NCBI RefSeq assembly: GCF_026898135.2
Contig: NZ_CP114035.2
Coordinates: 1,095,501 to 1,159,500, forward strand
DNA: 64,000 bases
DNA from: Pseudomonas fortuita
GTDB lineage: Bacteria > Pseudomonadota > Gammaproteobacteria > Pseudomonadales > Pseudomonadaceae
Direction of reading: 5' to 3'
In this document: one piece after another, positions 1 through 64,000 of the stretch
Numbering within the stretch: position 1 is the stretch's first letter
How the letters are laid out: every line of letters begins with the position of its first letter
The notes under the pieces: model-generated
What the model was told of the DNA's origin: nothing
The model's database searches: none
Seen by the model: the letters and a program-made list of their open reading frames with translations, nothing else
Position numbers and translations under genes: made by a program

Positions 1-1
1 G

Positions 2-214
2 TACCGCAACGGCTGGGATTTCATCGCCAGCCACTTTATCGATACCCATGGCGGCAGCTGGCACCACGAACTCGATGCAACCAACCAGCCGGCCGGGACC
101 ATCTGGCCGGGCAAGCCAGACCTCTATCACGCCTACCAGGCGCTGTTGCTGCCAGGCTTGCCGCTGGCATCCAGCCTGGCCAGCAACCTCGCCGCCAATG
201 TAACCAGACGATGA
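2..214 (+). CDS. AGE-family epimerase/isomerase, C-terminal fragment
   Basis: The gene runs in from before the window and only its last 70 codons are present. The reading frame contains SWHHELDATNQP, then WPGKPDLYHAYQALLLP, the typical end of the (alpha/alpha)6-barrel N-acylglucosamine 2-epimerase / mannose isomerase (YihS-like) family, where the His of the KPDxYH segment belongs to the active-site region. The family interconverts aldoses and ketoses in the cytoplasm. The gene lies just upstream of the glucose importer genes in the same direction, which suits a role in hexose catabolism. The exact substrate cannot be told from this fragment; mannose/fructose is a guess. Confidence 0.7.
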   Translation, partial: YRNGWDFIASHFIDTHGGSWHHELDATNQPAGTIWPGKPDLYHAYQALLLPGLPLASSLASNLAANVTRR

Positions 215-318
215 CATTCGCGCATCGCTTCGTTACCTGACGAGGCGGGCACGCTGTTTAGACTTCATGCAACGCAAGCGATCGACTTGCACGGCATAAC
301 AACAAGAAAGGTGCTTTG

Positions 319-1605
319 ATGAATCCCACGTTCCGTCTCGCTGCCGCAATTTCCCTGGCTTCCTTGCTCCCGCTCAGTGCCCTGGCTGCCGAACCCAAAG
401 GCAGCGTCGAGGTGGTGCACTGGTGGACTTCCGGTGGTGAAAAAGCGGCCGTCGATGTGCTCAAGGCCCAAGTCGAGAAAGACGGCTTTACGTGGAAGGA
501 TGGCGCCGTGGCCGGTGGTGGTGGTGCCACGGCCATGACCGTGCTCAAAAGCCGCGCCGTAGCCGGCAACCCACCGGGTGTCGCGCAAATCAAAGGGCCA
601 GACATTCAGGATTGGGCTTCCACCGGCTTGCTCGACACCGATGTGCTCAAGGATGTGGCCAAAGAGGAAAAGTGGGACGTATTGCTCGACAAGAAGGTCG
701 CCGATACCGTGAAGTACGAAGGTGACTATGTCGCCGTGCCGGTGAACATCCACCGCATCAACTGGCTGTGGATCAACCCCGAAGTCTTCAAGAAAGCTGG
801 CATCGACAAGGTGCCCGCCACCCTCGACGAATTCTACGCTGCTGCCGACAAGCTCAAGGCTGCCGGCTTCATCCCGCTCGCCCATGGTGGCCAGCCGTGG
901 CAGGACAGCACGGTATTTGAAAGTGTTGTGCTGTCGGTAATGGGAGCAGATGGTTACAAGAAGGCCATGGTCGACCTCGACAGCGCTACCCTGACCGGCC
1001 CGGACATGGTCAAGGCGCTGACTGAGTTGAAGAAGGTCGCCACCTACATGGACCCGGACGGCAAAGGCCAGGACTGGAACCTGGAAGCGGCCAAGGTCAT
1101 CAATGGCAAGGCCGGCATGCAGATCATGGGCGACTGGGCCAAGAGCGAGTGGACCCTGGCGAAGAAAACTGCCGGCAAGGATTACCAGTGCGTGCCTTTC
1201 CCGGGCACCGACAAGGCCTTCCTCTACAACATCGACTCGCTGGTGGTGTTCAAGCAGAACAACGCCGGCACGTCTGCCGGCCAGCAGGACATTGCCCGCA
1301 AGGTGCTGGGTGAGGACTTCCAGAAGGTCTTCAGCAGCAACAAGGGTTCGATTCCGGTACGCAACGACATGCTCGCCGACATGGGCAAGTATGGCTTCGA
1401 TGCGTGCGCGCAGACCTCTGCCAAGGACTTCCTGGCCGACGCCAAAAATGGCGGCCTGCAGCCGAGCATGGCGCACAACATGGCCACCACGCTGGCCGTG
1501 CAGGGCGCGTTCTTCGATGTGGTGACCAACTACATCAACGACCCCAAGGCCGACCCGGCCGATGCAGCGAAGAAGCTGGCGGCGGCGATCAAGGCTGCCC
1601 AGTAA
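319..1605 (+). CDS. gtsA: Glucose/mannose ABC transporter, periplasmic binding protein GtsA
   Basis: This 428-residue extracytoplasmic solute-binding protein captures glucose in the periplasm and delivers it to GtsBC. A Sec signal peptide is visible (basic start, hydrophobic stretch, ALA-AE cleavage near residue 23). The mature part has the family-1 sugar-binding protein pattern, with [11 protein letters not shown] near its start and an extended C-terminal helical lobe. I chose the ATG at 319, preceded by a GAAAGG ribosome site, over a TTG three bases earlier. It is the first gene of the gts operon. A perfect long inverted repeat follows its stop codon and may stabilise or punctuate the mRNA, since binding proteins are made in excess over permeases. 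I saw no confident promoter in 215-318. Confidence 0.93.
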
Positions 1606-1623
1606 AGCTGACGCGATCCCCGT

Positions 1624-1758
1624 TGTAGGAGCGGCCTTGCGTCGCGATGGGCTGCGCAGCAGCCCCAGAACCTGCGCACTCGATCTTCCAGGTAGGTGTT
1701 GACCTTGGGTCCGTTGGGGCTGCTGCGCAGCCCATCGCGACGCAAGGCCGCTCCTACA
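1624..1758. repeat. Perfect 44-bp inverted repeat between gtsA and gtsB (REP-type)
   Basis: The arms 1624-1667 and 1715-1758 are exact reverse complements over 44 bases, separated by 47 bases. The arms contain the core GGAGCGGCCTTGCGTCGCGA, shared with the repeat at 15492-15612. The RNA would form a very stable hairpin inside the operon, between the binding-protein gene and the permease genes. Confidence 0.95.
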
Positions 1759-1786
1759 GGGGAGTGCGGTACCTTTGAGGTGAACC

Positions 1787-2695
1787 ATGACCACGTCTAC
1801 CGCCCAACTGCGGGCCTCACCCCTGGACGCGCTTCAGCGCTGGCTGCCCAAGCTGGTGCTGGCACCCAGCATGCTGATCGTCCTGGTGGGCTTCTACGGC
1901 TACATCCTCTGGACCTTCGTGCTGTCCTTCACCACCTCGACCTTTCTGCCCACCTACAAATGGGCAGGCCTTGCGCAGTACGCCCGTCTGTTCGACAACG
2001 ACCGCTGGTGGGTGGCGAGCAAGAACCTGCTGCTGTTCGGTGGCCTGTTCATCGCCATCAGTCTGGCCATCGGTGTGCTGCTGGCGGTGTTGCTCGACCA
2101 ACGCATCCGCCGTGAGGGCTTCATCCGCACCATTTACCTGTACCCCATGGCGCTGTCGATGATCGTTACCGGCACTGCCTGGAAGTGGCTGCTCAACCCC
2201 GGCATGGGGTTGGACAAATTGTTGCGCGACTGGGGCTGGGAGGGCTTTCGCCTGGACTGGCTGATCGACCCTGACCGGGTGGTGTATTGCCTGGTGATCG
2301 CCGCAGTGTGGCAGGCTTCGGGCTTCATCATGGCAATGTTCCTGGCCGGCCTGCGTGGCGTCGATCCTTCGATCATCCGTGCGGCGCAGATGGATGGCGC
2401 CAGCCTGCCGCGCATCTACTGGACCGTGGTGCTGCCCAGCCTGCGCCCGGTGTTCTTCAGTGCACTGATGATCCTCTCGCACATTGCCATCAAGAGCTTC
2501 GACCTGGTGGCGGCGATGACTGCCGGCGGCCCGGGTTACTCGTCCGACCTGCCGGCAATGTTCATGTACTCGTTCACCTTCAGCCGCGGCCAGATGGGCA
2601 TGGGCTCGGCCAGCGCCATCCTCATGCTCGGGGCGATCCTGGCGATCCTCGTGCCGTACCTGTACTCGGAGCTGCGGAGCAAACGCCATGCATAG
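1787..2695 (+). CDS. gtsB: Glucose ABC transporter permease GtsB
   Basis: This 302-residue inner-membrane permease is of the MalF/UgpA type (binding-protein-dependent transport system component). About six hydrophobic segments can be read. The EAA loop that docks to the ATPase is present as AAQMDGASLPRIYWTVVLP at about residues 205-225. A TTGAGG ribosome site lies six bases before the ATG. The stop overlaps the start of gtsC by 8 bases, indicating translational coupling. With GtsC it forms the membrane channel for glucose import. Confidence 0.93.
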   Translation: MTTSTAQLRASPLDALQRWLPKLVLAPSMLIVLVGFYGYILWTFVLSFTTSTFLPTYKWAGLAQYARLFDNDRWWVASKNLLLFGGLFIAISLAIGVLLAVLLDQRIRREGFIRTIYLYPMALSMIVTGTAWKWLLNPGMGLDKLLRDWGWEGFRLDWLIDPDRVVYCLVIAAVWQASGFIMAMFLAGLRGVDPSIIRAAQMDGASLPRIYWTVVLPSLRPVFFSALMILSHIAIKSFDLVAAMTAGGPGYSSDLPAMFMYSFTFSRGQMGMGSASAILMLGAILAILVPYLYSELRSKRHA

Positions 2696-3533
2696 CCCTG
2701 TCGACAAACCGGCGCTCAGCCTGAGCCGTATCGCCATTCACGCGGTGTTGTGGATCGCCGTGCTGTTGTACCTGGTGCCGCTGGTGGTAATGCTGCTGAC
2801 CAGCTTCAAGACCCCGGAAGACATCAGCACCGGCAACCTGCTGAGCTGGCCGGCGGTGATCACCGGCATTGGCTGGGTCAAGGCCTGGGGCACGGTCAAC
2901 GGTTACTTCTGGAACTCGATCATGATCACCGTCCCTGCGGTGCTGATCTCCACCGCCATCGGCGCGCTGAACGGCTATGTGCTGTCGATGTGGCGCTTTC
3001 GCGGCTCGCAGTTGTTCTTCGGCCTGCTGCTGTTCGGCTGCTTCCTGCCATTCCAGACCGTGTTGCTGCCGGCCTCGTTCACCCTTGGCAAACTCGGCCT
3101 GGCCAGCACCACTGGCGGCCTGGTGCTGGTGCACGTGGTCTATGGGCTGGCCTTCACCACGCTGTTCTTTCGCAACTTCTACGTGAGCATCCCCGACGCA
3201 CTGGTCAAGGCCGCACGGCTGGACGGTGCCGGGTTCTTCACCATCTTCCGGCGCATCATTCTGCCGATGTCCACGCCCATCATCATGGTCTGCCTGATCT
3301 GGCAGTTCACCCAGATCTGGAACGACTTCCTGTTCGGCGTGGTGTTTTCCAGCGGTGATTCGCAACCGATCACCGTGGCCCTGAACAACCTGGTCAATAC
3401 CAGCACCGGGGCCAAGGAATACAACGTCGACATGGCTGCAGCGATGATCGCCGGCCTGCCAACCCTGCTGGTGTATGTGGTGGCTGGCAAATATTTCGTG
3501 CGCGGGCTCACGGCCGGCGCGGTAAAGGGGTAA
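2688..3533 (+). CDS. gtsC: Glucose ABC transporter permease GtsC
   Basis: This 281-residue inner-membrane permease is of the MalG type and is the second half of the GtsBC channel. It has six predicted membrane segments and an EAA loop (KAARLDGAGFFTIFRRIILP) at about residues 176-196. It overlaps gtsB by 8 bases and is followed 3 bases after its stop by gtsD, so all three are clearly co-translated. Confidence 0.93.
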   Translation: MHSPVDKPALSLSRIAIHAVLWIAVLLYLVPLVVMLLTSFKTPEDISTGNLLSWPAVITGIGWVKAWGTVNGYFWNSIMITVPAVLISTAIGALNGYVLSMWRFRGSQLFFGLLLFGCFLPFQTVLLPASFTLGKLGLASTTGGLVLVHVVYGLAFTTLFFRNFYVSIPDALVKAARLDGAGFFTIFRRIILPMSTPIIMVCLIWQFTQIWNDFLFGVVFSSGDSQPITVALNNLVNTSTGAKEYNVDMAAAMIAGLPTLLVYVVAGKYFVRGLTAGAVKG

Positions 3534-3536
3534 GTC

Positions 3537-4691
3537 ATGGCAACGCTCGAACTTCGCAATGTGAACAAGACCTACGGCAGCGGCCTGCCGGACACCCTCA
3601 AGGACATCCAGCTGTCGATCAAAGATGGCGAGTTCCTGATCCTGGTCGGCCCCTCTGGCTGTGGCAAATCGACCTTGATGAACTGCATCGCCGGCCTGGA
3701 GCAGATCACCGGCGGTGCGATCCTCATCGACGAGCAGGACGTCAGTGGCATGAGCCCCAAGGACCGTGACATCGCCATGGTGTTCCAGTCCTACGCGCTG
3801 TACCCGACCATGAGCGTGCGCGAGAACATCGAATTTGGCCTGAAGATCCGCAAGATGCCGCAGGCGGCCATCGATGAAGAAGTGACGCGGGTCGCCAAGC
3901 TGCTGCAGATCGAGCACCTGCTGGCGCGCAAGCCGGCACAGCTGTCCGGTGGTCAGCAGCAACGGGTAGCCATGGGCCGGGCGCTGGCGCGGCGGCCGAA
4001 GATCTACCTGTTCGATGAGCCGCTGTCCAACCTCGATGCCAAGCTGCGGGTCGAGATGCGCACCGAGATGAAGCTGATGCACCAGCGCCTGAAGACCACC
4101 ACCGTGTACGTCACCCATGACCAGATCGAGGCCATGACCCTGGGTGACAAGGTGGCGGTGATGAAGGACGGCATCATCCAGCAGTTCGGCACCCCGCAGC
4201 AGATCTACAACGACCCGGCCAACCAGTTTGTGGCCAGCTTCATCGGTTCGCCGCCGATGAACTTCATCCCCGTGCGCCTTACGCAACAGGAAGGGCGTCT
4301 GCTGGCTGTGCTTGATAGCGGCCAGGCGCGCTGTGAGCTGCCGTTGGGGGTGGCCGATGGCGAACTGGAGGGCCGCGACCTCATCCTCGGCATCCGCCCC
4401 GAGCAGATCGCCCTGGGCGACGGCGAGTGCAACGGCCTGCCGGGCATTCGTGCCGAGGTGCAGGTAACCGAACCTACCGGGCCGGACCTGCTGGTGTTCG
4501 TCACGCTCAACCAGACCAAGGTGTGCTGCCGCCTGGCGCCGGATGTGGCGTGCCGCGTGGGTGTCACCCTCAACCTGCAATTCGACCCGGCCCGGGTGCT
4601 GCTGTTCGACGCCGACAGTGGCGAGCGCATACGCCTGGCCAGCACGGACGCAACCGCAAAGGACAACGTGGCTCACTTCAAAGGCCGTTGA
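3537..4691 (+). CDS. gtsD: Glucose ABC transporter ATP-binding protein GtsD
   Basis: This 384-residue ATPase energises glucose import on the cytoplasmic face. The Walker A motif GPSGCGKST is at residues 38-46, the signature LSGGQQQR at about 135-142, and Walker B YLFDEP at about 157-162, followed by the switch-region TVYVTHD. The C-terminal ~130 residues are the OB-fold regulatory domain of the MalK/UgpC group. Its length is normal for that group. It is followed after 41 bases by oprB, so uptake through the outer membrane and across the inner membrane is encoded together. Confidence 0.93.
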   Translation: MATLELRNVNKTYGSGLPDTLKDIQLSIKDGEFLILVGPSGCGKSTLMNCIAGLEQITGGAILIDEQDVSGMSPKDRDIAMVFQSYALYPTMSVRENIEFGLKIRKMPQAAIDEEVTRVAKLLQIEHLLARKPAQLSGGQQQRVAMGRALARRPKIYLFDEPLSNLDAKLRVEMRTEMKLMHQRLKTTTVYVTHDQIEAMTLGDKVAVMKDGIIQQFGTPQQIYNDPANQFVASFIGSPPMNFIPVRLTQQEGRLLAVLDSGQARCELPLGVADGELEGRDLILGIRPEQIALGDGECNGLPGIRAEVQVTEPTGPDLLVFVTLNQTKVCCRLAPDVACRVGVTLNLQFDPARVLLFDADSGERIRLASTDATAKDNVAHFKGR

Positions 4692-4732
4692 CTCGTCTAC
4701 ACCATCAATAAGAAAAAAGAGGACGCATAGGG

Positions 4733-6076
4733 ATGGAACAGCGCAAACGTATCAGGACATTGGGCTCGCTGGCTTTGCTCGCCGTTGTCGGCAGCAGCGG
4801 CGCGCAGGCTGCCGAGGCTTTTTCCAGTGAATCGAAGTGGATGACCGGCGATTGGGGCGGCACCCGTACCGAGTTGCTGGAGAAGGGCTACGACTTCACC
4901 CTCGACTACGTCGGCGAGGTGGCCGGCAACCTGCACGGTGGCTACAACGACGACAAGACTGCACGCTACAGCGACCAGTTCGCCCTTGGCGCACACCTGG
5001 ACCTGCAGAAGATCTTTGGTTGGCACGATGCCGAGTTCAAGCTGGCGATCACCGAGCGCAGCGGCCGCAACCTGTCCAACGACCGTATCAGCGACCCGCG
5101 CGCCGGGCAGTTCAGCTCGGTGCAGGAAGTGTGGGGCCGAGGACAGACCTGGCGTCTGACCCAGATGTGGTTCAAGCAGAAGTATTTCGACGGTGCCCTG
5201 GACGTCAAATTCGGCCGCTTCGGCGAGGGCGAGGACTTCAACAGCTTCCCTTGCGACTTCCAGAACCTGGCCTTCTGCGGCTCTCAGGTGGGCAACTGGG
5301 TGGGCGGCATCTGGTACAACTGGCCGGTCAGCCAGTGGGCGCTGCGGGTGAAATACAACATCACCCCGGAATTCTTCGTACAGGTCGGCGCCTTCGAGCA
5401 GAACCCCTCCAACCTGGAAACCGGCAATGGCTTCAAGCTCAGCGGCAGCGGCACCAAGGGGGCAATCCTGCCGGTGGAGGCGGTGTGGTCGCCCAAGGTC
5501 AACGGCCTGCCGGGTGAGTACCGCCTGGGTTACTACTACAGCACGGCCAAGGCCGACGATGTGTTCGACGACGTCAACGGCAACCCGCAGGCGCTGACTG
5601 GTGGGGCCTTCAAGTCGCACTCCAGCAAGCATGGCTGGTGGGTAGTGGCGCAGCAGCAGGTCACGGATCATGGTGGCGACGTCAACCGCGGCCTCAGCCT
5701 GTTCGCCAACTTCACCGTGCACGACAAGGCCACCAACGTGGTCGACAACTACCAGCAGGTGGGGCTGGTCTACAAAGGCGCCTTCGACGCCCGGCCCAAG
5801 GATGACATCGGCTTCGGTGTGGCGCGTATTCATGTGAATGACGACGTGAAGAAACGCGCCGAACTGCTCAACGCCCAGAGTGGTATCAACGATTACGACA
5901 ACCCAGGCTTCGTGCCGCTGCAACGCACCGAGTACAACGCCGAGCTCTACTACGGCTTCCACGTCACCAACTGGCTGACCGTGCGGCCTAACCTGCAGTA
6001 CATCATGAGCCCGGGCGGGGTGGATGAAGTGGACAACGCGCTGGTCGCAGGCTTGAAGATTCAGTCGTCATTCTGA
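4733..6076 (+). CDS. oprB: Carbohydrate-selective porin OprB
   Basis: This 447-residue outer-membrane porin admits glucose and similar sugars. It has a signal peptide with an AQA-A cleavage site near residue 26. The mature protein begins with the family's KWMTGDWGGTRTEL segment and ends in a phenylalanine (IQSSF), as expected for a beta-barrel assembled by the BAM complex. Purine-rich sequence (AAAGAGGA and AGGG) precedes the ATG. It is the last gene of the gts cluster by position; a weak hairpin near 6123-6141 lies beyond it but has no clear T-run. Confidence 0.92.
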   Translation: MEQRKRIRTLGSLALLAVVGSSGAQAAEAFSSESKWMTGDWGGTRTELLEKGYDFTLDYVGEVAGNLHGGYNDDKTARYSDQFALGAHLDLQKIFGWHDAEFKLAITERSGRNLSNDRISDPRAGQFSSVQEVWGRGQTWRLTQMWFKQKYFDGALDVKFGRFGEGEDFNSFPCDFQNLAFCGSQVGNWVGGIWYNWPVSQWALRVKYNITPEFFVQVGAFEQNPSNLETGNGFKLSGSGTKGAILPVEAVWSPKVNGLPGEYRLGYYYSTAKADDVFDDVNGNPQALTGGAFKSHSSKHGWWVVAQQQVTDHGGDVNRGLSLFANFTVHDKATNVVDNYQQVGLVYKGAFDARPKDDIGFGVARIHVNDDVKKRAELLNAQSGINDYDNPGFVPLQRTEYNAELYYGFHVTNWLTVRPNLQYIMSPGGVDEVDNALVAGLKIQSSF

Positions 6077-6193
6077 GGCCATTTGTTGTAAATTTACGCG
6101 AATCCCTTTTCGGTTCCCGGCACCCACTGGCCTGCAGTGGTTGTCGGGGATAGGCCGAGACAGCGCTATCTCAAACAACAAGAGCTCTGAACC

Positions 6194-7048
6194 ATGCCCG
6201 AACATCCGCTCCATCGCTTCTTTGCCTCGCAGCGGCCAAGGCCGACATTCGAGTGGGAGCGTTACCAGCAGCGCGATGTGCTGATCATCGATCACCCCCG
6301 TTGCCAGGCGGTCTTCAGCCGCCAGGGCGCGCAGTTGCTGCACTTTCAGCCGGCAGGTGAGCGGCCGTGGCTGTGGTGCGCCGAGCAGTGGCCGCAGGTG
6401 GGGGCGATCCGTGGCGGCGTGCCGGTGTGCTGGCCGTGGTATGGCCGCCACCCCAGCGAGGACCTGTGGCCAGCCCACGGCTGGGCGCGTTTGCTGGACT
6501 GGAAGCTTGTAGACAGCCGCGAAGACGAGGAGGGCGTTACCTTGAAGTGGCGCCTGGACCTGTGCGACTGGCAGGTCGACCTGCACGCCAGGCTGGGTAG
6601 CCGTATGGAACTGAGCCTGAGTACCGAGCACCAGGACAGCGAACCTTGCCAGCTGAGCCATGCATTGCTGGCCTATTGGCGGATCAGTGACGTCTCCGAG
6701 ATAGCGCTGTCCGGGCTGGAGGATATCGAAGGTTATGACCGCCTGAATCGTCAGGCCTGCCGTGAAGATGGCGCGCTGAAGCTCAAGGGTGGCTGCCAGA
6801 AGGTCTACCCGGGCACGCCGCGGGTGCAGTTGCAGGACCCGGCCTGGCAGCGCGAGCTGTGCATTGACACCGGTGACAGCGATGACACCGTGGTCTGGCA
6901 CCCGGGTAACCGACCGTTGATGGGCGTGACTGGCCGTGAAAGCCAGCGTTTTGTCTGCGTCGAGGCCGCCAGTGGCAGTGGCGAGGGCCTGAGCCTGGCG
7001 CCGGGGCAGCGTGCCCACCTGCGCCTGCAGGCGCACCGGCTCAGTTGA
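6194..7048 (+). CDS. Aldose 1-epimerase-like D-hexose-6-phosphate mutarotase
   Basis: This 284-residue cytoplasmic protein belongs to the YeaD-like branch of the aldose 1-epimerase fold, which interconverts the anomers of glucose 6-phosphate. The landmarks are [11 protein letters not shown] at about residues 75-85 and the active-site segment PAHGWAR at about 95-101. It lies between the glucose porin and hexR, whose coding region it overlaps by 8 bases end to end. An anomer-equilibrating enzyme beside glucose-6-phosphate dehydrogenase makes metabolic sense because Zwf acts on the beta anomer. Specificity is inferred from context. Confidence 0.8.
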
Positions 7049-7913
7049 GTTCGTCGTCCTCGATCGGGTAGCGGCTGGCGTTCAGGCTTTCCTTGATCTT
7101 GCGCAGGTGTGGCTGGAAGTCGACGCCGCGGCGCAGGGTCATGCCGGTAGCCAGCACATCGAGCACGGTCAGCTGGATGATCCGTGAGGTCATCGGCATG
7201 TAGATGTCGGTGTCTTCCGGCAACGGAATGTGCAGGCTCAGGCTGCAGGCATTGGCCAGTGGCGAGCCGGCGGCAGTCAGGCCCAGCACCGAGGCGCCGT
7301 TTTCGCGGGCCAGGCGGGCCACTTCGACCAGTTCGCGGGTGCGCCCGGTGTAGGAAATGATCACGAACAGGTCGCCGGTATGGGCCACTGAGGCCAGCAT
7401 GCGCTGCATCAGCACATCGGCGTGGGCCGATACTGCCAGGTTGAAGCGGAAGAACTTGTGCTGCGCATCCAGGGCCACCGGGGCTGAGGCGCCCAGGCCG
7501 AAGAAGTGGATCTGCCGGGCCTGGATCATCATGTCCACGGCACGGCTGACCTGCTGCGGGTCCAGTAGCTGGCACGCGCCGTCGAGCGAGGCGATGGCAC
7601 TGGCGAAGATTTTCTGGGTGTAGGCTGCCGGGTCATCGTCGGCCTCTACCGCGCGGCTGACGTAAGCGGCGCCGCTGGCCAGGCTCTGCGCCAGCTGCAG
7701 CTTGAGTTCGGGGTAACCGCTGACGCCGAACGAGCGGCAGAAGCGGTTGACGGTCGGTTCGCTGACCTTGGCCGCCTGTGCCAGCGCAGCAATGCTGAAA
7801 CGGGTGGCTTGTTGCGGGTTGAGCAGGATGACTTCGGCGACTTTGCGTTCGGCCTTGTTCAGCTCGTCGAGGCGTCCCTGGATCTGTTCCAGGAGGTTTC
7901 GCACGCGGTCCAT
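7041..7913 (-). CDS. hexR: HexR, RpiR-family transcriptional repressor of glucose catabolism
   Basis: This 290-residue regulator has an N-terminal RpiR-type helix-turn-helix (residues 1-77, including [18 protein letters not shown]) and a C-terminal SIS domain (about 125-255) that senses a sugar phosphate. In P. putida HexR binds KDPG, which releases it from the zwf and edd promoters. I chose the ATG at 7913, preceded by AAGGAC, over an in-frame ATG 19 codons upstream because the family starts with [12 protein letters not shown]. It is divergent from zwf-pgl-eda, with a candidate operator at 8034-8050. Its 3' end overlaps the convergent mutarotase gene. Confidence 0.95.
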
Positions 7914-8033
7914 GGGTGTGTCCTTGGGTCGGGAAGACAGCCGGCTGGCGAAGCAGCAGGCTTTTTGCACGGTCGTCTATCGTACTGTTGGTGCGGATGG
8001 CGCACCACTTGTCTGTAATACTTGTGTGTAATG

Positions 8034-8050
8034 TTGTGGTTTTTACTACA
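8034..8050. promoter_or_regulatory. Candidate HexR operator in the hexR-zwf intergenic region
   Basis: TTGTGGTTTTTACTACA is an imperfect dyad (TGTGGT and ACTACA flank four T's) resembling the known HexR site types TTGT-N7/8-ACAA and TGTAATTAAATTACA. It lies 8 bases upstream of a possible zwf -35 box, where a repressor would block polymerase. It is assigned by resemblance and position only. Confidence 0.6.
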
Positions 8051-8057
8051 TTATCCC

Positions 8058-8086
8058 TTGAAAACCGTATGTGAAAGCGGTATTCC
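8058..8086 (+). promoter_or_regulatory. Candidate sigma-70 promoter of zwf-pgl-eda
   Basis: TTGAAA at 8058-8063 is spaced 17 bases from TATTCC at 8081-8086, leaving about 30 bases before the zwf start. The -10 box is weak. Confidence 0.4.
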
Positions 8087-8115
8087 TAGACCAACTTTAG
8101 GAAAGAACCTACATC

Positions 8116-9585
8116 ATGGCTGCAATCAGTGTCGAACCTTGCACATTTGCCCTGTTTGGCGCCCTCGGTGACCTGGCATTGCGCAAGCTGTTTCCTGCGC
8201 TCTACCAGCTCGACCGGGCTAACCTGCTGCACCCCGACACGCGCCTGCTGGCGCTGGCCCGCGAGGCAGGCAGCGCACAGAAGCACCTGAACAGCATCGA
8301 AGCCCACTTGCGCCGGCATGTGCCCGAGGCCGATATCGAGCCTGCTGCATTAGGCCGTTTCCTGGCCCGGTTGAGCTACCAGCACCTGGACTTTCTGCAA
8401 CCCGAGGGTTACCAGGCACTGGCCGAGCAGCTGCCGGGCGAACTGCCGCTGATCGCTTACTTCGCCACGGCGGCAGCGGTGTACGGGGCCATTTGCGAGA
8501 ACCTCGACAAGGCCGGGCTGGCTCCGCGTACCCGGGTGGTGCTGGAAAAGCCCATCGGCCACGACCTGGAGTCGTCACGCCGGGTCAACGATGCCGTGGC
8601 ACGGTTCTTCCCCGAAAACCGGGTTTACCGCATCGACCACTACCTGGGCAAGGAGACGGTACAGAACCTGATTGCGCTGCGCTTCGCCAACAGCCTGTTC
8701 GAAACCCAGTGGAACCAGAATTCCATCTCCCACGTGGAGATCACCGTGGCCGAAAAGGTGGGTATCGAAGGCCGCTGGGGCTATTTCGACAAGGCTGGCC
8801 AGTTGCGCGACATGATCCAGAACCACCTGTTGCAGTTACTGTGCCTGATCGCCATGGACCCGCCGAGCGAGCTGTCCGCCGATGCCATTCGTGACGAAAA
8901 GGTGAAGGTGCTCAAGGCCCTGGCACCGATCACTGGCGAGGGTTTGAGCACCCGAGTGGTGCGTGGTCAGTACATTGCCGGCTACAGCGAGGGCAAGCCG
9001 GTGCCGGGTTACCTGGAAGAAGACAACGCCAACGCCAGCAGCGACACGGAAACCTTCGTCGCCCTGCGTGCCGACATCCGCAACTGGCGCTGGTCGGGCG
9101 TGCCGTTCTACCTGCGTACCGGCAAGCGCATGCCGCAGAAGCTGTCGCAGATCGTCATTCACTTCAAGGAAACGCCCCACTACATCTTTGCCCCGGAACA
9201 GCGTTTGCAAGTCGGCAACAAGCTGATCATCCGCCTGCAACCGGACGAGGGTATTTCTTTACGGGTGATGACCAAGGAGCAGGGCCTGGACAAAGGCATG
9301 CAACTGCGCAGCGGCCCGTTGCAGCTTAATTTTTCCGACACCTGGCGCAGCACGCGGATTCCGGACGCTTACGAACGCCTGTTGCTCGAAGTGATGCGCG
9401 GTAACCAGAACCTGTTCGTGCGCAAGGACGAAATCGAATATGCCTGGAAGTGGTGCGACCAGTTGATTGCCGGCTGGCGTAATGCAGGCGATGCGCCCAA
9501 GCCTTACGCGGCGGGCTCCTGGGGGCCGATGAGCTCGATAGCTTTGATCACACGCGATGGGAGGGCGTGGTATGGAGATATCTGA
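8116..9585 (+). CDS. zwf: Glucose-6-phosphate 1-dehydrogenase
   Basis: This 489-residue enzyme oxidises glucose 6-phosphate to 6-phosphogluconolactone with NAD(P)+. The nucleotide-binding segment [19 protein letters not shown] begins near residue 13, and the catalytic RIDHYLGKE lies at about residues 171-179. Length is typical. The ribosome site TAGGAAAG precedes the ATG. It is the first gene of the zwf-pgl-eda operon, which supplies the Entner-Doudoroff pathway, and is divergent from its presumed repressor hexR. Confidence 0.96.
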
Positions 9586-10285
9586 ATTGAATTTTCCAGC
9601 GACTGTGAAGGTTCACGACCTGGCGGATGCCAAGGCGTTGGCTGCCACCCTGGCCCATGATGTTGCCGAACGCCTTCGTGCAGCGATTGCTGCCAAGGGC
9701 CAGGCCTGCGTGGTGCTGTCGGGTGGCCGCAGCCCGGTGCCATTCCTTGAGCAGTTGGCCAGTGAAACCCTGGACTGGGCCAAGGTCACCGTCAGCCTGG
9801 CCGATGAGCGCTGGGTGCCGGTGGAGCACGCTGACAGCAACGCCGGGCTGTTGGCCCGCCACCTGCTCAAAGGCGCGGCAGCCAAGGCCCGCTTTGTCGG
9901 CCTGTACCAGCAGGCGGACAACCTCGATACCGCAGCTGGCAAGGCCGACCAGGCTCTGCTTGCACTGCCGCCAATCGACGTGCTGGTACTGGGCATGGGT
10001 GATGACGGCCATACCGCCTCGCTGTTCCCTGGCAGCCCAAACCTGAAAGCAGGCCTGGACCTCGCCAGCGGGCGTCGCTGCCTGCCGTTGCTGGCGCCGA
10101 GCGTGCCGCACCAGCGCCTGTCGATGACCCGCTCGCTGCTGGCCAGCGCCGCCTTCACAGCGCTGTCCGTGCAAGGGCCGGGCAAACTCGCTACCCTGCG
10201 CGCCGCGCTGGCTGGCAACGACCTTACTGAAATGCCGATTCGCGCTTTTCTTCACGACCCCCTGGACATCTACTGGTGCCCATGA
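9572..10285 (+). CDS. pgl: 6-phosphogluconolactonase
   Basis: This 237-residue enzyme hydrolyses 6-phosphogluconolactone, the product of Zwf. It carries [15 protein letters not shown] and LADERWVP near the start, and [15 protein letters not shown] in the middle, all characteristic of the glucosamine-6-phosphate isomerase/6-phosphogluconolactonase fold. I chose the ATG at 9572, preceded by GGGAGGG, so the gene starts inside the last 14 bases of zwf; an ATG 15 bases earlier is too close to that ribosome site. Confidence 0.94.
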
Positions 10286-10302
10286 GCCAAGGATCCACTG
10301 TC

Positions 10303-10983
10303 ATGACCACCCTCGAACGCCCACAGCCAAAGCTCTCGATGGCCGCCAAAGCCGCCCGGATCGACGCCATTTGCGAACAGGCGCGCATCCTGCCGGTAAT
10401 CACCATCGCCCGTGAGGAAGACATCCTGCCGCTGGCCGATGCCCTGGCCGCCGGTGGGATCCGTACCCTGGAAGTGACCCTGCGTTCGCAGCATGGGCTC
10501 AAAGCCATTCAGGTGCTGCGTGAACAGCGCCCGGAGTTGTGCGTAGGCGCGGGTACCGTGCTCGACCGCAGTATGTTCGCCGCTGTCGAGGCTGCCGGAG
10601 CACAGTTCGTCGTTACCCCGGGCATTACCCAGGACATCCTGAAGGCGGGCGTGGACAGTGAAATCCCGCTGCTGCCGGGCATCAGTACGCCATCCGAAAT
10701 CATGATGGGCTATGCCTTGGGCTACCGCCGGTTCAAGTTGTTCCCGGCCGAAATCAGCGGCGGCGTGGCGGCGATCAAGGCCTTTGGTGGCCCGTTCGGC
10801 GATATTCGCTTCTGTCCAACCGGCGGCGTGAACCCGGCCAACGTGCGTAACTACATGGCCTTGTCCAATGTAATGTGCGTGGGGGGTACCTGGATGCTCG
10901 ACAGCAGCTGGATCAAGAACGGCGATTGGGCGCGGATCGAAGCGTGCAGTGCCGAGGCGATGGCGCTGCTGGACGCCAACTGA
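10303..10983 (+). CDS. eda: 2-keto-3-deoxy-6-phosphogluconate (KDPG) aldolase
   Basis: This 226-residue class I aldolase cleaves KDPG to pyruvate and glyceraldehyde 3-phosphate. The Schiff-base lysine lies in RRFKLFPAE (about K145) and the catalytic glutamate in TLEVTLR (about E57). I chose the ATG at 10303 because AAGGAT precedes it and the family begins MTTLERPQPKLS; upstream in-frame ATGs at 10276 and 10282 overlap pgl. It is the last gene of the operon, followed by a strong terminator. The product substrate KDPG is also the HexR inducer, so the operon forms a feedback loop with its regulator. Confidence 0.96.
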   Translation: MTTLERPQPKLSMAAKAARIDAICEQARILPVITIAREEDILPLADALAAGGIRTLEVTLRSQHGLKAIQVLREQRPELCVGAGTVLDRSMFAAVEAAGAQFVVTPGITQDILKAGVDSEIPLLPGISTPSEIMMGYALGYRRFKLFPAEISGGVAAIKAFGGPFGDIRFCPTGGVNPANVRNYMALSNVMCVGGTWMLDSSWIKNGDWARIEACSAEAMALLDAN

Positions 10984-11008
10984 ATTTGTTGTGTGCTTTA
11001 CGGCTTGT

Positions 11009-11037
11009 GGGGCGCTTGGTCGGCGCCCCTTTTTTTT
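11009..11037 (+). terminator. Rho-independent terminator of zwf-pgl-eda
   Basis: GGGGCGC at 11009-11015 pairs with GCGCCCC at 11023-11029 and is followed by eight T's (11030-11037). Confidence 0.93.
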
Positions 11038-11050
11038 GCCCCGAATAATG

Positions 11051-11082
11051 GAAAAAGCCCGCTTTCAACAGCGGGCTTTTTC
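11051..11082. terminator. Bidirectional terminator between eda and leuA
   Basis: GAAAAAGCCCGC at 11051-11062 is the exact complement of GCGGGCTTTTTC at 11071-11082, with an 8-base loop. The A-run and T-run let it work on both strands; for leuA it lies 15 bases after the stop. Confidence 0.92.
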
Positions 11083-11097
11083 TTTTCGCAAGCGTGC

Positions 11098-12771
11098 TCA
11101 GGCTGCCTTGGCATCCTGCTGGCTCAGCGAGCGGTTCAACGCGCTGAACAGTGCCTTGAAGCTGGCCGTGGTGATGTTTTCATCGATGCCCACGCCATGC
11201 ACCGGGCGGCCACCGGCCACGCGCAGTTCAATGTAGGCTGCGGCCTTGGCATTGGTGCCTGCGCCAATGGCGTGCTCGTTGTAGTCCATGATCTCCACGG
11301 CAATCGGCAGGCCGGCTACCAGGGCTTCGAGGGCACCGTTGCCCTTGCCGCGCCAGTGCAGGGTGGTTTCGCCTTCACCGGCAACTTCCACTTCCACGGC
11401 GCTGTGGCCGTTTTCTTCCTGCAGGCGGTGGCTGACCAGCGCGTATGGCGCGTTGGCCTGGAGGTATTCCTTGTGCAGCAGGCTGTAGATCTGCTGGGCG
11501 GTCATTTCCAGGCCGAGGCGGTCGGTTTCACCCTGAACCACCTGGCTGAACTCGATCTGCATGCGGCGTGGCAGGCTGATGCCATATTCCTGTTCGAGCA
11601 GGTAGGTGATGCCGCCTTTACCCGACTGGCTGTTGACGCGGATAACCGCCTCGTAGCTGCGGCCGATGTCGGCCGGGTCGATTGGCAGGTACGGTACCTC
11701 CCACAGTTCGCCTTCCTGCTGCTTGGCGAAACCCTTGCGGATGGCATCCTGGTGCGAGCCGGAGAAGGCAGTATGGACCAGGTCGCCCACGTACGGGTGG
11801 CGTGGGTGCACCGGCAGCTGGTTGCACTCTTCGACCACCTTGCGCACGCCGTCGATGTCGGAGAAGTCCAGCAACGGGTCGATGCCTTGGGTGTAGAGGT
11901 TCAGGGCCAAGGTCACCAGGTCGACGTTACCGGTACGCTCGCCATTGCCGAACAGGCAGCCTTCGGCGCGGTCGGCGCCGGCCATCAGGCCCAGCTCGGT
12001 GGCAGCAATACCGGTGCCACGGTCGTTGTGGCAGTGCAGGCTGATGATCACGCTGTCGCGGCGGCTGACATTGCGGCAGAACCACTCGATCTGGTCGGCG
12101 TAGATGTTTGGCGTGGACACTTCCACCGTGGCCGGCAGGTTGAGGATGATCTTGTGCTCAGGCGTCGGGTTCCACACCTCGATGACTGCATCGCAGACTT
12201 CCTTGGCGAACTCCATTTCAGTGGCGCTGAAGGTTTCTGGCGAGTACTGGAAGGTCCACTGGGTTTCCGGCTGCTGGGCAGCGTACTTGACGAACAGCTT
12301 GGCGGCGTTCACCGCGATGTCTTTTACGCCTTGCTTGTCCTGGTTGAAGACAATGCGGCGGAACGACGGGCTGGTGGCGTTGTACAGGTGGACGATGGCC
12401 TTCTTCGCACCGCGCAGCGATTCGAAGGTGCGTGCGATCAGGTCTTCACGGGCCTGGGTGAGCACCTGGATGGTGGTGTCGTCCGGGATGTGGCCGTCCT
12501 CGATCAGGGTGCGAACGAAGTCGAAATCGGTCTGCGAGGCAGACGGGAACGACGCTTCGATTTCCTTCACGCCCACCTGCACCAGGGTCTTCCAGAAGCG
12601 CAGTTTCTTCTCCGAATCCATCGGCTCGATCAGCGACTGGTTGCCATCACGCAGGTCGGAGCTGCACCAGATCGGCGCGGCGGTGATGGTCTTCGACGGC
12701 CAGGTACGGTCAGGCAGGTCGATGGTCGGAAAGGCGCGGTATTTCTTCGAAGGGTCTTTGAGCATGGTCAT
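11098..12771 (-). CDS. leuA: 2-isopropylmalate synthase
   Basis: This 557-residue enzyme condenses acetyl-CoA with 2-oxoisovalerate, the first committed step of leucine synthesis. It has the TIM-barrel signature [11 protein letters not shown] at about residues 37-47, the metal-binding HCHNDRGTG in the middle, and a C-terminal regulatory domain for leucine feedback. The length matches the long LeuA2 type. An AAGGATTG ribosome site precedes the ATG. A short leucine-rich leader ORF lies 76 bases upstream, suggesting attenuation-like control. Confidence 0.96.
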
Positions 12772-12847
12772 GGAAGCAATCCTTTTGTGTGCGGCCGAGA
12801 TCGGGCCTGCCGAGCGATAACGAGATGAAGAGGCGAGGCGACGCGAT

Positions 12848-12925
12848 TCAGCCTGGTAGTCGGGCGCTGACCAGGCAGAGGCTGCGATGTTGTCGGAGCA
12901 GGATGAGGGTGCTGAAGGTTTTCAT
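12848..12925 (-). CDS. Putative leu leader peptide upstream of leuA (25 residues)
   Basis: The ORF encodes [20 protein letters not shown] followed by ARLPG. Six of its 25 residues are leucine, grouped at LILL and LCL, and it ends 76 bases before leuA. A GGTTGAGGG purine run precedes the ATG closely. Its distal part forms a 7-bp hairpin (GCCTGGT 12851-12857 with ACCAGGC 12870-12876) in the transcript. These are the hallmarks of a ribosome-stalling leader. I see no T-run after the hairpin, so a classical rho-independent attenuator is not evident; control could act on leuA translation or through Rho. Confidence 0.72.
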
Positions 12926-13088
12926 GCCCTCAACCCTAACCAGAGAGGTCAGGGATGGCAAGTGTCCAGAAAAAATTGAGAGAAATGCTTAAAAAAAGCG
13001 ATTGGGCGAGATTTTATGGCTGTAATTTGTTGAGTGTTTCGTGTTTTTTGCGCGGTATATTTCGATGGCGCAACCCAGTGGTAAGGGT

Positions 13089-13205
13089 GCTGCCTGTGCT
13101 GGCCTCTTCGCGGGTAAACCCGCTCCCACAGGGATCGCGCCGCATTTGAAAGCTACGTCGTACCTATGGAGCGGGTTTACCCGCGAAGAGGCCAGCATAG
13201 GCAGC
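13089..13205. repeat. REP-type inverted pair between leuA and the M23 peptidase gene
   Basis: The arms 13089-13126 and 13168-13205 are reverse complements over 38 bases with one mismatch. They contain the common P. putida REP core GGCCTCTTCGCGGGTAAACC. The 287 bases between the leader ORF and the peptidase gene hold nothing else that I can identify. Confidence 0.9.
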
Positions 13206-13212
13206 GCAGGTC

Positions 13213-14040
13213 TCAGGGTTGGAACGCGCCGATGAAAATAGCCGGGTCCACCCGCGCATCATTCAGGCTGACGTTCCAGTGCATGTGCGGCCCGGTTGCC
13301 CGCCCGGTCGAGCCCACGCGCCCGACCACCTCGCCACGGCGCAGTGATTGCCCCACCTGCACATCGATCTTCGACATGTGGCAGAACATGCTGATAAAGC
13401 CCTGCCCATGGTCGACGAACACCGTGCGGCCATTGAAGAAGTAATCCCCCACCAGGATCACCTTGCCATTGGCCGGTGTCTTGATCGGTGTCCCCGCTGG
13501 CACTGCAAAGTCCAGCCCGGCATGCGGGTTGCGCTCTTCACCGTTGAAGAAGCGGCGCACGCCGAATTTGCTCGACAGCGGGCCGTTGACCGGCTTGTCG
13601 AGGACCAGGTTGCTTGGCAGGGTCGGGCTGAAGCTGCGGTAGGCCTTGATCTGTTCGGCCAGCTCGCGGTCGATGCGCTTGAGGTCGGCCGGGTTCGGGT
13701 TGACCTGGCGAGTGTTCTTCAGCGTGATGCGCTGTTCCGGGTATTTCTTGCTCCCGACGCTGAAGGGCAGGGTGCGGCCGTCCTGGCTCAGCACGGCAGT
13801 GCCGGGCTTCTGGGTCAGCGGGATGCCGACGATGGCCAGCCAGTTGTCCTGCTCCTTCACCACCAGCACCGGCTTGCCGTCGAAACGGGCGCTGGGCGCG
13901 CTTGTGGCGGGGCCCAGGTCAACCACCGCCACGCCACCCGGCACCGGCTTGTTCAGTGTGCGGGTGATATAGCTGGCCTGGGCGCCGCCGGCGAGCAGCA
14001 CGAGGGAGAGGGCGAGCAGGGGCGCGAGCAGGCGGGGCAT
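13213..14040 (-). CDS. M23-family (LytM) metallopeptidase, exported
   Basis: This 275-residue periplasmic protein has a signal peptide (AGGAQA-S near residue 22) and a C-terminal LytM/lysostaphin domain with the zinc ligands in NPHAGLDFAVPAG (HxxxD) and HMHWN (HxH), plus the intervening HGQGFISMFCHM. Intact ligands argue for peptidoglycan endopeptidase activity. The N-terminal half resembles the region preceding LytM in Pseudomonas homologues. It starts 3 bases after the xseA stop and is probably co-transcribed with it. Confidence 0.87.
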   Translation of the reverse strand: MPRLLAPLLALSLVLLAGGAQASYITRTLNKPVPGGVAVVDLGPATSAPSARFDGKPVLVVKEQDNWLAIVGIPLTQKPGTAVLSQDGRTLPFSVGSKKYPEQRITLKNTRQVNPNPADLKRIDRELAEQIKAYRSFSPTLPSNLVLDKPVNGPLSSKFGVRRFFNGEERNPHAGLDFAVPAGTPIKTPANGKVILVGDYFFNGRTVFVDHGQGFISMFCHMSKIDVQVGQSLRRGEVVGRVGSTGRATGPHMHWNVSLNDARVDPAIFIGAFQP

Positions 14041-14043
14041 GTG

Positions 14044-15423
14044 TCAGTCCAGTAATGAGAGGGTGACCGGGGTCAGGTGGTTGTCTTCGACCCGCACCTG
14101 CAGTTCGCCTTCGTTCAGGCGGGCGGTCAGGCGCTGGCCATTGCGGGTCTGTTCGGCACTGCGAATGGCCTGGCCCTGGTCGTCCAGCAGGATGCTGTAG
14201 CCGCGGGCGAGGGTGGCCAGCGGGCTCACCACCTGCAGGGTTTGCAGTTGGGCCTGGAAGCGTTGGCGGCGGTCTTTCAGCACCTCGCGCATGGCCCGTG
14301 GCAGGCGCTCGGCCAGGCTGTCCAGGCGCTGGCTCAGCAATTTCAGGTTGCGCCCCGGGTGCTGCGCGGCCAGGCGCGTGTCCATGCGTGCCACGCGCTC
14401 GCGGCGCTGATTGAGGCTGAGCATGAAAGCGCGGCGCAGGCGCATGTCCAGGTCGTCCAGGCGCTGGGCCTGCTGGCGCAGGCGTTCGCCCGGGTGGCGC
14501 AGGCGCCGGGTCAGTGATTCCAGGCGCAGCCGGTCATGGGTCAGGCGGTTCTGCATGCGCAGCAGCAGGCGCCGCTGCAGGCCGTCCAGCCGTTGCTGCA
14601 AGCCACTGTTGTCGGGGGCCAGCAACTCCGCGGCGGCAGACGGCGTGGGTGCCCGTACGTCGGCAACGAAGTCGCTGATCGACACATCGGTTTCATGGCC
14701 CACGGCGCTGACGATAGGGGTGACGCAGGCGGCTACGGCACGCGCCACGGCTTCTTCGTTGAAGCACCACAGGTCTTCCAGCGAACCACCACCGCGGGCC
14801 AGTATCAGCGCGTCGAAACCAAGGCTGTCGGCCAGGCGAATGGCGCGCACGATCTGCGCGATGGCTTCACGGCCCTGCACCGCCGTGGGAATCAGGTTCA
14901 GCTCCACTTGTGGAGCGCGGCGGCCGAACACGCTGATGATGTCGCGGATCACGGCGCCGGTAGGCGAGCTGATGATGCCGATACGTTGAGGGTGGGCCGG
15001 TAGCGGTTTTTTGCGTTCGGCGCTGAACAGCCCCTCGGCACTGAGCTTTTCCTTCAGCGCCTCGAAGGCCAGGCGCAGTGCGCCGTCGCCGGCCGGCTCG
15101 ACGGTGTCGAGGATCAGCTGGTAGTCGCCACGCCCTTCAAACAGCGAAACCTTGCCGCGTACCCGCACTGCCAGGCCGTCGCGCAGCGCCTGGCGCACCC
15201 GCGTGGCGTTCTGCCGGAACAGCGCGCAACGCACCTGGGCGCCGCTGTCCTTGAGGGTGAAGTACATGTGGCCGGATGCCGGGCGGGCAAGGTTGGAGAT
15301 TTCGCCTTCCACCCAGACGCTGCGGAACACGTCTTCCAGCAGCACGCGGGCGCGGCCGTTGAGTTGGCTGACGGTAAGGACCTCACGGTCCAGGCCGAGT
15401 CGTTCGAAGGGGTCTTTGATCAT
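14044..15423 (-). CDS. xseA: Exodeoxyribonuclease VII large subunit
   Basis: This 459-residue protein is the large, catalytic subunit of the single-strand exonuclease ExoVII. It has an N-terminal OB-fold (VEGEISNLARPASGHMYFTL at about 41-60), the central domain with ISSPTGAVIRDI, ARGGGSLEDLWCFNEE and SAVGHETDVSISDFVADVRA, and a long Arg/Leu-rich coiled coil. I chose the ATG at 15423 because the family begins with MIKDPFERLGL; ATGs 12 and 21 bases upstream in frame are also possible, and none has a strong ribosome site. Confidence 0.94.
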   Translation of the reverse strand: MIKDPFERLGLDREVLTVSQLNGRARVLLEDVFRSVWVEGEISNLARPASGHMYFTLKDSGAQVRCALFRQNATRVRQALRDGLAVRVRGKVSLFEGRGDYQLILDTVEPAGDGALRLAFEALKEKLSAEGLFSAERKKPLPAHPQRIGIISSPTGAVIRDIISVFGRRAPQVELNLIPTAVQGREAIAQIVRAIRLADSLGFDALILARGGGSLEDLWCFNEEAVARAVAACVTPIVSAVGHETDVSISDFVADVRAPTPSAAAELLAPDNSGLQQRLDGLQRRLLLRMQNRLTHDRLRLESLTRRLRHPGERLRQQAQRLDDLDMRLRRAFMLSLNQRRERVARMDTRLAAQHPGRNLKLLSQRLDSLAERLPRAMREVLKDRRQRFQAQLQTLQVVSPLATLARGYSILLDDQGQAIRSAEQTRNGQRLTARLNEGELQVRVEDNHLTPVTLSLLD

Positions 15424-15491
15424 GGCAGGCATCATAAAGGACATCCGCCCCGGTTGTCTGTCTTGCCCCTACTGCCAGCCTTGACCCAATC

Positions 15492-15612
15492 CTTGTGGAG
15501 GCGGCCTTACGTCGCGAAAGGGCCGCAACGCGGCCCCGGCACTTCATGCGGCGAAGCTGAAAACCTGGGGCCGCTTCGCAGCCCTTTCGCGACGCAAGGC
15601 CGCTCCCACAAG
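15492..15612. repeat. REP-type imperfect inverted pair
   Basis: The arms 15492-15537 and 15567-15612 pair imperfectly over 46 bases. The arm sequence (GCGGCCTTACGTCGCGAAAG) belongs to the same family as the gtsA-gtsB repeat. It separates xseA from the LysR gene. Confidence 0.85.
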
Positions 15613-15628
15613 ATCGCAGCCGGTGCCT

Positions 15629-16507
15629 TCAGCCCTGCATCGTCGCCACGAACTGCCGCACCATCTGCCCTGCATCGCGACGACAGGCCAGTGCCACTGT
15701 GCTCTGGCAATCACCGTCCAGCGCCACGAAGCTGACTGAAGCCGGCGCAATCTCACGCATGCACTGCGGCAACAGCGCCACCCCGAACCCCGCCTGAATC
15801 AGCTGCAACTGCGTGGTCTTGCGCGACAGCACCTGCGCCGCTTGCGGGAAGAAGCCTGCCTCCATGCACAGCGAAGCCGACAGGTAACTCAGCCCGCCAC
15901 GGTCCCGGTGCGGGATGGAAATGAAGCGCTCTTCCCTCAGCTGCTCCAGTTTCACCCGTGGCGCGCTGGCCAAGGGGTGCCCGGCAGCGACCGCCAGCAA
16001 CAAGGGTTCGCTGAACAGTTCATGCAGCACCACACCTTCGTGCTGACGCAGCACCGGCAACCGCAGCAGGCCGATATCCAGCCGCCCGGCAGCAATATCT
16101 TCCAGCTGTGCCTCCGAAGACTGCTGCGCAATCTCCAGCGAAACCCCCGGGTTGTCTTTCAGGTAGTCGGCCAGGCGAGCCAGCAGCGTGCCGGTCAGCG
16201 GCACGGTACTGGAATGGTTCAGGCGCAGACTGCCTTGCAACCCCTCGCCAATGTCGCGGGTTACCCGCTCGGCTTGTGCAAGGTCGGCCAGCAAGCGCCG
16301 CGCCCGTTCAAGCAATGCTTCGCCGGCCAGTGTCAGGCGTGGCAGGCGCGCGGTGCGTTCGAACAGCGGCGTGCCCAGTTGCTGCTCCAGCTCCTTGATC
16401 TGCCGGCTAAGCGCCGACTGGGCGATGTACAGCCGTTCGGCGGCAGCGCTGAAACTGCCGCACTCGGCGATTTCAACGAAGTAACGCAACTGGCGGATCG
16501 AGGTCAT
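15629..16507 (-). CDS. LysR-family transcriptional regulator
   Basis: This 292-residue regulator has an N-terminal winged helix-turn-helix (MTSIRQLRYFVEIAECGSFS, then AAERLYIAQSALSRQIKELE) and a C-terminal effector-binding domain of normal length (about 90-290). It is divergent from a TauE/SafE permease gene only 97 bases away. In LysR pairs of this arrangement the regulator usually controls the neighbour in response to its substrate. The effector is unknown. Confidence 0.9.
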   Translation of the reverse strand: MTSIRQLRYFVEIAECGSFSAAAERLYIAQSALSRQIKELEQQLGTPLFERTARLPRLTLAGEALLERARRLLADLAQAERVTRDIGEGLQGSLRLNHSSTVPLTGTLLARLADYLKDNPGVSLEIAQQSSEAQLEDIAAGRLDIGLLRLPVLRQHEGVVLHELFSEPLLLAVAAGHPLASAPRVKLEQLREERFISIPHRDRGGLSYLSASLCMEAGFFPQAAQVLSRKTTQLQLIQAGFGVALLPQCMREIAPASVSFVALDGDCQSTVALACRRDAGQMVRQFVATMQG

Positions 16508-16560
16508 GCCATGCCTTTTTGAGATGGGTTTGACAGTAAAGGCATATTAGTCGGCATGGC
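16508..16560. promoter_or_regulatory. Nested inverted repeats and TTGACA box between LysR and TauE/SafE genes
   Basis: GCCATGCC (16508-16515) mirrors GGCATGGC (16553-16560), and inside it ATGCCTTT (16511-16518) mirrors AAAGGCAT (16538-16545). A consensus -35 box TTGACA lies at 16530-16535 with no good -10, as is typical of activator-dependent LysR targets. The operator assignment is inferred. Confidence 0.45.
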
Positions 16561-16604
16561 TCGTGTCTGGCTAATCTTTGCCTGTCTTCCCAGGAACCGC
16601 TGCC

Positions 16605-17360
16605 ATGCTCGCCCAACTGTCGTTTTCCGGCCTCGATTGGCTACCCATCCTGCTGGGTGTCGGCGTTGCTTATGTCGTATTCGGCATTGCCGGTTTCGGT
16701 ACCGCGCTGGTGGCCGGGCCGATATTGATCCATTTCATGCCGTTGTCGCGCATCATCCCGCTACTGGTGCTGCTGGACTTCGTTGCCGCGTTCGGCAACC
16801 TGCTGCCGTCGCGCCGGGATGTGGTGCGCAGCGAGTTGTTGCGGCTGTTACCGTTCATGGCCCTGGGCTGCACGTTGGGCGTGGTGTTCCTGCTGCAACT
16901 GAAATCCGACCTTTTGCTGCTGTTGATGGGCGTGTTCGTGACCGCCTATGCGTTATACGGGCTGGCAGTGAAGGCCCGGCCGGCCACCCTGTCAGGCTTG
17001 TGGGCGGTGCCGATGGGTACGGCAGGCGGGTTGTTCGGGGCGCTGTTCGGCAGTGGCGGGTTTCTTTATGCGCTTTACCTGAGCGCACGGCTGGAGGTAA
17101 AGGAACAGGTTCGCGCCACCCAGAGTGCGCTGATCAGTTGCAGTACCGTAGTGCGCCTTTCGCTGTTCCTGATCGCCGGTGTCTATGCCGACCAAAGCCT
17201 GCTGCTGCTCGCAGCCTGCTTGCTGCCAGTCATGTTCGTCGGCCTCTGGGTGGGGCGCCGGCTGACCAACCGGTTGTCGCGTGAGGCTTTCGTTCGCCTG
17301 GTCACCTGGCTGGTGCTGGCCAGTGGCCTGGCGTTGATCGGTCGCTACCTGAGCGCCTGA
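16605..17360 (+). CDS. TauE/SafE-family membrane permease
   Basis: This 251-residue inner-membrane protein has about eight hydrophobic helices and the duplicated TauE/SafE pattern (GVAYVVFGIAGFGTALVAGP near the N-terminus, GTAGGLFGALFGSGGFLYAL in the second half). The family exports or imports small organic or sulfur anions such as sulfite or sulfoacetate. I chose the ATG at 16605, preceded by CCAGGAAC, over an upstream in-frame TTG. It is divergent from the LysR gene that probably controls it. The substrate is not evident. Confidence 0.87.
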   Translation: MLAQLSFSGLDWLPILLGVGVAYVVFGIAGFGTALVAGPILIHFMPLSRIIPLLVLLDFVAAFGNLLPSRRDVVRSELLRLLPFMALGCTLGVVFLLQLKSDLLLLLMGVFVTAYALYGLAVKARPATLSGLWAVPMGTAGGLFGALFGSGGFLYALYLSARLEVKEQVRATQSALISCSTVVRLSLFLIAGVYADQSLLLLAACLLPVMFVGLWVGRRLTNRLSREAFVRLVTWLVLASGLALIGRYLSA

Positions 17361-17407
17361 GCGGTAGAATTGCGCCATTACCGGCGTTTTTCAGGCTTGT
17401 CCCGTTC

Positions 17408-19521
<2,114 letters not shown>

Positions 19522-19542
19522 GGCTTCCAGCAATACAAGCAT

Positions 19543-19566
19543 GCGGGGCTGTCACGACAGCCCCGC
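19543..19566. other. Intercistronic hairpin between guaB and guaA
   Basis: GCGGGGCTGT (19543-19552) and ACAGCCCCGC (19557-19566) form a perfect 10-bp stem with a 4-base loop. The following sequence GTCGTTTCC is only weakly T-rich, so partial termination or mRNA processing is more likely than a full stop. Confidence 0.8.
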
Positions 19567-19599
19567 GTCGTTTCCGATTTCCACTGACGAGATTGAGTC

Positions 19600-21177
19600 A
19601 TGGCCCTCGACATTCACGCTCACCGCATCCTGATCCTCGATTTCGGTTCCCAGTACACCCAGCTGATCGCCCGCCGCGTGCGCGAAATCGGCGTGTACTG
19701 CGAACTGCACCCGTTCGACATGGACGATGAAGCGATCCGCGAATTCAACCCGCGCGGCATCATCCTCGCCGGCGGCCCCGAGTCGGTCCACGAAGCCAAC
19801 AGCCCGCGCGCGCCGCAGGCCGTGTTCGACCTGAACGTACCCGTGCTGGGCATCTGCTACGGCATGCAGACCATGGCCGAGCAGATGGGCGGCAAGGTTG
19901 AAGGTTCCGACCTGCGTGAGTTCGGTTATGCCCGCGTGGACGTGGTCGGCAAGAGCCGCCTGCTCGACGGCATCGAAGACCACGTTGACGCCGATGGCGT
20001 GCTGGGCCTTGATGTATGGATGAGCCACGGTGACAAGGTCACCCAGATGCCCGGCAACTTCCATGTACTGGCCAGCACCCCGAGCTGCCCGATCGCCGGC
20101 ATGTTCGACGATTCTCGCGGCTACTACGGCGTGCAGTTCCACCCGGAAGTGACCCACACCAAGCAGGGCGGTCGCATCCTGTCCCGTTTCGTGCAGGACA
20201 TTTGCGGCTGTGAAGCCCTGTGGACCGCCTCCAACATCGTTGAAGACGCCATCGCCCAGGTGCGTGCGCAAGTCGGTTCGGCCAACGTCCTGCTGGGCCT
20301 GTCCGGCGGCGTTGACAGCTCGGTGGTTGCTGCACTGCTGCACCGCGCCATCGGCGACCAGCTGACTTGCGTATTCGTCGACAACGGCCTGCTGCGCCTG
20401 CACGAAGGCGACCAGGTGATGGCCATGTTCAAAGAGAACATGGGCGTCAAGGTGATCCGCGCCGACGCTGAAAAGCAGTTCCTCGACAACCTGGAAGGCG
20501 AAGCCGACCCGGAGAAGAAGCGCAAGATCATCGGCCGCACCTTCATCGACGTCTTCGACGCCGAAGCCAGCAAGCTGGATAACATCCAGTTCCTCGCCCA
20601 AGGCACCATCTACCCGGACGTGATCGAGTCGGCTGGCGCCAAGAGCGGCAAGGCCCACGTGATCAAGTCGCACCACAACGTGGGTGGCCTGCCGGAGGAA
20701 ATGAACCTCAAGCTGGTCGAGCCGCTGCGTGAGCTGTTCAAGGACGAAGTGCGCAAGATTGGCCTGGAACTGGGCCTGCCGTACGACATGGTCTATCGCC
20801 ACCCGTTCCCGGGCCCGGGCCTGGGCGTGCGTATCCTTGGTGAAGTGAAGAAGGAATACGCCGACATCCTGCGTCGCGCTGACCACATCTTCATCGAAGA
20901 ACTGCGCAAGGCCGACTGGTACCACAAGACCAGCCAGGCATTCGTGGTGTTCCAGCCGGTCAAATCGGTGGGTGTTGTTGGCGACGGCCGTCGCTACGCC
21001 TGGGTCGTGGCCCTGCGTGCCGTCGAAACCGTGGACTTCATGACCGCGCGTTGGGCACACCTGCCATACGAGCTGCTGGAAACTGTCAGCGGCCGTATCA
21101 TCAACGAAATCGACGGTATCTCGCGCGTTACCTACGACGTGTCGAGCAAGCCGCCGGCCACCATCGAGTGGGAATAA
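19600..21177 (+). CDS. guaA: GMP synthase (glutamine-hydrolysing)
   Basis: This 525-residue enzyme aminates XMP to GMP. The N-terminal class I glutamine amidotransferase has the nucleophile in GICYGMQ (Cys86) and the His-Glu dyad in FHPEV. The ATP-pyrophosphatase domain has its P-loop LSGGVDSS at about residue 235, and the C-terminal dimerisation domain ends PATIEWE. It lies 78 bases after guaB and is probably in the same transcript. Confidence 0.97.
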
Positions 21178-21185
21178 GTTGAGCC

Positions 21186-21211
21186 ACAAGGGCGCCGCAA
21201 GGCGCCCTTGT
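21186..21211 (+). terminator. Terminator-like hairpin after guaA
   Basis: ACAAGGGCGCC (21186-21196) and GGCGCCCTTGT (21201-21211) form a perfect 11-bp stem closed by a GCAA tetraloop, 9 bases after the guaA stop. The T-run is weak (TGTATCTG). Confidence 0.78.
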
Positions 21212-21226
21212 TGTATCTGTCGCCTG

Positions 21227-21333
21227 TCCCGGCCCCTTCGCGGTAAAACCGCCCCCACAAAGTGCTGCACAAGCCTCAATCACTGTGCGGTCCCTGTGGC
21301 AGCGGGTTTACCCGCGAAGAGGCCAGCCCAGGC
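21227..21333. repeat. REP-type imperfect inverted pair
   Basis: The left element (about 21227-21259) and the right element (about 21295-21333) are imperfect reverse complements built on the GCGGGTTTACCCGCGAAGAG core. They separate guaA from the multicopper oxidase gene. Confidence 0.75.
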
Positions 21334-21390
21334 AAAACAAGACTTCACTTAATCTTTCGCATTTGCAGGTGTATCGTATTCGCCCTTCAT

Positions 21391-21408
21391 TGCCAGCCAC
21401 TGCTGGCA
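21391..21408. promoter_or_regulatory. Short palindrome upstream of the multicopper oxidase gene
   Basis: TGCCAGC (21391-21397) and GCTGGCA (21402-21408) form a perfect 7-bp dyad with a 4-base centre, 34 bases before the ATG. It could be an operator or a leader hairpin. There is no evidence for a specific factor. Confidence 0.35.
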
Positions 21409-21442
21409 GCTTGATTGCGCCGAACACGAGGTACCCGCACCG

Positions 21443-22825
21443 ATGTCCTTCACCCGTCGACAAATGCTCAAAGGCCTGACCGGCCTGGTTGTGGTTGGCC
21501 TGGGCGCCGGTGGCGCGGTGCGTTACTGGCTGGGCAAGGTCGAAGATGACAACGCCGGGCATGATTACGAGCTGATCGCGGCGCCGCTGGACGTCGAACT
21601 GGTGCCGGGCTTCAAGACCGAGGCCTGGGCCTTCGGCCCGTCGGCACCGGGCACCGAGCTGCGTGTGCGCCAGGGTACCTGGCTGCGGGTACGCTTTATC
21701 AACCACCTGCCGGTGGAAACCACCATCCACTGGCATGGCATTCGCCTGCCGCTGGAAATGGACGGCGTGCCCTACGTGTCGCAACTGCCGGTCAAGCCAG
21801 GCGAGTACTTCGACTACAAGTTCCGCGTGCCGGATGCCGGCAGCTACTGGTACCACCCGCATGTCAGCAGCTCCGAAGAGCTGGGCCGCGGCCTGGTCGG
21901 CCCGTTGATCGTCGAGGAGCGCGAACCTACAGGGTTCCAGCATGAGCGCACGTTGAGCCTGAAGAACTGGCATGTGGACGAGCAGGGTGCCTGGCTGCCT
22001 TTCAGCATCCCTCGCGAGGCGGCGCGTAACGGTACGGCTGGGCGGCTGATCACCATCAACGGCCAGGCCGACTCGGTCACCGAGCTGCCGGCCGGCCAGG
22101 TGGTGCGGGTGCGCCTGCTGAACCTGGACAACACCTGGACCTACCGGCTCAACCTCAAGGGCAACTGCGAGGCGAAAATCTACGCGCTCGACGGCAACCC
22201 GGTGACCCCGCGGCCGCTGGAGGATGAGTACTGGCTCGGCCCCGGCATGCGCATCTGTCTGGCCATACGTATTCCCGAAGCGGGTGAAGAAATCTCCCTG
22301 CGCGACGGTTTCGTGCGCCTGGGTACACTGCGTTCAGTGCCCAGTAACGACGCCGCGGGTGGCTGGCCGCCAGCGCTGCCGCCCAACCCGATCGCCGAGC
22401 CGGACCTGGAGAATGCCGAAAAGCTCAACTTCAATTTCGAGTGGGCGGCCAGCGTCTCTGTCACCCCCGACCCGGACAAACCGTCGAGCATGTGGCAGAT
22501 CAACGGCCAGGCCTGGGATATCACCGACAAGACCTGCGCCGACCGCCCCATCGCCACGTTGAAAAAGGGCAAGAGCTACATCTTCGAGCTCAAGAACATG
22601 ACCCAGTACCAGCACCCGATCCACCTGCACGGCATGAGCTTCAAGGTGATCGCCTCCAACCGTCACGACATCAAAGAGCCGTGGTTCACCGACACCTACC
22701 TGCTGGGCAAGAACGAGCGCGCCCAGGTAGCGCTGGTGGCGGATAACCCGGGTACCTGGATGTTCCACTGCCACGTCATCGACCACATGGAAACCGGCCT
22801 GATGGCCGCGATTGCGGTGGTCTGA
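21443..22825 (+). CDS. Multicopper oxidase, Tat-exported
   Basis: This 460-residue periplasmic oxidase couples substrate oxidation to oxygen reduction at four coppers. The N-terminus carries a twin-arginine signal (TRRQMLKG at residues 4-11, then a hydrophobic stretch). The four copper motifs are present: HWHG (about 96), HPH (about 137), HPIHLHG (about 391) and HCHVIDHMETGL (about 442). It resembles the CumA/CueO-like laccases of Pseudomonas; copper tolerance or metal oxidation are possible roles. Its stop codon overlaps the tadA start by one base, so they may be co-expressed, although the functions are unrelated. Confidence 0.9.
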   Translation: MSFTRRQMLKGLTGLVVVGLGAGGAVRYWLGKVEDDNAGHDYELIAAPLDVELVPGFKTEAWAFGPSAPGTELRVRQGTWLRVRFINHLPVETTIHWHGIRLPLEMDGVPYVSQLPVKPGEYFDYKFRVPDAGSYWYHPHVSSSEELGRGLVGPLIVEEREPTGFQHERTLSLKNWHVDEQGAWLPFSIPREAARNGTAGRLITINGQADSVTELPAGQVVRVRLLNLDNTWTYRLNLKGNCEAKIYALDGNPVTPRPLEDEYWLGPGMRICLAIRIPEAGEEISLRDGFVRLGTLRSVPSNDAAGGWPPALPPNPIAEPDLENAEKLNFNFEWAASVSVTPDPDKPSSMWQINGQAWDITDKTCADRPIATLKKGKSYIFELKNMTQYQHPIHLHGMSFKVIASNRHDIKEPWFTDTYLLGKNERAQVALVADNPGTWMFHCHVIDHMETGLMAAIAVV

Positions 22826-23304
22826 TGCGCCCGCAGATCATCGATCGCAGCCGTGATCAGGAGTTCATGCAACTGGCCCTGGCCCTGGCGGCCGAGGGCG
22901 CGGCCCTGGGCGAGGTGCCGGTGGGCGCGGTGCTGGTGCAGCATGGGCAGGTGATCGGCCAGGGGTTCAACCGGCCGATCATCGACAGCGACCCCAGCGC
23001 GCATGCCGAGATGGTGGCCATCCGCGCAGCGGCGAAAACAGCCAGTAATTACCGGCTGCCCGGCAGCACCCTGTACGTGACCCTGGAACCGTGCAGCATG
23101 TGTGCAGGGCTGATCGTGCATTCGCGGGTGATGCGGGTAGTATTTGGCGCGCTGGAGCCCAAGGCAGGCATTGTGCAGAGCCAGGGGCAGTTCTTCGGCC
23201 AAGGCTTCCTCAACCATCGGGTGATGGTGGAGGGCGGGGTGCTGGCGCAGGAGTGTGGGCAGATCCTCAGCGATTTCTTCAAGGCCCGCCGGGCCAAGAC
23301 CTAG
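22825..23304 (+). CDS. tadA: tRNA-specific adenosine deaminase
   Basis: This 159-residue zinc enzyme converts A34 of tRNA-Arg(ACG) to inosine. The zinc ligands and the catalytic glutamate are intact: HAE at residues 60-62 and PCSMC with Cys90 and Cys93. The substrate loop region (GQFFGQGFLNHRV) is also present. It shares TGATG with the upstream oxidase gene. It is essential in most bacteria. Confidence 0.94.
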   Translation: MRPQIIDRSRDQEFMQLALALAAEGAALGEVPVGAVLVQHGQVIGQGFNRPIIDSDPSAHAEMVAIRAAAKTASNYRLPGSTLYVTLEPCSMCAGLIVHSRVMRVVFGALEPKAGIVQSQGQFFGQGFLNHRVMVEGGVLAQECGQILSDFFKARRAKT

Positions 23305-23326
23305 CGTTCCAGAAAGGCCCGCATGG

Positions 23327-23393
23327 CAATAGATTCTTTGTGGCTATACCGGCCTCTTCGCAGCGCAAGGCTGCTCCTGCAGGAAATCTATTG
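23327..23393. repeat. Inverted repeat between convergent tadA and mltF
   Basis: CAATAGATT (23327-23335) and AATCTATTG (23385-23393) are exact reverse complements. Between them lies a degenerate REP half (GGCCTCTTCGCAGCGCAAGG). It may terminate transcription from both sides. Confidence 0.55.
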
Positions 23394-23411
23394 GCCTGAG
23401 GGCGATGGTGC

Positions 23412-24896
<1,485 letters not shown>

Positions 24897-25013
24897 TCAG
24901 CCATATCTCGACAACGGTTAGCTTGTCTGGTAGCGGTTTATGTGTTGTGGGGCGTGGCGGAGGATTGCGGTTGGAGCCACCAGGTGCTGGCCTTGGGAGG
25001 TGTTGCGCCTGTG

Positions 25014-25268
25014 AGATCGAGCGCCGCCCGCGCGGCGCTTCGCGGGGCAAGCCCGCTCCCACATTTGTTTCGGGCCAGTTTCTCCTGCCTCCATTGGCGC
25101 GCGCACCCTGGGTGCATGGCTGGAAAGGGATGAAAAGCATCAGCGCAACACGCGATATCGAATGGAGCAAACAACGGCCCGCGCGCCAATGGTTCAGGAA
25201 TGATTGGCCCGAAACAAATGTGGGAGCGGGCTTGCCCCGCGAAGCGCCGCGCGGGCGGCGCTCGATCT
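25014..25268. repeat. Foldback element with perfect 64-bp inverted arms
   Basis: The arms 25014-25077 and 25205-25268 are exact reverse complements over 64 bases. Inside them a second perfect pair occurs, CCATTGGCGCGCG (25091-25103) and CGCGCGCCAATGG (25180-25192). The arms include the P. putida REP core GGGGCAAGCCCGCTCCCACA. The whole 255-bp element can fold into one long hairpin. No coding capacity is evident. The 558-base mltF-purL gap otherwise holds only the purL promoter region. Confidence 0.95.
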
Positions 25269-25356
25269 TCCACGCGACAAACCTCTCAAGGCGAGCACTT
25301 CAAATTCTGACCCGAAAGTCCGGTTACGCCGCCCGGCAGCCGTGGCTTAGAGCGGG

Positions 25357-25385
25357 TGCCGAAAACCATCGAAGTAGGCTAGAAT
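25357..25385 (+). promoter_or_regulatory. Candidate purL promoter
   Basis: TAGAAT at 25380-25385 is a good -10 box 42 bases before the purL ATG. The sequence 17 bases upstream (TGCCGA at 25357-25362) is a poor -35 match. Confidence 0.45.
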
Positions 25386-25427
25386 GCACGGCCTCTAAGC
25401 ACACCCCTTCCTGAGGCTGTCCCGACG

Positions 25428-28400
25428 ATGTTGATCCTGCGCGGCGCTCCTGCCCTTTCTGCCTTTCGCCACGGTAAATTACTCGAGCAACTGAGCCAGA
25501 AAGTCCCCGCTGTTACTGGTTTGTATGCCGAATTTGCCCACTTCGCCGATGTCGATGGCGAGCTGACCGCCGACCAGCAGCAGGTGCTGGGCCGTCTGCT
25601 CAAGTACGGCCCGAGCGTGCCGGTACAGGAGCCGACTGGCCGCCTGTTCCTGGTCGTGCCGCGCCTGGGCACCATTTCGCCGTGGGCCAGCAAGGCCAGC
25701 GACATCGCCCACAACTGCGGCCTGCAGTCGATCCAGCGCCTGGAGCGCGGCATCGCCTACTACGTTGCCGGCACCCTGAGCGACGCTGATGCCGCGTTGA
25801 TTGCTGCCGAACTGCACGACCGCATGACCCAGCGCGTGCTCGGCCAGCTGGAGCAGGCGTCCGACCTGTTCAGCCACGCCCAGCCCAAGCCGATGACCTC
25901 GGTGGACATCCTGGCCGGTGGCCGTGACGCCCTGGCCCAGGCCAACATCGACCTGGGCCTGGCCCTTGCCGAAGACGAGATCGACTACCTGGTCGCTGCC
26001 TTCCAGGGGCTCAAGCGCAACCCGAACGACATCGAACTGATGATGTTCGCCCAGGCCAACTCCGAGCACTGCCGCCACAAGATCTTCAACGCCAGTTGGG
26101 ACATCGACGGCCAGGCTCAGGAAAAAAGCCTGTTCGGCATGATCAAGAACACCTACCAGATGCACAGCGAAGGCGTGCTGTCTGCGTACAAGGACAACGC
26201 CTCGGTCATCGTCGGTAACGTAGCCGGCCGCTTCTTCCCGAACCCTGAAACCCGCCAGTACGGCGCGGTGCAGGAGCCGGTGCACATCCTGATGAAGGTG
26301 GAAACCCACAACCACCCGACTGCCATCGCCCCGTTCTCCGGCGCCTCCACCGGCTCCGGTGGCGAAATCCGCGATGAAGGTGCTACCGGCCGCGGCGCCA
26401 AGCCCAAGGCGGGCCTGACCGGCTTCACCGTGTCCAACCTGCGCATTCCGGGCTTCGAACAGCCTTGGGAGCAGGCCTACGGCAAGCCTGAGCGTATCGT
26501 CGACGCCCTCGACATCATGATCGAAGGCCCGCTGGGTGGCGCCGCGTTCAACAACGAATTCGGTCGCCCGGCCCTGACCGGTTACTTCCGTACCTTCGAG
26601 CAGGCCATCAATACCCCGCACGGTGAAGAAGTGCGCGGCTACCACAAGCCGATCATGCTGGCCGGTGGTATGGGCAACATCCGTGAAGACCACGTGCAGA
26701 AGGGCGAGATCACCGTCGGCGCCAAGCTGATCGTGCTCGGCGGCCCGGCCATGCTGATCGGCCTGGGTGGCGGCGCCGCTTCGTCGGTGGCTACCGGTGC
26801 CAGCTCGGCTGACCTGGACTTTGCCTCGGTACAGCGCGAAAACCCGGAAATGGAGCGCCGTTGCCAAGAGGTCATCGACCGCTGCTGGCAGCTGGGTGAC
26901 AACAACCCGATCGCCTTCATCCACGACGTGGGCGCGGGCGGTATCTCCAACGCTTTCCCCGAGCTGGTCAACGACGGTGGCCGTGGTGGCCGCTTCGAGC
27001 TGCGTAACGTGCCCAATGACGAGCCGGGCATGGCCCCGCACGAAATCTGGAGCAACGAATCGCAAGAGCGTTACGTGCTGGCCGTCAGCGCGGTCGACTT
27101 CGAGCGTTTCCAGGCCATCTGCGAGCGTGAGCGTTGCCCGTTTGCCGTGGTCGGTGAAGCAACCGAAGAGCCGCACCTGACCGTAAGCGACAGCCACTTC
27201 GGCAACACGCCTGTGGACATGCCGCTGGACGTGCTGCTGGGCAAGCCGCCGCGCATGCACCGCTCGGTTACCCGCGAGGCCGAGCTGGGCGATGACTTCG
27301 ACCCGAGCGAGCTGGACCTGGACAACGCCGTGCAGCGCGTGTTGAACCACCCGGCCGTGGCCAGCAAGAGCTTCCTGATCACCATTGGCGACCGTACCAT
27401 CACCGGCCTGGTTGCCCGCGACCAGATGGTCGGCCCGTGGCAAGTACCGGTCGCTGACTGCGCCGTCACCGCCACCAGCTTCGACGTCTACACCGGTGAA
27501 GCCATGGCCATGGGCGAGCGCACCCCGCTGGCGCTGCTGGATGCCCCGGCGTCCGGGCGCATGGCCATCGGTGAAGCCCTGACCAACCTGGCGGCTTCGC
27601 GCATCGAGAAACTGTCCGACATCAAACTGTCGGCCAACTGGATGTCCGCCGCCGGTCACCCGGGTGAAGATGCCCGCCTGTACGACACCGTCAAGGCTGT
27701 CGGCATGGAGCTGTGCCCAGAGCTGGGCATTACCATTCCGGTCGGCAAAGACTCGATGTCGATGAAGACCAAGTGGAGCGATGAGGGTGGCGAGAAGAGC
27801 GTCACCTCGCCAATGTCGCTGATCATCACCGGCTTCGCCCCGGTCACCGACATTCGCAAGACCCTGACCCCTGAACTGCGCATGGACAAGGGCGAGACCG
27901 ACCTGATCCTGATCGACCTGGGCCGTGGCAAGAACCGCATGGGCGCCTCGATCCTGGCGCAGACCTACGGCAAGATTGCTGCCCAGGCACCGGACGTGGA
28001 CGACGCCGAAGACCTCAAGGCCTTCTTTGCCGTGATCCAGGGGCTGAACGCCGACGGCCACCTGCTGGCCTACCACGACCGCTCCGACGGCGGCCTGATC
28101 ACCACCGTGCTGGAAATGGCCTTCGCCGGCCACTGCGGCCTGGACCTGCAACTCGACCCACTGACTGACAACCGTAAAGACGTACCGGCCATCCTCTTCA
28201 ACGAAGAGCTGGGTGCGGTTATCCAGGTTCGCCAGGATGCCACCCCGGACGTGCTGGCGCAGTTCAGCGCGGCTGGCCTGGGCGAGGAGTGCGTCGCGGT
28301 GATCGGCAAGCCGGTCAACAACGCCGAAGTGTCCATCAGCCTGAACGGCGAAGTGCTGTTCGACGACGACCGTCGCATGCTGCAGCGTCAGTGGGCCGAG

Positions 28401-29327
28401 ACCAGCTACCAGATCCAGCGCCTGCGCGACAACGCTGACTGCGCCGACCAGGAATTCGACCTGCTGCTCGAGGAAGACAACCCAGGCCTGTCGGTCAAGC
28501 TGGGCTTCGACGTCAACGACGACATCGCTGCGCCGTACATCAAGAAGGGCGTGCGCCCGCAAGTGGCCATCCTGCGTGAGCAGGGCGTCAACGGCCAGGT
28601 CGAGATGGCCGCTGCCTTCGACCGTGCCGGTTTTGCCGCCATCGACGTGCACATGAGCGACATCCTGGCGGGCCGTGTCGACTTCGAGGCCTTCAAGGGC
28701 CTGGTCGCCTGCGGTGGCTTCTCTTACGGTGACGTGCTGGGTGCCGGTGAAGGCTGGGCCAAGTCGGCGCTGTTCAACGCCCGTGCCCGTGATGCGTTCC
28801 AGGCCTTCTTCGAGCGTACCGACAGCTTCGCCCTGGGCGTGTGCAACGGTTGCCAGATGATGTCCAACCTGCACGAGCTGATCCCGGGCACCGAGTACTG
28901 GCCGCACTTCGTGCGTAACCGCTCGGAGCAGTTCGAGGCTCGCGTTGCCATGGTCGAGGTGCAGAAGTCCAACTCGATCTTCCTGCAGGGCATGGCCGGT
29001 TCGCGCATGCCGATCGCCATTGCTCACGGTGAAGGCCATGCCGAGTTCGCCAATGAAGCGGCACTGCTGGAAGCCGACCTGTCCGGTTGTGTGGCCCTGC
29101 GCTACGTCGACAACCACGGCAAGGTCACCGAAGCCTACCCGGCCAACCCGAACGGCTCGCCGCGTGGTATCACCGGCCTGACCAGCCGCGACGGCCGCGT
29201 GACCATCATGATGCCGCACCCGGAGCGCGTGTTCCGCGCCGTGCAGAACTCCTGGCGCCCGGATGAGTGGCAGGAAGATGCCGCGCTGATGCGTATGTTC
29301 CGCAACGCGCGGGTGTGGGTGAACTAA
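25428..29327 (+). CDS. purL: Phosphoribosylformylglycinamidine synthase (large, fused form)
   Basis: This 1299-residue enzyme makes FGAM from FGAR, glutamine and ATP in purine synthesis. It is the single-chain form typical of gammaproteobacteria: a PurS-like N-terminal domain, two AIRS-like synthase halves (for example [19 protein letters not shown] and the [14 protein letters not shown] segment), and a C-terminal class I glutaminase with the nucleophile in GVCNGCQMM (Cys1139) and the catalytic His in AHGEGHAEF. Length is normal. The downstream NIF3-like gene begins 3 bases after its stop. Confidence 0.97.
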
Positions 29328-29330
29328 GGC

Positions 29331-29642
29331 GTGTACAAGCTCGCCTTCTTTGTCCCCGCCAGCCATGTCGAGGTGGTCAAGGCCGCTGTGTTCGCTGCTG
29401 GTGGCGGGCGCATCGGCGACTATGACCACTGCGCCTGGCAAACCTTGGGCCAGGGCCAGTTCCGCCCGTTGGACGGCAGCCAGCCGTTCCTCGGGCAAGC
29501 CGGTCAGGTCGAGGTGGTGGAGGAGTGGAAGGTAGAGCTGGTGGTGGCTGACGAGCTGATTGCCCAGGCTGTCGCAGCGCTGAAGCAAAGCCACCCGTAC
29601 GAGACGCCAGCCTATGAGGTCTGGCGGCTCGCCGAGTTCTAG
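29331..29642 (+). CDS. NIF3-like small protein (YqfO/CutA-like domain)
   Basis: This 103-residue product begins with GTG and has the ferredoxin-like YKLAFFVPASHVEVVKAAVF opening and the closing HPYETPAYEVW. This is the module inserted into Nif3 proteins of the YqfO type and found alone in Pseudomonas. It probably forms a trimer and may bind metal, but its function is unknown. Three bases separate it from purL, so it is co-transcribed; no purine role is established. Confidence 0.8.
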   Translation: MYKLAFFVPASHVEVVKAAVFAAGGGRIGDYDHCAWQTLGQGQFRPLDGSQPFLGQAGQVEVVEEWKVELVVADELIAQAVAALKQSHPYETPAYEVWRLAEF

Positions 29643-29655
29643 ACCGCATCACGGC

Positions 29656-29741
29656 TGTTCGCGGGCACGCCCGCTCCCACAGGGATCGCACAACCCTCGA
29701 GTATTGTGCGATCCCTGTGGGAGCGGGCGTGCCCGCGAACA
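29656..29741. repeat. Perfect 38-bp inverted repeat between convergent genes (REP pair)
   Basis: The arms 29656-29693 and 29704-29741 are exact reverse complements with a 10-base loop. The core is GCGGGCACGCCCGCTCCCAC. It fills the space between the NIF3-like gene and tatC and could end transcripts from both directions. Confidence 0.95.
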
Positions 29742-29745
29742 GGCC

Positions 29746-30507
29746 CTACAGTTCAGCCACAATCTCCTTGCCTGGCTCAGGCCGTTTCAACCCGGCACAA
29801 GCCAGCAACCCCACCTCGAACAGCACCCACATCGGCACCGCCAACATCGTCTGCGAAAACACATCCGGTGGCGTCAAAATCATCCCCACCACAAAGCACC
29901 CGACGATCACGTAGGGCCTGCTGCGCCGCAATGTGGCCACATCCGCCAACCCCACCCAGACAACGATGAACGTTGCCACCGGTATCTCGAACGCCAGCCC
30001 GAATGCCAGGAACAGCGCCAGGATAAAGTCCAGGTACTGGCTGATATCGGTCATCATCGCCACACCGTCCGGCGTCACGCTGGCAAAGAAACCGAACATC
30101 ATCGGGAATACCAGGAAGAACGCGAACGCCATGCCGGCATAGAACAGCACGATGCTCGACACCAGCAGTGGCAGGGCAATGCGCCGCTCACGGCGGTACA
30201 GCCCCGGTGCCAGAAAGCCCCATGCCTGGTGCAGTAGCAGCGGCATGGCGATGAACAGTGCGCACATTGCGGTCAGCTTGAACGGCGTCAGAAACGGCGA
30301 GGTGACGCTGGTGGCGATCATGCTGGCGCCTTCCGGCAAAAAGCGCCGCAGCGGTTCGGAGATGAGCGTGTACAACGTCTGGGCGAAGGGGAACAGGCCG
30401 GCGAATACCAGGGCCACCAGTGCCAGGCAACGCACCAGGCGTTTGCGCAGGTCCCGCAGGTGTTCGGTCAGCGGCATGCTGGCTGTCGGGTCCATGGCAA
30501 TACTCAT
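29746..30507 (-). CDS. tatC: Sec-independent protein translocase TatC
   Basis: This 253-residue inner-membrane protein has six predicted helices and recognises twin-arginine signals together with TatB. The family patterns [14 protein letters not shown] at the start, PFLTPFKL, and [20 protein letters not shown] near the end are clear. It overlaps tatB by 4 bases. As I recall, P. putida carries a second tat locus elsewhere; this copy sits within a phosphatase/T2SS cluster, suggesting a dedicated role. Confidence 0.95.
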
Positions 30508-30794
30508 GAGGCGTTTTCCTTGGGGGCGGCGACCGTGGTGGCATCATTGGCCGGCACCGTGTTCAGGCTGATGCCCTGGCGTATTTCCTGTTCCAGGCGC
30601 TGCAGCGGTGCGCTGTCGAGGTTGGGCAACTCGATTTCGCGTTCTACCTGCGTGCGCAAGGCGTACATGGCCCGGCGTGCCTGGCCCAGGCCGCGCCCGA
30701 GGGTGCGCGCTGCAACCGGCAGGCGCTCCGGGCCCAGCACCAGCAGCGCGACGACGCCCACCAGCAGCAGCTCGCTGAAGCCTACCTCGAACAT
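30504..30794 (-). CDS. tatB: Sec-independent protein translocase TatB
   Basis: This 96-residue protein has a single N-terminal membrane helix ([20 protein letters not shown]), the Gly-Pro hinge GPERLP and an amphipathic helix rich in Arg and Gln, as expected of TatB. It is shorter than E. coli TatB (about 170) because the disordered tail is reduced. It overlaps tatA and tatC by a few bases each. Confidence 0.92.
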
Positions 30795-31027
30795 CAGGCC
30801 TGACGGTCCGCTTGAGGCTGCTGCGCGGCTTGGCCGGTCAGCGGGGCCTGTTGCTGAACCTGCGCCTGGCCAGTTGCGCTGGCGTCAGTGTCGCCGCCCA
30901 TGGACTTGCGAAAACCCTGGATCGCCTCGCCCACATCGCTGCCCAGGCCCTTGAGGCGCTTGGTACCAAACAGCAGGAATACGATCAGCAGTACGATCAC
31001 CAGTTGCCAGATTCCAATGCCACCCAT
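30794..31027 (-). CDS. tatA: Sec-independent protein translocase TatA
   Basis: This 77-residue pore-forming subunit begins [20 protein letters not shown] and has the hallmark [20 protein letters not shown] amphipathic helix, then a Gln-rich tail. I chose the ATG at 31027 because AGGAG lies 9 bases upstream; the frame is open further but without a signal. It is the first gene of tatABC and is divergent from gspK. Confidence 0.94.
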
Positions 31028-31172
31028 TGCCACCACTCCTGTAAGGTCATGAAAAGGAAGGGCAATCCTGCCTCGTGCAGATGACGCGCAGATGACGGAC
31101 TGGCATTGCCATCTACCTGCAACACACCGCGTGTTGACTGGCGTCTTTATTCTGCGAGCGAGGCACGCACGA

Positions 31173-32138
31173 ATGGGTGGCAGGCAACAGCAGGGTGCGG
31201 CCCTGCTGATGGTGATGGTGGTGCTGGCAATGCTGGCGGCGGGCATGGCCTGGTTGGTGGAAGATGGCCGGCGCCAGGTGGATGAAGTGCGCCTGCTGCA
31301 CCAGCGCATACAGGTGCGGGCTATGGAGCAGGCCGGCCTGGCCTATGCCGAGCAGGCTCTGCGCGACCCCGCCTGGCGGCTTAGCCCGCTGTTCTGGCAG
31401 GCCTTGCGGGGGCAGCCGCTGAATTACGACTTTGGCGCCGGGCAGGCGCAGCTGCGGGTGCGCGACCAGCACACCTGCTTCAACGTCAATGCGCTGCTGG
31501 GTGCCGATGGCGAGCGCGCCGAGCGCCAATTGCGTCACCTGCTGGGCGACGACATGGCCGCCGAACGCCTGGTCGATGCGCTGGCCGACTGGCTCGACGC
31601 CGACAGCGACACCCGCCTGCAGGGCGCCGAAAGTGCCCAGTACCTGCGCCAGCAACCGCCGCGCCTGGCGGCCAACCAGCCGATGCTCGACACCAGCGAA
31701 CTGAACCTGTTGCTGGAGCCGGACGCCAGCCGCCAAGCGCGTTATCCGATGCTGTGCGCCTTGCCCGAGATCACCGGCTGGCGTCTGAACGCCAATGCGC
31801 TCGGGCTGGAGCACCTCCCGTTGCTGGAAGCGCTGTACGAAGGGCGCTATTCGCGGTCGCTGCTCAGCCGCATCATCAGCGGGCGGCCGGCGTCGGGGTA
31901 TGTGGATGCGGCCGCGTTGCGCCAGGCGCTAGGGGCGGTGGATGACGAAACGTTTGAACGGCTGAGTGAGGGTTTGCTGCTCAACAGCGGGTACTTCCTG
32001 CTGCAGCTGTCGTTCGAGGAAGAGGGGCGGGTGATACGCAGCGAGTTTCAGGTGGAGGCGCTGGGAGTGGTGCAATGGCATGCCCGGGTGCCGGCGCAGC
32101 AGGTGCGGGTGCGTAGCCGGGAGCCGATGGCCTGGTAG
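31173..32138 (+). CDS. gspK: Type II secretion minor pseudopilin GspK (XcpX)
   Basis: This 321-residue pseudopilin caps the T2SS pseudopilus tip together with GspI and GspJ. The prepilin leader MGGRQQQG is cleaved before [20 protein letters not shown]. As usual for GspK it lacks the Glu5 of major pilins. The large soluble domain contains FNVNALLG and the ADWLDAD motif. The start at 31173 is preceded by GAGG and gives an 8-residue leader; upstream in-frame codons would lengthen it wrongly. The gene stands apart from the rest of the gsp operon, separated by the phosphatase gene on the other strand. Confidence 0.9.
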
Positions 32139-32153
32139 GGCTCGATATTGCCG

Positions 32154-32270
32154 GGGCTGCTTTGCAGTCCTTTCGCCGGCAAGCCAGCTCCCCCAGGAAA
32201 CCAAGGCATTCATGGCCTGTGATATCCCTGTGGGAGCTGGCTTGCCGACGAAAGGGCCGCAAAGCGGGCC
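32154..32270. repeat. REP-type imperfect inverted pair between gspK and the PhoX gene
   Basis: The elements at 32154-32192 and 32232-32270 are imperfect reverse complements (core GCCGGCAAGCCAGCTCCC and its mirror). They separate two convergent genes and may serve as a terminator. Confidence 0.82.
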
Positions 32271-32284
32271 CGTAAACAGCTCGA

Positions 32285-34360
32285 TCAGGCAGTCCCGATC
32301 TCCCCGCCATCAATCCGCTGAATCACCACCGTCGAAGCCCGCGGCCTTACCTTGGTTCCGGCCGGCGCAGCATCGATCGCCTTGTCGGTATACGGCCAGT
32401 TCCCCGGGTGCTGAATGTTCACGAACAAGGTCTTGTTGTCCGGGGTAAAGGCAATCCCGGTCACTTCGCAGTCATTCGGCCCAACGAAGAAGCGGCGCAG
32501 GTCCACCTGGTTCTGTGCGTTCACCGGCACCTGCTTGCCGGTGGCGTCCACCAGGTCGGTAGGGATCACCGCCAGCAGTTGGTCGTTGGTGTAATCGGTG
32601 AGGGTGCTCTCGCCGTTGTCGGTCTCGAACCACAACACGCCACGGCTATCGAAACTCATGCCGTCGGGGCTGGCGAACTGGTTCAGTTCGGTCAGGCCGG
32701 AGCGGTTGATGTCGGCGGTACCGGCCGCGTTGGCGCCGAACACGAAGATGTCCCAGGTAAAGCTCAACTGGTCGTCGCTGTCATGCCAGCGAATGATATG
32801 GCCGTGGCGGTTCGGGCCGCGCGGGTTGGCCGCATCGACCTTCTCCGGGGTGCGCGCGCTGTTGTTGGTCAGGGTCAGGTACACATCGCCGTTCAGCGGG
32901 TTGACCGTGGTCCATTCCGGGCGGTCCATCGGTGTTGCACCCACGGCATCGCCGGCACCCCGGGTGTTGAGGATGATGCCCGGCAGGTCACCATACAGCG
33001 CACCCAAGGTGCTACCGCCCGTGGTGGCAGTGGCCACATCCAGCAGCAGCCATACACCGGTGCCATCGGCATTGAAGCGGGCCACGTAGAGTTTGCCCTG
33101 GTCCAGGTACTTGGCGCCGGTGGCCAGGCGGTCCGCCGGAGTGGCGTCGGCGGCATCCCACACGGCGGTGGACACCCACTTGTACAGGTACTCATTGTTC
33201 GAGTCGTCACCCATGTACCACACCAGCGGCTTGCCGGCGACAGGCAGGCCTGGTGCGCAGCCCTCGTGGCGGAAACGGCCCAGGGCGGTGCGCTTGGTGG
33301 CCAGGGTGCTGCTGTTGTACGGGTCGATCTCGACGATATAGCCGTAGGTGCTGGCTTCGTTGCGGTAATCGTCGGTAGCGCTGGCGCCCTTGACGGTCAC
33401 ATCGAAACGGGCGAATTCGTCAGCCACTTCAGTGCTGTCACCGGCAGCGCTTTCCCACTTGTACTGGCCGCTGGAGGTGCCTACGCCAATGCGGCGCTGG
33501 TCTTCGGGGCGGGTGCCCTTGTTGACGAAGATGCCCGGCCAGTTCTCTTCACAGGTCAGGTAGGTGCCCCACGGGGTATAGCCGTTGCCGCAGTTGTTGT
33601 TGGTACCGCGGCAGTGGGTACCGGCGGTGGAGTATTTGGTCTTGACGTGGTCGGTGCCGCGCAGCGGGCCGGTGATTTCCATGCGCGAAGCCGTGGTGAA
33701 GCGGCGGTTCAACGGGTCGTTGTCGACCACTTGCCAGCGGCCGCTGACTTTCTGCAGGCGTACCACGCCAGCGCCATGGGCATTGATTTCCTTGCGCACC
33801 TCCTCGACCGGGCGCTTGCCGTTGACATCGGTGGTCGGGCCGGCCGGGTGCAGGGCGGCGGTGTCGATGTACTCGAAGTTGATCGCCAGCAGGCCGTCCT
33901 CCGAGCTGCCGTTGATAGGGAAGAAGTGCATGCCGTCATGGTGCATGCCCATGGCGTTGGCCTGGTCGGTCGAGGTGTTGCTGCCGTCGGGCTTCCATGG
34001 GTTGGCGTTGCTGTTCAGTGGCGTGCCCCAGGGCGCCAGCACGTAGGCGCTGTAGCCGGCGGCAACCACGCAGGCGTCGGTACGCGAGCCGGGGATGGAC
34101 TGGAAGCCCAGTGCCAGTTTCGGCACCTCTGGCTCGGTGACAGGCGGCTCGGTCACCGGTGGTTCGGTGACCGGATCATCGTGATCGGAACCACCACCGT
34201 CGAAGCAGCCTGTCAGGCCGGTACCGGCGATCATGGCGATGGCGGCGCCCAGGCTGCCGCGCATCACGCTGCGGCGGCTCAGGTAGGCGTCCATGACATT
34301 GGCCATCGGCATGTTGCCGCTGTGGTTCCGGTCCAGGTTGTCGCCGGTATCTCGACTCAT
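32285..34360 (-). CDS. uxpB: PhoX-family alkaline phosphatase with Tat lipoprotein-type signal (UxpB-like)
   Basis: This 691-residue protein belongs to the PhoX/DUF839 phosphatases, which use calcium and iron to release phosphate from esters. The N-terminus has a twin-arginine motif SRRSVMRGSLG (Arg29-Arg30), a hydrophobic stretch and LTGC at residues 49-52, a lipobox-like sequence. A Pro/Glu/Thr repeat (VTEPPVTEPPVTEPE) links to the catalytic domain, in which LTCEENW (Cys270) is the metal-site segment of PhoX. From memory, P. putida UxpB is a phosphatase secreted by the Xcp system under phosphate limitation and encoded here. A candidate Pho box lies upstream (34400-34433). Confidence 0.88.
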   Translation of the reverse strand: MSRDTGDNLDRNHSGNMPMANVMDAYLSRRSVMRGSLGAAIAMIAGTGLTGCFDGGGSDHDDPVTEPPVTEPPVTEPEVPKLALGFQSIPGSRTDACVVAAGYSAYVLAPWGTPLNSNANPWKPDGSNTSTDQANAMGMHHDGMHFFPINGSSEDGLLAINFEYIDTAALHPAGPTTDVNGKRPVEEVRKEINAHGAGVVRLQKVSGRWQVVDNDPLNRRFTTASRMEITGPLRGTDHVKTKYSTAGTHCRGTNNNCGNGYTPWGTYLTCEENWPGIFVNKGTRPEDQRRIGVGTSSGQYKWESAAGDSTEVADEFARFDVTVKGASATDDYRNEASTYGYIVEIDPYNSSTLATKRTALGRFRHEGCAPGLPVAGKPLVWYMGDDSNNEYLYKWVSTAVWDAADATPADRLATGAKYLDQGKLYVARFNADGTGVWLLLDVATATTGGSTLGALYGDLPGIILNTRGAGDAVGATPMDRPEWTTVNPLNGDVYLTLTNNSARTPEKVDAANPRGPNRHGHIIRWHDSDDQLSFTWDIFVFGANAAGTADINRSGLTELNQFASPDGMSFDSRGVLWFETDNGESTLTDYTNDQLLAVIPTDLVDATGKQVPVNAQNQVDLRRFFVGPNDCEVTGIAFTPDNKTLFVNIQHPGNWPYTDKAIDAAPAGTKVRPRASTVVIQRIDGGEIGTA

Positions 34361-34399
34361 CAGGGTGTCCTTGTAGTGGCTGAGTTAGAGGAACCCGCG

Positions 34400-34433
34400 A
34401 CTTTAGGGGGGAAATATGATGATTGATTGGCAG
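34400..34433 (-). promoter_or_regulatory. Candidate PhoB box and -10 for the PhoX gene
   Basis: Read on the minus strand, CTGCCAA-TCAA-TCATCAT (34433-34416) resembles two PhoB half-sites (CTGTCAT) at 11-base spacing. TAAAGT at 34405-34400 follows after 10 bases, the distance expected between a Pho box and a -10. The second half-site matches only at TCAT. Confidence 0.42.
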
Positions 34434-34499
34434 AAATGTTAAGGGGCTTTTAAAACGGCGCGCTCTTAGAAATTACACTGACAGATCAATTTGGAATTG

Positions 34500-34528
34500 C
34501 TGTCGGATTTCTGCCATCAAACTGTAAT
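34500..34528 (+). promoter_or_regulatory. Triple PhoB-box direct repeat upstream of the uxpA-gsp operon
   Basis: Three CTG-led heptamers, CTGTCGG (34500-34506), CTGCCAT (34511-34517) and CTGTAAT (34522-34528), are separated by A/T-rich tetramers ATTT and CAAA. This is exactly the 11-base period of PhoB half-sites (consensus CTGTCAT). The last repeat ends 28 bases before the operon's first start codon. CAACAT at 34539-34544 is a weak -10 at the expected distance. Confidence 0.68.
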
Positions 34529-34556
34529 GCCAACGCCGCAACATCCGGGGCCCTGA

Positions 34557-36224
34557 ATGGTGCGAAAAAGGATGGCGGGTGCGATGGCGAGCAGTGTGCA
34601 CAGGCGCGAAGTGATCGGCTGGATGGGTGTCGGGGCATTGGCACCGCTGCTCGGCGCCTGTTCCGCCTTCCCTGGGCAGCAGGGCGGCAACGCCCGGCTC
34701 GACCTGCTGTACGTGGCCGATACCCTCGATGCCCGCCAACCCGGCCAGGCCGTGGTGCCAGCCACCCGCCTGGGGCCGGTCAGCCACCTGGGCCGCGCGC
34801 CGTGGATGACCGGTAGCAGCGCCAGCCTGGCCTACCCGCAGCTGGCGCCGCTGCTCGATGCCAGCCAGGCAACATCAGCCCAGCTCGGCGGCTATGCGGT
34901 GCTGGCGGCCCTGCTGGAGCAACTGCGCGGCGAGGCCGGCGCAGGCAACAGCCTGACCCTGGAGAATGGCCAGGGCTGGAACGGCAGTGGGCTGGCCTAC
35001 CTGACCCAGGGCGAGAGCGGGGTGCAGGGCAGCCAACTGCTGGGTATCGAAGCGCGGGTCAGCAGTGACGAGCGTGTGCTGTGGCCGCAACGCAGCACAG
35101 GGCTGTATCGCCAGGCGGGTGCAGTTAGCCTCGGCGCCGGCCTGGCGGACGGGCAACGCCAGGCCCTGGGCCTGGAAGCCTTGCACGTCTTCGAGCGCGG
35201 CGGCGCCCGGGTTGCCGTGGTCGGCGTGACCGACCCCTACGCCCAAGACCAGAAAGCCTCTCTCAAACAGTGGTACCAGTCACTTCAGCCGGTCTTCGAG
35301 CAGGCCCGGCGCGAGGCCGACCTGGTGGTGGCCATGGCCGATGTCGGCACCGGCCCCGGCCTTTGGCTGGCCGAGCGTGTGCCCCACATCGATGTGCTGT
35401 TGTGCGCCCGTGGCCAGGACCTGTGGCCGGCGCCCGTCGAGGTAACCCAAGCCAGTGGTCGCCGGGTACCGGTGCTGTTCGCCGGTTGCCGGGGCAGCGG
35501 TGCGTTCCGCCTGCGCTGCCAGCGTGTGGCCGGGCAGTGGCACTTCGACGGGCGTTTTTTCCCGGCCTTTGAACAACAACTGGCGCCTGCCGCGCAGCTG
35601 CGCGTCGCGCCATTGCAGGCAGAGCTGCGCCAGCAACGTGCCGGCCATGCGGCGTGGCTCGACCAACCGCTGGCCCGTGCGCCTCAGGCCTTGTGGCGCC
35701 GCGATACCCGTGGCGGTAGCTGGGACCGCCTGCTGCATCAAGCCTTGGCCGATGACAGCAGCATGCCCGTGCTGTTGCCGGGCCTGCGTTACGACTACCC
35801 GCTGCCCGCAGGTGCATCGATCACACGCGAACACCTGATCAGCCTCACCGGTGGCTACCCGGCGCCGGTGGTCGAAGCGCCGGCCCGGCAAGTGGAGCAA
35901 GTGCTGGAGAACGCGGCAGAGCAGTTGTTCGGTGACCCGCTGTTGCTGGACAACAGCCAGGATCTGCCCCGCTGGCAGAGCCAGGCTTGGCGCGTCAGCT
36001 ACAGCCCGCAAGGCAAGCGCGTCACTGGGCTGGAGCCAGTGCAGGGCCTGTGCCGCACCTTCGGCCTGCAGTTTGAAAGCCAGGCTGGCGAACCCCTGTG
36101 GCAACGGGTCGAAGCCTGGCTCGCCCGGCAGCGTGGCGACTGGCAGCTGGCACCGCTGCAACTGCCCGAAGTGCGTTACGTGCAGGGGCATCCGGGCTGG
36201 CACCCACGGCAGTTGGCCTCGTGA
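34557..36224 (+). CDS. uxpA: SoxB/5'-nucleotidase-like lipoprotein lacking metal ligands (UxpA-like)
   Basis: This 555-residue product has a twin-arginine-like signal (HRREVIG, Arg16-Arg17) ending in the lipobox LGAC (Cys35). Its layout follows SoxB/UshA metallophosphatases: YVADTLDARQPG for the DxH motif, ENGQGWNGSGLAYLTQG for the GGDTWQGSG motif, and ERVPHIDVLLCARGQDLWPA for the GGHTHD motif. However, every expected His/Asp/Asn metal ligand is replaced, so it is probably not an active hydrolase. It is the first gene of the gspC-N operon, directly behind the triple Pho box. From memory it corresponds to P. putida UxpA. An alternative start is the ATG at 34584, with AAAAAGGA upstream. Confidence 0.8.
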   Translation: MVRKRMAGAMASSVHRREVIGWMGVGALAPLLGACSAFPGQQGGNARLDLLYVADTLDARQPGQAVVPATRLGPVSHLGRAPWMTGSSASLAYPQLAPLLDASQATSAQLGGYAVLAALLEQLRGEAGAGNSLTLENGQGWNGSGLAYLTQGESGVQGSQLLGIEARVSSDERVLWPQRSTGLYRQAGAVSLGAGLADGQRQALGLEALHVFERGGARVAVVGVTDPYAQDQKASLKQWYQSLQPVFEQARREADLVVAMADVGTGPGLWLAERVPHIDVLLCARGQDLWPAPVEVTQASGRRVPVLFAGCRGSGAFRLRCQRVAGQWHFDGRFFPAFEQQLAPAAQLRVAPLQAELRQQRAGHAAWLDQPLARAPQALWRRDTRGGSWDRLLHQALADDSSMPVLLPGLRYDYPLPAGASITREHLISLTGGYPAPVVEAPARQVEQVLENAAEQLFGDPLLLDNSQDLPRWQSQAWRVSYSPQGKRVTGLEPVQGLCRTFGLQFESQAGEPLWQRVEAWLARQRGDWQLAPLQLPEVRYVQGHPGWHPRQLAS

Positions 36225-36646
36225 CGCTGGCCTCGCGCGTTTTCACCGGCGTTGGCCTGACCCTGGCCGGTTGGCTAGCCGCCCAGTGCGTGCTGCAACT
36301 GAGCCGCCAGCCGCAACCGGCCATCGCGCCGACGGCCGCCGCCAACCCGCTGCCCGGGCTGATGGTCGGGCACTGGCAAGCGCCCATCGACGATGGCGCC
36401 ATCGCCATTACCCGCCTGCCATTGCACTACCTCGGCGGCCTCAGGGCGCAGCCGCTGTCTTCCAGCGTAGTGGTGCTGCGCTACGGCCAGCAGGTGCGCA
36501 CCCTGGCCCGCGGTCAGCGCCTGGCGCCGGGGATCGTGCTGCAGGACATCGACACCGATGGCCTGATTTTCAACAACCAGGGGCGGCGTGAACGCTTGCC
36601 CTGGCCGCCACGCCCCGCCGTGACCGGCTTCAAGCGGCAAGGATGA
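36221..36646 (+). CDS. gspC: Type II secretion protein GspC (XcpP), short form
   Basis: This 141-residue inner-membrane protein links the secretin to the inner-membrane platform. A single membrane helix (about residues 8-28) is followed by a Pro/Ala linker and the homology region (about 55-125; LPLHYLGGLRAQPLSSSVVV and GIVLQDIDTDGLIF) that binds the secretin N0 domain. The usual C-terminal PDZ or coiled-coil domain (making 230-300 residues) is absent. It starts with GTG overlapping the previous stop codon (GTGA). Confidence 0.82.
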   Translation: MTLASRVFTGVGLTLAGWLAAQCVLQLSRQPQPAIAPTAAANPLPGLMVGHWQAPIDDGAIAITRLPLHYLGGLRAQPLSSSVVVLRYGQQVRTLARGQRLAPGIVLQDIDTDGLIFNNQGRRERLPWPPRPAVTGFKRQG

Positions 36647-36649
36647 ACG

Positions 36650-38416
36650 ATGCCTGTTAGATACTGCGTGGCCGCCGTGTTGAGCCTGGCCCTGGCCACA
36701 GGCCTGCCTGAGGCCCGCGCCGAAGAGCCAGTGTTCGATGAAAATGGTACGCCGATGTACGAGGTGAACTTCGTCGACACCGAACTGGGCGAGTTCATCG
36801 ACAGCGTGTCGCGCATCACCGGCACCACCTTCATCGTCGACCCCCGGGTCAAGGGCAAGGTCACCGTGCGCACCGTTGACCTGCACGACGCCGATGCCAT
36901 CTACGACATCTTCCTGGCGCAGTTGCGCGCCCAGGGCTACGCCACCGTCGACCTGCCCAACGGCAGCGTGAAGATTGTCCCCGACCAGGCCGCGCGCCTG
37001 GAGCCGGTGCCGGTGGAGGCGGTTGGGCAGCAGGGCGAGGGCAGTGACAGCGTGGCAACTCGGGTATTCAATGTGCGCAACGCCGCCAGCGAGCAGGTGC
37101 TGGGTATCCTCAAACCGCTGATCGACCCACGGGTGGGGGTGATCACCCCGTACCCGGCGGCGCACCAGCTGGTGGTAACCGACTGGCGCAGCAACCTGGA
37201 CCGTATCGCCAGCTTGCTGCGCCAGCTTGACCGCCCTCAGGAAGCACCCGGCAGCGGCAGTACTCAAGTCATCTACCTGCGCCACGCCAACGCAGGTGAA
37301 GTGGTCAAGGTGCTGCGCGGGCTTGGTCAGGAAGGCATGGCGCCGGCTGAAGGCACGGGCGAAGGCGAGGGAAAGGACAGGCCGGTGATGGCCGCTGCCG
37401 GTGCCCCGGGCATCCGTCTGGAGTACGAAGAAGGCGCCAACGCCGTGGTCATGGTCGGCCCCGACAGCGAGCTGGCCGCCTACCGCACCATCGTCGAACA
37501 GCTGGACATCCGCCGCGCCCAGGTCGTAGTGGAGGCCATCATCGCCGAGGTGTCCGATAGCAGCGCCCAGGAGTTGGGCGTGCAATGGCTGTTTGCCGAC
37601 GAAAAATTCGGGGCCGGCATCGTCAATTTCGGCAGCAATGGGGTAAACATCGCCAACATTGCCGGGGCTGCTGCCGGCGGTGACAACCAGGCCCTTGGCG
37701 ACCTGTTGTCCGCGACTACCGGCGCCACGGCGGGCATCGGCCATTTCGGCGGCGGGTTCAACTTTGCCATGCTGGTCAATGCGCTGAAGGGCAAGAGCGG
37801 CTTCAACCTGCTGTCCACGCCTACCCTGTTGACCCTGGACAATGCCGAAGCATCGATCCTGGTCGGCCAGGAAGTGCCGTTCGTTACCGGCTCGGTGACG
37901 CAAAACAACGCCAACCCCTACCAGACCATCGAGCGCAAAGAAGTCGGGGTGAAGCTGCGCATCAAGCCGCAGATCAACATCGACAACAGCGTGCGCCTGG
38001 ACATTGTCCAGGAAGTGTCGTCGATCGCCGAGTCCAGCGCGGCCAGTGACGTGATCACCAACAAGCGCGAGATCAAGACCAAAGTCATGGTGGAAGACAA
38101 TGGCCTGGTCATTCTCGGCGGCCTGATCAGCGACGAGTTGAGCACCAGCAACCAGCGCGTGCCGCTGCTCGGTGACATCCCTTACCTGGGCCGGCTGTTC
38201 CGCTCCGATGCCAGCAAAAACACCAAGCAGAACCTGATGGTGTTCATCCGCCCGCGCATTCTGCGGGACGGGCCGAGCCTGGCCGGGCTCAGCGAAGAAA
38301 AATACCGCACCTTGCAGCAGACCACGCCATTGCAACTGCCGGACCTTGCCGAGGGTACGCCGCTGTTGCAGGTATTCCCCTCCAGCCGCGCGCGCCTCGA
38401 AGGCGGTGCCTGGTGA
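36650..38416 (+). CDS. gspD: Type II secretion outer-membrane secretin GspD (XcpQ)
   Basis: This 588-residue secretin forms the outer-membrane channel. It has a signal peptide (ARAEE at about residue 24), an N0 domain (about 38-112), one N1-type repeat (about 128-195), an N3-type repeat (about 205-290, starting [18 protein letters not shown]) and the secretin core ending [17 protein letters not shown]. Compared with PulD or XcpQ one N-domain (N2) seems to be missing, which explains the short length. No C-terminal S-domain is obvious. It begins 3 bases after gspC. Confidence 0.93.
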
Positions 38417-39864
38417 TGCTGCCCTATCGCCAGGCGCGGCAGAGCGGGGTGGCCATGACCACCACGGAACAGGGCTGGCAGCTGTGGCTGCGGCCCGACG
38501 CCGACAGTGCCCAGGTGCAGGAGCTGCTGCGGGTGCATGGCCAGCCGTGCAGGCTCGAATACCTGGAACCTGCCGTGTTCGATGAGCGCCTCGGCCAGCT
38601 GTACCAGGCTGGCGATGGCGCCACTGAAGCGTTGATCGAAGGCATTGGCGACCAGGTCGACCTGGACAGCCTGATGAGCGAGATGCCGCAGATCGAAGAC
38701 CTGCTGGAAAGCGATGACGAAGCCCCGGTAATCCGCCTGATCAATGGTCTGTTCGGCCAGGCCCTGCGCCTGCGTGCCTCGGATATCCATATCGAAACCT
38801 TCGAGCAAAGCCTGGTGGTGCGCCTGCGGGTCGATGGCCACCTGCGCGAAGTGTTGCGCCCGCCACGTGCGCTGTCGGCCATGCTGGTGTCGCGGATCAA
38901 AGTCATGGCACGCCTGGATATCGCCGAGAAGCGCCAGCCCCAGGACGGCCGTATTACCCTGCGCGCGGCAGGGCGTGAGGTGGATGTGCGGGTTTCGACC
39001 CTGCCCGGCATTCATGGCGAGCGCGTGGTCATGCGTGTGCTCGACAAGCAGGCCAGCTTGCTGGCGCTGGGCAACCTGGGTATGCCGCCCTCGGTATTGC
39101 AAGGCCTGCGCAGCTGCCTGGCCCGCCCCAATGGCATCGTGCTGTCCACCGGCCCGACCGGTTCAGGCAAGACCACCACCCTGTACGCCAGCCTCAACAG
39201 CCTCAACGATGGCAGCCGCAACATCCTCACTGTCGAGGACCCGGTGGAATACGCCATCGCCGGCATCGGCCAGACCGCTATCAACCCGCGTGCGGGGCTG
39301 ACCTTTGCCAGTGGCCTGCGTGCGATTCTGCGCCAGGACCCGGACGTGATCATGCTCGGCGAAATCCGTGACCAGGAAACCGCGCAGATCGCCGTGCAGG
39401 CCAGCCTGACCGGCCACCTGGTGCTGTCCACCCTGCACACCAACAGTGCCGTGGGCGCGGTGACCCGCCTGCGCGACATGGGCATCGAACCGTTCCTGAT
39501 TGCCTCGTGCCTGCGTGGGGTGCTGGCCCAGCGCCTGGTGCGGCGCCTGTGCAGTTGCGCCGTAGCGCAGCCGCTGCAACATGCCGAGCGTGGCCTGTGG
39601 CCGGAACTGGCGGCGCTGGGTAGCAGCTACCACGCGGTGGGCTGCGAGCTGTGCCAGGGCAGCGGCTATGTCGGGCGCGTGGGCCTGTACGAATTCATCG
39701 AGCTGGATGCCGGGCTGATCGGCTTGCTGTATGACGGCGCCAGTGAACTGGCCATGCAGGATTACCTGGCCGAACGCCGGCAGAGCCTGGTCGCGATGGC
39801 CAGCGACTGCCTGGCCCGTGGCGAGACCAGCCTGGCCGAAGTGCTGCGCGTGGTGCAGGGCTAA
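38416..39864 (+). CDS. gspE: Type II secretion ATPase GspE (XcpR)
   Basis: This 482-residue cytoplasmic ATPase powers pseudopilus assembly. It carries an N1E-like domain that binds GspL, then SDIHIE, the Walker [11 protein letters not shown] (about 246-255), the Asp box, Walker [14 protein letters not shown], and the His box (STLHTNSA). The C-terminal zinc motif is unusual: LCSC (CxC) where CxxC is expected, then CELC. Starts at 38413 (GTG), 38416 (ATG) and 38455 (ATG) are possible; the ATG at 38416 overlaps the gspD stop by one base. Confidence 0.93.
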
Positions 39865-39867
39865 CCC

Positions 39868-41070
39868 ATGCCGACCTATCGCTACCTGGCCGTGGACCTC
39901 ACCGGCAAGACCCGCAAGGCCAGCCTGCAGGCTGACAGCGAACGCCATGCGCGCCAGTTGCTGCGCGAGCAGGGCCTGTTTGCCCGCCAGTTGCAGCGCC
40001 AGGACATCAGCAACCGGCAACCCCGGCGCCAGCGTCTGAGCCAGCCCCAACTGTGTGAGCTAACCCGTCAATTGGCGACGCTGACCGGTGCCGGCATCCC
40101 CTTGGTCGATGCCTTGGCCACCCTTGAACGCCAACTGCGCCAGCCGGCCCTGCACAGTGTGCTGGTGGCCCTGCGCGGCGCTCTCGCCGAAGGCCTGGGC
40201 CTGGCCCGCAGCCTGGCCCGCCAGGGGGCGCCGTTCACTGGCTTGTACTGCGCGTTGGTCGAGGCCGGCGAACGCTCCGGACGCCTGGCACAGGTGCTGA
40301 CCCGGCTGGCCGACCACCTGGAACAGGTGCAACGGCAACAACACAAGGCGCGTACTGCGCTGATCTACCCCACCGTATTGATGGGCGTATCGCTTGCCGT
40401 GGTCATCGGCCTGATGACCTTTGTCGTGCCCAAGCTCACCGAACAGTTTGCCCACGCCGGGCAAAGCCTGCCGCTGATTACCGCGTTGCTGATCGGCCTG
40501 AGCCAGGGGCTGGTGCACGCCGGGCCCTGGTTGCTGGGGTTGGCGCTATTGACGGGTGGGCTTGGCACCTGGCTGCTGCGCAAGCCGCACTGGTGCCTGC
40601 GCCGTGACCAGTTGCTGCTGCGCTTGCCGCGTATCGGCAGCCTGTTGCAGGTGCTGGAAAGCGCACGCCTGGCGCGCAGCCTGGCGATTCTCAGCGGCAG
40701 TGGCGTGGCCCTGCTCGAAGCCTTGCAAGTGGCCACCGAAACCGTCGGCAACCGGCGCATACGCCTGGCCATGGAGCAGGTGCGCCAGCAAGTGCAGGGC
40801 GGCACCAGCCTGCACCGTGCCCTGGATGCCAGCCAGCAATTCCCGCCGCTGCTGGTGAACATGGTCGGCAGCGGCGAGGCCAGCGGCACCCTGGCCGACA
40901 TGCTCGAGCGTGTGGCCGACGACCAGGAGCGTGGCTTTGCGCGCCAGGTGGATACCGCCATGGCACTGTTCGAACCCCTGATGATCCTGGTGATGGGCGC
41001 CGTGGTGCTGTTCATCGTGCTGGCGGTGCTGCTGCCGATCATGCAACTCAACCAGGGCCTGCAACTGTGA
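39868..41070 (+). CDS. gspF: Type II secretion inner-membrane platform protein GspF (XcpS)
   Basis: This 400-residue polytopic protein is the platform core, with two homologous cytoplasmic domains and three membrane helices (about 170-190, 215-240 and 370-395). The start MPTYRYLAVDLTGK, the FTGLYCALVEAGERSGRLA and LLVNMVGSGEASGTLADML repeats, and the end AVLLPIMQLNQGLQL are family hallmarks. It follows gspE by 3 bases. Confidence 0.94.
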   Translation: MPTYRYLAVDLTGKTRKASLQADSERHARQLLREQGLFARQLQRQDISNRQPRRQRLSQPQLCELTRQLATLTGAGIPLVDALATLERQLRQPALHSVLVALRGALAEGLGLARSLARQGAPFTGLYCALVEAGERSGRLAQVLTRLADHLEQVQRQQHKARTALIYPTVLMGVSLAVVIGLMTFVVPKLTEQFAHAGQSLPLITALLIGLSQGLVHAGPWLLGLALLTGGLGTWLLRKPHWCLRRDQLLLRLPRIGSLLQVLESARLARSLAILSGSGVALLEALQVATETVGNRRIRLAMEQVRQQVQGGTSLHRALDASQQFPPLLVNMVGSGEASGTLADMLERVADDQERGFARQVDTAMALFEPLMILVMGAVVLFIVLAVLLPIMQLNQGLQL

Positions 41071-41087
41071 ATACAAGGAGCACTGCC

Positions 41088-41522
41088 ATGCAGCATCGAC
41101 GTAACCGCCAGCGCGGTTTCACCCTCATGGAAATCATGGTGGTGATCTTCATCATCGGCCTGCTGATCGCCGTGGTTGCACCCAGCGTGCTGGGCAACCA
41201 GGACAAAGCCATGAAGCAGAAGGTAATGGCCGACCTGGCCACCCTGGAGCAGGCGCTGGACATGTACCGGCTGGACAACCTGCGCTTCCCCAGCAGCGAG
41301 CAGGGCCTGGCCGCACTGGTGAAAAAACCTAGCCAGGAACCGCTGCCGCGGGCCTGGCGCAGCGACGGCTATGTGCGACGCCTGCCGCAAGACCCGTGGG
41401 GCACCCCGTACCAGTACCGCATGCCCGGTGAACATGGCCGGGTTGATGTGTACTCGCTGGGTGCCGATGGCCAGCCAGGCGGCGAAGGCCAGGATGCCGA
41501 CCTGGGTAACTGGGCGCTGTAA
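41088..41522 (+). CDS. gspG: Type II secretion major pseudopilin GspG (XcpT)
   Basis: This 144-residue major pseudopilin has the prepilin leader MQHRRNRQRG, cleaved before FTLMEIMVVIFIIGLLIAVV with Glu5 intact. The C-terminal calcium-binding loop region (DVYSLGADGQPGGEGQDADL) is complete. I chose the ATG at 41088, preceded by AAGGAG, over the GTG at 41067 overlapping gspF. The prepilin peptidase (PilD) that must process it is not in this window. Confidence 0.95.
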   Translation: MQHRRNRQRGFTLMEIMVVIFIIGLLIAVVAPSVLGNQDKAMKQKVMADLATLEQALDMYRLDNLRFPSSEQGLAALVKKPSQEPLPRAWRSDGYVRRLPQDPWGTPYQYRMPGEHGRVDVYSLGADGQPGGEGQDADLGNWAL

Positions 41523-41524
41523 GG

Positions 41525-41962
41525 GTGCGCCGTCAGCGGGGCTTCAGCCTGATCGAATTGCTGGTGGTGCTGGCCATCGCCGGGCTGATGACAGGCCTGG
41601 CAGTGGTCGGCCTCGGCGGTGGCCAGGCCCGTGTCGATCAGGCCCTGCAACGCCTGGCCAGCGAAACTCGCGCCCAGGCCGCGCTGGCCCGGCATGCCGG
41701 GCAACTGCGGGGCCTGCGCTGGAATGGCCGACGCCCGGAGTTCGTGCGGCGTGAGGGGAATGCCTGGGTGGTCGAAGCGGTCGGGCTTGGCGACTGGCCC
41801 AAGGGCCTGCACCCGGACTGGCCCGCCAGCCCGCAGCCCCACTTGGTGTTTACCCCGCATGGCTGGGCACAGCCGGGCAGCGTGCGCTGGCGCTGGGCCG
41901 ATGGCAGCCAGCAATGGGCCTGGAGCCGCGATGGCCGTTTACAGGTCGTGGTTGCACCATGA
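41525..41962 (+). CDS. gspH: Type II secretion minor pseudopilin GspH (XcpU)
   Basis: This 145-residue minor pseudopilin begins with GTG two bases after the gspG stop. The leader MRRQRG precedes FSLIELLVVLAIAGLMTGLA with Glu5. The rest is a GspH-like beta domain with many Trp and Arg residues (RLRWNGRRPEF-like). It overlaps gspI by 4 bases. Confidence 0.88.
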   Translation: MRRQRGFSLIELLVVLAIAGLMTGLAVVGLGGGQARVDQALQRLASETRAQAALARHAGQLRGLRWNGRRPEFVRREGNAWVVEAVGLGDWPKGLHPDWPASPQPHLVFTPHGWAQPGSVRWRWADGSQQWAWSRDGRLQVVVAP

Positions 41963-42327
41963 AGCGACGCCAGCGTGGCTTCACCTTGCTGGAGGTCACT
42001 GTGGCCTTGGCGATCGCCGCTGTGCTGGCGGTGATCACCAGCCAGGTCCTGCGTCAGCGCCTGGCCGTGCAGCACAACCTGCAACAACACCGCCTTGGCC
42101 TGTTGTGTGCCCGCGAACTGCAAACACGCTTCGCCGTCGAGCAATTCTGGCCTGCCGCCAACCCGGTGAGGGGTGAACTGAGCCAGGGTGGCCAGCCGTG
42201 TCATTGGCAACTGCAACTGCGCCGCACTGGTGTGCGCGACCTGCGCCGTGGCGAGCTGCAACTGTTCGCCGACCGCGACCAGCGCGTGCCACTGGGCCAG
42301 TACACCGTGTTTCTGGAGCGCCCATGA
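41959..42327 (+). CDS. gspI: Type II secretion minor pseudopilin GspI (XcpV)
   Basis: This 122-residue minor pseudopilin has leader MKRRQRG and mature start FTLLEVTVALAIAAVLAVIT with Glu5. The start at 41959 overlaps the gspH stop in ATGA, so translation is coupled. GspI nucleates the tip complex with GspJ and GspK. Confidence 0.9.
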   Translation: MKRRQRGFTLLEVTVALAIAAVLAVITSQVLRQRLAVQHNLQQHRLGLLCARELQTRFAVEQFWPAANPVRGELSQGGQPCHWQLQLRRTGVRDLRRGELQLFADRDQRVPLGQYTVFLERP

Positions 42328-42389
42328 CAAGCTCGCCACCACTGCTCCTACAAAGGTTCTGTGCAGGCATTGAACCCGAGCATCAATAC

Positions 42390-42980
42390 ATGAAGCGCCG
42401 CCAGGCAGGCCTTACCCTGATCGAACTGATGGTCGCCCTGGCCCTGACCGTCCTGCTCGGCATCATGCTCGCTGCGTTGGTCAATGGCTGGCTGAAAGTG
42501 CGCGAGCGCCTGCAGGTGACCACCCAGGAAACCTCGGTGCTGGACTTTTGCCTGGCCCTTGAGCGGCGTTTCGACAGCCCGGTGCTGCGCCGCGTCTACG
42601 ACCAGCGTCTGCCGCTGGCCAGCCGCTGGCTGGACTGGCAACCGGCAAGCAACCAGTTGCAGTGGGTTGCCATCACCGGCCTGCCGCAAGCCGAAGGCGG
42701 CTCGCGCCTGCAACGCCAGCGCTTGCGCTTCGAGCCCCGTGAGCAGCGCCTGCTGCTGGAAAGCTCGGCCGACCTGTACGCCGCCGCCGCACCGCACTGG
42801 GTACAGCGTGAGCGGCTCGACCGGGTCGGTGCCATGAATATCCTTTATTACCAGGGCGGCCGTTGGCTGGCCTGGCCTTCTGACCAGCCTGCGCACCCCG
42901 GCCGTGGCGTGCGCCTGGAACTGCAGCGTGATGGAGCACCTTATGTCTGCACCTTCGCCCTCCCGTGGGGGCGCTCATGA
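42390..42980 (+). CDS. gspJ: Type II secretion minor pseudopilin GspJ (XcpW)
   Basis: This pseudopilin (196 residues from this start) has the leader MKRRQAG and mature start LTLIELMVALALTVLLGIML with Glu5. The ATG at 42390 gives the expected short leader but has no clear ribosome site. An in-frame ATG at 42324, overlapping the gspI stop, would give a 29-residue leader and coupled translation. The intervening 62 bases look like a relic of intergenic DNA (GCTCCTACAAAGG resembles a REP tail). Both starts are possible. Confidence 0.85.
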   Translation: MKRRQAGLTLIELMVALALTVLLGIMLAALVNGWLKVRERLQVTTQETSVLDFCLALERRFDSPVLRRVYDQRLPLASRWLDWQPASNQLQWVAITGLPQAEGGSRLQRQRLRFEPREQRLLLESSADLYAAAAPHWVQRERLDRVGAMNILYYQGGRWLAWPSDQPAHPGRGVRLELQRDGAPYVCTFALPWGRS

Positions 42981-44053
42981 AATTTGAATGGCGACAGCGC
43001 AGATTTGCTCAGCCCTGGTTGCTGCTGCGCCCGGGTGATGTCTGGCACTGGGCGCTGGCGGACGGTGGCACCGTGCAAAGCCAGGGGCAGGGTGAGCCAC
43101 CGGCGAACCTGCAAGCCCGGGTTGCCCTGATTCTGCCTGCCGAGGCCTGCAGCCTCTTCCACGTGCCCGCCCCACCCGGGCTCAAGCGTGAGGAGTGGCC
43201 GTTGTTGCTCGAAGACCGCTTGCTGCAACCGCCGGACGAAGTCAGCTGCGCGTGCCTGGCCCGTGCGCCGGGGCACCTTCGCTTGCTGGTGGTGGCGCGT
43301 GAGCAACTGGACGGCTGGCGCGGGCAGTGTGCCGCATGGGGCTGGCAGGTAGAGCGTTGCTGGGCGGAGTTGCAGTTGCTGCCGGGGCCTGAGGCAGGCA
43401 CCGCCTGGCATTGGCAGCGCACGCCCGGCATGTCCTTGTACAAAGGGCTGGCCGAGGACGGGCAGGAACATTGGCTGGCATGGCCGCAAGCACTGGGTGA
43501 GACGCCGCAGCAACCGTGGGCACATCTGCAAAGCGTGCCGCTGAGTGGAAACTGGCCAGGCGCGCTTGCGCCGCTCGACACGATACCCGGCCTGTTCGAG
43601 CGTGCACGCAAGGCCCCTTCGTTGCCCGACGTTTCACGCCCGCAGCAACGACTGTTGGCAGCCTGCCTGGTACTGGCGGCAGTCTGGGGCGGGCTGTGGT
43701 TGAGCCAGCAATGGCGCCAGGCACAACTTTGGCGCGCTCAGGTCATTGCCGTGACGGGCGAGCAGGCCAGCCCACGCCACGCCGCGCAGGCCCTCAAGCG
43801 CCTGCGCGAAAGCGAGCTTCAGCAGCAGGTACGCACCCGCCAGCTTGAAGACTTGCAGGCAGCGTTACAGGCCTGGCTGCAGGATCACCCCGGCTGGCGC
43901 CTGCAAGCGGTGCGTTTCGACGGCCAGCGCTGGCACTTGCGGCTAGAGGGCGACGGCGCCGCGCCACCCTGGCAGGACATGGCCAACGCTGCCGGTGCTG
44001 CCGTACAGGTACAGGGTGGTGAAGTGGTCTTCGACTTGGGGGTGGCCGCATGA
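42977..44053 (+). CDS. gspL: Type II secretion protein GspL (XcpY)
   Basis: This 358-residue bitopic protein recruits GspE to the membrane. The cytoplasmic actin-like domain covers about residues 1-220 (PAEACSLFHVPAPPGLKREE, then WPLLLED). One membrane helix (about 230-248, LLAACLVLAAVWGGLWL) follows, then a periplasmic ferredoxin-like domain. It overlaps gspJ in ATGA and has GGGGG upstream. Confidence 0.88.
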   Translation: MKFEWRQRRFAQPWLLLRPGDVWHWALADGGTVQSQGQGEPPANLQARVALILPAEACSLFHVPAPPGLKREEWPLLLEDRLLQPPDEVSCACLARAPGHLRLLVVAREQLDGWRGQCAAWGWQVERCWAELQLLPGPEAGTAWHWQRTPGMSLYKGLAEDGQEHWLAWPQALGETPQQPWAHLQSVPLSGNWPGALAPLDTIPGLFERARKAPSLPDVSRPQQRLLAACLVLAAVWGGLWLSQQWRQAQLWRAQVIAVTGEQASPRHAAQALKRLRESELQQQVRTRQLEDLQAALQAWLQDHPGWRLQAVRFDGQRWHLRLEGDGAAPPWQDMANAAGAAVQVQGGEVVFDLGVAA

Positions 44054-44436
44054 ACCGGGCCTGGATGCAGCGCCATCGGCTGAAATTCGCCTGGTTGCTG
44101 ATTGCCGTGTTGCTGACCTTCCTGGCGGTGCGCGAGGGCTTGGCGCAATGGCGCGAGCTCAGTCAGTGGCGGGGGCTGGCAGAACAAGCCGCCAACCTGC
44201 ATGGCGGCCCCGGGCTGAACCTGGAACGGCTACGCCAGTCGGCCCAGGCCCGGCAGATCGAACTGGCCGAGGTCGATGTGCAGGGCAACACCTGGCAACT
44301 GCAGGGCCAGGTGGCTGATGAGCGGGCCCTGCAAGGCTGGTTGCAAAGCCTGCGCGCAGAAGGCGCACAGCCGCTGCAATGGGGGCTGGAGCTGGATGGC
44401 AAGGGGTTAAGGTTCGATGTGCGGGTGCAGCCATGA
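44050..44436 (+). CDS. gspM: Type II secretion protein GspM (XcpZ)
   Basis: This 128-residue inner-membrane protein has one N-terminal helix (FAWLLIAVLLTFLAV at about 13-27) and a small periplasmic ferredoxin-like domain ending GLRFDVRVQP. It is slightly shorter than typical GspM (about 160). It overlaps gspL and gspN by 4 bases each. GspM pairs with GspL. Confidence 0.82.
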   Translation: MNRAWMQRHRLKFAWLLIAVLLTFLAVREGLAQWRELSQWRGLAEQAANLHGGPGLNLERLRQSAQARQIELAEVDVQGNTWQLQGQVADERALQGWLQSLRAEGAQPLQWGLELDGKGLRFDVRVQP

Positions 44437-45092
44437 ACCGCAGAGCGATGGTGTGGGTTCTGCTGGTCTGCGTGCTGACGCTGCTGGTTGAGCTGCCGGC
44501 CAATTGGCTGGTGCGTGCGTCCGGCCTGCCAATGCGTGAGGTGAGCGGGAGCCTTTGGCAAGGCCAGGCACATCAGTTAGGGCCAGTCGGGCCGCTGCGC
44601 TGGGTGGTGCAGCCTTGGCACTTGCAGGCGGATGCGCAGTTTGGCGTCCAGGGGCAGGGCTGGCAGTTGCACATCGCGGGCTGGCCATGGCGCTGGCAGA
44701 TGGAGGTTACCGCACGGGGCGCCGAGGCGACGGTGTCCACGGATTATCGTCTGGCGGGTCAGTGGCAGGGCGCGTTGAAGGTGCAGGGGGCAGGGCGGCT
44801 ATGCCGAGCCAGCGAAGGCCGCGTAACGGTAACCGACCTGGGCCTGAGCGAGCCATGGTCACTGGGCTTGGGGCAGGGCTGGCTGGAGATGGACTGCCAC
44901 AGTGGGTGGCGGCTTCGTGGGCAACTGGCGCAGCAGGGGCAGCATCAACTGGCCGTGGATGCCGACCTGGGGGCGCGCCGGGCAGAGGTGGTATTCGAGC
45001 TGCAACCAGAGGCGGCACTGACGCCATTGTTGCGGGGCGCCCAATGGCTCGGGCCCCAGGCGCTGGCGGGGCAGCGAGACCTACGCTGGTAA
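44433..45092 (+). CDS. gspN: Type II secretion protein GspN
   Basis: This 219-residue protein has an N-terminal membrane anchor (MVWVLLVCVLTLLVELPANW, residues about 6-25), the typical LRASGLPMREVSGSLWQGQA-like region and a Trp-rich periplasmic domain. GspN is an optional T2SS subunit of unclear role, absent from many systems including P. aeruginosa Xcp. It overlaps the gspM stop in ATGA and is the last gene of the operon. Confidence 0.8.
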   Translation: MNRRAMVWVLLVCVLTLLVELPANWLVRASGLPMREVSGSLWQGQAHQLGPVGPLRWVVQPWHLQADAQFGVQGQGWQLHIAGWPWRWQMEVTARGAEATVSTDYRLAGQWQGALKVQGAGRLCRASEGRVTVTDLGLSEPWSLGLGQGWLEMDCHSGWRLRGQLAQQGQHQLAVDADLGARRAEVVFELQPEAALTPLLRGAQWLGPQALAGQRDLRW

Positions 45093-45105
45093 AACGCAAC
45101 CTGAC

Positions 45106-45144
45106 GCGGCCCCCGGCAGGGGCGGTTGCTCCTGCCGGGGCCGC
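45106..45144. terminator. Strong GC hairpin between convergent gspN and tpsA
   Basis: The 15-base left arm 45106-45120 (GCGGCCCCCGGCAGG) pairs with the 14-base right arm 45131-45144 with one bulge. There is no T-run, so termination efficiency is uncertain. Confidence 0.6.
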
Positions 45145-45177
45145 TCGACTTGGTCTTGCGCGGCCTGCGCGTGTGCT

Positions 45178-48100
45178 TCAGTTTTTCTTACCCTGCACAC
45201 TCGAAGCCCATTGCTCGCTGCGGCTGTACCCACTGGTCCTCAATACACCCAGGTCCAGCGCATTTTCCCCCTCCGCAGCCCCTTTGCCCTTGGCCATCTC
45301 GGCGATGGCCGTGCCCAGGTCCACTGGCGAGTTGGATGCATTGAGCGACACGTCCCGGCGATAGTCACGACCGCTCAGCGTTTCCCGGGTGACCGCGTCG
45401 GCGTCGAGCACCACGTCGCCCTTGGCCGACTGCACGCGTGCCCCCAGCAACCGGGCATTGCCACCGACCTGCAGGTCGATACCGTCGCGGCCCTTGAGCA
45501 CGGCCTGATGGGCCACGCCGTCGCGCTGCACATGCGACACGTCAAGGCTGAAGGTTGGCGAGAACCCAGGCTCAGCCTTGCTCAGGGCCGGACCGGCCTT
45601 TTTCTCGACCTTGCTCGCCAACGGCCCTGCCATCGAAGTGGCTGCGTTGACATAGCCCTGCGGGTTTTTCTCCTGGCTGAGCCTGGCATCGCCGTTCACA
45701 CTCAGGGTATCGACGCTGTCCTTGCGGCTGGCGATGTACAGGTCACCGTCGATCGCGCCACCGATGTGCCCCGCTTCCAGGCTTGTGCCCTCGATCCGGG
45801 TGTCGCTGAGGCTTTTCAGGTCGATGCGCTCGGCGCGCAGGTCACTGGCATTCCAGGTGAGGTTGTCGCGCTTGTCGAGTGCCACCTTCAGGCGACCATG
45901 TACGCCGCGTGTGTCGAGTGCGCCCTGGGCGATGTTGAAACCGGCACCGGCGGTGATGTCGAGGTTGTCGCGTTGCTCCTGGTTGGAGGAGGCCTCCACC
46001 CGCATACCGCCATTCGGGGCCTCGAGGCTGATCTGCCCGGCCGTGGCCTGCAGGCCTTGCAGGTGCAGGGCGACGTCCTCGCGGGCATTGCTGCTCAGGG
46101 TCAGTGTGCCGTTGCTTGCAAACTGGGCATCGACCGCCTGCCGCGCATTTTCGTTCTGCTTGCCGTGGCTGAAGTGGCCGCCTATGGCGCCCCCCTTGGT
46201 CTCGCCTGCCTTCACCGCCAGCTCCAGGCCGCCGCCCAGCTTGGCGCCGGTGGCTTGCTGGGTATTGCTGGCGGCCTTGACCTGCAGCTGGCCACCACTT
46301 TGCACCAGAATGTCGCCGGTCTTGGCCGCTCGGCTGCCAATGCGGGTGCCTTCGAGCATCAGGTCGCCTGTGCTGGTCAGCTGCACCTCGCCTTTGGCGT
46401 CGATTTGCGCCACTTGGGCCTTGGTCTGCGTGCTCAGCTGTTGGCCGTGGTCGAGATAGCCACGGCCATCGACACCGGTGCTGCCTGGTCGATTGCCGAC
46501 TTTGGTCCAGGCATTGCCGTCGAGCTGGCGTGACTGCTGTTCGGCCTGGTCGGTCGCCTGCAGCAGGGCCAGCGAGCCGGCACTGTGCATGACCACGCTG
46601 CCTTCACCGCCATCGATGCGGGCGCCTTCGTAGCGGCCATCGCTCCCCAGCTGGACCTGGATACCCTGTTGCCCGTAGAGGCTGCCCGGCACAGCCGTGC
46701 TGGCGCTATCCTTTTTATCCAGCGACCCGCCTTTGCCTGCCACGCGCACATTCAGGTCCTTGCCGGTGCTGGTGTCCAGGCGTGCGTCGCCGCCATAGGT
46801 CAGACGTTGTACGCTGGTTTCCTCACTGTTCCTGGCGGCGCGCAAATCATGTTGCTGCGCCTCGATCTTCAGCGAGCCGGCAGTGGCCCGCCATTGGGTG
46901 CCCTGGTCTGCAAGGGCGTCGGCCTTGACCTCGGCCTTGGCCCCTGACAGCTCGCTCACCTGGGCAAAACCACGGCGCTGGTTTTCCAGGCGCTTGAGGT
47001 GCTCGACGGTCATGTCGGCACCTGCGCTGGGCAGCGCCATGGCATCTTCGGGCGAGGCCTGCTGGAAGCGAGCGGCTTCCTCACCCAGTACCAGGCGTTC
47101 GATGGGGCGGGTCAGGTCGCGGTACTCGACACTCGCGCCCAGGCTGCCCGACCAGTCGTCACGGCGCTGCTCATGCGCCTGGGTATCCTGCACCGCGCGG
47201 TTGTCGATGCGTTTTGCGGTCACCTGCAAGGTGTTGCCGGCCTTGACGCGTGCGGCCTCGGTGACCAGGTCGTCGCTGCGCAATTCAAGATCGCCGCTGG
47301 CTTGCAACTCGCTGCGCTGCACCTTGCTTTCGCGCTCAGTCCGCACCTCGCGGTTGTGATGGCCTTCGAACGCGCTGCCCAGCCGGTCGATGCCGCCGGT
47401 TACCGTCAAACCGCCACCACTGTGGGTGGTACTGGTGGTCGCGTCGCGGTCATTGCGGGCTGCGCCCAGCGTCGTTTTACGCGCCTGTACATCAAGGCCA
47501 CCGGCAGTGGCCTGGACCTTGCTGGCGTTGACCTGCAGGTGTGCGCCACTGTTCATGCCCACCGAGGCAGCCTTGAGTTCACTGGCGACCTGGCCGGTCG
47601 TGCGTTGCCTGCTGGTGCTGGTAGCCACCTCGTACGCCACGCCAGCTGCGTACTGGCGGGACTCGGGTTTGCCATCCTCGGCTTCCTGGGTTTGCCTGGC
47701 GCTGGCTGTGAAGCCGCGATGCTGGTCGCGGGTTTCGCGCTCATCGACCGATTGCGCGCTGCCCACCCGCAGATCGCCTTTAGCCTCGACCTGCAAGTGC
47801 TTGCCAGCTTCGATCTTGGCGCCCTGGATGCGTAAATCGGCGGCGCTGGCCAGGCGCAGGTTGCTGGCCGAGCTGACGTCGCTGACCAGTACCTGCTGTT
47901 TACGGTCCGTGCTTTCATGCTCATTGCCAATCAGGCCGAACAGCTTGCTGTCCTGGGTACGGTGGGTGGAAGTGCTGCGGCTGTGGTCAGCCTCGATGGC
48001 CAGCGCCCCTTTGTCGCTGTAAAGCACCGCGTCCTGTTTGCCGTGCACGGTACTGCCTTTGATGGCGACCTGTTCGGCTGTCACGGTAAGCTTGCCATCG

Positions 48101-49704
48101 CTGGCAACTGTGCTGCCGGCAATGGCCTGGCCCTCGCTGTCGTTCCCTTCGCGGTCGGCAAAGAAGGTGCCTGATACCAGGTCGCCACGGTAGTTACGCC
48201 CGGTTCCGCGTTCTTGCAGGGTGGTGGTGCCGATATCAGCCTGTTTCGCATGGATGGCCATATCGCCGCGGCTTTGCAAGCTGCTGCCTTGAACATTGAG
48301 GTTGCCGCTTGCCTTGATCGTCATGTGCGTGGCGCCGAGAGTGCTGCCGTTTGCGGTTTCCTTCAGCTGATCGGTATCCCGGTCACCGCGCCACAAGTCC
48401 TTGCGATGGCGCACCTGCTCTTCGACGCGCTGGCTGTCGATGCCGGCCACGATGTCCAGGCCGGCGCTGCTGTCTACCGTCAGCGTGTTGCCTGCCACCA
48501 CGTTCGCGGCGGTCATGCGCATGTCGTCACCGGACTGCAGCAGCACGCTGTCACTGCCCAGCAATTGGCTGCCCTGTTGCTGCTGCTTGGTGGTGGTGGT
48601 TTTGCGGTTGTAGGTTTCGCGGGTGATGAACAAGAACTTTTTGTTCCAGCTGTCAGTGTCGTGTTCGATGCGCTCGCGGGTCTTGGCATCCAGCGTCAGC
48701 TTCTTGCCGGCCTTGGCTTCGATTCGCGGGGCCTGGCCGTCGACCGCTTCCAGCGTCAGGTCATCGGCAGCGGTGAGTTTCAGTGTACCGTGCTCGCTGC
48801 GCAGCTCGGCGGGGGTGTCGGCCTCGCCGCTGACATGCAGACGCCCCGCCGAGCGTATTTCCACCCCCTCCGTGCCCAGAATCTGTGATGTGCCCACCCG
48901 CACGCCTGCGCCCTCGGCCGTGCTCACCACGCGGATCCGCCCAGCGCGCATTGCACCGAACAGGCTGGCATCAATGCTCGACGAGGGGCTGGGCAGGTGT
49001 TCGACCACCTCGCCACTGCGGCTGTCGATACGGTTGCGCCCGACCGTGATGTCGAGCGCTTCGCTGGCCATCAGCAGGCCTTTGCTGTCCACGCGCGGCG
49101 CAATCAGCTCAATGGCGCCAGCGGTATTGCTCAGCCCCTGCTCCAGTACCTGCAGAGAGCCGCTGGCGTTGAGCGTGTCGAGGTAGCGCAGTTGCTCCTG
49201 CTCGAATTCCGGGGTGCCAACCACCAGGCCTGCGCGCGTGGTGTTGATGAAGCTTGCGCCATTGAGGGTGATGCCATTGGGGTTGGCCAGGATGTAGTCG
49301 GCCGGGCGCCCGAAGATCTCCTGCGGCCCTTCGATCATTGAAGCGTTGCGGCTGACTACCTCGTTGAGGATGGTTGAAGCGGCCTGGCCCTGAAACTGCG
49401 GGTTGGCGGCCAAAGCGCCGGCCAGTTGCGACTGCCCGGCTCCGGTGGCGTTGTTCAACACCAGGCCAGGGTTGCCAACGTTGTAGTTGATGAACTGGTT
49501 GTGGGACAACCCGCTGGCATTGGGCGGCACGATGTCGATCACCGGTATTCCGTGGCCGTTGTGGATGACCGGCATGCCACCCGGTCCGCTGGCTGCCTCC
49601 AGCGCACTGTCTGCCAGTGCGGCGCTGGAGCCGAGCAAGGCGAGGAAGATGGCCCAGCGCAGGGTGTTCGGGCGAATGGGCGGTAACTGCGAGAGTGTTT
49701 GCAT
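45178..49704 (-). CDS. Two-partner secretion exoprotein TpsA (filamentous haemagglutinin family)
   Basis: This 1508-residue secreted or surface adhesin-type protein has a signal peptide (ALA-D at about residue 31), followed by the TPS secretion domain (about 32-300), in which NQFINYNV (69-76) and NPNGI (141-145) are the hallmark motifs. The remainder is a right-handed beta-helix of FHA-type repeats rich in Gly, Asp, Gln and Arg. The C-terminus simply ends in repeats (EQWASSVQGKKN). No VENN-type motif or toxin domain and no immunity gene were seen, so an adhesin or haemolysin role is more likely than contact-dependent inhibition. It is co-directional with tpsB immediately upstream. Confidence 0.9.
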   Translation of the reverse strand: MQTLSQLPPIRPNTLRWAIFLALLGSSAALADSALEAASGPGGMPVIHNGHGIPVIDIVPPNASGLSHNQFINYNVGNPGLVLNNATGAGQSQLAGALAANPQFQGQAASTILNEVVSRNASMIEGPQEIFGRPADYILANPNGITLNGASFINTTRAGLVVGTPEFEQEQLRYLDTLNASGSLQVLEQGLSNTAGAIELIAPRVDSKGLLMASEALDITVGRNRIDSRSGEVVEHLPSPSSSIDASLFGAMRAGRIRVVSTAEGAGVRVGTSQILGTEGVEIRSAGRLHVSGEADTPAELRSEHGTLKLTAADDLTLEAVDGQAPRIEAKAGKKLTLDAKTRERIEHDTDSWNKKFLFITRETYNRKTTTTKQQQQGSQLLGSDSVLLQSGDDMRMTAANVVAGNTLTVDSSAGLDIVAGIDSQRVEEQVRHRKDLWRGDRDTDQLKETANGSTLGATHMTIKASGNLNVQGSSLQSRGDMAIHAKQADIGTTTLQERGTGRNYRGDLVSGTFFADREGNDSEGQAIAGSTVASDGKLTVTAEQVAIKGSTVHGKQDAVLYSDKGALAIEADHSRSTSTHRTQDSKLFGLIGNEHESTDRKQQVLVSDVSSASNLRLASAADLRIQGAKIEAGKHLQVEAKGDLRVGSAQSVDERETRDQHRGFTASARQTQEAEDGKPESRQYAAGVAYEVATSTSRQRTTGQVASELKAASVGMNSGAHLQVNASKVQATAGGLDVQARKTTLGAARNDRDATTSTTHSGGGLTVTGGIDRLGSAFEGHHNREVRTERESKVQRSELQASGDLELRSDDLVTEAARVKAGNTLQVTAKRIDNRAVQDTQAHEQRRDDWSGSLGASVEYRDLTRPIERLVLGEEAARFQQASPEDAMALPSAGADMTVEHLKRLENQRRGFAQVSELSGAKAEVKADALADQGTQWRATAGSLKIEAQQHDLRAARNSEETSVQRLTYGGDARLDTSTGKDLNVRVAGKGGSLDKKDSASTAVPGSLYGQQGIQVQLGSDGRYEGARIDGGEGSVVMHSAGSLALLQATDQAEQQSRQLDGNAWTKVGNRPGSTGVDGRGYLDHGQQLSTQTKAQVAQIDAKGEVQLTSTGDLMLEGTRIGSRAAKTGDILVQSGGQLQVKAASNTQQATGAKLGGGLELAVKAGETKGGAIGGHFSHGKQNENARQAVDAQFASNGTLTLSSNAREDVALHLQGLQATAGQISLEAPNGGMRVEASSNQEQRDNLDITAGAGFNIAQGALDTRGVHGRLKVALDKRDNLTWNASDLRAERIDLKSLSDTRIEGTSLEAGHIGGAIDGDLYIASRKDSVDTLSVNGDARLSQEKNPQGYVNAATSMAGPLASKVEKKAGPALSKAEPGFSPTFSLDVSHVQRDGVAHQAVLKGRDGIDLQVGGNARLLGARVQSAKGDVVLDADAVTRETLSGRDYRRDVSLNASNSPVDLGTAIAEMAKGKGAAEGENALDLGVLRTSGYSRSEQWASSVQGKKN

Positions 49705-49731
49705 TTTCTCGTTCTCTTTGTTGTGGGTGAA

Positions 49732-51414
49732 TCAGATGCTCAGGGTCCAGTCCAGTACCCAAAACCCCGGTTCCAGCAGCGGGCGGGGCAGGTCGCTGGC
49801 GTTCAAGGCGCGTTGGTAGTCCAGGCGCAGGCGGCTGCCGGGCAGGCTCAGCTCCAGCCCGGCGGCCGCCCCTGCCAGGCGTTGTGACGGGTTGCCTTGG
49901 GCGGTACGGGTCCAGCCCAGATCCAGGCCGATGTACGGGCGAACCTGGACGGGAGAAGCCCAGGGGAGGGGCAGCGGTTGGCTGAACGTGTTGCGCCAGA
50001 CGGCGCTGCTGGCGCCGGAGTAAGTGCGCAGACGAAACCCCCGCACGGCAGAGTCGTCACTGACCAGTAACTGCTCGACGGCAGGTAACTGATCGCCGCT
50101 GTACTGCAGCCCCAGCTCGCTCTGCCAGCGCCATGGGTTACGGGCCGGGCCCTGGCGCAGGTGCAGCAGGCTGGCGCGGTACTTGCGAAAGTCCGGGCGC
50201 AGGCGCTGCGCACCCAGTGGCGATTGGTCGGCACCGAATGCGTCAATGCCCTGGGCAACCCCGAGGTAGCCGTTCCACAAACCACCCTCCAGCCAGAGCA
50301 GGTTGATACCGGCTTCCACCGTAGTCAGTGTCGGGCTTTGCTGGACGATGACAGCGCCAGCGCTGCGGTTGACCAATTGCTTGCGGTCCAGCCGCACGCT
50401 GGCACTGAGCATGCCTTGCGCGTTGCGCCACAATACCCGTTCGATACCCAGGCCCTGATAGCTGCTGCTGCCGTCGGCAGCCTTGTCGCTGCCGGGCAGC
50501 GGCGCCTGGTAGCGCAGTTCGCTGGCGCTGAGCGACAGCGACCAGGCGCCATAGGGGATGCTGTAGTACAGCGATAGACCTTGGCTTTTTCCAGGGGTAT
50601 CGAGCACGGTGCTGGTCAGCGACAGGCGCAGGTCATCATTGAGGCCCAAGGGGCTGTCCAGGCCAATGCCAAGGTTGACGCGGTGACGACCGGTCAGCTC
50701 GCTGCCACGGTTGTCGAAGCGGCTGTCCAGGTGCCATCGTGACGCGACCTTGTCTGGCTGCACCACCACGCGCGAGCCGCCCTGCAGTTCGCCGGGCAGC
50801 AGGGTGGCGGTCAGCTCGTAGGCGCGCAGGCGGTTGAGCTGGTCCAGACCTTGTTCAAGGTCTGGCAGGTACAGTGGCCGCCCAAGCAGGCCCGGGAATG
50901 CGCTGGAGAGGGACAAGGGCAGGTCGGGGCCCGCCAGTTCGATGGATTCGACAAAGCCTTCGAGTATGACGATGTCCAACGGTGCGCCGTTCTCTGGTGC
51001 TTGCCGCAGGTAAGGTCGGCTGGTCGGATAGCCGGCTTGCACGTAGCGCCGGGTGATGGCCTGGAGCAGCCGGTTTATGTCGGCGATGCCCATGCAGGCA
51101 GGGGTGAGGGCGCGGATGATTGGCGCCAGCGCCGTGTCTGAAAGCTGGTGGTTGCCCGCCACGCGCACGCCATCGACTGCCCAGCAGCGGGCGTCGTGGG
51201 GGGGGCGAGGCGTGCTGTCGGTGGGTTGAGCTGCGGCGGGCGCACGCTGCCAGCGTTCCAGGCGCTGCTGTTGCTCCAGCTGCCGCAGCCCATGCTGTTG
51301 ATCGCGCAGTTGCTGGCTGGCCGGGTCGTCGGCCAGCGCCTGGGCGATGGACAACAGGCCTGACAGGCAACTGGCTGGCAGCCAACGGGCGATGCGGTAA
51401 AACAGGCACGGCAT
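49732..51414 (-). CDS. Two-partner secretion outer-membrane transporter TpsB (ShlB/FhaC family)
   Basis: This 560-residue outer-membrane barrel exports TpsA. After a signal peptide (ALA-D at about residue 28) come a Gln-rich helix, two POTRA domains (about 75-220, the first with VRVAGNHQLSDTALAPII) and a 16-strand barrel with the conserved VRGF motif in loop L6 (DDSAVRGFRLRTYSG). I chose the ATG at 51414, preceded by GGGGTG; a TTG five codons upstream is less likely. Its stop lies 27 bases before the tpsA start, so the two form an operon. Confidence 0.93.
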   Translation of the reverse strand: MPCLFYRIARWLPASCLSGLLSIAQALADDPASQQLRDQQHGLRQLEQQQRLERWQRAPAAAQPTDSTPRPPHDARCWAVDGVRVAGNHQLSDTALAPIIRALTPACMGIADINRLLQAITRRYVQAGYPTSRPYLRQAPENGAPLDIVILEGFVESIELAGPDLPLSLSSAFPGLLGRPLYLPDLEQGLDQLNRLRAYELTATLLPGELQGGSRVVVQPDKVASRWHLDSRFDNRGSELTGRHRVNLGIGLDSPLGLNDDLRLSLTSTVLDTPGKSQGLSLYYSIPYGAWSLSLSASELRYQAPLPGSDKAADGSSSYQGLGIERVLWRNAQGMLSASVRLDRKQLVNRSAGAVIVQQSPTLTTVEAGINLLWLEGGLWNGYLGVAQGIDAFGADQSPLGAQRLRPDFRKYRASLLHLRQGPARNPWRWQSELGLQYSGDQLPAVEQLLVSDDSAVRGFRLRTYSGASSAVWRNTFSQPLPLPWASPVQVRPYIGLDLGWTRTAQGNPSQRLAGAAAGLELSLPGSRLRLDYQRALNASDLPRPLLEPGFWVLDWTLSI

Positions 51415-51495
51415 TGATACACCCCGCAAATGATGTACGGTCTTCGTACTCGTCTGCGTGGATGCTAAAAATTAAGGCATTCGCCTGGATGCAGT

Positions 51496-51524
51496 ACCTT
51501 GCCTAAGCAACTGTGAGGCAAGGT
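51496..51524. other. Perfect hairpin between the L,D-transpeptidase gene and tpsB
   Basis: ACCTTGCCT (51496-51504) and AGGCAAGGT (51516-51524) form a 9-bp stem with an 11-base loop. It may end the upstream transcript or lie in the tpsB leader. A second small hairpin, AGGCCCT-ATATC-AGGGCCT, spans the transpeptidase stop codon (51565-51583). Confidence 0.6.
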
Positions 51525-51574
51525 CGCGTAAAGTGGTGGGAAGGTTCCTACAACCTTTGCCGGAAGGCCCTATA

Positions 51575-52129
51575 TCAGGGCCTGATCTCGATCAACGTGC
51601 CATCACGTACCAGGTCCCAGACCTCCTGCATGTCACGGTTACGCATGGCAATACACCCGTCGGTCCAGTCCAGGGTATGGAAGTACCACTCCGGGTACTC
51701 GTCGTTGATCGGCGTGCCGTGAATCATGATCATGCTGCCGGCACTCACCCCTTCGCGCGTGGCGCGGGCGGCATCGCTCACGTTCGGGTAGTTGATGTGC
51801 ATGGCCAGGTTGAAGCGGTCGCTCTGCTTGCGCCAGTCCAGCCAGTACAGGCCTTCAGGGGTTTTTTTATCGCCTTCGCGTTGCTTGGCGCCCTTGGGCT
51901 GCTTGCCCAGGGAAATGCGGTAGGTTTTCAGCGGCTCGCCACGGCTGATCAGCTGCAAGCGACGCTCGGACTTGATCACCAGCACCTTGTCGATCAGCGG
52001 TTGCATGGCCTGCTGCGAAGGCGACGGCGTTTGCGCTGCCGGCACGGGCTTGCGGATGATGGTCTCGGTGAAGGCCGCCTGGGACACCGAGGTAACGCAA
52101 AGGCAGAAAAGGGCAAGCAACCAGCGCAT
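51575..52129 (-). CDS. L,D-transpeptidase (YkuD domain), exported
   Basis: This 184-residue periplasmic enzyme has a signal peptide (SQA-A at about residue 18) and a YkuD domain with the catalytic pair HGTP and DWTDGCIAMRN (Cys159). The family makes 3-3 cross-links in peptidoglycan or attaches proteins to it. The residue three before Cys is Thr rather than Ser, a common variant. It lies 25 bases after the Nudix gene in the same direction. Confidence 0.9.
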   Translation of the reverse strand: MRWLLALFCLCVTSVSQAAFTETIIRKPVPAAQTPSPSQQAMQPLIDKVLVIKSERRLQLISRGEPLKTYRISLGKQPKGAKQREGDKKTPEGLYWLDWRKQSDRFNLAMHINYPNVSDAARATREGVSAGSMIMIHGTPINDEYPEWYFHTLDWTDGCIAMRNRDMQEVWDLVRDGTLIEIRP

Positions 52130-52154
52130 GGAACGGTATCCCTGAAGGCTTCTT

Positions 52155-52712
52155 CTAAGTAGAGGTCGAGGTCGAGACGTTCATCGGCGGCAGGTACTCA
52201 TGGCCTATGGGGTAGTGCGCCCCGATGCGGTCGCGATAGTAGCATTCTAGTGTGCGCGTGACGGTGCGGAAAGCCAGCTCGCCCCACGGAATCTCATGTT
52301 GTTCGAACAACCGCACTTCCAGGCTTTCGATACCCACATCAAACGCCAGGTCTGCGAGTTCTGCGCGGAAGAACACATGCACCTGGTTGATGTGCGGCAA
52401 ATCGAAGAGCTGGTACAGGCTCATGGGTCCGACCCGGGCGCAGGCTTCCTCGACGGTTTCGCGACGGGCGGCCTGGTCGATGGTTTCGCCGTTCTCCATG
52501 AACCCGGCAGGCAGGGTCCAGAAGCCACGGCGTGGCTCGATGGCGCGCCGGCACAGCAGCACCTGGCTGCCCCAGGTCGGTAGTACGCCAGCGACGATGT
52601 TGGGGTTCTGGTAGTGGATGGTCTGGCAAGACTCGCAGACATACCGCAGGCGGCTATCGCCCTCGGGAATCCGCTGAGTGACCGGCTGGCCGCACGCGCT
52701 GCAGAATTTCAT
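52155..52712 (-). CDS. Nudix hydrolase with N-terminal zinc ribbon
   Basis: This 185-residue protein has a zinc ribbon (CSAC and CESC) and a complete Nudix box (GFMENGETIDQAARRETVEE plus ACARV), which binds Mg2+ and hydrolyses nucleoside diphosphate derivatives. It resembles NudC-like ADP-ribose or NADH pyrophosphatases but is shorter. The ATG at 52712, preceded by AAGGAACC, gives a start at the ribbon; the frame upstream is open without function. The C-terminus ends in a Ser-Thr run. Confidence 0.87.
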   Translation of the reverse strand: MKFCSACGQPVTQRIPEGDSRLRYVCESCQTIHYQNPNIVAGVLPTWGSQVLLCRRAIEPRRGFWTLPAGFMENGETIDQAARRETVEEACARVGPMSLYQLFDLPHINQVHVFFRAELADLAFDVGIESLEVRLFEQHEIPWGELAFRTVTRTLECYYRDRIGAHYPIGHEYLPPMNVSTSTST

Positions 52713-52835
52713 GTGAGGTTCCTTTTGTTCAGGGCTATCTTGGCGTGCAGGCAGGTCTGCCGCAAGCGCAGGGGCTTGGGTGCTTCGCGGCTTTGGTGCA
52801 TCATGCAAGGCAGGCCTTGGATACGAGCGTGCGCA

Positions 52836-53435
52836 ATGCTGGACGAGCTACTTCGCCGAATGAGCAACCACCAACCCGCATCACTGGAAACCGACCGGCG
52901 GTTCCCTGAAGCGGCGGTCCTTTTGCCCATTACCCGCAGCGAAGCGCCCGAGCTGGTCCTGACCCTGCGCGCCAAGGGCTTGTCCACCCATGGTGGCGAA
53001 GTGGCCTTTCCCGGTGGCCGACGCGACCCGGAAGACCCGGACCTGGTGTTTACCGCCCTGCGCGAGGCCGAGGAAGAGATCGGCCTGCCGCCTGGGCTGG
53101 TGGAAGTGATAGGCCCGCTCAGCCCGCTTGTTTCGCTGCACGGCCTTAAAGTGACGCCATTCGTCGGGCTTATTCCCGACTTCGTCGAATACCGTGCCAA
53201 CGATGCCGAAATCGCGGCAGTATTCACCGTGCCGCTGGAATTCTTCCGCCAGGACCCGCGCGACCATACCCACCGTATCGATTATCAGGGGCGCAGCTGG
53301 TACGTGCCCAGCTACCGCTATGGCGAATACAAGATCTGGGGCTTGTCGGCGATCATGATCGTCGAACTGGTCAACGTGCTGTTTGATGCCGGCATCAGCC
53401 TGCACCAGCCACCAGAGCGTTACATCGAAACCTGA
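52836..53435 (+). CDS. CoA pyrophosphatase (Nudix hydrolase)
   Basis: This 199-residue enzyme probably hydrolyses CoA or its derivatives. The CoA-type signature STHGGEVAFPGGRRDPED precedes the Nudix core FTALREAEEEIGL at about residues 85-97. The sequence is intact and typical in length. It is divergent from the zinc-ribbon Nudix gene. The ribosome site is weak. Confidence 0.88.
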   Translation: MLDELLRRMSNHQPASLETDRRFPEAAVLLPITRSEAPELVLTLRAKGLSTHGGEVAFPGGRRDPEDPDLVFTALREAEEEIGLPPGLVEVIGPLSPLVSLHGLKVTPFVGLIPDFVEYRANDAEIAAVFTVPLEFFRQDPRDHTHRIDYQGRSWYVPSYRYGEYKIWGLSAIMIVELVNVLFDAGISLHQPPERYIET

Positions 53436-53479
53436 GCGGGGCTCACCCCGCCGTCTGCGTTCCAGCCTGAGGAGCATGC

Positions 53480-54004
53480 ATGAAATACCGCCTGGGCGAC
53501 CTGCGGGTCGAAAGCCACCCCACCAGTTGGGCTGCACCCAACGCCACGCTGATCGGCAACGTGCGCCTGCAGGCCAATGCCAGCGTGTGGTTTGGCGCGG
53601 TGCTGCGCGGCGATAACGAGCTCATTGATATTGGCGAAGCCAGCAACGTGCAGGACGGCACGGTGATGCATACCGACATGGGCTCGCCGCTGACCTTGGG
53701 CAAGGGCGTTACCGTTGGTCATAACGCCATGCTGCATGGCTGCACGGTGGGCGACTACAGCCTGGTCGGTATCAATGCCGTGATCCTCAACGGCGCGCGC
53801 ATTGGCAAGCACTGCATCATCGGCGCCAATGCGCTGATCGCCGAGGGCAAGGAAATCCCGGACGGTTCGCTGGTGATGGGCTCGCCCGGCAAGGTCGTCC
53901 GTGAACTGACAGAACAGCAGAAACGCATGCTTGAAGCCAGTGCCGCGCATTACGTGCACAATGCCCAGCGTTATGCCCAGGAGCTGGTGGTTGATGATGA
54001 GTGA
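53480..54004 (+). CDS. Gamma-carbonic anhydrase-like protein
   Basis: This 174-residue left-handed beta-helix protein belongs to the YrdA/PaaY family. Hexapeptide repeats run through the protein, with the metal-binding histidines in VMHTDMG and [10 protein letters not shown]. These homologues are zinc-dependent trimers, some with carbonic anhydrase activity. The DUF1289 gene overlaps its 3' end. Confidence 0.9.
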
Positions 54005-54191
54005 TGTTGCAGAGCGGCCGGTAGCTTCGCCGTGCGTGAGCATTTGTGCACTGGACGAGCAGGATATCTGCACGGGCTGCCAGCGTACCGTGGCGGAGAT
54101 TGGCCGCTGGGGGCGGATGGACAATGATGAGCGCCGGGCGGTGCTCAAGCTTTGCCATGAACGGGCAGTAGAGGCTGGCCTCATCCTGTAG
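53997..54191 (+). CDS. DUF1289-domain protein
   Basis: This 64-residue product has the family pattern [20 protein letters not shown] with four cysteines and the [14 protein letters not shown] helix. The cysteines may bind a metal. Function is unknown. The start at 53997 (AGGAG about 13 bases upstream) overlaps the carbonic anhydrase stop by 8 bases; an ATG three bases earlier is equally possible. Confidence 0.85.
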
Positions 54192-54280
54192 GCGCGACAC
54201 AAGGCTGCTGCTACAGGGACGGCGTTGCCTGTCGGGGGCGCCAGCGGTAATCTGTTCGGCTTGCCCACAGACGACCCGCC

Positions 54281-54748
54281 ATGTTCTATCTGATTGCCTA
54301 CATCAGCAGCGTAGTGCTGATCAACTACGCCTTTTCCAGCGCCCCGCACCTGGACATCATCTGGTCCGCCTGGGGCGGCCTGGTGTTCATCCTGCGCGAC
54401 ATGGTGCAGACCCGCTTCGGCCATGGTGCCCTGGTTGCCATGCTGGTGGCCCTGGTGCTGTCCTATGTCACCTCGGAGCCGGCCATTGCCTTGGCCAGCG
54501 CCACCGCGTTCTTCATTTCCGAGCTGATCGACTGGCTGGTGTTCAGCATTACCCGCCGGCCACTGCGTGACCGCCTGTGGCTAAGCTCGGCGCTGAGCAT
54601 TCCGGTGGATACCTTCATCTTTTTCGGCATGATCGGCGCCCTGACCCCGGCGGTGATTGGCACCGCGATGGCGTCAAAGTTCGCCGGTGTCACTGCCGTG
54701 TGGCTGGCCATGGCATTTCGCGCCCGACGGGCCGCCGTCGCCGGTTGA
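54281..54748 (+). CDS. VUT-family (queuosine precursor transporter-like) membrane protein
   Basis: This 155-residue inner-membrane protein has five hydrophobic helices and the VUT/YPP patterns (GGLVFILRDMVQTRFG and SELIDWLVFSITRRPL). Related proteins import queuosine precursors. It is shorter than YhhQ (about 220). I see no preQ1 riboswitch in the 89 bases upstream, so the substrate remains uncertain. Confidence 0.75.
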   Translation: MFYLIAYISSVVLINYAFSSAPHLDIIWSAWGGLVFILRDMVQTRFGHGALVAMLVALVLSYVTSEPAIALASATAFFISELIDWLVFSITRRPLRDRLWLSSALSIPVDTFIFFGMIGALTPAVIGTAMASKFAGVTAVWLAMAFRARRAAVAG

Positions 54749-54824
54749 TGGTGTAGAATAGCGGTCCTTTTTCAGCGGGCGGCGCAAAGCCTGGCGCGGC
54801 CCCGGACGCCTTCGAGGACCTGAA

Positions 54825-56006
54825 ATGACACGTATCGGAACCCCCTTGTCGCCCACCGCGACCCGTGTACTGCTTTGCGGCTGTGGCGAGTTGGGCAAGG
54901 AAGTGGTGATCGAGCTGCAGCGCCTGGGCGTCGAAGTGATCGCCGTCGACCGCTACGCCAATGCCCCGGCCATGCAGGTCGCGCATCGCAGCCACGTGGT
55001 CAACATGCTCGATGGCGTTGCCCTGCGCGCGGTGATCGAGGCCGAAAAGCCGCACTATATCGTCCCTGAAATCGAAGCCATCGCCACCGCCACCCTGGTC
55101 GAGCTGGAAAATGAAGGTTTCAACGTGGTGCCGACCGCCCGCGCCACGCAGCTGACCATGAACCGTGAAGGCATCCGCCGTCTGGCCGCCGAAGAGCTGG
55201 ACCTGCCGACTTCGCCGTACCACTTCGCCGACACCTATGAAGACTACGCCAAGGCCGTGGCCGATGTGGGTTACCCGTGCGTGGTCAAGCCGGTGATGAG
55301 CTCGTCCGGCAAGGGCCAGAGCCTGCTGCGCAGCGATGCCGACCTGCAGAAGTCGTGGGACTACGCCCAGGAAGGTGGCCGCGCCGGCAAGGGGCGGGTG
55401 ATCGTCGAGGGCTTCATCGACTTCGAATACGAAATCACCCTGCTGACCGTGCGCCACGTTGGCGGTACCACCTTCCTGGAGCCGGTTGGCCACCGCCAGG
55501 AGAAGGGCGATTATCAGGAATCGTGGCAGCCGCAGGCCATGAGCCCGAAAGCGCTGGCCGAGTCGCAGCGCGTGGCCAAGGCAGTCACCGATGCCCTTGG
55601 CGGTCGCGGGCTGTTTGGTGTGGAACTGTTCGTGAAGGGCGACCAGGTGTGGTTCAGCGAAGTGTCGCCGCGCCCGCATGATACCGGCCTGGTAACCCTG
55701 ATTTCCCAGGACCTGTCGCAGTTCGCGCTGCATGCCCGTGCCATTCTCGGCCTGCCGATTCCGGTGGTGCGTCAGTTTGGCCCGTCGGCGTCGGCGGTGA
55801 TTCTGCCAGAAGGGCAGTCGCAACAGACCAGCTTCGCTAACCTGGGCGCAGCACTGAGCGAGCCGGACACGGCCATTCGCCTGTTCGGCAAACCGGAAAT
55901 CAACGGTACTCGCCGCATGGGCGTGTGCCTGGCGCGTGACGAGTCGGTGGAGCTGGCACGGGCCAAGGCGAACCGCGCTTCCCAGGCGGTCAAGGTCGAG
56001 TTCTGA
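54825..56006 (+). CDS. purT: Formate-dependent phosphoribosylglycinamide formyltransferase (PurT)
   Basis: This 393-residue ATP-grasp enzyme makes formyl-GAR from GAR, formate and ATP, an alternative to PurN. It begins with [20 protein letters not shown], and the ATP-grasp domain contains [15 protein letters not shown], the [14 protein letters not shown] strand and [16 protein letters not shown] with Mg2+ ligands. A TAGAAT -10 box lies at 54754-54759 with no evident -35. The long repeat array starts 14 bases after its stop. Confidence 0.95.
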
Positions 56007-56019
56007 TCTGAGACCGTAT

Positions 56020-57063
56020 GGGGCCGCGTTGCGGCCCATTCGCGGGACAAGCCCGCTCCCACAGATCACTCGCAATGCCAGCGGCCTGTGATAATCCTGT
56101 GGGGCAGGCTTGTCCCGCGAATGGCCTCCCACAGATCACTCGCAATGCCTGCAGCCTGTGATGATCCTGTGGGGGCAGGCTTGCCCCGCGAATGGCCTCC
56201 CACAGACCACTCGCAATGCCAGCGGCCTGTGATAATCCTGTGGGAGCGGGCTTGTCCCGCGAATGGCCTCTCACAGATCACTCGCAATGCCTGCAGCCTG
56301 TGATAATCCTGTGGGGGGAGGCTTGTCCCGCGAATGGCCTCCCACAGACCACTCGCAATGCCACCGGCCTGTGATAATCCTGTGGGAGCGGGCTTGTCCC
56401 GCGAATGGCCTCCCACAGACCACTCGCAATGCCTGCAGCCTGTGATAATCCTGTGGGAGCGGGCTTGTCCCGCGAATGACCTCCCACAGATCAATCGCAA
56501 TGCCTGCAGCCTGTGATAATCCTTTGGGGGCAGGCTTGTCCCGCGAATGGCCTCCCACAGACCACTCGCAATGCCTGAGGCCTGTGGCAATCCTGTGGGA
56601 GCGGGCTTGTCCCGCGAATGGCCTCCCACAGATCACTCGCAATGCCAGCGGCCTGTGATAATCCTGTGGGAGCGGGCTTGTCCCGCGAATGGCCTCTCAC
56701 AGATCAATCGCAATGCCTGCAGCCTGTGATAATCCTTTGGGGGCAGGCTTGTCCCGCGAATGACCTCCCACAGATCAATCGCAATGCCAGCAGCCTGTGA
56801 TAATCCTGTGGGAGCGGGCTTGTCCCGCGAATGACCTCCCACAGATCAATCGCAATGCCAGCAGCCTGTGATAATCCTGTGGGGGCAGGCTTGTCCCGCG
56901 AATGGCCTCCCACAGATCAATCGCAATGCCTGCAGCCTGTGACAATCCTGTGGGGGCAGGCTTGCCCCGCGAATGGCCTCCCACAGACCACTCGCAATGC
57001 CTGAGGCCTGTGGCAATCCTGTGGGAGCGGGCTTGTCCCGCGAATGGGCTGCAAAGCAGCCCC
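56020..57063. repeat. Tandem array of 14 REP-like 71-bp hairpin units
   Basis: The sequence CGCAATGCC recurs at 56071, 56141, 56212, 56283, 56354, 56425, 56496, 56567, 56638, 56709, 56780, 56851, 56922 and 56993, giving an exact 71-base period (70 in the first step). Each unit holds CCTGTGGGAGCGGGCTTGTC, then CCGCGAATGGCCTCCCACAG, which can fold (CTGTGGGAG with CTCCCACAG, flanked by GTGAT and ATCAC). The left border is a REP element in the opposite orientation. There are no unique spacers. This fills the 1064 bases between purT and the transporter gene. Confidence 0.97.
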
Positions 57064-57070
57064 GGTCCAC

Positions 57071-58369
57071 TCAAAGTGCGGTATTACGGGTCTCTTTCAG
57101 GCACAGCACGGCAATCAAGCTGATCACCGCCGCGACCGATACATATCCCCCCACCCAGCTCAACCCGCCCATGCTGACCAGCTTCTGGGCAAAGAACGGT
57201 GCCGCCGAGGCGCCGACAATGCCGCCCAGGTTGTACGCCGCCGAAGCCCCGGTATAACGCACGTGGGTCGGGAACAGTTCAGGCAGCAGTGCCCCCATCG
57301 GCGCAAAGGTCACGCCCATCAGGAACAGCTCGATCGCCAGGAACAGCGCCACACCGGCCGTCGACCCCGAAGTCAGCAGCGGCTCCATGGTAAAGCCTGA
57401 GGCTACCGCCAGCAGGCCGCCGACGATAAGCACCGGCTTGCGCCCGTAACGGTCGCTGAGCCAGGCCGACAGCGGCGTCGCCAAGGCCATGAACACCACC
57501 GCGAAGCACAGCAGGCCAAGGAATGTCTCGCGGCTGTAACCCAGCGTGGTCACGCCATAGCTCAGCGAGAACACCGTGGAGATATAGAACAGCGCATAGC
57601 ACACCACCATCGCTGCAGCGCCCAGCAGGGTGGGCACCCAATAGTTGGAAAACAGCTCGAACACTGGCATTTTCACCCGCTCATGGCGGGCGACAGCCTT
57701 GGCGAAGACCGGGCTTTCTTCAAGCTTCAGGCGCACATACAGGCCCACCAGTACCAGCGCGGCACTGAGCAAGAACGGAATACGCCAGCCCCATTCACGG
57801 AACTGCTCGTCGCTGAGCGTCAGGGCCAGGGTCAGGAACAGGCCGTTGGCGGCCAAAAAGCCGATCGAAGGGCCCAGCTGCGGGAACATGCCGAACCAGG
57901 CGCGCTTGCCCTCCGGGGCGTTCTCGGTGGCCAGCAACGCCGCGCCACCCCATTCACCGCCCAGGCCCAGTCCTTGGCCAAAGCGCAGCAGGCAAAGAAT
58001 GATCGGCGCCCACACGCCAATACTGTCATAGCCAGGCAGCACGCCGATGGCCGTGGTAGAGACGCCCATCAGCAGCAGCGAGGCAACCAAGGTCGACTTG
58101 CGGCCGATGCGGTCGCCAAAGTGGCCGAACAGCGCCGAACCCAGCGGGCGGGCGAGAAAGGCGATGCCAAAGGTGAGGAAGGCTGCCAGCATTTGCGCGG
58201 TGCCCGACCCGGACGGGAAGAACACCGGGCCGATCACCAGGGCTGCAGCGGTGGCGTAGACATAGAAATCGTAGAACTCGATGGCGGTGCCGATGAAGCT
58301 GGCAGTGGCGACCCGCGCGGGCGAGTTGACCGGCGCGTCAGGCGCTTCGGCATAGGTGCTGCTTGTCAT
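57071..58369 (-). CDS. MFS transporter, metabolite:H+ symporter (MHS) family
   Basis: This 432-residue inner-membrane transporter has twelve predicted helices, FIGTAIEFYDFYVYATAAAL at the start, and the loop 2-3 motif GHFGDRIGRKSTL. The second loop motif (SDRYGRKPVL) confirms the MHS group, which imports compatible solutes, citrate, shikimate or similar acids with protons. I chose the ATG at 58369, preceded by GGGACC, because it begins a typical N-terminus; the open frame upstream has no family features. Substrate unknown. Confidence 0.9.
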   Translation of the reverse strand: MTSSTYAEAPDAPVNSPARVATASFIGTAIEFYDFYVYATAAALVIGPVFFPSGSGTAQMLAAFLTFGIAFLARPLGSALFGHFGDRIGRKSTLVASLLLMGVSTTAIGVLPGYDSIGVWAPIILCLLRFGQGLGLGGEWGGAALLATENAPEGKRAWFGMFPQLGPSIGFLAANGLFLTLALTLSDEQFREWGWRIPFLLSAALVLVGLYVRLKLEESPVFAKAVARHERVKMPVFELFSNYWVPTLLGAAAMVVCYALFYISTVFSLSYGVTTLGYSRETFLGLLCFAVVFMALATPLSAWLSDRYGRKPVLIVGGLLAVASGFTMEPLLTSGSTAGVALFLAIELFLMGVTFAPMGALLPELFPTHVRYTGASAAYNLGGIVGASAAPFFAQKLVSMGGLSWVGGYVSVAAVISLIAVLCLKETRNTAL

Positions 58370-58642
58370 TGAATAGGTCCCTGACAGTCTGGTCCGGCTC
58401 CATGGGCATGGCCCGCAGCGGCGTGCCGAAAAAAGGCAGGCACGGTTGCGCGGGCGCCGGAGCGTTTTGTTGTTGTGTGCGCACGACTGACGATAGCCCA
58501 AGGGGGGTAGGGGCGGCGCGGGCACTGTTCGGGGTGTTGAAGCAGGACCGCAGGGCGTGTCAGTGGAGCGGACTGGCCGTGGAACGCCGGGTGCGGGTAG
58601 CAGGCGTGGCGGCGGGGCTGGGTAAGCGTGACCCGAGTATAG

Positions 58643-59848
58643 CTATCGGGTCACCGTCCACACCAGTACCTTGCTGGCACAATTGTCCTCTGTTTCGAGG
58701 ATTTCCAGGCGATAGCGGCCGATCTTCAGGCAAACGGCGGTTTCCGGGATGCTTTCCAACGCTTCGGTCACCAGCCCGTTGAGGGTTTTCGGCCCGCCGT
58801 CGCAGGGCAGGTGCCAGCCCAGGGTGCGGTTGATCTCGCGCAGCGAGGCGTTGCCGTCGATGACGAAGGTGCCATCGGATTGCGGGTGTACATGGGGGTT
58901 TTCCAGGCTCTGTTCGTCCTCGAACTCGCCAACGATCTCTTCGAGGATGTCTTCCAGGGTGACGATGCCCTGCACCTCGCCGTACTCGTCCACCACCACA
59001 CCCAACCGGCGCTGTTGCTTGTGGAAGTTCAGCAGCTGCATTTGCAAGGGCGTGCTTTCCGGCACGAAATAGGGTTCGTAGCAGGCGCCGTGCAGTGCCT
59101 CCAGGGTCAGGTCGGCCTTGGGTAGCAGGTGGCTGATCAGCTTGGTGTTGAGGATTGCTTCGACCTGATTGATGTCGTTGTGGTAGACCGGCAAGCGGGT
59201 ATGGCGGCTGACGATCAACTGCTCGATGATGCGCTCGATCGGCTCGTCGAGGTTGATGCCGTCCACTTCGTTGCGCGGTACCAGAATGTCGTTGACGGTG
59301 ATCTTGTCCAGCGCCTGCAGGCCATCGAGCAGACCATGGCGGGGTGTTTCGTGCTCCTCGTCTTCGTCGAAGTCGTCGGCTTCCTGCGGGTGCAGGGCCA
59401 CGGCCGTGGGTTGCACGCGGAACGGGCGCAGCAGCAGCTTGGCGAAACCGTCCAGCAGGCAGGCCAGTGGCTGCAGCAGGGCGAGGGGCACTTTCAGCAG
59501 GCTGGTACCGAGGTTGACACATGCCTGTGGGTTGCGCCGGGCCAGGCGCTGCGGCAGGTACTCGGCAAACACCAGCAAGGTGAGGGTTGCGGCCAGCCCT
59601 GCCAGCCAGAAGCCGTGCTCGCCGCTATGGCGCTGGCCCACCAGGCAGGCCAGGCCCAACACCAGCAGCTTGCCCAGGCTGGCGCACAGCACCAGGGCCT
59701 GTGCCGGTAGCACGGGCTGGCCGTCCTCGTGGGCGCGCAGGGTGCCATTGAGCTGCAGTCGGGCGGCTTCCACCGTGGTGAACAGCGCCGACCACAGCAG
59801 CGCCAGTGCCAAAGTGCCGAATAGCGGTGCGTACGGCAGTGTGTCCAT
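58643..59848 (-). CDS. CNNM/CorB-type membrane protein with CBS pair
   Basis: This 401-residue protein has an N-terminal DUF21/CNNM membrane domain (about 1-140), a CBS-domain pair (about 185-305, for example LIVSRHTRLPVYHNDINQVE and VVDEYGEVQGIVTLEDILEE) and a C-terminal CorC_HlyC domain. Such proteins take part in Mg2+ or Co2+ transport. It lies 9 bases after the YpjD-like gene in the same direction, an arrangement common next to ffh in gammaproteobacteria. The 273 bases between it and the transporter gene hold nothing recognisable. Confidence 0.9.
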   Translation of the reverse strand: MDTLPYAPLFGTLALALLWSALFTTVEAARLQLNGTLRAHEDGQPVLPAQALVLCASLGKLLVLGLACLVGQRHSGEHGFWLAGLAATLTLLVFAEYLPQRLARRNPQACVNLGTSLLKVPLALLQPLACLLDGFAKLLLRPFRVQPTAVALHPQEADDFDEDEEHETPRHGLLDGLQALDKITVNDILVPRNEVDGINLDEPIERIIEQLIVSRHTRLPVYHNDINQVEAILNTKLISHLLPKADLTLEALHGACYEPYFVPESTPLQMQLLNFHKQQRRLGVVVDEYGEVQGIVTLEDILEEIVGEFEDEQSLENPHVHPQSDGTFVIDGNASLREINRTLGWHLPCDGGPKTLNGLVTEALESIPETAVCLKIGRYRLEILETEDNCASKVLVWTVTR

Positions 59849-59857
59849 GAGCGGCCG

Positions 59858-60667
59858 TCAGATATGCAGGATGAATTCGCGAACCAGCTTGCTGCCGAAA
59901 TAGGCCAGCATCAGCAGGCAGAAACCGGCCAGCGTCCAGCGGATGGCCTTGTGGCCACGCCAGCCCAGGCGGGTGCGGCCCCACAGCAGTACGCTGAACA
60001 CCACCCAGGCGACACAGGCCAGCAAGGTCTTGTGTACCAGGTGCTGGGCGAACAGGTTGTCGAGGAACAGCCAGCCGGAGATCAGCGACAGCGACAGCAG
60101 GCACCAGCCGGCCCAGAGGAAGCCGAACAGCAGGCTTTCCATGGTTTGCAGGGGCGGGAAGTTGCGGATCAGCCCGGACGGGTGCTTGTGCTTCAACTGG
60201 TGGTCCTGCAGCAGCAACAGCAGCGACTGGAACACCGCGATGGTAAACAGCCCGTACGCCAGGATCGACAGCAGGATATGCGCGAGGATGCCCGGCTCTT
60301 CGTTGATCAGCGGCACTGTGCCAGGTGGCGCGAACTGCGCCAGCAGTGCAGTCACCGCACCCAGCGGGAACAGCAGCACCAGCAGGTTTTCTACCGGTAT
60401 GCGCAGGCAGGCCACCAGGGTCAGGGCGATGACGGCCACGGCGATCAGGCTGGCGGCGCTGAAGAAGTCCAGGCTCAGGCCCAGCGGGGTGATCAGCTGG
60501 AAGTACAGTGCACCGGCCTGGGCGAGCACCGCAAAGGTACCCAGCAGGGCAAGCAGGCGCTTGTCGGACTTGCGGCCCTGGGCCAGGTGCGAACCCTGGT
60601 AGATGGCCGCCGCTATATAAAGGCCGGCAGCGATCAGGTTGGGGATGAGGCTGGGAGAGGAAACCAT
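59858..60667 (-). CDS. YpjD-like membrane protein (cytochrome c assembly CcsA-like)
   Basis: This 269-residue inner-membrane protein has eight hydrophobic helices and the CcsA/CcmF-like core with an Ala-His-Ile segment (EPGILAHILLSILAYGLFTI). It ends in the helix AGFCLLMLAYFGSKLVREFI. In E. coli YpjD lies beside YfjD (CorB) and ffh, as here. A haem-handling role is suggested by the fold but not shown. I chose the ATG at 60667, preceded by AGGACTT. Confidence 0.87.
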   Translation of the reverse strand: MVSSPSLIPNLIAAGLYIAAAIYQGSHLAQGRKSDKRLLALLGTFAVLAQAGALYFQLITPLGLSLDFFSAASLIAVAVIALTLVACLRIPVENLLVLLFPLGAVTALLAQFAPPGTVPLINEEPGILAHILLSILAYGLFTIAVFQSLLLLLQDHQLKHKHPSGLIRNFPPLQTMESLLFGFLWAGWCLLSLSLISGWLFLDNLFAQHLVHKTLLACVAWVVFSVLLWGRTRLGWRGHKAIRWTLAGFCLLMLAYFGSKLVREFILHI

Positions 60668-60748
60668 AAGTCCTGGTTGGCGAGCCTTAAAGAGACGGAG
60701 TTTGGCATAGATTCCGCTGATCAAGGAAGACTGAAGGCTTGTGTCAGG

Positions 60749-60838
60749 GCATTCGCGGGCTCGCCCGCTCCCACAGGTCCAGCGCAGGTCGCAATAAGGT
60801 GGGGATCCGGTGGGAGCGGGCGTGTCCGCGAAGGGGGC
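60749..60838. repeat. REP-type imperfect inverted pair upstream of ffh
   Basis: The elements at about 60749-60778 (GCGGGCTCGCCCGCTCCCAC) and 60809-60838 (GGTGGGAGCGGGCGTGTCCG) are imperfect reverse complements in the 312-base space between the YpjD-like gene and ffh. The rest of that gap holds the ffh promoter region. Confidence 0.82.
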
Positions 60839-60888
60839 ACTGCAGCCACCGAATGTCTCCCAAGGTGTGCGCCGCCGCTGCACTTCGC

Positions 60889-60894
60889 TATAAT
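60889..60894 (+). promoter_or_regulatory. -10 box of the ffh promoter
   Basis: A perfect TATAAT at 60889-60894 lies 86 bases before the ffh ATG. The sequence 17 bases upstream is not close to TTGACA, so the -35 is weak or absent. Confidence 0.5.
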
Positions 60895-60979
60895 CGCCGC
60901 CTTGCTGTGCCCGGCGGGTGTGTATTTCCCCCAGGGTGCCTGACAAACCTCGGCTTTTACTGGGCCTGAAAGGATCACC

Positions 60980-62356
60980 ATGTTCGAAAACCTGACCGAC
61001 CGCCTGTCACAGACGCTGCGCCATGTCACCGGCAAGGCCAAGCTGACCGAAGACAACATCAAGGACACGCTGCGCGAAGTGCGCATGGCCCTGCTTGAGG
61101 CCGACGTTGCCCTGCCGGTGGTCAAGGATTTCGTCAATAGCGTCAAGGAGCGTGCGGTCGGCACCGAAGTGTCGCGCAGCCTGACCCCGGGCCAGGCGTT
61201 CGTGAAGATCGTCCAGGCCGAGCTGGAAAGCCTGATGGGCGCGGCCAACGAAGACCTTGCCCTGAACGCCGCACCGCCTGCCGTTGTACTGATGGCCGGC
61301 CTGCAGGGCGCCGGTAAGACCACCACTGCCGGCAAGCTCGCGCGCTTCCTTAAAGAGCGCAAGAAAAAGAGCGTGATGGTGGTGTCCGCCGACGTCTACC
61401 GTCCGGCGGCGATCAAGCAGCTGGAAACCCTGGCCAACGACATCGGCGTCACCTTCTTCCCGTCCGACATCAGCCAGAAGCCGGTGGCCATTGCCGAAGC
61501 GGCCATCCGCGAAGCCAAGCTGAAGTTCATCGACGTGGTCATCGTCGACACCGCCGGCCGTCTGCACATCGACGCCGACATGATGGACGAGATCAAGGCG
61601 CTGCACGCTGCAGTCAAGCCGATCGAGACCCTGTTCGTGGTCGACGCCATGACCGGCCAGGACGCCGCCAACACTGCCAAGGCCTTTGGCGAGGCCCTGC
61701 CACTCACCGGCGTGGTGCTGACCAAGGTGGACGGTGATGCCCGTGGCGGTGCTGCACTGTCGGTGCGTGCCATTACCGGCAAGCCGATCAAGTTCATCGG
61801 TATGGGTGAGAAGACCGAGGCCCTCGAGCCGTTCCACCCTGACCGCGTCGCTTCGCGCATCCTCGGCATGGGTGACGTGCTCAGCCTGATCGAGCAGGCC
61901 GAGCAGACCATCGACAAGGCCAAGGCCGACAAGCTGGCCAAGAAGCTGAAGAAGGGCAAGGGCTTCGACCTCGAAGACTTCCGCGACCAGCTGCAACAGA
62001 TGAAGAACATGGGCGGCCTGGGCGGCCTGATGGACAAGCTGCCGAGCATCGGTGGGGTCAACCTGTCGCAGATGGGCAACGCCCAGGGCGCGGCCGAGAA
62101 ACAGTTCAAGCAGATGGAAGCGATCATCAACTCCATGACCCCGGCCGAGCGCCGCGACCCTGACCTGATCAGTGGTTCGCGCAAGCGCCGTATCGCCTTG
62201 GGTTCCGGCACGCAGGTGCAGGACATCGGCCGGCTGATCAAGCAGCACAAGCAAATGCAGAAGATGATGAAGAAATTCTCCGCCAAAGGCGGCATGGCCA
62301 AGATGATGCGCGGCTTGGGCGGGATGCTGCCAGGCGGCGGCATGCCGAAGCTGTAA
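60980..62356 (+). CDS. ffh: Signal recognition particle protein Ffh (SRP54)
   Basis: This 458-residue GTPase binds 4.5S RNA and signal sequences of membrane proteins. It has the N-domain (about 1-85), the G-domain with GLQGAGKTTTAGKLA (about 107), DTAGRLHID and TKVDGDARGG, and the methionine-rich M-domain (about 300-458) with SGSRKRRIALGSGTQVQDIG for RNA binding and a Gly/Met tail. The ribosome site AAAGGATC is close. Confidence 0.97.
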   Translation: MFENLTDRLSQTLRHVTGKAKLTEDNIKDTLREVRMALLEADVALPVVKDFVNSVKERAVGTEVSRSLTPGQAFVKIVQAELESLMGAANEDLALNAAPPAVVLMAGLQGAGKTTTAGKLARFLKERKKKSVMVVSADVYRPAAIKQLETLANDIGVTFFPSDISQKPVAIAEAAIREAKLKFIDVVIVDTAGRLHIDADMMDEIKALHAAVKPIETLFVVDAMTGQDAANTAKAFGEALPLTGVVLTKVDGDARGGAALSVRAITGKPIKFIGMGEKTEALEPFHPDRVASRILGMGDVLSLIEQAEQTIDKAKADKLAKKLKKGKGFDLEDFRDQLQQMKNMGGLGGLMDKLPSIGGVNLSQMGNAQGAAEKQFKQMEAIINSMTPAERRDPDLISGSRKRRIALGSGTQVQDIGRLIKQHKQMQKMMKKFSAKGGMAKMMRGLGGMLPGGGMPKL

Positions 62357-62401
62357 TCCCTATTCCGGGAGCCCGCCTTTAGCGGGGCAGGCTTCCAGAA
62401 C

Positions 62402-62448
62402 CCCCGCCTGGCGGGGCAACTGCCGTTGATTTAGCGGCTAAATCGGCA
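62402..62448. other. Palindromes between ffh and rpsP
   Basis: CCCCGC-CTG-GCGGGG (62402-62416) is followed by a near-palindrome at 62421-62448, TGCCG...ATTTAGC-G-GCTAAAT-CGGCA. They lie in the 246-base ffh-rpsP gap and may terminate or attenuate transcription. I could not place an rpsP promoter confidently. Confidence 0.5.
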
Positions 62449-62602
62449 AATCTGGACGGTGGGGCAATGCCTTGCCGAAAAAGTCATTTGCAAATGTCCG
62501 TGTATTCCCCGAGAATATGCGGCCTTTTGGGCACCCGTGTGCCTATTTGGCATTCAGATTTGCAGTACAAACTGCAACACCGACTATAGGAACGATGTTC
62601 AC

Positions 62603-62854
62603 ATGGTAACCATTCGTCTGGCCCGTGGCGGCTCGAAAAAGCGCCCATTCTACCACCTGACCGTGACCAACTCGCGTAACGCCCGTGACGGCCGTTTCGT
62701 TGAGCGCGTTGGCTTCTTCAACCCGATCGCATCGGGCGCCGAAGTCAAGCTGTCGGTCAACCAAGAGCGCGTCACCTACTGGCTGAGCCAGGGCGCACAG
62801 CCGTCTGAGCGTGTTGCTCAGCTGCTGAAGGACGCTGCCAAGGCCGCTGCCTGA
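62603..62854 (+). CDS. rpsP: Small ribosomal subunit protein bS16
   Basis: This 83-residue protein of the 30S subunit has the family start [20 protein letters not shown] and [10 protein letters not shown], of typical length. AGGAAC precedes the ATG at 62603. It is the first gene of the rpsP-rimM-trmD-(rplS) operon. Confidence 0.97.
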
Positions 62855-62859
62855 ACAGT

Positions 62860-63396
62860 ATGAACGCGACGCCAGAAAAGGCTGACGACCTCATCGTCGT
62901 TGGCAAGATTTTTTCGGTTCACGGCGTTCGCGGCGAGGTGAAGGTGTATTCCTTTACCGATCCGATTGAAAACCTGTTGGATTATCCCGGCTGGACGCTT
63001 CGGCACGAAGGCAAGGTAAAGCAGGTCGAGCTGGTCAGCGGTCGTGGCTCCCAAAAGGGCCTGGTCGTGAAGTTGAAAGGCCTCGATGATCGTGATGAAG
63101 CCCGTCTTCTGAGCGGTTACGAAATCTGCATTGCGCGGAGCCTTTTGCCCAACCTGGCTGCCGACGAGTACTACTGGTACCAGTTGGTAGGTCTGAAGGT
63201 CATCAACCAGGACGAACAGCTGTTCGGCAAGGTCGATCACCTGTTGGAGACCGGTGCGAACGATGTAATGGTGGTCAAGCCCTGCGCAGGCAGCCTGGAT
63301 GATCGCGAGCGTCTGTTGCCCTACACGGCGCAATGCGTGCTCAACGTCGACCTGGAAGCAGGCGTGATGCGGGTCGAATGGGACGCGGACTTCTAA
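62860..63396 (+). CDS. rimM: Ribosome maturation factor RimM
   Basis: This 178-residue protein helps mature the 30S subunit by binding uS19. It has an N-terminal beta-barrel (VVGKIFSVHGVRGEVKVYSF) and a PRC-barrel C-terminal domain (YYWYQLVGLKVINQDEQLFG). It follows rpsP by 5 bases and precedes trmD by 3. Confidence 0.96.
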   Translation: MNATPEKADDLIVVGKIFSVHGVRGEVKVYSFTDPIENLLDYPGWTLRHEGKVKQVELVSGRGSQKGLVVKLKGLDDRDEARLLSGYEICIARSLLPNLAADEYYWYQLVGLKVINQDEQLFGKVDHLLETGANDVMVVKPCAGSLDDRERLLPYTAQCVLNVDLEAGVMRVEWDADF

Positions 63397-63399
63397 ACG

Positions 63400-64000
63400 A
63401 TGGGTAACCTTCGCGTAGACGTCATCACGTTGTTCCCCGAGATGTTCTCGGCCATCACGGAGTACGGCATTACCAGCCGCGCGGTGAAACAGGGGTTGCT
63501 TCAGGTAACTTGCTGGAACCCGCGGGACTACACCACAGATCGTCACCACACGGTAGATGATCGGCCGTTTGGCGGTGGTCCGGGCATGGTGATGAAAATC
63601 AAGCCTCTGGAAGACGCCCTGGTTAGCGCCAGGCAAGCGACCGGAGCTGCGGCGAAGGTGATCTACCTCTCGCCACAAGGCCGCAAGCTGACTCAGCAGG
63701 CGGTCAAAGGCCTGGCCGAACAGGAATCGTTGATCCTGATCGCCGGTCGTTATGAAGGCATCGACGAGCGCTTTATCGAGGCTCATGTCGATGAGGAGTG
63801 GTCGATTGGTGACTATGTGCTTTCCGGTGGCGAGCTGCCGGCCATGGTACTGATCGATGCGGTTACACGGCTGCTGCCCGGAGCTTTAGGGCATGTGGAC
63901 TCGGCGGAAGAAGACTCCTTCACCGACGGTCTGCTGGATTGCCCGCACTACACCCGACCTGAGGTGTATGCGGATCAGCGTGTTCCCGACGTGTTGCTAA
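63400..64000 (+). CDS. trmD: tRNA (guanine-N1)-methyltransferase, N-terminal part
   Basis: This gene starts at the ATG at 63400 and runs off the window after 200 codons. It makes m1G37 in tRNAs that read CNN and other codons, preventing frameshifts. The knot region is present: [43 protein letters not shown] and [20 protein letters not shown]. The catalytic Asp lies in [15 protein letters not shown]. Confidence 0.97.

Follow-up and report, generated by a model that had tools for sequence, protein, structure and literature searches.

REPINs are doublets of inverted REPs and are held to be spread by RAYT transposases. Tandem clusters of such elements have been described in other pseudomonads. 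For Pseudomonas fluorescens SBW25, the portion of Bertels and Rainey (2011, PMC3116915) drawn on here reports 16 ordered clusters of tandem REPINs, the largest of which comprises four REPINs and a REP. It also reports arrays of GI-GIII REPs, with as many as 12 REPs, as well as evenly spaced GI arrays, and proposes for the clusters a second mechanism along with possible roles. Similarly, many pseudomonad GTAG-1 repeats are reiterated in tandem, according to the relevant part of PMC3733652.

We analyzed a tandem array of 14 REP-containing units between purT and a transporter gene of Pseudomonas fortuita. This array is a further case of the published kind of tandem REP cluster, which is widespread in the genus. 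In the best reading, it is a VNTR-like and nearly neutral by-product of the biology of REPINs.

Anatomy of the array

The window, i.e. the whole stretch of 64,000 nucleotides that was analyzed, contains the following features at this locus:

54825..56006, plus strand: purT, formate-dependent phosphoribosylglycinamide formyltransferase, the left neighbour (Pfam ATP-grasp, PurT_C)
56020..56037, no strand assigned: hairpin GGGGCCGCGTTGCGGCCC on the purT side, from the sequence
56039..56064, minus strand: lone inverted REP, the 5′ REP of the presumed founding REPIN, from the sequence
56057..56126, plus strand: unit 1, 70 bp; TCCCACAG is common to unit 1 and the inverted REP
56127..57049, plus strand: units 2-14, 71 bp each, consisting of the TCCCACAG tag remnant, a spacer, a REP and GAATGGCC
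57046..57063, no strand assigned: hairpin GGGCTGCAAAGCAGCCCC on the transporter side, from the sequence
57071..58525, minus strand: sugar/MFS transporter ORF, the right neighbour (ORF call; Pfam Sugar_tr, MFS_1)

The transporter ORF and purT are convergent and 1064 intergenic bases lie between them; the true start of the transporter may be internal to its ORF. The REP inside the units is TGTGGGAGCGGGCTTGTCCCGCGAA or a variant of it, and unit 14 ends in GAATGGGC instead of GAATGGCC. All 14 repeated REPs have the same orientation, and the inverted REP precedes unit 1. Because the array begins with one inverted REP, this REP and unit 1 together make an ordinary REPIN. As TCCCACAG is the tag end of an inverted REP, each unit combines a complete REP with the tag of a second REP whose palindrome is missing. 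In other words, the repeated unit is a REPIN minus the palindrome of its 5′ REP, with the tag of that REP retained. An intact REPIN was not found as the repeat unit of the array, units 2-14 having one palindrome and the tag TCCCACAG. Hairpin GGGGCCGCGTTGCGGCCC was found with REPs at other places in the genome too, and the composite of hairpin, REP, spacer, REP and hairpin also occurs in single copy elsewhere in it, for example at two loci (L008 and L012) among the 29 matches listed.

TRF placed the array at 56056-57047 with a period of 71, 14.0 copies, 91% matches and a score of 1599; the runner-up array in the window scored only 64. The in-register span is 56057-57049, in which unit 1 has one G fewer than the others. 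The units have 18 variable columns, one of which is this one-base gap.

The original prediction had described near-identical, head-to-tail units derived from REPs, with an exact 71-base period, at 56020-57063 between convergent genes. Both TRF and the register confirmed 14 head-to-tail units, and the ORFs and Pfam matches of the two neighbours agree with the location. Derivation from REPs was also upheld, as the REP 25-mer has 173 + 172 copies in the genome at up to two mismatches and the reversed control has none. The exact period holds for 13 of the 14 units but fails for unit 1. "Near-identical" has to be read as a mean of 5.9 pairwise differences per 71 bp, ranging from 1 to 12. The predicted interval does contain the array, but it also includes the two flanking hairpins and the one inverted REP, which are unrepeated.

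The purT site in relatives

Named genomes with purT were scanned, the best 80 loci were retained and 11 of these were inspected in detail. Among the 11, five (L067, L068, L070, L073 and L075) have a single REPIN at the purT site and four (L069, L071, L072 and L074) are REPIN-free. The site of L077 has two REPs that are arranged differently, and L066 has a REP at the start of the site. The contigs of L066 and L140 stop 179 and 272 nt past purT, respectively, short of the transporter, and both were excluded from judgement. Over the best 80 loci, the longest match to the array was 107 bp (L068). A survey of 29 further relatives gave a 48-bp match in one (L051) and zero in the rest. When the DNA of the array was compared with 199 genomes of the genus, its own included and with at most two candidates scored per genome, its own copy was the only one at E ≤ 1e-20.

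History of the units

All four combinations of variants were present in 26 of the 78 pairs of informative columns, which requires exchange between units or repeated mutation; recurrent mutation could be the source of some of these pairs. Unit columns 48 and 51 covary in all 14 units, A occurring with G in seven and G with A in seven. The REP with the second combination (G with A), GGGGGCAGG, has three exact copies in the genome, all inside the array. Allowing one mismatch adds three copies in the array and ten outside, and only one of the latter (at 1716117) carries that combination. Being almost confined to the array, this REP suggests that the units evolved mainly with each other. Given the mosaic of variants and a REP allele found almost nowhere else, the probable processes are slippage, conversion or unequal recombination acting locally. 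A recombination hotspot, one of the roles suggested earlier for the array, is consistent with this mosaic, which falls short of proof. A duplication of a six-unit block was also considered but is not claimed, because the signal (P = 0.025 at lag 6 alone) was not significant over seven lags (P = 0.10).

Our explanation starts from one REPIN, which would first have stood in the space where purT and the transporter gene converge, a state that several relatives show. This REPIN would then have been duplicated in tandem, with the DNA just beyond the 3′ REP fused to the tag/palindrome boundary of the 5′ REP, and the product would be the 71-bp unit, in which a complete REP is accompanied by the tag of its partner. 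The later growth to 14 copies and the shuffling of variants may reflect hairpin slippage together with conversion or unequal recombination among the units. The anatomy, the one-REPIN and REPIN-free relatives, the mosaic units, the almost array-confined allele, the other arrays in the genome and genus and a RAYT-type gene with this REP class on both sides are the basis for this origin. We consider it probable that the array derives from a REPIN by tandem duplication followed by slippage or recombination and has no special function. We infer ordinary replication and recombination as the cause.

Tandem REP arrays in the genome and the genus

The genome has at least six further tandem REP arrays:

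L309:202-1409 (about 3562801-3564008): 148 bp × 8.2, unit with two inverted REPs, 1208 bp
L308:398-1290 (about 3053097-3053989): 230 bp × 3.9, REPs in the unit, 98% matches
L029:1523-1742: 73 bp × 3.0, tag kept and palindrome lost as in the 14-unit array
Elsewhere in the genome: 167 bp × 2.4, REP in the unit
Elsewhere in the genome: 418 bp × 2.0, REP in the unit
Elsewhere in the genome: 95 bp × 2.0, REP in the unit

The first of these is longer in bases than the 14-unit array.

Three head-to-tail copies of the array's own REP class at its own spacing were found in three of the 398 genomes searched: its own (13 matches), G306 (two) and G292 (one). With a general Pseudomonas REP pattern, head-to-tail pairs 25-55 bp apart occurred in 126 of the 398 genomes and pairs 56-86 bp apart in 97; the reversed controls gave 0 in both searches. 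Of 60 loci taken from both pair searches, 32 contain a tandem array whose unit includes a REP (31 by an alternative rule); the loci are a partial sample, with one per genome and pair search. Among these arrays, copy numbers were 14.0 here, followed by 10.2 (L228, period 72), 9.4, 8.9, 7.4, 7.1 and 7.0. One array (L264) exceeds the present one in length (1154 vs 992 bp). A series of five REPs exactly 72 bp apart, with at most three mismatches, occurred in 11 of 30 genomes that had been selected mostly for high pair counts, and arrays read in this set reach 10.6 and 11.8 copies.

Arrays of head-to-tail REPs with a 72-bp period were especially plentiful in one genome (G175), several of them with 8-12 copies. 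This genome has 85 + 67 pairs of the 25-55 bp spacing class.

The original prediction had called an array of this length exceptional. At the level of the genus this was not borne out, given the number of genomes with head-to-tail pairs and the arrays of up to 11.8 copies. Fourteen is the top copy number among the arrays read, in a partial sample of one locus per genome. As tandem REP arrays are many in both the genus and this genome, the present array is long, but it is one of many. These results correct the notion that Pseudomonas seldom has long arrays of head-to-tail REPs.

Function

The array has more copies than any other array that was read, which leaves room for selection. A selected element would have many hairpins or gyrase sites that part the two transcripts, shield the 3′ ends of mRNA or relieve supercoiling. 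As far as the cited portions of PMC1525189 and PMC2817692 go, REPs often lie between convergent genes, bind gyrase and IHF, stabilise mRNA and are not specific terminators. Selection is favoured by the convergent neighbours and by these published links of REPs with sites between convergent genes, with gyrase and with the stability of mRNA. On the minus strand, moreover, the pairs of the REP stem are kept in 68 of 69 cells when G-U is allowed. Under the same rule, however, the minus-strand tag stem keeps 101 of 112 pairs (11 breaks) and the inner stem 65 of 70, and the plus strand breaks 8 of 69 pairs in the REP stem (61 kept) and 11 of 70 in the inner stem (59 kept), keeping 110 of 112 in the tag stem. 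This uneven record of stem pairing gives no argument for selection at the RNA level. Five T-run terminator-like sites were found, none of them inside the array, which speaks against a selected element, as does the statement in the cited part of PMC1525189 that REPs are not specific terminators. Besides, one REPIN or none suffices in relatives. We therefore regard a selected element as unlikely.

Other searches were also negative. No promoter-like sites were found in 55000-58600; gyrase binding, a multi-hairpin RNA and a transcription roadblock, also suggested earlier for the array, are candidate roles. The IHF consensus WATCAANNNNTTR, which is based on E. coli and would mark an IHF-binding spacer between REPs of the BIME-1 type, had 0 matches in the window; the test is weak because only 0.23 matches were expected by chance. 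With Rfam, nothing reached the gathering score, and three matches to microRNA models gave 21-28.9 bits against gathering scores of 100-110. These sub-threshold matches lie on the hairpin of the founding REPIN and were taken as look-alikes, so that a microRNA precursor was rejected. A protein-coding array was rejected as well, since the 187-aa minus-strand ORF of the array has no match in Pfam and the 71-bp period shifts the frame from unit to unit.

Given the REP literature and these negative searches, general REP effects are the most to be expected. By analogy, any effect would be that of REPs between convergent genes generally, on the 3′ ends of mRNA and perhaps through gyrase. There is no pointer to a new function in what was seen.

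Break points and RAYT

The junction with the tag kept and the palindrome lost is also present in L029 of the same genome and in L198 (68 bp × 5.0), L199 (69 × 3.0) and L205 (104 × 2.0). A search with the junction pattern gave matches in 74 of 398 genomes, although it catches other REP arrangements too and the reversed control gives a few. Among 20 such places picked by eye, four were tandem arrays, three of them of the tag-kept type. Comparatively, the 32 arrays that were not selected by their junction included two of the tag-kept type (the 14-unit array and L229), 13 with both palindromes and 17 without a second REP; these classes were assigned by a simple text rule, which labels L308 "A" despite the palindrome before the tag in its unit. 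A fixed rule placing the break point at the tag/palindrome boundary was therefore rejected, being seen in only two of these 32. Break points vary among arrays, so we claim no rule.

One observation concerns L198:471-810 (G290), where five units of about 68 bp have the anatomy of the 14-unit array with a different REP class and spacer.

Could a RAYT have copied the units instead? Single-stranded DNA would be cut beside a REP, and a circle of spacer and REP would be copied by rolling circle to lay the array. A comparable model is published in the part of PMC2817692 drawn on here, and the cited text of PMC8266576 states that the E. coli enzyme cleaves at CT 5′ or 3′ to the REP. Both works, to the extent cited, leave a role of the transposase in the origin of arrays possible. 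In the 14-unit array, CT is present in both partners of the junction, as GGGC|TGC past the 3′ REP and CCGC|TCCC in the 5′ REP; the base before the junction CT is C where both parental sequences have G, which counts against our own explanation, as it demands a further substitution. Four Y1_Tnp (RAYT-type) loci above the cut-off were found in the genome (L032, L033, L034 and L035), and the RAYT-type gene of L033, at 377302-377622 of the genome, has the REP class of the array on both sides. However, L029, an array of like anatomy in the same genome, does not fit a CT-to-CT join; the break point recurs in only two of the 32 arrays discussed above; and diverged, mosaic units are unlike one burst of equal copies. 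Amplification by a RAYT is thus improbable for this array.

The REPs adjoining L033, L034 and L035 belong to different classes. Those of L034 and L035 resemble the classes Pput2 and Pput3 as these appear in the cited part of PMC2817692.

Similarly, we think it improbable that tag-kept arrays in general are produced by RAYTs, with one REP cut where its tag meets its palindrome, a second cut just beyond the other REP and the array extended in place by rolling-circle copying, so that the array would be a visible intermediate of REP amplification. The tag-kept anatomy in five arrays from four genomes (two here, L198, L199 and L205) is compatible with it. If a RAYT is the copying agent, such arrays would offer a direct test bed for the long-open question of how REPs multiply.

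It is very unlikely that the copy number is an artefact of assembly: tandem repeats of about 1 kb are difficult for short reads, but the genome is a single contig of 6,311,744 bases and the units carry distinct variants without simple order, which argues against collapse or inflation of the array during assembly, and similarly built arrays are present in other assemblies.

Comparison with known systems

As a REP VNTR of 14 copies with distinguishable units, the array may serve as a marker and as a model for the gain and loss of REP array copies and for the involvement of RAYTs. It has the features of a tandem REP/REPIN cluster, namely a REP class abundant in the genome, near-identical and evenly spaced units, derivation from a REPIN (the inverted REP before unit 1 and the one REPIN in relatives) and a putative cognate Y1_Tnp RAYT gene flanked by the same REP class (L033).

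BIME-2 of E. coli is likewise an intergenic, tandem, REP-based array. However, BIMEs alternate the orientation of their REPs, as given in the cited parts of PMC2817692 and PMC8266576, and no alternation was found within the repeated unit here, the 14 repeated REPs all facing one way.

The 72-bp arrays of the genus (for example L218, L235, L285 and L312) likewise have one REP per unit and the same orientation throughout, with 7.4-11.8 copies in these four. They differ in their spacer, and those of their units that are classed C are without trace of a second REP.

The clusters of P. fluorescens SBW25 (Bertels and Rainey 2011, PMC3116915) also differ, within what the cited portion covers. They have other REP classes and another unit sequence, and the largest has 12 REPs, compared with 14 same-way REPs and one inverted REP here; the present unit, unlike theirs, retains the tag of the lost 5′ REP. 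The likeness is that both are ordered, head-to-tail series of near-identical REP units, and that some of the SBW25 clusters, as here, consist of evenly spaced REPs of one class.
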